A DNA stretch of 37,055 nt from Verrucomicrobiaceae bacterium (GTDB lineage Bacteria > Verrucomicrobiota > Verrucomicrobiia > Verrucomicrobiales > Akkermansiaceae), in contig SYAP01000088.1 of the NCBI GenBank assembly GCA_005787565.1, positions 1 to 37,055 on the forward strand, in the 5' to 3' direction. Position 1 is the stretch's first letter. The number at the start of each line of letters is the position of its first letter. The notes under the pieces were generated by a model. That model ran no database searches, was not told the origin of the DNA, and was given only the letters and a program-made list of their open reading frames with translations. The translations under genes were made by a program, and so were the position numbers. This document shows, one piece after another, positions 1 to 37,055 of the stretch.

Positions 1-1
1 G

Positions 2-169
2 GATGGCGCGGCAGTCGGAAGCCGGGCGTTTGTGGACGAACTGTTCGAACGATGTCGCGAGCGCTTCGGACCGAAACGGAAAAGTGGAGCAAGAAAGATG
101 CGCGGCAAGGCTGCGGGGGCGGCAAAGGATTTGTGGACCTGTCGTGATCTGCGAAAGGGGATCGGGTGA
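2..169 (+). CDS. C-terminal fragment of REP-associated (RAYT/Y1_Tnp-like) transposase, truncated by window edge
   Basis: Frame 2 reads DGAAVGSRAFVDELFERCRERFGPKRKSGARKMRGKAAGAAKDLWTCRDLRKGIG* (TGA at 167-169). The GSRxFVxExFxxxRxxFGxKRKxGARKM...LxxxRDLR pattern resembles the C-terminus of RAYT-type transposases. Not in the ORF track because the start lies outside the window. Confidence 0.65.
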   Translation, partial: DGAAVGSRAFVDELFERCRERFGPKRKSGARKMRGKAAGAAKDLWTCRDLRKGIG

Positions 170-549
170 GCATGCAAGCAATCAAACCCAAAAGACATCA
201 AAGCCCACCCCATCGATACCAACTTCTCCTTTCACCACGACCACCTCCCCAAGATCGCAAAAGACTGAAATCATCGATCATTTTGCAGATTGAGCCATCA
301 CTCAGGCGAACTGACAGATACAAAGCCCGAATCCAGACTCGGCGCCCATCGAGCCTCTCTAGACACACGATCATGCCTAGTCGATTTCGATTCTTAAAAC
401 TCACCCAAAGAGCCGAAAACCACCCCGAATGCAAAGAAACGCGGTCTTGCTAACCCGTGAAAATCGAAAACTCGACCAAAACCCAAAGAAATACCAAAAA
501 TTTTTAAATAATTCTTGATATTCACGTAAACTTTATAAAAAATCGAGCA

Positions 550-948
550 TTGAAACGCTCCAGACGCTACCGTCCTTGGCTCTGCCTTTTCCTGAGTGCA
601 TTCCTCTTGGTGCTGCCTCTCCTTGGAATCTGGCGCAGCTCCGATGGCCTCATGGCTGCGGAAACCCAACATCACTCGCCTGACGATCTCTCCGTCCGCC
701 CCTTCGGCCAACCTATTCCCCCCGCCGCAAACCTCACCACCGTTGCCGACCGCGATGAAGAATCTAACGACCTCAGCCATCTAGGCAAAAACCTCCGCAT
801 CCCCGTGGAAGTCATCGAAAAAGGCGCTCCACCCAAATGGGTCTACGTCGAAATCTCCACCACTCCCATCCCCGAGCCCGCACTCCCACTCCTACTCATC
901 CCGACCTCCGCTCTCCTCCTGACCCGCCGCCGTATCTCCAGCCGCTGA
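550..948 (+). CDS. Small PEP-CTERM sorting-signal protein (TTG start inferred)
   Basis: N-terminal hydrophobic segment and C-terminus TTPIPEPALPLLLIPTSALLLTRRRISSR: PEP motif, then transmembrane helix, then Arg-rich tail. Confidence 0.65.
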   Translation: MKRSRRYRPWLCLFLSAFLLVLPLLGIWRSSDGLMAAETQHHSPDDLSVRPFGQPIPPAANLTTVADRDEESNDLSHLGKNLRIPVEVIEKGAPPKWVYVEISTTPIPEPALPLLLIPTSALLLTRRRISSR

Positions 949-1009
949 TACCACCCGATTTCGGTTTTTTCTTCCAATCGCCGCCCGCACTGCTTGGCTC
1001 CGCGGCGAC

Positions 1010-1786
1010 ATGGCCGCCTCAAAACCCCCGCAGGAAAATCCCCTCGCGAACATCCTGATCAATGTCCTGATCCCCGTCCTCGCACTAAGCTTCCTCAGCA
1101 AGGACCCCGCCATTCAGGAAAAAATCGGGAAAACCGCCCAGTTCTGGCACATCGGTCCGCTCAAGGCGATGATCGTCGCCCTCACCCTCCCCCTCGCCTA
1201 CGGCGTCCGCTTCCTCATCATCCACAAGAAGCTCAACTTCTTTTCCAACCTCGGCGTTATCTCCGTCCTTCTAACTGGCGGACTCACCCTATACCTATGG
1301 AACAAGGACGGCAGCGTCAAGGACCACGCTGGCCTTCTCTTCGGCATCAAGGAGGGCTCCATTCCGCTGGTGTTGGGCTTCGCCATAATCCGTTCCGCCC
1401 GCAGCGCCTCCCCCTTGCTCAATGTTTTCCTCTACAATGACAGCGTGTTCGATGTCCCGAAAATCGAACAGAAAGTCCGCGAACTCTCCGCAGAACAAGC
1501 ATACCGCGCCGTCTTGGATCAAGCAAATCGCCTCTTCGCTATCTCATTCTTCCTCAGTGCGGCAATGAATGTCGCCCTCGCCCAATGGTTCTTCCGCAAC
1601 TTCGACCCTAAAGGCATCACTGCCCTCGAAACCTACAACAGCATCGTTGGAAAACTCACCGGATGGGGCTTCGCCGTCATCGGCGTGCCAATCCTCATCT
1701 TCCTCTTCTTCACCCTTCGCAGCTTGCTCAAGGGACTCGGCCGCATCACAGGATTGAAGGATGATGACCTAATGATGCCGCGCTGA
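1010..1786 (+). CDS. VC0807-like multi-pass membrane protein
   Basis: 258 aa ORF with several hydrophobic helices; overall pattern (PLKAMIVALTLPLAYGVRFL..., AEQAYRAVLDQANRLFAISFFLSAAMNVALAQWFF) resembles VC0807-type proteins. Confidence 0.6.
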   Translation: MAASKPPQENPLANILINVLIPVLALSFLSKDPAIQEKIGKTAQFWHIGPLKAMIVALTLPLAYGVRFLIIHKKLNFFSNLGVISVLLTGGLTLYLWNKDGSVKDHAGLLFGIKEGSIPLVLGFAIIRSARSASPLLNVFLYNDSVFDVPKIEQKVRELSAEQAYRAVLDQANRLFAISFFLSAAMNVALAQWFFRNFDPKGITALETYNSIVGKLTGWGFAVIGVPILIFLFFTLRSLLKGLGRITGLKDDDLMMPR

Positions 1787-1810
1787 ACACGCGGCATCCC
1801 TAACAGCACC

Positions 1811-2095
1811 TCAATCCACCAAATTGTCGATCCGCGCCGCAAGCTCGATGTCGAGCTCGGTCACCCCACCCATGTCGTGCGTGGTCAACCGCAGCGAAAC
1901 CTTCGTGTGCCGGATCGAGATGTCCGGATGATGCTGCGCCTCTTCGGCGATCTCCGCGAGATCGTTCACAAAATCGATCGCATCCATGAACTCCTCGAAC
2001 TCAACCGTCCGGGTGATGGATTTTTTCTCGTATTCCCACTCCGGGCACTTTTTCAGGGCGGAGGTGAGATCATCATCTTCTAGAAGGTCGGACAT
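1811..2095 (-). CDS. 4a-hydroxytetrahydrobiopterin dehydratase (pterin carbinolamine dehydratase)
   Basis: MSDLLEDDDLTSALKKCPEWEYEKKSITRTVEFEEFMDAIDFVNDLAEIAEEAQHHPDISIRHTKVSLRLTTHDMGGVTELDIELAARID; the E..xHHPDI..ttHd.GG.T..D..lA..ID signature of PCD. Confidence 0.9.
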   Translation of the reverse strand: MSDLLEDDDLTSALKKCPEWEYEKKSITRTVEFEEFMDAIDFVNDLAEIAEEAQHHPDISIRHTKVSLRLTTHDMGGVTELDIELAARIDNLVD

Positions 2096-2226
2096 CGTTG
2101 TTATGGAAGTGTTACGAGATGGAGATTGCCGCCCGCGATTCGCGCTTGGCAAGCGTGTTTCCGCAACGATCGCATGGAAATTTTCCACAGCATTGCAATC
2201 AGCCCCCATCCGGCTACCATTGCGCC

Positions 2227-2661
2227 ATGAAATGCCTAGTCCCGCTCCTCGCGATTTGCCTCGTCGCCGTCTCCTGCGTCCCCTCCACCCCTCAGGCCCG
2301 CATCGCTGAAAACCCCACCATGTTCGAGCGCCAACCCGCAAAACACCGCCCCCTCATCGAACAGGGCGAACTCGCCCGCGGCATGTCAAAAGACGCCGTC
2401 TACCTCGCATGGGGCAGCCCCAGCGGCCGCTTTGAAGGCTCCCGCGACGGAAAAACCTCCGAGCGCTGGGACTACAACGGCAGCCGTCCCGTCTACACCA
2501 CCTCCTTCTACGGCGGCTTGGGCTACGGCGGATACCGCCACGGCCGCGGCCCCTACTACGGCGGCATGGGCTTCGGACCGGAAATCACCTACATCCCCTA
2601 CCGCAGCGCCAGCGTCTCATTCATCAACAGCCGCGTGGAATCATGGGAACGCATGCGCTGA
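2227..2661 (+). CDS. Putative lipoprotein, hypothetical
   Basis: MKCLVPLLAICLVAVSCVPST signal/lipobox, ELARGMSKDAVYLAWGSPSGR motif (SmpA/OmlA-like) and Gly/Tyr-rich C-terminus. Confidence 0.6.
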   Translation: MKCLVPLLAICLVAVSCVPSTPQARIAENPTMFERQPAKHRPLIEQGELARGMSKDAVYLAWGSPSGRFEGSRDGKTSERWDYNGSRPVYTTSFYGGLGYGGYRHGRGPYYGGMGFGPEITYIPYRSASVSFINSRVESWERMR

Positions 2662-2693
2662 ACCCACCCGCCCCACTTCGCCACGCCCCATCC

Positions 2694-4244
2694 ATGGAAC
2701 CCGTCTCCCTCCCGCTGGACCGTCGCCTCCGGCAGGAAATCCTCTTCGCCCGCGAACGCGTCTATCAGTTCGGCTCCTCCACTCCACTCGAACGCCTCGA
2801 AATTCCCGGCGATGGCCCGGAAATCTGGGTGAAACGTGAGGACCTTTCCCCCATCAAGGCCTACAAATGGCGCGGCGCATGCAACCGCATGGCCATTCTA
2901 ACAGACGAGGAGATGGCCCGCGGCGTCGTCACCGCCTCCGCCGGAAACCACGCCCAAGGCGTCGCTCTGGCAGCACGCAAACTCGGCATCCGCGCCAAAA
3001 TCTACATGCCTCGCCCCACCCCTCAGGTGAAACAGGCCGCCGTCCTCCACCACGGCGCGGGCCAGGTCGAAATCCACCTCGCCGGCGACTCCTACGACGA
3101 TGCCGTCAAAGCCGCACGCGCCGACGAATCCTCCACCGGTGCCGTCTACATCCACGCCTACGACGACCTCCACGTCATGGCCGGCCAAGGCACTCTCGCC
3201 GATGAAGTCGTTCTATCAGGTCGCGGACCCTTCGATGCCGCATTCCTTCAAATCGGCGGCGGTGGCATGGCTGCCGGAGTCTCCACTTGGCTCAAACTCC
3301 ACTGGCCGGCCATCCAACTCATCGGCGTTGAAGGCACCGGCCAAGCCTCAATGCTCGCCGCACTCAACGCCGGAAATCCCGTCACACTCGATCAGGTCGA
3401 CCTCTTTTGCGACGGCACCGCCGTCCGCCAAGTCGGCACCTTGCCCTTCGAAATCTGCCGCGAATCCCTCACCCGCATCGATACCGTCACCAACGCCGAA
3501 GTCAGCCAAGCCATTCGCATCCTCTGGGAAGGCCTCCGCTGCATCTCCGAACCCGCCGGTGCCATGGGCCTCGCCGCCGTCCTCAAACGCCGCAACGAAC
3601 TCATCGGCAAACGCGTCCTCGTCATCCTCTGCGGAGCCAACATCGACTTCCTCCAACTCGGCCTCATCGCCCAATCCACCGCCTCCTCCGGACTCACCTC
3701 CCGCACCCTCCGCGTCCGCATCCCCGAACGCCCCGGAACCATGCTCGAACTCCTCGACACCTGCTTCGCCGGTCTCGACATCGCCGATTTCCAATACGGA
3801 AAATCCAGCGATTCCGAAGCCTGGCCCGTCTTCACCATCCAAACATCAGACCCCTCCCGCCTCGCCAACCTCCCCTCACAACTCAAACGCCACGGCTTCA
3901 TTTGGCAGGATCTAACAGCCGCCGAGGACATCCTCTTCCGCGCCATCCCCCTTCGTGGCGACCTCCTACACCACCCCGCCTTCCTCCGCCTCGACTTCTA
4001 CGAACGCCCCGGCGCCCTCCACGACTTCCTCAACCAACGCATCCGCGGCCAGGCCAGCATCTGCTACTTCAACTACCGCCACACCGGCGAACGCATCGGA
4101 CGAGCCCTCATCGGACTCGATTTCCCCACCGCCTCCGAACGCGACTCCATCCTCAACGCCATCCCCAACCACGGCGATGGCTACCGCCGCTGCGAGGTTA
4201 TCGACCCCTCAACCCTCGCCAGAATCATCGGTCCCCGGCCGTAA
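2694..4244 (+). CDS. ilvA: Threonine ammonia-lyase, biosynthetic (PLP fold type II plus C-terminal ACT-like domains)
   Basis: KREDLSPIKAYKWRGACNRM, TASAGNHAQGVALAARKLG, IGGGGMAAGVSTWLK and C-terminal RVRIPERPGTMLELLD; internal ATG at 2694 preferred over the upstream ORF start at 2643. Confidence 0.92.
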   Translation: MEPVSLPLDRRLRQEILFARERVYQFGSSTPLERLEIPGDGPEIWVKREDLSPIKAYKWRGACNRMAILTDEEMARGVVTASAGNHAQGVALAARKLGIRAKIYMPRPTPQVKQAAVLHHGAGQVEIHLAGDSYDDAVKAARADESSTGAVYIHAYDDLHVMAGQGTLADEVVLSGRGPFDAAFLQIGGGGMAAGVSTWLKLHWPAIQLIGVEGTGQASMLAALNAGNPVTLDQVDLFCDGTAVRQVGTLPFEICRESLTRIDTVTNAEVSQAIRILWEGLRCISEPAGAMGLAAVLKRRNELIGKRVLVILCGANIDFLQLGLIAQSTASSGLTSRTLRVRIPERPGTMLELLDTCFAGLDIADFQYGKSSDSEAWPVFTIQTSDPSRLANLPSQLKRHGFIWQDLTAAEDILFRAIPLRGDLLHHPAFLRLDFYERPGALHDFLNQRIRGQASICYFNYRHTGERIGRALIGLDFPTASERDSILNAIPNHGDGYRRCEVIDPSTLARIIGPRP

Positions 4245-4266
4245 TTGAAAAATCCAACGGTTTTTC

Positions 4267-4283
4267 CCTGACAAAGCGTCAGG
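4267..4283 (+). other. Inverted repeat CCTGAC-AAAGC-GTCAGG between ilvA and the EthD gene; possible terminator or 5' leader hairpin
   Basis: Perfect 6-bp stem with 5-nt loop, followed by AT-rich aattaattat; function not shown. Confidence 0.3.
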
Positions 4284-4306
4284 AATTAATTATCAAGAAA
4301 TCCGTA

Positions 4307-4681
4307 ATGCTCAAGTGCGTCTACTGCGTCCGCCGGCTGCCATCCCTCTCGATGGAGGAATTCTACGACTACTGGCTCAACAAACACGGCCCGCTCGTCA
4401 AACAACACGCGCCAATTCTGGGGATGAAACGCTACGTCCAGTCCCACACCATCCAAAACCCCATGCTCAACGCCGCCGCCCAACAACCGCGCGGCATCAC
4501 CGAGATGTACGACGGCATCACCGAGGTCTGGTGGGACAGCCCGGAATCCCTCGCCGCCGCCCTCCAAACCCCTGAAGGCTTCGAAGCCAACCGCATCCTC
4601 TCCGAAGACGAGGCCCGCTTCGTCGATTGTGCCAACTCCGCAATCTTCTTCTCCACCGAACACACCATCTTCGACTTCTAA
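4307..4681 (+). CDS. EthD domain-containing protein
   Basis: MLKCVYCVRRLPSLSMEEFYDYWLNKHGPLVKQHAPILGMKRYVQSHT...YDGITEVWWDSPESLAAAL...EGFEANRILSEDEARFVD; typical EthD (ferredoxin-like) pattern. Confidence 0.8.
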   Translation: MLKCVYCVRRLPSLSMEEFYDYWLNKHGPLVKQHAPILGMKRYVQSHTIQNPMLNAAAQQPRGITEMYDGITEVWWDSPESLAAALQTPEGFEANRILSEDEARFVDCANSAIFFSTEHTIFDF

Positions 4682-4700
4682 CAAAACCCACCGAACCTCC

Positions 4701-5858
4701 ATGAAATCCCGCCGCGCCTGCCTTGCCATCTTCGCCGCCACCACCGCCACCACCCTCGCAAACGGCTTCTACATCCCCGTCCAATCCCCGGAAGCTACCG
4801 GCCGCGGAAACGCTTGGCTCGCCACCGCGGACACCGCCTCCGCCGTCTACTACAACGCCGCAGGCCTCACCCAACTCCAAAACAGCGAAGTCGTCATCGG
4901 CGCATACGGCATCCACCTCGGCCTCGAAGCCGACACCCCCTTCGGCGATTTCGAAGCCAACAACTCATGGGCCTACGTCCCGCAAATCTACATGGCCGTC
5001 CCCGTCAACGAAAACCTCGTCGCCGGATTCGGTCTCAACACTCCCTTCGGCCTCGCCACCGATTGGGGCAGCAACACCCCCTTCCAATTCCTTGCCGACC
5101 GCACCGAGTTGAAATATCTAACCGGATGGATGGTCCTCGGCTACAAACTCACAGACACCTTCTCCATCGGAGGCGGCTTCGGCATCCACCACGCCGATGC
5201 ATTCTTCACCAAAACCCCAGCCTTCGCCACCGACTTCTCACAGTTCGAAGGCGATGACCAAAGCCTCAGCTGGACCCTCTCCGCCCGCTGGGAACCCTGC
5301 GCCGAACACGCCTTCGGCATCGTCTACCGCAGCCGCACCAACTTCGATCTCAAAGGCGATGCCGAGACCCCGTTCGGCGAAGAGCGCGCCAAACTCGACT
5401 TCCTCACCCCTGCCACCGCCGCCATCGGCTACGCTTGGCGACCCAACGAAAAATGGTCCTTCGAAGTCAATGTCGAGTGGGTCAACTGGGAGGAAATGGA
5501 CACCCTCACTCTCGAAAAAAACACCGGTGACCAAGGCATCCCCTTCGAGTGGAACTCAAACTTCATCTACTCCGTCGGCCTCACCCGGAACCTCGAAAAC
5601 GGCTGGCACGTCAGCGCGGGATACAACTACATCGGTAACAGCCAACCCAACGAAAACTTCAACCCAGGCATCTCCGACGCCAACCGCCACTGGATCAGCG
5701 TCGGCGTCGGCCGCTCCTACGGCGATATCGAATGGGATTTCGCCTACCAATACGCCTTCTCCGATCGTGAAGTCTCCGGTTCACCCTTCGGCATCGCGGA
5801 TGGCGATTATGAATCCCGCTTTCACGGGCTCATGCTGAATTGCCGCTGGAACTACTGA
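4701..5858 (+). CDS. OmpP1/FadL/TodX family outer membrane transport protein
   Basis: Signal peptide, then NGFYIPVQSPEATGRGNAWLATADTASAVYYNAAGLTQL and beta-barrel pattern; ends in aromatic residue. Confidence 0.88.
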   Translation: MKSRRACLAIFAATTATTLANGFYIPVQSPEATGRGNAWLATADTASAVYYNAAGLTQLQNSEVVIGAYGIHLGLEADTPFGDFEANNSWAYVPQIYMAVPVNENLVAGFGLNTPFGLATDWGSNTPFQFLADRTELKYLTGWMVLGYKLTDTFSIGGGFGIHHADAFFTKTPAFATDFSQFEGDDQSLSWTLSARWEPCAEHAFGIVYRSRTNFDLKGDAETPFGEERAKLDFLTPATAAIGYAWRPNEKWSFEVNVEWVNWEEMDTLTLEKNTGDQGIPFEWNSNFIYSVGLTRNLENGWHVSAGYNYIGNSQPNENFNPGISDANRHWISVGVGRSYGDIEWDFAYQYAFSDREVSGSPFGIADGDYESRFHGLMLNCRWNY

Positions 5859-5862
5859 CCCG

Positions 5863-7698
5863 TTAGAACGGCCAGATCATCGGAATCAGCAGGCACGAAA
5901 CGATCCAACAGATGAAATTCAGCGGGATCCCCACCCGCAGGAAATCGGAAAACCGGTAACCGCCCGGACCATAAATCATCATGTGCGTCTGATACCCCAT
6001 CGGCAACGCAAACGCCGCCGAGGCCGCCACCGCCACGCCCATCACGAACGGCCGCGAACTCACATCCAGCTCGTTGGCCATCTTCACCACGATCGGCACC
6101 ATCATCACCGCCGTAGCATTGTTCGATAAAACTTCCGTTAGACACAAGGTCAGCAAAAACACCAGCCACAGCAGCACCAACGGCAGATACTCCGGCGAAA
6201 TCAGCCGCTCGGCCCCGCTCACCAACCCTCGCGCAAGATACTCAGCCGTCCCCGTATTCTGCATCGCCATTCCCAGACCTAACAAACCGTAAAGCATCAG
6301 CAAAACCTGCCAGTCGATGCTCGCATACGCCTCTCGCGGCGTCACAATCCCCAGCCACAACAAAGCCAACGCCCCGACCAACGCCGCATAATGGATCGGC
6401 ACCGCCGAAATCGATGGAAACTGCCGGCTCAATAAATCGCTGACCGTCGCCGTCAACACCACCCCGATCAACGCCGACCACGCCAACACCCGGTGCCGGT
6501 TCGGCCGCTTCGGCGCATCCTCCGCACGCGGCTCCTCATCTGGAGTGTCCGTTAGAATGAAATCCCGCGTCCGCTCCAGCGGTTCCAAATTGTTCAACGC
6601 CGTGATCACCAGCAGTGTATCCCCCGCCTCTAACGGAAGCTCGGCGATCCGGCTCGTGATGTTGATCCCGTTGCGATGAACCGCCAGCACCACGCAGTTA
6701 TATCGCTGCCGGAAATCCGATGCCGCCAGCGTCCGCCCGTGCAACGTCGACTCATCCCGAATCACCAGCTCGGACACAATCCCATCCACCGTCGAAAGCG
6801 ACTCCGCACCAATCCGCTCGAACAACTCCTCTGGCTTCGCACCACCACCCCGCCGCCGGTGAATCGCAATCAGAAACCGGTCGTTCTTCTCCACCTTGAT
6901 CCGCGACAACGGCACCATCACCCGCGCACCCTTCCGCCGGACCTCCATCACGTGGATCCCGGACTCCCGGTCCATCAGCGGCGTTTCCGTCAGCATCTGC
7001 CCGATCAACGGCGAATTCCCCACAATCAGCAAATGATGCAACGGCGACGTCCGGTAATCGATCTCCAAACTCCCCGTGATCGATGACCGCGACGGCATCA
7101 GCTTGGGACCGAAAACCACCAAATACACAATCCCCGCAATCGCCAAAGGCACCCCCAGCGGCGCAAGCTCAAACATCGTCATCGGCTTCTCACCCAGCTC
7201 CTTCAGCGACCCGTTCACCAACAAATTCGTCGACGTCCCGATCAACGTGCAGCACCCACCCAGAATCGACGCATACGACAACGGCATCAGCAACTTCGAC
7301 GCCGCAATGTCCTTCGACCGCGCGAATCCCAACGTCACCGGCAGCAAAATCGCCACGATCGCCGTGTTGTTCATCCACGCGCTGAAAAACGCCGCCACCC
7401 CTGCAAACGCGAAAATCGCCGTCCGCAAATTCCCCGAAAGCCGCGCCTTCAACAACTTCCCGATGTGATCCACCGCCCCCGAACTCTCCAACGCCCCACC
7501 AATCACAAACAACGCCGCAATCGTCAGCGGCGCCTCATTCTTGAACACCAGCGTCATCTCGCTCGGACTCACCAACCCCAACGCCACCACCAAACAAAGA
7601 ATGCTCAATGCCAACACATCAGGTGCCGCCCACTCTCGGATGAAAGCGACCAAAGTGATGACGATGACCAACAAGGTCAGGGCAATCGGAAGTGTCAT
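5863..7698 (-). CDS. SLC13 family permease with central TrkA-C (RCK_C) domains
   Basis: MTLPIALTLLVIVITLVAFIREWAAPDVLALSILCLVVALGLVSPSE; WMNNTAIVAILLPV; YASILGGCCTLIGTSTNLLV; SNNATAVMMVPIV; two RCK_C-like stretches in the middle. Confidence 0.88.
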   Translation of the reverse strand: MTLPIALTLLVIVITLVAFIREWAAPDVLALSILCLVVALGLVSPSEMTLVFKNEAPLTIAALFVIGGALESSGAVDHIGKLLKARLSGNLRTAIFAFAGVAAFFSAWMNNTAIVAILLPVTLGFARSKDIAASKLLMPLSYASILGGCCTLIGTSTNLLVNGSLKELGEKPMTMFELAPLGVPLAIAGIVYLVVFGPKLMPSRSSITGSLEIDYRTSPLHHLLIVGNSPLIGQMLTETPLMDRESGIHVMEVRRKGARVMVPLSRIKVEKNDRFLIAIHRRRGGGAKPEELFERIGAESLSTVDGIVSELVIRDESTLHGRTLAASDFRQRYNCVVLAVHRNGINITSRIAELPLEAGDTLLVITALNNLEPLERTRDFILTDTPDEEPRAEDAPKRPNRHRVLAWSALIGVVLTATVSDLLSRQFPSISAVPIHYAALVGALALLWLGIVTPREAYASIDWQVLLMLYGLLGLGMAMQNTGTAEYLARGLVSGAERLISPEYLPLVLLWLVFLLTLCLTEVLSNNATAVMMVPIVVKMANELDVSSRPFVMGVAVAASAAFALPMGYQTHMMIYGPGGYRFSDFLRVGIPLNFICWIVSCLLIPMIWPF

Positions 7699-7811
7699 GT
7701 GGCTTTTCCCCCCGTGGGGTGAGCCTCTCTGACGAAGAACCACCCGCTTGGCAAGGCCAGGGTGCACCGATTTCCTTCATCCCGGCTTGCCCCAACACCC
7801 CTCCATACCCG

Positions 7812-8477
7812 ATGCTCAAAACCGTGAACCGCCCGTGGATCTCGATCAACCTCGCCATCTCCGCCGACGGTCGGATCGCACAAAACCCAGGCTCACCTTC
7901 CGGCTGGACCTCCCCCGTAGACCACTGCCGCCTCCTCGATCTCCGCCGCGGCATCGACGCCCTCCTCGTCGGCCGCGCCACCCTGGAAGCCGATCGCATG
8001 ACCCTCACCGTCCCCGATCAGGAAATCCAACCCCTCCGCTGCATCGCCTCCCGCTCCGGAATCCTCGATCCCCAGCACCCCATCTTCTCCCGCCCCGGCG
8101 GCCCCATCCACCTCCTCTCGGAAAAACCGGATCCCAAAATCCCCACCCCACCCTCCGTCATCCCCCACCACGGAAATCTCGCCCATTTTCTCGAAAACCT
8201 CACCGCCCATCACTCCGTCCGCAGCCTCCACTGCGAGGGCGGCGGCCAACTCATCCGCAGCCTCGCCGAACTCGACGCCATCGACGAAATCCACCTGACC
8301 TTCGCCGGCCACACCCTCTTCGGCGGCCCGCAACCCGTCACCGCCACCGGCCCCCTCGGCGATTTCCTCGGAAAATCCACCCACCTCCAACTCACACAAT
8401 TCGCCCCTAACAGCGAAACCGCAGAGTGCTATCTCACCTATCGCCGCACCCATACCGGGCGCGATTCCACTCAGTGA
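7812..8477 (+). CDS. RibD C-terminal-like pyrimidine reductase / dihydrofolate reductase family protein
   Basis: RPWISINLAISADGRIA, RRGIDALLVGRATLEADRMTLTV, LHCEGGGQLIRSLAELDAIDEIHLTFAGHTLFGG; RibD_C signature. Confidence 0.82.
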   Translation: MLKTVNRPWISINLAISADGRIAQNPGSPSGWTSPVDHCRLLDLRRGIDALLVGRATLEADRMTLTVPDQEIQPLRCIASRSGILDPQHPIFSRPGGPIHLLSEKPDPKIPTPPSVIPHHGNLAHFLENLTAHHSVRSLHCEGGGQLIRSLAELDAIDEIHLTFAGHTLFGGPQPVTATGPLGDFLGKSTHLQLTQFAPNSETAECYLTYRRTHTGRDSTQ

Positions 8478-8632
8478 TCCGCCTTTTCCCCGTCGTGCCC
8501 ATCCGCATCGGCTCCATGCGCACCATGCGGCTCATGCAACTGCCGCGTGCCATCAGGCCCATCAAATTCATGACGTTCACAGGAAACCGAAAAACCGGAA
8601 ACCACGAGCAACAGGAGACAAAAAGCTTTCAT
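8471..8632 (-). CDS. Small His/Asp-rich putative lipoprotein
   Basis: MKAFCLLLLVVSGFSVSCERHEFDGPDGTRQLHEPHGAHGADADGHDGEKADH; N-terminal signal with candidate lipobox Cys; 3' end overlaps the ribD-like stop by 7 bp. Confidence 0.45.
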   Translation of the reverse strand: MKAFCLLLLVVSGFSVSCERHEFDGPDGTRQLHEPHGAHGADADGHDGEKADH

Positions 8633-8694
8633 CGCGCCCCCCCAATAACCGCTCTCCACCGAAACGCAACCCCCAACACAACTCCCACCCGCCT

Positions 8695-9825
8695 TCACTT
8701 CCCGAACCACCCCGCCACCGCCCGCGCCGCACGCTCATGCGCACCCGTCCCTCCCAGCTTCGACGCCGTCTCCGCCAACAGCACACACAACGCCTCCCGC
8801 TGCTCCGGATGATCCAGAAAACGCTCCATGCTCGCCGCAACCACCACCGGATCCGCATCCGCCTGGATGAATTCCTCCACCCCTCCCTCCCCCGCCAAAA
8901 TATTCACCAGCCCGATGTGGTCCAGCTTCACCAACATCCTTCCTAACAGATAGGTCGACCACGTCACCTTGTAAACCAGGCAATACGGCAGCCCGAAATA
9001 CGCCGCCTCCAGCGTCGCCGTCCCGCTCGCGATCACCGCGCACACCGCCCGCTGCATCAGCGCGTGACTCCCCCCGTCCGTCACCTTGATCCCCACATCA
9101 CCGCCCGCTTCCTCTAACATCCGCCTCATCATCGCCCCCAGCGCCGGCGATGCCGCCGGTGCCTCAAACCGCAACTCCGGCTTCGTCTCACGCAACCGCC
9201 TCGCCGTCCCGATCATCATCGGAAACAACCGCGAAACCTCACGCTCCCGACTCCCCGGAAACAACCCCACCAACCGCCCGTCCCGCTCAACCCCCGTCAA
9301 ACGCCGCTCCTCCAACTCATCCACCAACGGATGCCCAACAAACGTCGTCTTCAATCCCGCATCCTGGAATATCGGCTGCTCGAACGGAAACAAACACAAC
9401 ATCTCATCTAACAAACGAACCATCTTCGGAATCCGCTTCTTGTTCCACGCCCACACTTGCGGACAAATGTACTACACCTGTCTCACCTCCGGAAACTCAC
9501 GCCGCACCGCCTCCGAAAACCGCAGATTGAAACCCGGATAATCAATCAACAACAAAACCTGCGGCCGGAACTCCCGCACCTCCGCCAACATCTCGTCAAA
9601 CCGCGCCTTGAACCACCCATACCGCTTCAAAACCTCCCACACACCCACCACCGCCGCCTCCTCCACCCAATCCCGCATCCCCGCACCCGCAATCCCCCGC
9701 ATCTCCGGCCCACCCGCCCCAGCAATCTCAATCCCCGGCCGCAGCCGACTCAAAACTTCCAGCAGCCCTGCGCCATGCGCATCTCCGCTCAATTCACCCG
9801 CGACCACGTAAACCCGTTCAGCCAT
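8695..9825 (-). pseudogene. lpxB: Lipid-A-disaccharide synthase, interrupted by a single in-frame TAG (9472-9474)
   Basis: MAERVYVVAGELSGDAHGAGLLEVL...LLIDYPGFNLRFSEAVRREFPEVRQV(TAG)YICPQVWAWNKKRIPKM...LCLFPFE...TTFVGHPLVD...GLFPGSREREVSRLFP...GTATLEAAYFGLPYCLVYK. Both halves are in the same frame and jointly cover a full LpxB. Confidence 0.88.
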
Positions 9826-9980
9826 GCGGCGGAAACCTAGAACCACCCTCCCCCATTGGCCATGAAAAAGCCCGCAAACCTCCTCTTCGCACGAAATACC
9901 GATTCTTCCGGACTTCCGGATTGATTTCGGCGCTGCCCCCGCTTTGATCGGCGTCCCGCAACATCGCGGCTCCATTTCCC

Positions 9981-10853
9981 ATGTCCGCCGACAGCCCAGA
10001 CACCCCACGCCCCCTCGCAGAAATCGCCCACGGCCCAGGCGCCTTCGAGCAGTTCCTCGATCGCAACCAGAAAAACCTCATGATCCTTGGCATCCTCGGG
10101 GTCCTCGGCATCGCCGGCGTCGTCGTCTACCGCGGCATCGAGCAAAGCAAGGAAACCACCGCAGGAGCCGCATTCAACAAGGCAGACGACCTCGCTTCCC
10201 TCCAAGGCGTCGTCAAAAACCACAACGGAACCACCGCCGCCGGCAGCGCCATGCTCCTCCTTGCCACCCGCCAGTGGACCGAAGGCCAACAGGACACCGC
10301 CATCGAAACCCTCCGCTCCTTCCTCACCCAATACCCAACCCACGCCGGCCGCCACACCGCACGCGCCAGCCTCGGCGCAAAACTCATGGCTCAAGGCAAA
10401 AACGCCGAAGCCAACGAAATCCTCAGCCAACTCTCTGACGATCCCGAAGCCCGCTTCCTCGCACCCTATGGCCTCATCACCCGGGGCGACATCGCAAAAG
10501 CCGCCGGCGACACCAAACTTGCCGAATCCCTCTATCAACAAGCACGCGACGAATACCCCGAAAGCAGCTTCGCCGACACCGCAACCCGCCGCATCAGCCT
10601 CCTCAAGGCCAAACCTCCCGTCGAAATCGAGCCCCCACCCGCCCCAACCCCGGCTCCCGGCTCCGAAACCACACCCGGCTCCGAACTCGGCATCCCAAGC
10701 TCCGAAGACGACGTCCCGGCGGTCACCAACCCCTTCATCGTCGAACCAACCCCCACTGCACCTCCCGTCGAAGGCGAATCCCCAAACCCTCCTCCAGCAG
10801 AAGCCCCTCCAGCAGAAAATCCTGCGGAAAATCCGGCCCCGGAACAGCCGTAA
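9981..10853 (+). CDS. Membrane-anchored tetratricopeptide-repeat protein (YfgM-like) with Pro-rich C-terminus
   Basis: EQFLDRNQKNLMILGILGVLGIAGVVVYRGIEQ single TM followed by TPR-like helices, then PAPTPAPGSETTPGSE...PPPAEAPPAENPAENPAPEQP low-complexity tail. Confidence 0.65.
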   Translation: MSADSPDTPRPLAEIAHGPGAFEQFLDRNQKNLMILGILGVLGIAGVVVYRGIEQSKETTAGAAFNKADDLASLQGVVKNHNGTTAAGSAMLLLATRQWTEGQQDTAIETLRSFLTQYPTHAGRHTARASLGAKLMAQGKNAEANEILSQLSDDPEARFLAPYGLITRGDIAKAAGDTKLAESLYQQARDEYPESSFADTATRRISLLKAKPPVEIEPPPAPTPAPGSETTPGSELGIPSSEDDVPAVTNPFIVEPTPTAPPVEGESPNPPPAEAPPAENPAENPAPEQP

Positions 10854-10900
10854 AGCCCGAATCGAATTGACATTTTTCACCCCAAACCAATCCTCATCCC

Positions 10901-11452
10901 GTGTTCAAGAAAGTCATCGGCCAAGACCTCGGAGCCACCAATCGTGAAGCTCCCTCCGCTCCGGAAACCCGCCATCCGGAAACCCCAGCGCCCTCCGCCA
11001 GCGCTCCATCCTACGCCAGCGCCGCCCCGGCTCCCGCCCGTCCCGCTGCCGCCACCCGCAACGTCCTCTCCACCGACGTCGAAATCAAAGGCAACGTCAA
11101 ATTCACCAACGACCTCGTCGTCGACGGCAAAATCGAAGGCGAAATCAACTCCGATGGCAACCTCACCGTCGGCGAAAACGCACGCCTCCGCGCCGAAATC
11201 AAAACCGGAACCGTCGTCGTCTACGGCAAAGTCCACGGCAACCTCACCGCCACCGACCGCGTCGAACTCAAATCCAGCGCCGAAGTCGTCGGCGATATCA
11301 AAGCCAAAACCCTCTCCATCGAGGCAGGTGCCATCTTCGTCGGCAAATCCACCGTCGGCACCCCCACCTCCGCCCCCGCGCAGGCCCAAGCCAGCGCCAA
11401 GCCCGCCACTGAAACGCCGAAACAAGGCACTCTCGCCGGCACCGCTTCCTGA
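10901..11452 (+). CDS. Bactofilin (polymer-forming cytoskeletal protein), GTG start
   Basis: NVLSTDVEIKGNVKFTNDLVVDGKIEGEINSDGNLTVGENARLRAEIKTGTVVVYGKVHGNLTATDRVELKSSAEVVGDIKAKTLSIEAGAIFVG; classic bactofilin beta-helix. Confidence 0.92.
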   Translation: MFKKVIGQDLGATNREAPSAPETRHPETPAPSASAPSYASAAPAPARPAAATRNVLSTDVEIKGNVKFTNDLVVDGKIEGEINSDGNLTVGENARLRAEIKTGTVVVYGKVHGNLTATDRVELKSSAEVVGDIKAKTLSIEAGAIFVGKSTVGTPTSAPAQAQASAKPATETPKQGTLAGTAS

Positions 11453-11481
11453 AACCGGCACTCCCGCCTCCCCATCCTCCC

Positions 11482-12303
11482 ATGGCCGATGAGCCCAAGA
11501 GCCATCGCATCGAGCTGACTTGCCCGGAATGCGGGCACCTCCAGTCCGAACCGGCACTCGTCGTTTCAACCCAGTGCCGCGCCTGCCTCGCTGGATTCCA
11601 AGTCCACGACGGAAAAGCCGTGTCACGCTCCCGCCCCACCACCCGCCTCGCAAAAATCCGAACCGAGAGCGACCCCGAACCAACCCAGCTAGCTCCAGCA
11701 CCCACCAAACCCACCTTCCGCCTCAGCAAACCGGAACAACCAACCGTCCACCCACTCCTCCGCTTCTTCATCCGCCCCAAACCCGCCCGCGAAATCCCCT
11801 GCTTCGAATGCGGACACATCTTCAAAGTCCTCGGCGAAGCACAATCCAGCCAATGCACCCGCTGCGGACGCTACGTCAGCATGCAGGACTACCAGATCGA
11901 CGAAGTCTGGAACCGCCGCATCCAAACCCGCGGCAACGTCACCATCGGAAAATCCGGCTCCGTCGCCGGCGTCACCATCCAGTGCCACCACCTCCTCGTC
12001 CTCGGCGACCTCTCCGGCTCCGTCGATTGCTCCGGTGACCTCACCATCCGCAGCCACGGCAAAATCCTCGGCGTCGTCCACTGCCGCCAACTCCGCGTCG
12101 AACGCGGCGCACGCGTCGAATTCCTCAACCCAGTCCACGCCTCCTCCGCCTTCATCGATGGCCACGTCAAAGGCCAGATCCTCTGCACCGGCGCCATCAC
12201 CCTCGAAAAACGATCCCAACTCCAAGGCCTTGCACGCGCCTCCTCACTCATCGTCAAACCCGGCGCCAAACACGTCGGAACCATCGAAATGGTACAACCC
12301 TGA
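11482..12303 (+). CDS. Zinc-ribbon/bactofilin composite protein
   Basis: Two Cys4 ribbons (CPECGH...CRAC; CFECGH...CTRCG), then bactofilin-like repeats TRGNVTIGKSGSVAGVTIQCHHLLVLGDLSGSVDCSGDLTIRSHGKILGVVHCRQLRVERGARVEFLNPVHASSAFIDGHVKGQILCTGAITLEK. Confidence 0.8.
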   Translation: MADEPKSHRIELTCPECGHLQSEPALVVSTQCRACLAGFQVHDGKAVSRSRPTTRLAKIRTESDPEPTQLAPAPTKPTFRLSKPEQPTVHPLLRFFIRPKPAREIPCFECGHIFKVLGEAQSSQCTRCGRYVSMQDYQIDEVWNRRIQTRGNVTIGKSGSVAGVTIQCHHLLVLGDLSGSVDCSGDLTIRSHGKILGVVHCRQLRVERGARVEFLNPVHASSAFIDGHVKGQILCTGAITLEKRSQLQGLARASSLIVKPGAKHVGTIEMVQP

Positions 12304-12316
12304 CCCACCTCCCACC

Positions 12317-13252
12317 ATGCCCGCCGCACTCGACCTCAAGGAAGAAATCCTCGCCCTCAAAAAAGCGAGAAACGCCGTCATCCTCGCCCACAACTACCAA
12401 ACCGGTGACATCCAGGACGTCGCCGATTACGTCGGAGACTCCCTCGGCCTCGCCTACCACGCCAAAGCCACCGATGCCGATGTCATCGTTTTCTGCGGCG
12501 TCCACTTCATGGCCGAAACCGCCAAAATCGTAAACCCTAACAAAATCGTCGTCCTCCCGGATGCCGACGCCGGATGCTCCCTCGAACAATCCTGCCCCGC
12601 CCCCCAACTCGAAGCCTTCCTCAAGGCCAACGCAGAAAAAAACTACTACGTCATCGCCTACATCAACTGCTCCGGCGCCGTCAAAGCCCTCTGCGATGTC
12701 ATCGTCACCTCCGGCAACGCCATCAAGATCGTCAACCAGGCCCCCGCCGATCGACCCATCCTCTTCGTCCCCGATGAAAACCTCGGCGCATGGGTCATCG
12801 AACAAACCGGCCGCAAAATGGACCTCTGGAAAGGCAACTGCTACGTCCACGTCGAGTTCACCCGCGACTCCATCAACCGCATCAAGGCCGAATACCCCGA
12901 CGCCCTCGTCGTCGCCCACCCCGAATGCACCCAGGCTGTTAGGCTGTTGGCTGATGAAGTCTGCTCGACCGAAAAAATGGTCGCCTACTGCAAAAACGCC
13001 CCCGTCAAAAACATCATCGTCGTCACCGAAAGCGGCATGCTCCACCGCCTCCGCAAGGAAGCCCCTGACAAAAACCTCATCCCCGGCCCCACCGACCGCT
13101 GCGCCTGCGCCGACTGCCGATACATGAAAATGAACACCCTCCAGAAACTCCGCGATTGCCTCGACACCCTCCAACCCCGCGTCGAAATGGAAGAATCCAT
13201 CCGCCAACGCGCCGAAGCACCCCTCCTCCGCATGCTCGAACAATCCAAATAA
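12317..13252 (+). CDS. nadA: Quinolinate synthase
   Basis: AVILAHNYQTGDIQDVADYVGDSLGLA, FCGVHFMAETAKIVNP, PDADAGCSLEQSCP, PTDRCACADCRYMKMNTLQKL; NadA signatures including Fe-S cysteines. Confidence 0.97.
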   Translation: MPAALDLKEEILALKKARNAVILAHNYQTGDIQDVADYVGDSLGLAYHAKATDADVIVFCGVHFMAETAKIVNPNKIVVLPDADAGCSLEQSCPAPQLEAFLKANAEKNYYVIAYINCSGAVKALCDVIVTSGNAIKIVNQAPADRPILFVPDENLGAWVIEQTGRKMDLWKGNCYVHVEFTRDSINRIKAEYPDALVVAHPECTQAVRLLADEVCSTEKMVAYCKNAPVKNIIVVTESGMLHRLRKEAPDKNLIPGPTDRCACADCRYMKMNTLQKLRDCLDTLQPRVEMEESIRQRAEAPLLRMLEQSK

Positions 13253-13264
13253 CCCCCTCAATTC

Positions 13265-13321
13265 TTCCGACCTTCGACCTTCGACTTTCGACTTTCGACT
13301 TTCGACTTTCCAACCTTCGAC
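13265..13321. repeat. Heptanucleotide tandem repeat (YTTCGAC)n
   Basis: Direct reading: ttccgac cttcgac cttcgac tttcgac tttcgac tttcgac tttccaa ccttcgac; ends 11 nt before the ksgA ATG at 13333. Confidence 0.95.
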
Positions 13322-13332
13322 TCCCCAGTCCC

Positions 13333-14679
13333 ATGACCGGCCGCGAAATCCGCGAACACCTCGATCAGGCCGGCGTGCTCCCCAGCAAACAGCTCGGCCA
13401 AAACTTCCTCATCGACCCTAACATGTCGCGCTGGATCGTCTCCCAGCTCGACCCACAACCCGACGACGCCATCGTCGAAGTCGGCCCCGGCACCGGATCC
13501 CTCAGCGAGCACCTCGCCGGAAAAGTCCGCAAACTCATCCTCATCGAATTCGACGCCCGCCTCGCCGCCGCCCTCGTCACCCGCTTCGCAGACGTCCCCG
13601 GCGTCGAAATCCATCACGCCGACGGCGCGAAATTCGACCGACGCTTCCTCTTCCGCCACCGCCCCCTCAAGTTCCTCGGCAACCTCCCCTACTCCAGCGG
13701 CGGTGCCATCCTCAAAAACCTGTTAAGCCGACCCCACCCCTTCTCCCGCGCCGTCATCATGCTCCAAAAGGAGGTCATCGACCGCCTCGCCGCACAACCC
13801 GGCTCCAAAGACTACGGCCTCCTCTCCCTCCGCATGCAGGCCGATTGGGAAGTTACCCCCCTCCGCAACGTCCCGCCCGAGGCCTTCCACCCACGCCCCC
13901 GCATCGACTCCACCGTCGCCATTCTCCACCCCCGCCGCAGCGGCCTCCCGCCCTTCGACTTCCGCCTCTTCGACGAACTCACCCGCCGCGGCTTCGCCCA
14001 ACGCCGCAAACAACTCGGCAAACAACTCCCGGACTCACCCCCGTGGCCTGACATCGCCACCTCCCTCAACCTCCCCGCCACCACCCGCGCCGAGGAACTC
14101 AACCTCGCCCAATGGGTCGACCTCACTCGCGCCTACGATCCCCACCCCCTCCGCGACAATCCCCAAAAAGACGGCGAAATCTTCGACGTCGTCGATGAAA
14201 ACGACCACGTCACCGGCACCGCCACCCGCGCGGAAGTCCACGCCAAAAAACTCCTCCACCGCGCCATCCACGTCCTCGTCACCAACAAACGCGGCGATGT
14301 CCTCCTCCAACAGCGCTCCCTCCTCAAGGACGCCCACCCCGGCGTCTGGGACTCCAGCGTCTCCGGCCACCTCGATAGCGGCGAGGACTACCACCCCGCC
14401 GCCATCCGCGAACTCGGCGAGGAAATGGGCATCACCGGCGTCGAAATCCAGGAAATCGCCCGCATCCTCCCCAGCGAAGCCACCGGCTGGGAACACCTCC
14501 GCCTCTACCACGCCCACCACCACGGCCCCGTCCGTTTCCCTTGCGCGGAAATCGAAGCCGCGCTTTGGTTCCCCATCGCCGAAGTCGATACCTGGACCGC
14601 CGCCCGCCCCACCGACTTCGCCTCCGGCTTCCTCGAATGCTGGAAAGCCGCCCGCACACACCTCGCCGCCTCATCCTAA
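13333..14679 (+). CDS. ksgA: 16S rRNA dimethyladenosine transferase fused to C-terminal NUDIX hydrolase
   Basis: KsgA: KQLGQNFLIDPNMSRWIV, IVEVGPGTGSLSEHLAG, LKFLGNLPYSSGGAILKNLL, VPPEAFHPRPRIDSTV. NUDIX: FDVVDENDHVTGTATRAEVH...WDSSVSGHLDSGEDYHPAAIRELGEEMGI, an exact GX5EX7REUXEEXGU box. One continuous ORF. Confidence 0.93.
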   Translation: MTGREIREHLDQAGVLPSKQLGQNFLIDPNMSRWIVSQLDPQPDDAIVEVGPGTGSLSEHLAGKVRKLILIEFDARLAAALVTRFADVPGVEIHHADGAKFDRRFLFRHRPLKFLGNLPYSSGGAILKNLLSRPHPFSRAVIMLQKEVIDRLAAQPGSKDYGLLSLRMQADWEVTPLRNVPPEAFHPRPRIDSTVAILHPRRSGLPPFDFRLFDELTRRGFAQRRKQLGKQLPDSPPWPDIATSLNLPATTRAEELNLAQWVDLTRAYDPHPLRDNPQKDGEIFDVVDENDHVTGTATRAEVHAKKLLHRAIHVLVTNKRGDVLLQQRSLLKDAHPGVWDSSVSGHLDSGEDYHPAAIRELGEEMGITGVEIQEIARILPSEATGWEHLRLYHAHHHGPVRFPCAEIEAALWFPIAEVDTWTAARPTDFASGFLECWKAARTHLAASS

Positions 14680-14697
14680 CAGAAAACCCGCGCCGCC

Positions 14698-15444
14698 ATG
14701 AAGCTCCTCCTGCTCGCCACCGCCGCCGTTCTTCTCGCCTCCTGCCAGCGGAAACCCGCCACCCTCTCCTACACCCTCATCTCCACCCGCGATCACGACG
14801 CCACCGCCTACACCCAGGGCCTCGAATTCCTCGGCCCCCGCCTCTTCGAATCCAGCGGCGGATACGGCCTCTCCAACATTCGCGAGATCGACCCCTCTAA
14901 CGGAAAACCCCTCCGCAAACGCCCCATGGCCAAAAACCAGTTCGCCGAAGGCATCACCATCCTTAACAACGAACTCTTCATCCTCAGTTGGAAGGAGAAC
15001 ACCGCCACCGTCCTCGAACCCGAAACCTTCAAATTCCTCCGCACCCACCGCTACGAGGGCGAAGGCTGGGGCCTCACCAACAACGGCTCCCAACTCATCC
15101 TCAGCGATGGCACCAGCACCATCAAGTTCATCAATCCCAAGGACTTCTCCGTCCTCCGCACCATCACCGTCACCAACGGCAACAACGAGGTCGATCAAAT
15201 CAACGAACTCGAAATGATCGACGGCCAGATCTTCGCCAATCTCTATCAGCGCAACGACATCATCCGCATCTCACCCGATGACGGCCGCGTCACCGGCATC
15301 CTCGACCTCTCCGCCCTCCGCTCCAAACTCCCGCGAAACGGCATCGATGTCCTCAACGGCATCGCCCGCGATCCCGCCACCGGAAACCTCATCGTCACCG
15401 GAAAACTCTGGCCCAAAATGTTCGAAATCCGGCTCGACCCGTGA
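14698..15444 (+). CDS. Glutaminyl-peptide cyclotransferase (glutamine cyclotransferase), lipoprotein
   Basis: MKLLLLATAAVLLASC lipobox; TAYTQGLEFLGPRLFESSGGYGLSNIREID, FAEGITILNNELFILSWKENTA, EGEGWGLTNNGSQLILSDGTSTI, LNGIARDPATGNLIVTGKLWPKMFEI. Confidence 0.92.
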   Translation: MKLLLLATAAVLLASCQRKPATLSYTLISTRDHDATAYTQGLEFLGPRLFESSGGYGLSNIREIDPSNGKPLRKRPMAKNQFAEGITILNNELFILSWKENTATVLEPETFKFLRTHRYEGEGWGLTNNGSQLILSDGTSTIKFINPKDFSVLRTITVTNGNNEVDQINELEMIDGQIFANLYQRNDIIRISPDDGRVTGILDLSALRSKLPRNGIDVLNGIARDPATGNLIVTGKLWPKMFEIRLDP

Positions 15445-16163
15445 ACCCACAACCCCTCCCCGCCGGCCCCTGCGTCATGCACCAGCGCTGGAGCGCGCTC
15501 CTCTTCCTCCACTGGCCCGTCGACCCCGCACTCATCGCCCCACGCCTCCCCACCGGCCTCACCGTCGACACCTTCGCCGGCCAAGCCTACCTCGGCATCG
15601 TCCCCTTCCACATGCAACGCGTCCGCCCCGTCGGACTCCCTCCCGTCCCCTGGCTCTCCTGGTTTCACGAACTCAACCTCCGCACCTACGTCCTCGACTC
15701 TAACGGAAAACCCGGCGTCTGGTTCTTCTCACTCGATTGCAACCAACCCATCGCCGTCGAACTCGCCCGCCGCGCCTTCCACCTCCCATACCAGCACGCC
15801 CGCATGCGCAGCTCACTGAAAAACGGCCGACTCCTCTATCAATCCACCCGCCGGGGCGAATCCATCACCGCAACCTTCGAATACGCCCTTCCCAACCAAA
15901 CCCGAACCGCCACCGAAGGCTCTCTCGAAGCATTCCTCGTCGAACGCTACCGACTCTTCTCCACCGACCGCTCCGGCAACCTCCACTCCGGCCTCGTCCA
16001 CCACGCACCCTATCAAATCGCCCCCGCCGATTGCTCCCAGTGGTCCACCGAAGCCCTCCGCCTCAACAACTTCCCCCAACCCACCAGTCCCCCCACCTCC
16101 ACCCTCGTCGCCGCCCCCGTCGACGTCCGCATCTACCAGCTCCGCAAGCACTTCCCGATCTAA
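15441..16163 (+). CDS. YqjF/DUF2071 family protein (GTG start, 4-bp overlap with upstream gene)
   Basis: MHQRWSALLFLHWPVDPALIAPRLPTGLTVDTFAGQAYLGIVPFHMQRVRPVGLPPVPWLSWFHELNLRTYV; DUF2071 signature. Confidence 0.88.
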   Translation: MNPQPLPAGPCVMHQRWSALLFLHWPVDPALIAPRLPTGLTVDTFAGQAYLGIVPFHMQRVRPVGLPPVPWLSWFHELNLRTYVLDSNGKPGVWFFSLDCNQPIAVELARRAFHLPYQHARMRSSLKNGRLLYQSTRRGESITATFEYALPNQTRTATEGSLEAFLVERYRLFSTDRSGNLHSGLVHHAPYQIAPADCSQWSTEALRLNNFPQPTSPPTSTLVAAPVDVRIYQLRKHFPI

Positions 16164-16187
16164 CATTTCACACCCACGGCTCGCTCA

Positions 16188-16631
16188 TCACTTCTTGATC
16201 TCCCTCAGCCGCGGCGAAAGAATCTTCCGGTTCATCAAAACAATGCGGTGCACCTCCGAGCCGTTCGCCTTGGTCGAGACCAGGTAATACTCCACCTTTC
16301 GCTCCTCCTTCTCCGGCCCAGTCAGAAGCCGCACCTCCATCACGGCAAAACTCTGCAGTTCGTGATCAGGGTCAATGTCCCGCTGCGCCAACTTGATCGC
16401 CTCGACCATCGAAACTTGCAACTTTCCACCATGATACGAACTTTCCGCCAACAGCACGGCGAGTTCATCCCGCTTGATGACAAATTCCCGCTGAAACTCG
16501 ATCAACTTCCCTTCCCCTTGCACACCCGTGGGACTCGCTGGAACCAGCGCGGGCGTCGACACCGATGGCCCCTGATGAAGCAGAACCTCCTCACCAACCA
16601 ATGAGGAAACTGCCCCAACCCAACCGGCCAA
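16188..16631 (-). CDS. Hypothetical protein, possibly secreted
   Basis: 147 aa ORF on the strand and in the composition style of the following fabV; no recognised family. Confidence 0.5.
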   Translation of the reverse strand: MAGWVGAVSSLVGEEVLLHQGPSVSTPALVPASPTGVQGEGKLIEFQREFVIKRDELAVLLAESSYHGGKLQVSMVEAIKLAQRDIDPDHELQSFAVMEVRLLTGPEKEERKVEYYLVSTKANGSEVHRIVLMNRKILSPRLREIKK

Positions 16632-16736
16632 AACGAGAATCGCCTTAATTGCTTGAATTCCAACACGCCCAAGGGCATCGTGGCAATCCCGCAGTCAGAG
16701 TTGGCGGACCATTCGGCTACAGCAAGCTACACCCCA

Positions 16737-17927
16737 TCACTGAATCGAAGGCACAGACACCGCAGTATCGGTCTCCTCGCTGTAATCAATGTCTTCAAGC
16801 CCGAAGCCGAACAATCGGAGAAAGCTCGTTTGATACCCTTTGAAATCAGCAAGGTCCTTCAGATTCTCCGTATTCACTTCCTGCCAACGCTCGCCGACGA
16901 GTTTCTGGATCGCAGGAGCCATTTCCCAATCGTCAACCCGGATGCGGCCCGCTTCGTCGGGTTGTGGATCGCCACCGAAAAGCCGGTCGCGGAACAGCCG
17001 GTCCATTTGCTCGATGGTGTCCTCGTGGGTGCCATCGTCCTTCATCACCTTGTAAAGCAGCGAGATGTAAAGCGGAACCACCGGAATCGCCGAACTGGCT
17101 TGCGTCACCAGTGCCTTATTCACCGAAACCCAAGCCTTGCCGCTCAGCGCAGCAAGCTTCTTGTCGAGAGCAGCCTGGGTGCGCTCAAGATCTTCCTTCG
17201 CGCGACCAATCGTGCCGTTCTTGTAAATCGGCCACGTGACTTCCGGCCCAATGTAGGAGTAGGAAACCGTCTGCACACCGGGAGCAAGGGCATCGGCTGC
17301 AATCAGCGCGTCGATCCACATCTCCCAATCCTCACCACCCATCACGGCGATCGTTTGCTCAACATCATCCCCCTGCGCGGGCTCGATGGAGATATCACTG
17401 ACTTCGCCGGTGGTGGTGTTGAGATTCTTGGCCGTGTAGGTCTGCCCGATCGGCTTCAACACGGATTTGTAAACCTCGCCCGTAGTGGGATGCGTGCGGC
17501 GCGGTGAGGCCAAACTGTAGATGACACAATCCACCTGCCCGAGGTCCGCCTTGAGGGTCGCGATGACCTGTTGCTTGATCGCATCCGAGTAGGCATCGCC
17601 GTTGAAGGATTTCGCATAGAGCCCCGCGGCGTGCGCCTGCTTTTCAAAAGCCGCGGAGTTATACCAACCGGCAGTGCCACAACGATCCGGCTCGCCGGGT
17701 TTCTCAAAAAAGACGCCGATGGTCGCAGCCTCGGAACCAAAAGCCGCGGCAATCCGCGAGGAAAGTCCGTATCCGGTCGAGGATCCAATGACGAGCACAC
17801 GCTTCGGACCAGCAGGATTGATTCCGCCACGTTTGACGACGGCGATCTGCTCGGCAACGTGCTGGGCGCATCCATCCGGGTGCGCGGTGGTGCAGATGAA
17901 TCCTCGGATTTTTGGGGCAACGATCAT
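16737..17927 (-). CDS. fabV: Trans-2-enoyl-CoA/ACP reductase, FabV/TER type
   Basis: MIVAPKIRGFICTTAHPDGCAQHVAEQI, KRVLVIGSSTGYGLSSRIAAAFGSEAATIGVFFEKP, YNSAAFEKQAHAAGLYAKSFNGDAYSD, IYSLASPRRTHPTTGEVYKSVLKPIG; strong FabV pattern. Confidence 0.96.
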   Translation of the reverse strand: MIVAPKIRGFICTTAHPDGCAQHVAEQIAVVKRGGINPAGPKRVLVIGSSTGYGLSSRIAAAFGSEAATIGVFFEKPGEPDRCGTAGWYNSAAFEKQAHAAGLYAKSFNGDAYSDAIKQQVIATLKADLGQVDCVIYSLASPRRTHPTTGEVYKSVLKPIGQTYTAKNLNTTTGEVSDISIEPAQGDDVEQTIAVMGGEDWEMWIDALIAADALAPGVQTVSYSYIGPEVTWPIYKNGTIGRAKEDLERTQAALDKKLAALSGKAWVSVNKALVTQASSAIPVVPLYISLLYKVMKDDGTHEDTIEQMDRLFRDRLFGGDPQPDEAGRIRVDDWEMAPAIQKLVGERWQEVNTENLKDLADFKGYQTSFLRLFGFGLEDIDYSEETDTAVSVPSIQ

Positions 17928-18003
17928 ACGACGGGAGCTTCCACGCGACAGGCGGAACTGACAATGCCTTTTTAACCCCGTTCACCCCGCAAGACGCCAA
18001 AAA

Positions 18004-18296
18004 TCAATGGCGTGCACGCTGCACCAGGTAGCGGAAGGTGGCGATGACCAACCCAAGACCGGCGACCCCAATGATCAGAATCTCCAACAAAACGACCGCC
18101 AAATACCCCCGGTCAATCACGGCATCAGGATCATCAACACCTCCTGCAGCGAGATGGTCCTCGAAAGTTCGTGAAAGGTAAAACCCGTGCAAAAAGAGAG
18201 CCACAAGTCCCATAAGCAGGAAAACCCCGCTGGAAACGATCATGCGAAGCTCGCGCTTCCCGCCATCCGCCCGACCCGCCTGATGGCTACCCGATT

Positions 18297-18300
<4 letters not shown>
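18004..18300 (-). CDS. Small two-TM membrane protein, hypothetical
   Basis: 98 aa with two hydrophobic segments; overlaps the 3' end of the sucB-like gene by 4 bp, so likely cotranscribed. Confidence 0.5.
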
Positions 18301-19787
<1,487 letters not shown>

Positions 19788-19825
19788 GGAATGAAGGATG
19801 TTGGAAGATTCGAGAGTGGGAGATG

Positions 19826-22585
19826 TTAGATGGAAAAGGCTTCGGCAAGCAGCGCCTTCTGCTCGCGGTAATGCATGGCCTTGGACCCGGCCGCAGGGCT
19901 CGACGCGGTGCCTCGCCCGGCATAACGGACCTTGCTGCCGACGATTTTCTCAAGCCGCGGCGCGACATAGGACCAAGCACCCATGTTGAGCGGCTCCTCC
20001 TGACACCAGACGAAGGTGCTGGCGTTCGGATACTGGCTGATGAGCGCCTCAACCATTTCGTGATGAAACGGATAGAGCTGCTCGATGCGCAGGATGGCCG
20101 TGTTCTGGTTTCCGATTTCCTCACGCTTGGCAGCCAGATCGTAAAAGACCTTGCCGGTGCAGAACACCACCCGGCTGACATCAGCGGTGTTGGCGAAGTT
20201 GCGCGTATCCGGCAAAACTTCCTGAAAACACGTACCCTCAAGGAAATCGCTTTCCTGCGAGACCGCCTCGGCCCGTGTCAGTAGGCTCTTCGGCGTCATC
20301 AAAATGAGAGGCTTGCGGAAATCACGACGCTTCTGGCGGCGCAACGCATGGAAATACTGCGCGGGAGTCGTGAAATTTCCGACAATCATGTTGTTCGCCG
20401 CACACAACTGCAGGAACCGCTCAAGTCGCGCACTGGAATGCTCGGGACCCATCCCTTCGTAGCCGTGCGGCAACAGCATCACCAGATCGCTCGGCGTCTG
20501 CCATTTCGACTCCGCCGAGGAAATGAACTGGTCGATGATCACCTGCGCACCGTTGGAGAAATCACCGAACTGTGCCTCCCAAAGCGTAAGCATGCTCGGA
20601 TATCCCAACGAATACCCATAATCGAAACCGAGCACCGCGAACTCCGAAAGGAAGGAGTTGTAAACGCAGAACTTGGCCTGATCGGCGGACAGATGCTCCA
20701 ATGGAATGTGGCGGTCGCGCGTCTCGTAATCGTAGAAAACCGCATGCCGCTGGGAAAAGGTGCCGCGGCGGCAGTCCTGACCCGATAGACGGACCGGATT
20801 CCCCTCAATCAACAGCGAACCGAATGCCAGCGACTCGGCGAAGGCCCAGTCAATCGGACCACCATCCGCAAGCGCCTCAACCCGACGCGGCACGAAGCGC
20901 TTCGCAAGCGTCGGATGCAAATTGAATCCATCCGGAACGGTGGTGAGAACTTTGCCGATATGCTGGAGTTTCTCCCGCTCGATGCCGGTCGGAACCGGTG
21001 CATGGGAATAATCCTGCTGCTCGATCGCGGTCGATCCGCTGAAAACACTGCGCTCGCCCGATTCCGTTAGGGCCACCATTTTCTGATAGCCCGCTTCGAG
21101 CTTGTCCCAAATCGCCTGCTCAAGAGCATCGGCATCCTCCTCGGCAATCACGCCCTGCTCCACAAGTTGGCGCTTGTAAAGACGACCGAATGTCTCCCGG
21201 TCGGCGATTTTCTTCGAAACAATCGGCTGGGTGAACGCCGCCTGGTCCGCCTCGTTGTGGCCCTGACGACGGTAGCAATACATGTCGATCACGATGTCGC
21301 GCCCGAATTTCTGACGGAATTCCAAAGCAAACTTCGCCGCCCAATAAAGCTCCATCGGCTCCTCGCCATTCACGTGGAGAATCGGTGCCTCGATCATTTT
21401 CGCAACATCCGTCGCGTAAGCCGATGAACGCGCATCCGCAGGGACGGTCGTAAATCCGATCTGGTTGTTGATGATCAGATGAATCGTGCCACCCGTCCGA
21501 TAGCCGGGAAGCTGGGAAAGGTTCAGCACTTCCGCAACGGATCCCTGACCCGCGAACGCGGCATCACCGTGGATCAGAATCGGCAATACGCGCTTGCGGT
21601 CGGTGGCGGAACCGTCATCACCCAACAAACGCTGCCGCGCACGGGCCTTGCCCTCAACCACCGGATTGACAGCCTCAAGATGGCTCGGATTCGCAGCAAG
21701 GCTGACACGGACTGTCCCGTCCGGCAACTCGCGGTTGCTCTCATAACCAAGGTGGTATTTCACATCGCCATCCCCAGCCACAAGGTCCGGTTCATAGTTC
21801 GGAGTGAACTCGTAAAGAATCGTTGTCAGCGTCTTCCTGACAAAATTAGCAAGGATGTTCAAGCGACCCCGGTGCGCCATCCCCATTTCGATCTCCAACA
21901 CGCCCTGCGACGGACAGTTCTCAAGGATCCCGTTCAGAACAACCATCGCGCCTTCACCCCCCTCAAGGGAGAAACGCTTCTCACCAAGGAACTTCTTCCC
22001 GAGGAAATTCTCAAACGCCTCAGCCTCCAAAACCCAACGCAGCGAGTTGATCTTCCGCTCGGCAGGATCGGCCGGACGAAGCGCATGGGCCTCAATGCGC
22101 TCGCGGACCCAATGACGCACCGTCGTGTTGTGAATGTGCATGAACTCGAAGCCGATCAGACCCGAGTAAGTCGCTTCAAGCGCAGCGATCATCTCGCGCA
22201 GCTTCATCTTGTCCCCATGACGAAAAAACGGATTCGACGTCTCACGCTCCAGATCCGCCGCCGTGATGCCCAACTGCTCCAAGCTCAGTCGCGGATTCCG
22301 CTCCGGAGTCTCTTCCAGCGGATTGATGTGCGCCTGCGTGTGCCCAAGCGTGCGGTAGTTGTAAATCAGGCTCACAACCTTCCCATACAATGCCAAGTCA
22401 GCCTCGCTGGCAGCAGGTGCCGCCGCAGCAGCCTCCTCCCGGCGCTTCGCCTGCGCGGCTCCAAGTTCAAACCCTTCGAAAAACGCCGACCAAGTGGGCT
22501 CTACGGACTGTGGGTCCAGACACCATTGGTTGTACTTTTCGTCCAATAAATCCGCGTTGAGCCGGGCCGAGACCGATGAGTTCAT
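19826..22585 (-). CDS. sucA: 2-oxoglutarate dehydrogenase E1 component
   Basis: 919 aa; [126 protein letters not shown]. Confidence 0.97.
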
Positions 22586-22726
22586 GAGGTGAAATAGAAA
22601 TTCAGCGGGCTGACCGCGAATTTCCCGCTTGGCCCGCCGCGCACAGGGCTTAGTTAAGGGGCGGCATCCGGCTCGTCAACCGAACATCCGTTAAATGTGG
22701 AGGCCAAACATTCTCAATTCCCACCC

Positions 22727-23659
22727 ATGATCCAAGTCAATCAGCTTACGAAACGATTCGCTCGCCACGAAGCCGTGCGCGGCATCACGTTTTCCGTCGA
22801 ACGCGGCGAAGTCGTCGGATTCCTCGGACCCAACGGAGCTGGCAAAACCACCACCCTCCGGATGATCACCGGATACCTCCCACCCACCTCCGGCGCCGCA
22901 ACCGTCGCAGGCTTCGATATCTTCCGCCAATCTATCGACGCCCGCCGCAAAATCGGCTACATGCCCGAAAACGTCCCCCTCTACGAAGAAATGCGCGTCA
23001 AGGAATACCTCCGCTTCCGCGCCCAACTCAAAGGCCTCGCCGGTGGCGATGCCCGCCGAAGGGTCGGCGAAGTCCTCGACACCTGCGGCCTCGAAGGCGT
23101 CCGCCGCAAAATGATCAAAACCCTCTCAAAAGGCTACCGACAACGCGTCGGACTCGCCGATGCTCTCGTCCACGACCCGGAACTCCTCATCCTCGACGAA
23201 CCCACCAACGGCCTCGACCCCATCCAAATCCGCCAAATCCGCGAACTCATCCGCCACCTCGCCCAAAAACACACCGTCATGGTCTCCACCCACATCCTCC
23301 CGGAAGTGGAAATGACCTGCAACCGCGTCATCATCATCGACGGCGGCAAAATCAAAGCCGCTGACACCCCCGCAAACCTCATCAGCGGCATGCGCGCCGC
23401 AGGCCGCGTCCAACTCGAACTCAAAGCCGACCCCGAAGTCGCGTCAGGCGCACTCTCCAGACTCGATGGCGTGAAAAAAGTCACCCCGGAACCACTCGAA
23501 GACGGATGGCAACGCTGCATCGTCTGGATCGACTCCGGCACCGACGCCCGCGAACGCATCCACAACCTATGCGCCCAATACGGCTGGCCCGTCCGATCAC
23601 TCTTCCGACACGAAGCCACTCTCGAAGACGTCTTCGTCGAACTAACTCGCCGCGACTGA
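22727..23659 (+). CDS. ABC transporter ATP-binding protein (ABC-2/GldA-like)
   Basis: Walker A LGPNGAGKTTTLRM, signature LSKGYRQRVGLADALVHDPELLILDEPTNGLDPIQIRQIR, H-loop VMVSTHILPEVE. Confidence 0.93.
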   Translation: MIQVNQLTKRFARHEAVRGITFSVERGEVVGFLGPNGAGKTTTLRMITGYLPPTSGAATVAGFDIFRQSIDARRKIGYMPENVPLYEEMRVKEYLRFRAQLKGLAGGDARRRVGEVLDTCGLEGVRRKMIKTLSKGYRQRVGLADALVHDPELLILDEPTNGLDPIQIRQIRELIRHLAQKHTVMVSTHILPEVEMTCNRVIIIDGGKIKAADTPANLISGMRAAGRVQLELKADPEVASGALSRLDGVKKVTPEPLEDGWQRCIVWIDSGTDARERIHNLCAQYGWPVRSLFRHEATLEDVFVELTRRD

Positions 23660-23667
23660 CTCCTCGC

Positions 23668-24204
23668 TTACCCGATCCAGAAAACGTCCAAAACGAACCA
23701 AAGGATCATCAGAAATCCCACAAGGATCTTCACCCCCATCCCGGCCAACGTCCCCACCACCGAGCCCACACCCGAAATCATCGCCGGTCGCGTCTCTTTC
23801 TTCTCAAACGCAATCTCCCCGATAAACGCCCCCAACAACGGCCCCAGCACCAGCCCGAACGGGAAGAAAAACAAACCCACGATACTGCCAACAAAAGCAC
23901 CCACCGCACCCCAGCGACTCCCCCCGAACCACTTCGCACCAGCCGCTCCGCTGAAAAACTCGAACGCCTGGGACGCAGCCATCAGCACCACGAGGATCAA
24001 AAACGACCACCACCTCAATCCCGACTCCTCCGCTCCCAGCATCATCCGATGCGCCACCCCAGCGATCAGCAAAATCAAATGCCCCGGCAAAATCGGCAAA
24101 ACACAGCCGATCAACCCCGCCACCAGCAGGCAAACCGTCACCACCCATGCCAGCCCGGTGCCAACCGACCCAGCCCATTGATCAATAAACTCAGACACGC
24201 CCAT
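23668..24204 (-). CDS. DUF456 family membrane protein
   Basis: Gly-rich hydrophobic repeats GLIGCVLPILPGHLILLIAGVAH..., GAVGAFVGSIVGLFFFPFGLVLGPLLGAFIGEI; DUF456 pattern. Confidence 0.82.
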   Translation of the reverse strand: MGVSEFIDQWAGSVGTGLAWVVTVCLLVAGLIGCVLPILPGHLILLIAGVAHRMMLGAEESGLRWWSFLILVVLMAASQAFEFFSGAAGAKWFGGSRWGAVGAFVGSIVGLFFFPFGLVLGPLLGAFIGEIAFEKKETRPAMISGVGSVVGTLAGMGVKILVGFLMILWFVLDVFWIG

Positions 24205-24281
24205 CGTGTTACCCTATCATCCTGATCCATGCAACCAGAGGGATTGACCCAGCCCTCTTCCACGGCGATTGTCTCCCTACC

Positions 24282-27200
24282 TTGGAGCCAACCACTACCG
24301 ATACCCAACCCAAACAACCGCGCAAATCGCGGCGGCGCTTGCGGCGTGTCGGATGCTTCCTCGCCATCCTCTTCCTCGGTGCCCTTTGGCTCAACGGCCC
24401 CGGCCTCCGCTGGCTCGCCCCCAAAATCGCCAAACCCTTCCTCGCCAAAGCCGGCCTCTCCGGCTCCTTCAGCCTCGAAGGATCCCTCACCGGCGGCCTC
24501 TCCATCCACGACCTCTCACTCTCAGGAAACGCGGAAATCCAACACCTCTCCATCCACCGCGCCACCCCTGACTACCGCCTCAGCGAACTCATAAACGGAA
24601 AACTCCGCGGCCTCGATGCCCATGGCATCCATCTAACCATCCGCCTGTTGGAAAAACCCGACGAGGAATCCAAACCTCCCGACCTCTCGAAGATCTTCGA
24701 AACCGTCCGCTCCATCCGCCAACACGCCATCCCTCTCGACCTCCGAGTCGCAGACCTCCAGCTCACCATCCTCCGCGACGAATCCACCGTCTTCTCCCTC
24801 GGAAAATCCACCCTCACCCACCAGCCCGATAATCCGGCCATCACCCTCGACATCGGCCCCATCTCAGCCATCGAAACCCTCGAACTCGAACCCCAGAAAA
24901 CCCTCATCACCTGGCAGGAAAACCAACTCTCCCTAAACCGAATCGAACCCTGGCCCAAAGTCACCCTCCAGAACCTCGACCTCGATCTATCAGAAACCTC
25001 ACCCGGCCAAATCTCCGCCGAACTCGGCCTGCTCGACGCCATCTTCGATCTCGAAACCACCTCAAACCTCCAGTCCGCCACCCTCCGCCTCCGCGAAGGC
25101 CTCCTCGACCTCCCCGAAGTCGCAAAAACCTTCGGCTTCGAAATCCCGGCCAAAGCTCAACTCACCTCATTCTCCCTCGAAATCGACGACATCCTCCCCT
25201 CCCCACTCCTCGCCACCGGCGAAATCCAAACAGTCCTCGAATCCGTCACCTGCCAGGACTGGTCCGTCGACGAACTCATCATCGGCACAAACCTCGGAAC
25301 CGACACCGGAAAAATCGCACTCCGCACCGTCCTCCACGATGCCCCGATCACCCTCGACTCCACCATCAACCTCATCCGCACCGAACTCACCATCACCCCC
25401 ATCGATGCCACCGGCACCTTCCGCAGCGAAAACCTCCCCGCCCTCATCCGCGGCCTCGCCTCCCGCTTCCCAACCCTCGACCCCAACGCCACCCTCCCCG
25501 CCTCATCCCTCCTCAGCGAATTCTCCGTCGCCTTCGAGGACTCGAAACCAAGCATCGCCACCGCATCCCTCTCCATCACCCCCGAGGAACGCACCGCCGC
25601 CAGCTCCATCGAAATCTCCGCCGATTGGATACCAAATACCCCAATCACCGCCGCACTCAACGTCGACGGCCTCATTCTAACAGGCTCATACGACCCCGAT
25701 CCCCAAACCTACTCCGCAGACCTCAAAACCATCGGCTTCCGCAGCCCGCGCATCGCCCCATGGCTCGCCGCCGCCCGCATCATCCCTCCCGGCGACCTCA
25801 CCCTGACCGCCAGCGCCAAGGCCTCCGGAAATCTGAAATCCGCCACCCACACCGGCACCACCAACATCGAATCCGCCGAATGGATCAAGCCCGATCAACT
25901 TCCCCTCCGCGCCACCGGCAGCCTCTCCCACGACTGGCCCGGCCGCGTCCAGGCCTCCAACCTCCTCATCCAGCGCGCCGATCAATCCATCCGCCTCCAG
26001 GCTCTCCTCGCTGACAACCGCCTCGAACTAACAGAACTCCTCTGGCTCAACGGCGAAACCGAAATGGCCACCGCCGATGCCACCATCCCCGTCCCCGAGG
26101 ACTTCTCCAAATGGCCCGAAATGATCTCCAAAGACACCCGCCCCTTCACCCTATCCATCGAAACCCGCGAACTCTCCTTCGCAACCCTCGACCCCTGGCT
26201 CCCTCCCTCCGCAAAACTCGATCCCTCCGCCAAAGGAAAACTCTCCATCCAAGCCAGCGGCTCATTCGCAGACCCCAAAATTCAAGCCACCCTCGAAACC
26301 CGAAACCTCCGCTCACCCAGCGCCCCACAACTCCCACCCGCCGATCTCAAACTCCAGCTCAAATCCAACGCCGGAACCCTCACCCTCAACGGCGAAGCCA
26401 CCGCCCCGGACTTCGCCCCCGCCATCTTCCTCGCCACCATCCCATTCCGCCCCTCCGCATGGGCGGAAAACCCCGACGCTTTCCTCAAGCAACCCCTATC
26501 AGTAAAACTCGACCTCCCGCGCCTCGACCTCTCACGCTTCACCGCCCTCGTCCCCACACTCCGCGAACTCAAAGGCACCCTCATCTCCAACGCCACCGTC
26601 ACCGGCACCCCCGCCAAACCGGAAATCCTCGGAAAAATCTCCCTCGAAGGCGGCGCGATCACCTTCAACAACTCATCCGTCCCCGCCATCAAGGAAATCA
26701 CCGCGAACATCGAAGCCACACTCGCCTCAATCAAACTCAAACAACTCTCCGCCACCTCCTCCGGCGGAACCTTAAACGCATCCGGCACTCTAACACTCGA
26801 TCGCGGGAAACCCGCAAACATCGACCTCCAGCTCACCGGCGACCACCTCCCCGCCATCCGCAACGAATCCCTCATCGTCCGCACCAATGCCAACCTCCGC
26901 CTAACAGGGACCTGGCAGCAAGCCACCCTCAACGGAACCGTCGGCCTCGTCGACAGCATCTTCTATCGCGATATCGAACTCCTACCCATCGGCGCTCCGT
27001 TCAATGCCCCTTCCGCCGCATCACTCCCCCGCATCGATGTCACGCCCACCACAACCGCCCTTCCCGCACCTTTCGGCTCCTGGAAAATCAACGTCACCGC
27101 CACCACCGAAGAACCGTTCCTCATTCGCGGCAACCTCGCCGCCGGACAAGTCAACGCTGCCCTCCGCATCGGCGGCACCTTCGACAAACCCCTCCCGGAT

Positions 27201-27731
27201 GGCACCGTCCGCGTCGAAGACTTCCGCGCCGCACTCCCATTCAGCACCCTGACCGCACGCTCAGGCACCCTCGTCTTCACCCCCGCAAACGGCTGGGACC
27301 CCGTCATCGAAGCCCGCGCAAAAGCCGAACCCCGCCCCTACCGCGTCGATGCCTACGTCTACGGCCGCCTCTCAAGTCCTCAACTCGTTCTCACCTCCAA
27401 CCCGCCCATGCCGGAGAACGAAATCATGACCCTCCTCGCCACCGGCACCACCACCACCCAACTCGAAAATCCGCAAGCCGCCTCATCCCGCGCCCTCCAA
27501 CTGTTAGCCGAGGAAGTCCGCCGCGGCCGCGTCAGATTCAGCCGCCAGCTCAGACCTCTGTTAGGGCTGTTGGACAACGTCGACTTCAGCCTCGCGGAAA
27601 CCGATCCATATGACGGCGATTCCTATTCCACCGCCACCCTCTCCATCACCGACCGCTGGTTTCTCTCCGCCGGTATGGGAACCGCCGGAGACACCCGCGT
27701 CCTCGCCATCTGGCGCATCTCCTTCCGCTGA
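24282..27731 (+). CDS. tamB: TamB-like translocation/assembly module (AsmA/DUF490), TTG start inferred
   Basis: 1149 aa; N-terminal TM anchor, long beta-rich region, C-terminal [124 protein letters not shown]. Confidence 0.9.
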   Translation: MEPTTTDTQPKQPRKSRRRLRRVGCFLAILFLGALWLNGPGLRWLAPKIAKPFLAKAGLSGSFSLEGSLTGGLSIHDLSLSGNAEIQHLSIHRATPDYRLSELINGKLRGLDAHGIHLTIRLLEKPDEESKPPDLSKIFETVRSIRQHAIPLDLRVADLQLTILRDESTVFSLGKSTLTHQPDNPAITLDIGPISAIETLELEPQKTLITWQENQLSLNRIEPWPKVTLQNLDLDLSETSPGQISAELGLLDAIFDLETTSNLQSATLRLREGLLDLPEVAKTFGFEIPAKAQLTSFSLEIDDILPSPLLATGEIQTVLESVTCQDWSVDELIIGTNLGTDTGKIALRTVLHDAPITLDSTINLIRTELTITPIDATGTFRSENLPALIRGLASRFPTLDPNATLPASSLLSEFSVAFEDSKPSIATASLSITPEERTAASSIEISADWIPNTPITAALNVDGLILTGSYDPDPQTYSADLKTIGFRSPRIAPWLAAARIIPPGDLTLTASAKASGNLKSATHTGTTNIESAEWIKPDQLPLRATGSLSHDWPGRVQASNLLIQRADQSIRLQALLADNRLELTELLWLNGETEMATADATIPVPEDFSKWPEMISKDTRPFTLSIETRELSFATLDPWLPPSAKLDPSAKGKLSIQASGSFADPKIQATLETRNLRSPSAPQLPPADLKLQLKSNAGTLTLNGEATAPDFAPAIFLATIPFRPSAWAENPDAFLKQPLSVKLDLPRLDLSRFTALVPTLRELKGTLISNATVTGTPAKPEILGKISLEGGAITFNNSSVPAIKEITANIEATLASIKLKQLSATSSGGTLNASGTLTLDRGKPANIDLQLTGDHLPAIRNESLIVRTNANLRLTGTWQQATLNGTVGLVDSIFYRDIELLPIGAPFNAPSAASLPRIDVTPTTTALPAPFGSWKINVTATTEEPFLIRGNLAAGQVNAALRIGGTFDKPLPDGTVRVEDFRAALPFSTLTARSGTLVFTPANGWDPVIEARAKAEPRPYRVDAYVYGRLSSPQLVLTSNPPMPENEIMTLLATGTTTTQLENPQAASSRALQLLAEEVRRGRVRFSRQLRPLLGLLDNVDFSLAETDPYDGDSYSTATLSITDRWFLSAGMGTAGDTRVLAIWRISFR

Positions 27732-29725
27732 TGATCTTCTTCCGAATGCTCCTCTGCCTCCTCCTCACCGCCCTCCCCGCGGCGGCGGAAACTCGGATCC
27801 GCATCCTAGGACTCAAAGGTCAATCCGAAACCCATGCCCTCAGCCTGTTAGGAAAACGCCTCGAACACGTCAGAACCGACAAACCCTCCGCCTCCCGCGC
27901 CGATGATGCCGCGTTCCTCCTCACCCAACTCCTCCGCAAGGACGGATACTCGTCCGCCGAAGTGGATTGGAAACTGCCCGGCGGTGACAACATCGACCTC
28001 ATCGTCCGCGAAGGCCCGCGCGTTTCGTTAGGCACCGTCACCATCACCGGCGCCAATTCATCGGACACCAAACGCTTCGCCCGCCTCTTCGCCACCCCGG
28101 CCGAGAAAGATCGCCCCTTCGGCCTTGGCCTCCCACCCTTCCGCGAAGACGATGTCCCGAAAGGCCTCGCCTTCCTCGTCCAAGACATGCACGCTCAAGG
28201 ATACTGGCAGGCCACTGCGGTGGAAAGCAACCGACGCCAACATCCCAAAACCGGACACGTCGATATCGACATCACCGTCAACCCAGGCCCCCTCTTCACC
28301 ATCGCCCGTTCCACCGTCTCCAGCACCGACGGCCGTGGCGTAAAACGCGTCGCAACCACCGCAGACCCCTACATCGGCCGCACCGCCAACACCGCCCAAC
28401 TCAACTCGCTCCGACTCGAAGTCGAACAGGCATTCTTCAGCCGTGGCTACCCGGATGCCAAAATCCAGATGAGCCGCACCCTCCAAGGCGATCAATTCAA
28501 CCCGCACTTCTCCATCGACCTCGGAACCCGCGTCCGCCTCCGCTCCATCGAAATCGAAGGCCTCCAACGCACCAACAAGGACCGCGTCATGCGCCTCTTC
28601 AAAAACACCCAGGGCGAATGGTACGACGAAGCCGCGATGAACAAACGCACCAGCCAGCTTCTCGCCACTGGTGCCTTCTCATCTGTTAGGATAGAAACCG
28701 AGGAGGTCGCCCCAAAACGCATCGATGCCACACTCCGCCTCAAGGAATCCCGCGCCCGCGAACTCTCCGTCGCCGCCGGCACCGGTTCCTATGAAGGCTT
28801 CATCTCCCGCTTCACCTACACCGACCGCAATCTCTACGGACAGCTGTTAGGCTTCTCCGCCGGACTCGAATTCACCTCCCGAGGCGTCCTCGGCGAAGCC
28901 CGGCTGACCGACCCATGGTTCACCGGCCGCGATCTCGCCTCCACCACCCGCCTCTTCTCCCTCATCAAGGAACACGAAGGTTACAGCATCTTCCGCACCG
29001 GACTCGAAACCTCACTCATCTGGCCCGGATACAAAAACTACAACCTCGAACTCCTCGCGGGCCTCGCCGTCATCAACACCACCGAAAAAGGCCTCACCCG
29101 CCAGGAACTCGGCGAGTCCGTCTACAACCACACCTACCTGCGCCTCACCCAAGGCTTCGACTACCGCGACAGCCCCGTCATCCCCAAACACGGCTGGCAC
29201 ATCAAATCCCCAATCGAAGTCGGAATGGCCATCGGCGACGACTCAACCTCCTACTTCAAAATGGGACTCCAAGGCGGATGGTACAAACAACTCGGTCAAA
29301 ACCATCATCTATCAGCTGGCGGCCAGTTCGGCCTCATGATGCCCTCCGGCGATAGTCAGGACCTACCCATCGACCTGCGCTACTTCAACGGTGGAGCCCG
29401 CAGCGTCAGAAGCTTCGCCGAACGCGAACTCGGCCCCGAAGGCATCGACGGCGACCCAATCGGCGGCGAAGCCTACTGGGCCGCCAACCTCCAACTCATG
29501 CGCGACATCGCCGCCCCCCTCCAACTCATCGGTTTCCTCGATGCCGGTTCCCTCGCCAGAAACTACGACGATCTCGGCGCAGCCGACCTCGAAATGGCCA
29601 TCGGCCTCGGCCTCCGGCTCGAACTCCCCATCGGCCCCATCCGCCTCGAATACGGCCACAGCCTCACCCGCGATTCCGGCGAACCCAGCGGCGCACTCCA
29701 CTTCGCCATCGGCAGCACCTTCTAA
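27731..29725 (+). CDS. tamA: BamA/TamA family outer membrane assembly protein
   Basis: Signal peptide, POTRA-like repeats (IRILGLKGQSE..., VTITGAN..., IEIEGLQRTNKDRVMRLF) and beta-barrel ending LRLELPIGPIRLEYGHSLTRDSGEPSGALHFAIGSTF; TGATG overlap with tamB. Confidence 0.9.
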   Translation: MIFFRMLLCLLLTALPAAAETRIRILGLKGQSETHALSLLGKRLEHVRTDKPSASRADDAAFLLTQLLRKDGYSSAEVDWKLPGGDNIDLIVREGPRVSLGTVTITGANSSDTKRFARLFATPAEKDRPFGLGLPPFREDDVPKGLAFLVQDMHAQGYWQATAVESNRRQHPKTGHVDIDITVNPGPLFTIARSTVSSTDGRGVKRVATTADPYIGRTANTAQLNSLRLEVEQAFFSRGYPDAKIQMSRTLQGDQFNPHFSIDLGTRVRLRSIEIEGLQRTNKDRVMRLFKNTQGEWYDEAAMNKRTSQLLATGAFSSVRIETEEVAPKRIDATLRLKESRARELSVAAGTGSYEGFISRFTYTDRNLYGQLLGFSAGLEFTSRGVLGEARLTDPWFTGRDLASTTRLFSLIKEHEGYSIFRTGLETSLIWPGYKNYNLELLAGLAVINTTEKGLTRQELGESVYNHTYLRLTQGFDYRDSPVIPKHGWHIKSPIEVGMAIGDDSTSYFKMGLQGGWYKQLGQNHHLSAGGQFGLMMPSGDSQDLPIDLRYFNGGARSVRSFAERELGPEGIDGDPIGGEAYWAANLQLMRDIAAPLQLIGFLDAGSLARNYDDLGAADLEMAIGLGLRLELPIGPIRLEYGHSLTRDSGEPSGALHFAIGSTF

Positions 29726-29735
29726 CAAATAAGAT

Positions 29736-30614
29736 TCACCGGTTCCTCTTCCGCAGCGAAACCGCCCACACCAACACCAGCAACACCGCCCCGCAAATCA
29801 CCACCGAGGCCCCCAGATTGCATCCCGCCCACGTCGCGATGACCATCCCCCCGATCGAGGAAATCACCGCATGCCCCGCCACCGCGCCCAAAATCGCAGG
29901 CACCCGCCGACACATCAGCAAACCGCTCGCCGCTGGCAAAACCAACAACGCCACCGACATCACCGCACCCACCGTCTGAAAGGCCGCCACCACCACTAAC
30001 GCCGTCACTCCTAACAAAATCGACTCCGTCCGCCTCGGCGCCTGACCCGTCAGCGCCGCCAACGACGGATCAAACGATCCCACCAGCAACCGGTGATAGA
30101 TCAACCCCACCATCGCCCACCCCAACACCGCCGCCCCACCCGTCACCAGCACGATCTGCGGCACATCCAGCCCGAACACCCCCACCCGCGCCCCATGGAT
30201 CGCTGTCTCCAGATTGCCGAACAACACGCAATCCGGATCCAGATCCACCTTCCCCGCATACAACCGCAACAGCACCACGCCGATCGCGAACATCGCCGTG
30301 AAAACAATCCCCGTCGCCGCATCCTCTCGCACGCTCCCGCTCCGGTGCAACCAACCGATCACCATCACCGTCAACCACCCCGAAAGCGCCGCCCCGCCCA
30401 AAATCCACGGCGAATCCAAAGTCCCTGAAATCAGAAACCCGATCACAATCCCCGGCAACACGCTGTGACTGATCGCATCTCCCGCTAGAGACATCCGCCT
30501 CACCACCAGGAAAGTCCCCGGCACCCCGCACGCCATCACGGTAAAGGCCGATGCCAACATCAGCCACAAACTCGTCGGCGACTGCAACAGATCCTGCCAA
30601 ATCTCCCAATTCAC
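29736..30614 (-). CDS. Mn/Zn ABC transporter permease (ABC-3 family)
   Basis: GVPGTFLVVRRMSLAGDAISHSVLPGIVIGFLI, DPDCVLFGNLE, QTVGAVMSVALLVLPAASGLLM; ABC-3 permease pattern. Confidence 0.92.
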   Translation of the reverse strand: MNWEIWQDLLQSPTSLWLMLASAFTVMACGVPGTFLVVRRMSLAGDAISHSVLPGIVIGFLISGTLDSPWILGGAALSGWLTVMVIGWLHRSGSVREDAATGIVFTAMFAIGVVLLRLYAGKVDLDPDCVLFGNLETAIHGARVGVFGLDVPQIVLVTGGAAVLGWAMVGLIYHRLLVGSFDPSLAALTGQAPRRTESILLGVTALVVVAAFQTVGAVMSVALLVLPAASGLLMCRRVPAILGAVAGHAVISSIGGMVIATWAGCNLGASVVICGAVLLVLVWAVSLRKRNR

Positions 30615-31825
30615 TCCGCCCCCCCCGTCCCCTCCTCCGGCGGAATCGGACTGCCATGCGGATCCTTCTCAGGAAATCCAAGCTTCTCCGCCAAATCCCG
30701 CTTCTGCTCGTCATCGATCCAGTGCTCGGCACGCTCCGCCTCGTCATGCACATGATCCGGCTTGAACGCCGCTCTCTCTGTTAGATAAGTCTCCCACAAC
30801 CGGTGCGCCCTCACCAACCCCCTCGCATGGCGCTTCCCCGCTTCAGTCAACCCACCCTCCCCCACCCACTCCCGGGCCTTCAAATCCTTCATCACCCGCA
30901 CGGAAACCCCTCCCGCATCTCCACCCGCCTGCTCCGCATGCCACATCCGCTTCAGCACATCCTCCCCAGCAATCCGCCTACGCTCACGCAACACCCTCAA
31001 CCGCCTCTGCAACCACCCACCCTCGGGCCCGAACCATGCCGATACCACGAAACAAACCGTCACCGCCAACGCCATCAGCGGCCCCGTCGGCAAACCCGTC
31101 CGCACCGAAGAAATCCAAACCCCAACCATCCCTCCCAACACCGCCAACACGCACGACACCCAAACCATCCCCGACAAACTCCGGCTCCAAAACCTGGCCC
31201 CAGCCGCCGGCGTCACCAGCATCGCACTCACCAACACCACCCCAACCGCCTGCATCGCGATCACGATCACCACCGTGAGCATCAGGAAAAAACCCGCCTC
31301 CACCCACCGCACCGGAAACCCTAACAACCGCGCGAACGCAGGGTCGAACGACACCAACCGCAACACCCGGAATCCCCACGGCACCAACAACAATACCACC
31401 ACCGTCACCCAAACCAGCAACTTCAGATCCCCACCATCGATCGCCGCCACCTGCCCGAACAAAAACGCCTGCACGCCCGACGGCTGATACCGCGAAACCA
31501 TCGCGATCCCCACCGCGAAAAACACCGACAAAACCAGCGCCAACGCCGCATCCGGCTTCAACCGCGTCGTCCGCAGAATCACTTGCATCACCACACTCCC
31601 CAACCATCCCGCGACCACCGCGCACCCCAACACAACCAGCGGAGTCCGCGTCGTGCTCCACACCAACCCCGCCACCACACCCGGCAACACCGCGTGCGAC
31701 AACATGTCACCCGTCAACGCCATCCGCCGAGCCACCACAAAGGTGCCCAACACCCCGCAGGAAATCCCTAACAACAGCGCCGCCGTCAGCGCCGATCCCA
31801 CCGCGGACCCGAACCAATCGATCAC
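30611..31825 (-). CDS. Mn/Zn ABC transporter permease fused to C-terminal DtxR/MntR-like metal-binding/dimerization domain
   Basis: ABC-3 permease GVLGTFVVARRMALTGDMLSHAVLPGVVAGLV...AVGVVLVSAMLVTPAAGARF, followed by GEDVLKRMWHAEQ...LTEAGKRHARGLVRAHRLWETYLTERAAFKPDHVHDEAERAEHWIDDEQKRDLAEKLGFPEKDPHGSPIP. Confidence 0.92.
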   Translation of the reverse strand: MIDWFGSAVGSALTAALLLGISCGVLGTFVVARRMALTGDMLSHAVLPGVVAGLVWSTTRTPLVVLGCAVVAGWLGSVVMQVILRTTRLKPDAALALVLSVFFAVGIAMVSRYQPSGVQAFLFGQVAAIDGGDLKLLVWVTVVVLLLVPWGFRVLRLVSFDPAFARLLGFPVRWVEAGFFLMLTVVIVIAMQAVGVVLVSAMLVTPAAGARFWSRSLSGMVWVSCVLAVLGGMVGVWISSVRTGLPTGPLMALAVTVCFVVSAWFGPEGGWLQRRLRVLRERRRIAGEDVLKRMWHAEQAGGDAGGVSVRVMKDLKAREWVGEGGLTEAGKRHARGLVRAHRLWETYLTERAAFKPDHVHDEAERAEHWIDDEQKRDLAEKLGFPEKDPHGSPIPPEEGTGGAE

Positions 31826-32601
31826 GGCAAACCACCTCCGCTTCCACGCGCCACCCGCCGCGCCACATCACTCAACAGCGTCAGCTTCCCTCCATACGTC
31901 TTCTCCAGAATCTCCGGCTGGAAAACCTCCTCCACCGTCCCGTGCGCCACCACCCGCAGATTCAAAAGCAACAACCTCTCGAAATACCTCGGCGCGGATT
32001 GCAGATCATGATGCACCACCAGCACCGTCCGCCCCTCATCCCGCAGCTTCCCTAACAAACCGATGATCGCCCGCTCCGTCGCCGCATCCACCCCCGCGAA
32101 CGGCTCATCCATCAGATAGATCTCCGCCTTCTGCGCCAGCGCCCGCGCGATGAACGTCCGCTGCTGCTGCCCGCCACTCAGCTCGCCGATCTTACGCGTC
32201 GCCAGATCCACCATCCCCGTCTGCTCCAATGCCTCCATCGCCCGCGCCCGCTCCGCCTTCCCCGGCCTGCCGAACCACCCCAGCCCCGCATAGGTCCCCA
32301 TCAGCGCCACATCAAACACCGTCACCGGAAAATCCCAATCCACCGACTCCCGCTGCGGCACATAACCAATCCTCCCCAGCACCTCACCCAACGGCTTTCC
32401 TAACAGCTTCACCCACCCCGAATCCGGCTGGATCACTCCCATCACCGCCTTCAGCAACGTCGACTTCCCCGCCCCGTTGGGCCCCATGATCCCCGTCAAT
32501 GTCCCGGGCGGCACCTCGATGTCCACCCCATGCAACACCGGCTTCCCTCGATAGGAAACGGACAACTCATGGGTTTCCAGTGCGGGCACATTCATCGGCA
32601 A
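31822..32601 (-). CDS. Mn/Zn ABC transporter ATP-binding protein
   Basis: Walker A GPNGAGKSTLLKAVMG, RIGYVPQRESVDWDFPVTVFDVALMG, LSGGQQQRTFIARALAQKAEIYLMDEPFAGVDAATE; typical of Mn/Zn ABC-3 ATPases. Confidence 0.93.
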   Translation of the reverse strand: MPMNVPALETHELSVSYRGKPVLHGVDIEVPPGTLTGIMGPNGAGKSTLLKAVMGVIQPDSGWVKLLGKPLGEVLGRIGYVPQRESVDWDFPVTVFDVALMGTYAGLGWFGRPGKAERARAMEALEQTGMVDLATRKIGELSGGQQQRTFIARALAQKAEIYLMDEPFAGVDAATERAIIGLLGKLRDEGRTVLVVHHDLQSAPRYFERLLLLNLRVVAHGTVEEVFQPEILEKTYGGKLTLLSDVARRVARGSGGGLP

Positions 32602-32608
32602 GTGTTTG

Positions 32609-33385
32609 TTAGAATCGGAACGTCACCCCTTGGGCGATCGAGAAGTCCGGCGCATCATCATTCAGACCAACCCCACACGCAAGATCCCATCGGAGATTCC
32701 GCCCCACCATCCACGTCACTCCGGAAAACACCGATGCCTCATACCTCGACTCCCCAAAAACCCCGGCATACTCGATGAAAACTCCGAGATCATTCCCCAG
32801 ATCCCTCCCTAACACCACCGTGTGCGTGCACTCCCACTCGTGTCCATCATCCCCTCGCACCCGCGCCAACTCCACCTGAAATCCCAAATCCATCGATTCA
32901 CTCAAACCGATCGCCACCGGAAACACCACCCCTCCCTCCCAATGATCCCCGCTCACCGCCGTCCCCACCGGCACCGTCACGAAAGGCATCAGCGCCCCCG
33001 CAGTATCCCCGCCATCATTCCCCCACAAATTCCACTTCAACCTCAAATCCATATCTCCAAATCCCTCAACCCCCTCCCGCAATCCGCCACCCCGCTCGAT
33101 CTCCCTCACCCAAGGACGCACCACCCACTGCAAATCCATATCTTCCGTCAGCCCCACCTTCAAATTCGATTCCCCGAAAACCCACGTCTCCATCCTCACC
33201 CCCGGCGCCGTATCACGCTCATAGCTCCACAGGCTGCTCTCGATTTGAAATCTCCCCGCCTCCACCGTATTCGGGCTCTCCGTCGCATCCGGCCGATCCG
33301 CCGAAAGCTCCCGCAGGAAATCCCCACCGCTCACCGGAGCGACCCCAACCAGCATCACAACTAACATTTTTTTCATCGCTATCAT
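32609..33385 (-). CDS. Outer-membrane beta-barrel 'transporter' (Phenol_MetA_deg-like)
   Basis: SADRPDATESPNTVEAGRFQIESSLWSYERD..., NLKVGLTEDMDLQWVVRPW, FGDMDLRLKWNLWG, beta-barrel ending in VTFRF. Confidence 0.75.
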   Translation of the reverse strand: MIAMKKMLVVMLVGVAPVSGGDFLRELSADRPDATESPNTVEAGRFQIESSLWSYERDTAPGVRMETWVFGESNLKVGLTEDMDLQWVVRPWVREIERGGGLREGVEGFGDMDLRLKWNLWGNDGGDTAGALMPFVTVPVGTAVSGDHWEGGVVFPVAIGLSESMDLGFQVELARVRGDDGHEWECTHTVVLGRDLGNDLGVFIEYAGVFGESRYEASVFSGVTWMVGRNLRWDLACGVGLNDDAPDFSIAQGVTFRF

Positions 33386-34320
33386 TTCAATCCTTCTACA
33401 ATCGCATTCACATTGTGCCGCACCATCCCGAGATAAGTGCCACGGTCAAATCTCACACCACCCGCCTCTCCCACATCTCCCGGCCTTCCCAGCGCGTCCG
33501 AATACAACGAAGACCCGGACACCCTCACCCCGGCCTCCGCCGCCACCGCCTCAATCCCCTTCGCGTTGATCGACGTCTCGGAAAACACCGTCCGCACACC
33601 CAACTCCCGCAAATACTTCACCAACTCCGCCCGATCCTTTACCCCCGCCTCAGCCGCCGTCGATACCCCCTGCAATCCCTTCACCTGAAACCCATACGCC
33701 CGCCCGAAATAGAAAAACGCATCGTGGCTTGTCACCAAAACACGCTTCTCCTCCGCCACCTTCCCCACCTCCTCACGCGCCCAACCATCCAGCTCTAACA
33801 AAGCCTTACGATACGACTCCCCGCGCTCAACATACTCCGCCTTCCCCGCCGGGTCCGCCTTCGCCAACGCATCCACCACCGGCCCCACCGCCAGCGCCCA
33901 CAACCTCGGATCTCCCCAAATATGCGGATCCTTCGTCCCCTCAAATCCCTCCTGCGGCGCAAGCAACTGCTCCGCCGGAAGCCCGTCACTCACCGCCACC
34001 ACATTCCCACCACGCTTCGCCATCGCCTCCAACGTCGACTGGAACTTACCCTCCAAATGCAACCCGCTGTAAAGCACCACGTCCGCCTTCTCTAACAAAC
34101 GCGTGTCGGCCAGCTTCGGCACATAGTTGTGAGGATCCACCCCCGGCCCCATCAGCCCCTTCACCTCCACCCGATCCCCCCCGATCTCCCTCGCCAAATC
34201 CGCCACCATCGTCGTCGTCGCCACCACCACCGGCTTCCCGCTGCCTCCCCCGGATTCCGAAGAACACCCTCCCAACCACGGCAAAGCCACCATCAAACAC
34301 AGCGTCGCAAATCGTTTCAC
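33382..34320 (-). CDS. Mn/Zn ABC transporter substrate-binding lipoprotein (TroA/ZnuA/MntC-like), GTG start inferred
   Basis: CLMVALPWLGGC lipobox; VVATTTMVADLAREIGGDRVEVKGLMGPGVDPHNYVPKLADTRLLEKADVVLYSGLHLEGK, DPHIWGDPRLWA, VLVTSHDAFFYFGRAYGF, VRTVFSETSIN; cluster A-I metal SBP signatures. Confidence 0.94.
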   Translation of the reverse strand: MKRFATLCLMVALPWLGGCSSESGGGSGKPVVVATTTMVADLAREIGGDRVEVKGLMGPGVDPHNYVPKLADTRLLEKADVVLYSGLHLEGKFQSTLEAMAKRGGNVVAVSDGLPAEQLLAPQEGFEGTKDPHIWGDPRLWALAVGPVVDALAKADPAGKAEYVERGESYRKALLELDGWAREEVGKVAEEKRVLVTSHDAFFYFGRAYGFQVKGLQGVSTAAEAGVKDRAELVKYLRELGVRTVFSETSINAKGIEAVAAEAGVRVSGSSLYSDALGRPGDVGEAGGVRFDRGTYLGMVRHNVNAIVEGLK

Positions 34321-34360
34321 GGCGCAGGCATACCCCCACCCGCTCAACCCCGCAACCGAA

Positions 34361-34382
34361 AAATTTAGCCGTGGCTAATTTT
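34361..34382 (-). promoter_or_regulatory. Palindromic operator candidate upstream of metal-uptake operon (AAATTTAGCC-GT-GGCTAATTTT)
   Basis: Near-perfect 10-bp inverted repeat (one mismatch pair) centred on GT, starting 41 nt upstream of the GTG of the substrate-binding gene. On the - strand a TATAAAAT -10-like element overlaps the distal half-site edge. Confidence 0.7.
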
Positions 34383-34905
34383 ATACACCTCGGGCAGCTC
34401 GCAACCTCAACGCCGCCTTCACCACCATCCCCGCCCCACCCACCACAAACAACGCAGGAAACCAGATCGAATACCCCGGTGCCTTCGAATCCGGCTTCAA
34501 AACCGCTATTTCAGGATTCCCCGGATCCACCCGACACACCGTCCGCGTCCCCACCTCCAACTCCTTCGCCTGCCCCTCCACCACATGCCGCTTCGTCGTC
34601 TTCGGATTCCCCCGCAAGCTCAAACGCTCCCCGGTATACGCCTTCCCACCCACCTCATACCCATACGACAACACCAACTGATACTGAAACGGCGACTGCT
34701 CGTCATGCCGCGACTCCACCACCTCCGACTGCAAGATCACACACGGCACCTCCGGCCACGCATGCATCTGCCGCGCCCGATCAAAACTCCGCCACATCAA
34801 CCCACAGAAAACCCCACCGATCAGCACCAGCGAAAGACCCAACACGATCAAATACCACGACCCGGCCGCATTCACAGCCACCTGTTCTCCATCCCGTTTC
34901 GGCAT
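34381..34905 (-). CDS. DUF3592 domain-containing membrane protein
   Basis: N-terminal TM, MHAWPEVPCVILQSEVVES..., YEVGGKAYTGERLSL, VGTRTVCRVDPGNPEIAVLKPD, C-terminal TM; DUF3592 pattern. Confidence 0.82.
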   Translation of the reverse strand: MPKRDGEQVAVNAAGSWYLIVLGLSLVLIGGVFCGLMWRSFDRARQMHAWPEVPCVILQSEVVESRHDEQSPFQYQLVLSYGYEVGGKAYTGERLSLRGNPKTTKRHVVEGQAKELEVGTRTVCRVDPGNPEIAVLKPDSKAPGYSIWFPALFVVGGAGMVVKAALRLRAARGV

Positions 34906-34954
34906 GCCCCACTCATGCACCAGATCCCCTCCCTTGCCACGACATTCCCGCACC

Positions 34955-35506
34955 CTACCGCTTCGAAACAAAACCGTTCCCCTCAATATAAAACCTCAGC
35001 AACCGCTTCGCCCACACCCCCGCATAATCCACCCCCACCCGCGGCCGCTTCACGATCCGGATCCGCTCCGCCACCTCCGGCTCCGCCAAAAAACACTCAT
35101 CACCCGTCAAATCACAACCATTCATCCCCCGATCGATCCCCATCGCCCTGCTCAACAACCCCGGTCCCTGCGTCCGCCCCTCCACATTCCGAACCGGCTC
35201 CACCGCCCGCAACAACACCGCCGCGGCATGACCATCCCTCTCCGTCACCACATTCATGCAATGATACATCCCATAAATCAGATAAACATAGGCAAAACCC
35301 GGCCGACCGAACATCACCTCCGTCCGCGCCGTTCTCCCCCTCGCCGAATGCGCAGCCAAATCGTGCGGACCCAAATACGCCTCCGTCTCCACAATCCTCC
35401 CCACCCGCTCCACTCCATCCACCACCCGCACCAGCCATTTACCCAGCAACTCTTTCGCCACCACCACCGTATCCCGATCATAGAATTCCCGCGCAAGCCG
35501 CTCCAT
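34955..35506 (-). CDS. DNA-3-methyladenine glycosylase (AAG/MPG family)
   Basis: [85 protein letters not shown]; ends with TAG. Confidence 0.95.
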
Positions 35507-35552
35507 CCCCCAATCTAAATCAACCTCCCCCACCCTGTCCACCCACCACAAC

Positions 35553-36893
35553 ATGCGCGCCCTCACCCTCCTTATCTCTCTCTCCACCCTCCACGCCGCC
35601 CCATTCAGCATCCAGGTCATCGATCGCTCTAACGGCCAACCCGTCCCCATGGTCGAACTCCGCACCACCCACGACCTCCTCTTCGTCACCGACAACCACG
35701 GCCTCGCCGCCATCGACGCCCCGGAACTCCAAAACCAAGAAATCTACCTCCACCTCTCCAGCCACGGCTACGAACTCAAGCCCGACGGCTTCGGCTTCCG
35801 CGGCGTCCGCGTCACCCCGAAACCCGACGCCTCCCATCGCATCGAAATCGACCGCCTCTCCATCGCCCAACGCATCGGCCGGCTCACCGGTGCAGGCCGC
35901 TTCGCCGAAGGCGAAAAACTTGGCATCCCCGCCCCAGCCCCCGAAACCGGCGTCTTCGGCTGCGATTCCGTCCTCCTCACCCGCCACAACGACCGCCTGT
36001 TCTGGCTCTGGGGAGACACCACCCTCCCCCACTACCCCCTCGGCGTCTTCCATTCCACCGCCGCCACCACCCCGCTCAACCCAATCCCCTCCCCCAAGCC
36101 CCCGATCGCCATCCGATTCGAACTCTTCCGCGACGAAAAAGGCACCCCACGCGGCGTCTCCAACTTCCCAGGACCCGGCCCCACCTGGCTCTCCGGAATG
36201 ATCAGCATTCCCGACGCCAACCAGAAAAACCAACTCGTCGCCACCTACGCCAAAATCGAAAACTCCCTCGACACCTACCAATCCGGCCTCTGCCACTGGG
36301 ACGAAACCACCGAGTCCTTCCGCATCCACCGCACCCTCTGGAACAAAGGCGACGGCCCCCAGCCCAACCTCCCCACCGGCCATCCCCTCATCTGGAAACA
36401 ACCGGGAAAACCCGACACCCTCCTCTTCGGCGACCCCTTCCCAACCCTCTCCATGCCCGCCACCTTCGAAGCCTGGAGCGATCCCTCAACCTGGCAAAAA
36501 CTCACCCCGCCAAGAGAAATCAACACCTCCGAAGACACCACCATCACCCCCCACCGCGGCTCTATCTGCTGGCACCCACACCGCAAGAAATGGCTCACCG
36601 TCTTCACCCAACTCGACGGCAAACCCTCCCACCTCGGCGAGATCTGGTTCGCCCAAGCCGACTCCCCCCTCGGCCCCTGGTCCAAAGCCGTCAAAATCCT
36701 CAGCCACAACAACCAGACCTTCTACAACCCCCGAATTCACCCAGAACTCATCCCCGAAAACGCCAACTACCTCCTCTTCGAAGGCACCTTCACCACCACC
36801 TTCGCCGACCGTGCCATCCCCCTCCCCCGCTACAACTACAACCAAATCCTCTACCGCCTCGACCTAACCGACCCCCGCCTCCCCCACCCCTAA
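35553..36893 (+). CDS. Secreted DUF4185/five-bladed beta-propeller glycoside-hydrolase-like protein
   Basis: Signal peptide; [83 protein letters not shown]...[37 protein letters not shown]. Confidence 0.7.
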
Positions 36894-37055
36894 CCCCTCC
36901 CCACCCCCATAACCACAATCCTTATTACAGCATATTACAGCAGACACAAATTATTACTTGCCTTATCCCGGCACCCCCAACCCAGCACCTTACTCATTAC
37001 CCCAACAAGAGACCGGAACACTCCAAACCCCTCACCAACCCATCTCAAAGCCCCC

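Follow-up and report, generated by a model that had tools for sequence, protein, structure and literature searches.

The analysed window, a stretch of 37,055 nucleotides from a Verrucomicrobiaceae bacterium (assembly GCA_005787565.1, contig SYAP01000088.1), contains a compact operon on the minus strand. Its gene order is binding protein, PF13557 protein, ATPase, fused permease and second permease. The features are given below from the operon head onwards, with residue numbers referring to the fused protein.

34361-34382, no strand assigned: DtxR-type operator-like box at the operon head, AAAATTAGCCACGGCTAAATTTT on the minus strand, with similar boxes in relatives
33382-34347, minus strand: substrate-binding lipoprotein (ZnuA/MntC/AztC type; PF01297, E 2e-75), with a lipoprotein-like LPWLGGC motif recognised by eye
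32609-33385, minus strand: PF13557-family protein within the operon, a probable outer-membrane barrel (E 6e-17)
31822-32601, minus strand: importer ATPase (PF00005; the best NCBIfam match is of the MntA type, below cut-off), overlapping the fused gene by 4 bases
30611-31825, minus strand: fused permease and DtxR/MntR-type metal domain (YtgCR-like), 404 aa, with PF00950 and PF02742 in a single frame and no PF01325; AlphaFold model
31031-31801, minus strand: ABC-3 permease domain, residues 9-265 (PF00950; PsaBC 7kyp by sequence and fold)
30929-31015, minus strand: continuous helix, residues 271-299, which joins the membrane domain to helix 1 of the tail (pLDDT about 93 in the AlphaFold secondary structure)
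30875-30901, minus strand: remnant of the HTH recognition helix, residues 309-317, with HTH helix 2 absent (AlphaFold; comparison with L009; spacing 52 vs 70)
30641-30847, minus strand: metal-binding and dimerisation domain, residues 327-395 (PF02742; ligand positions conserved)
29736-30614, minus strand: second ABC-3 permease, without a tail (PF00950, E 2e-42), overlapping the fused gene by 4 bases

A PF00950 permease, an ATPase and a ZnuA-type binding protein are present together in this operon, which by its domain content is an ABC importer for a divalent metal. The NCBIfam matches of the importer are a mixture of Mn and Zn subfamilies, every one below cut-off. The imported metal is most likely Mn, with Fe or Zn possible. 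The true start of the binding-protein gene is probably the GTG at 34320. The PF13557-family protein could be a metal porin. A PF13557 gene is also located between the binding-protein and ATPase genes in the Verrucomicrobia operons L116, L118, L119 and L120.

The fused gene starts with GTG. The original prediction described it as one ORF holding a complete ABC-3 permease followed by a DtxR/MntR-like domain, and Pfam agrees. PF00950 matches residues 11-265 (E 7e-60) and PF02742 matches residues 327-395 (E 4e-24) of the same protein, with no match to PF01325, the DtxR DNA-binding domain, anywhere in the 404 aa. By sequence, the closest solved structures are PsaBC 7kyp for the permease part (2e-34) and the metal-dependent regulator 5zr4 for the tail (2e-18). 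In terms of fold, Foldseek also returns PsaBC 7kyp for the permease part (E 1e-14), and for the tail the Mn repressor DR2539 (8pvt, 8e-5), then IdeR and DtxR. Third-position GC is high over the whole frame (0.84 to 0.70). Equivalent fusions are found in L007, a one-contig genome of the same genus (61-63% identity), and in L008, from another genus of the family (55-58%). Since the frame is single, its GC3 is high throughout and fused homologues exist in L007 and L008, the fusion is not an assembly error or frameshift. A chance resemblance of the tail to DtxR is likewise ruled out by the Pfam, structure-sequence and fold matches. The original prediction had named both an assembly frameshift and a tail without similarity to the DtxR fold as ways in which it could fail, and neither is the case.

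The AlphaFold model of the fused protein, built on an alignment of 26 homologues, has a mean pLDDT of 91.4 and a pTM of 0.84. Past the helix of residues 271-299, the model contains the short helix 309-317, a minimal hairpin and then the helices of the metal domain. The model of L009, a relative of normal length, keeps the strand, helix 2, helix 3 and wing. Compared with it, the window tail has neither the first strand nor HTH helix 2; it has also lost part of its recognition helix and keeps little of the wing. The helix-1 Asp and the first His ligand are separated by 52 residues in the window tail, against 70 ± 0.7 in 46 stand-alone relatives. The shortening had been noticed from the sequence alone and put at about a dozen residues or more; it is real but goes further, with the HTH about 18 residues short.

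As for the metal site, the DtxR/MntR ligands were expected to be largely kept, and the ligand table bears this out in full. All positions are occupied (Asp289, His341, Glu345, His360, Glu364, Glu367 and His368), including Asp289 on helix 1. The Glu at the position of DtxR Cys102, which had been likened to that of Mn-selective MntR, is also present. Since this Glu occurs in fused tails and stand-alone relatives alike, by itself it does not prove Mn selectivity. There is also an extra His358, a position with His in 66 of 80 fused tails and Glu in most stand-alone relatives.

The tail resembles the repressors MntR, DtxR, IdeR and DR2539 (8pvt, 5zr4, 1on1, 2tdx) in the fold of its dimerisation and metal domain and in its metal ligands. 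Unlike them, it is tethered to a permease, has no SH3/FeoA-like domain and lacks the N-terminal winged-helix DNA-binding domain in functional form. The permease part shares fold and family with the Streptococcus pneumoniae manganese importer PsaBC (7kyo, 7kyp), but PsaC ends past the membrane domain and has no sensor domain. We consider it very probable that the window protein is not a DNA reader; the earlier alternative, in which it would regulate DNA while tethered to the membrane, is unlikely.

The suspicion that such fusions already exist in databases was correct. The described case is the chlamydial YtgCR, whose YtgR part is reportedly set free by cleavage and then represses transcription; orthologous permease-DtxR fusions have been noted in 11 phyla (PMC6504234, PMC5599777, PMC7755916). 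The window protein belongs with Chlamydia trachomatis YtgCR (CT069; ytgABCD) in having a metal permease of the ABC-3 family followed by a C-terminal DtxR-like domain, in an operon with a binding protein, an ATPase and a second permease. It differs in the DNA-reading HTH, which in the window has no helix 2, and in the presence of a separate repressor, whereas for YtgR both cleavage and DNA binding are reported; the comparison with YtgCR is through the literature alone. By analogy, the window tail might be cut from the permease and, once soluble, repress its own operon in a metal-dependent way. Just such a permease C-terminus, encoded in ytgABCD, is the subject of the chlamydial reports (PMC6504234, PMC5599777, PMC7755916), and the operator-like box at the operon head would suit this idea, but an HTH without helix 2 and 18 residues short argues against it. 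The confident continuous helix of the model, in place of a flexible linker, points the same way, although it is only suggestive.

Relatives were collected by a GTDB genome scan with the tail alignment, and by searching Verrucomicrobiota and the phylum to which one planctomycete locus belongs. A single-protein pattern scan of genome contigs gave no confirmed relative. The first set comprises 90 fused proteins, with further ones found later, from Verrucomicrobia, Planctomycetes, Bacteroidetes, Sumerlaeota and others. Stand-alone relatives were chosen by the tail model and not by possession of an HTH; one weak match of 131 aa (L055, minus strand), with an apparently intact HTH, was excluded by hand. 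PF02742 is found in all 80 fused tails searched with Pfam, while PF01325 appears in only 6 of the 80, weakly and below threshold (best E 0.003), which also counts against a cleaved repressor. Both domains are present in 46 of 46 stand-alone relatives.

Per-column information places the loss of conservation mainly in the DNA-reading part of the fused tails. The same picture is seen among loci that hold both forms, with 22 fused tails compared to 22 stand-alone proteins. Pairwise identity in the metal and dimer region is 0.63 for fused and 0.64 for stand-alone proteins. In the recognition helix it is 0.21 against 0.46, and in the wing 0.21 against 0.48; with helix 2 included, the three elements span 0.20-0.21 in fused and 0.40-0.48 in stand-alone proteins. 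At Thr40 and Ser42, two DNA-contact positions of DtxR, the residues are scattered in fused tails and are Ser or Thr in nearly all stand-alone relatives. This lack of conservation is a further difficulty for the cleaved repressor. The wing charge is +1.6 in stand-alone proteins and -0.4 in fused tails, with the net charge of the whole HTH not lost. Fused tails retain a basic recognition helix, and the typical tail modelled in L009 retains the winged-helix fold, so weak or non-specific contact with nucleic acid is possible for tails other than that of the window.

The window lineage has a short HTH on its first permease; separate cases are the second permeases of L020, L021, L025, L175, L176 and L152. 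The shortening therefore happened at least twice. A literature search for permease-DtxR fusions without an HTH found none among the papers covered. That most permease-DtxR tails have lost the DNA-reading residues appears to be new, with no earlier report found.

The window and L007 share 0.67 identity in the permease, 0.66 in the metal domain and 0.29 in the HTH. The pN/pS of the window HTH is 0.83 against L007 and 1.17 against L008, compared with 0.3-0.45 for the permease and metal domain. This nearly neutral drift (0.8-1.2) would be expected if the tail of this species were the decaying remains of an ancestral repressor and no longer had a role. However, the metal domain is constrained to the same degree as the permease, and HTH-poor tails persist in several phyla. 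A mere vestige is in our view very unlikely.

In terms of regulation, the box at 34361-34382 has no other close match in the window's genome. In five relatives, the binding-protein gene is closely preceded by a box of roughly the form TTAGCCTAGGCTAA, framed by AT-rich sequence. A matrix built from these six sites (window and five relatives) also gives many high-scoring sites outside the seeds, and in about 20 operons a DtxR-type box precedes the binding-protein gene. When the operon is led by a stand-alone DtxR, as in many Bacteroidetes, the box is usually upstream of the regulator gene instead. In another group of these operons, the TTAGCC-type box is replaced by a second palindrome, about TTTGA..TCAAA. 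The dyad noted in the original prediction is a real element, with comparable boxes upstream of the equivalent operon in relatives. An intrinsic terminator at this position was set aside because of the dyad's AT-rich sequence and tight loop, and because sites like it are found repeatedly at operon heads.

The second, operator-like palindrome, about TACTTTGA(N)TCAAAGTA, lies upstream of the binding-protein gene in L129, L139, L140, L141 and L144.

The window's genome contains two stand-alone regulators with an intact HTH, L001 and L003. The latter is an MntR. L044 and L128, whose boxes are similar, have MntRs next to such operons, and L003 is 56% identical to these. About 28 genomes with a fused tail were sampled from Verrucomicrobiota, and every one also has a stand-alone relative, in some cases short or distant. 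Given the boxes at operon heads and these regulators in the genome, the window operon is probably read by a regulator other than the tail. With separate intact regulators at hand, the release of the tail as a repressor becomes highly improbable for the window protein.

The same regulators allow for a different role. The tail might pair with a stand-alone MntR or DtxR through the dimer surface and hold it at the membrane, so that the state of the importer is passed on to transcription. MalK and MalT are a precedent for linking importer state to transcription. The metal and dimer region of the tails is as conserved as in the stand-alone proteins, which often lie in one operon with a fused tail, as this pairing would lead one to expect. 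Yet the sequences of tails and stand-alone partners have diverged, and the MntR type of the window's genome has no DPHG segment. We regard this trapping of a repressor as unlikely.

Alternatively, the tail may take up metal at the cytosolic exit and hand it on, as an acceptor or buffer with no regulation of transport. Such a role would fit the retained ligand positions and the extra His358, which many tails but few stand-alone proteins have. On the other hand, conservation spans the whole metal and dimer domain and not the ligands alone, and DtxR-type metal sites generally act as sensors. A pure buffer seems quite unlikely to us.

The reading we favour, with a probability of about 60%, is that the tail is an in-place metal sensor that regulates its own transporter, in the manner of trans-inhibition, and not a repressor. 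When cytosolic metal is high, the tail would bind it and dimerise or change shape. Acting through the helix that runs on unbroken from the membrane domain, it would then restrain the cycle of the permease and ATPase, and uptake would be slowed directly. In the model, helix 271-299 is a plausible mechanical link between the membrane domain and the tail. Transcription would be controlled separately, probably by the stand-alone MntR (G000 contig C162) at the box 34361-34382. The original prediction preferred a metal-dependent feedback gate to a conventional repressor, and this preference is supported and fits all tests, with the gating step itself being what we infer. The family-wide erosion of the HTH, the separate repressor with an intact HTH and the frequent box at the operon head strengthen the gate reading. 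Importers with two tails and the membrane-anchored FeoA-linked version of the module, both described further on, also favour it. Points against it are that the window importer has one tail only, since DtxR domains work as dimers, and that the homologous domain reportedly works as a repressor in Chlamydia.

A similar logic is known from other ABC importers. Cytosolic C-terminal domains of MetNI and ModBC sense the substrate and stall the importer (PMC10710835), and direct feedback has been described for methionine and for molybdate/tungstate. The likeness of the window tail to the MetNI C2 and ModBC domains would be one of logic, by analogy. Their domains have other folds and are carried on the ATPase, while in the window a C-terminal cytosolic domain with metal ligands, of repressor origin, is carried on the permease. 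Our literature search found no report of direct feedback on Mn, Fe or Zn importers of the ABC-3 family.

The usual explanation of bacterial metal uptake is transcriptional. If the tail does act as a gate, fast control by the substrate would have been made from a recycled repressor domain. In that event, the chlamydial case would be no model for annotating or studying the fusions of many phyla as cleavable repressors.

The number of tails differs among importers. Importers with a tail on each of their two permeases are found in several Planctomycetes and some Verrucomicrobiota (L020, L021, L025, L042, L058, L059, L107, L159, L162, L164-L166, L168-L170, L175 and L176). Loci of the Saprospiraceae type (L060-L063, L071, L083, L099 and L110) have one fused permease, with the second absent within the stretch read, and their importer may be a homodimer with two tails.

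In double-tailed importers the ligand patterns often differ, with HVDRDAD..EH on one tail and DHVH..AE..EH on the other, as if to pair.

Furthermore, Flavobacteria have a protein type with one membrane segment, a DtxR-like metal domain and one or more FeoA domains, in which PF01325 is absent or below threshold. Proteins with a membrane segment, DtxR-type metal domain and FeoA were located at:

L082, 4642-5664
L102, 4653-5705
L104, 4621-5664
L113, 4662-5702
L111, 3884-4945

In L104, a locus of the Flavobacterium family, a stand-alone DtxR comes first, then this FeoA-linked protein and, immediately after it, FeoB (5670-7861). From this gene arrangement, FeoB is a second metal importer with a putative membrane-held version of the tail module. 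The likeness of the window protein to FeoA-FeoB is that of small cytosolic modules associated with a metal importer, but the transporter family is different.

A wider proposal, which we hold tentatively and at a little under even odds, is that the DtxR/MntR fold was turned from a DNA reader into a built-in importer gate across several phyla, on one permease, on both, or as a membrane-anchored subunit linked to FeoA beside FeoB. On this view the majority of permease-repressor fusions would have no repressor function, with YtgCR as an exception or another branch.

Lastly, some other genes of the window look ordinary. Just past the operon, 24282-27731 and 27731-29725 on the plus strand resemble by eye a TamB-like and TamA/BamA-like gene pair. 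The gene at 34955-35713 on the minus strand resembles, again by eye, a 3-methyladenine DNA glycosylase of the MPG type.
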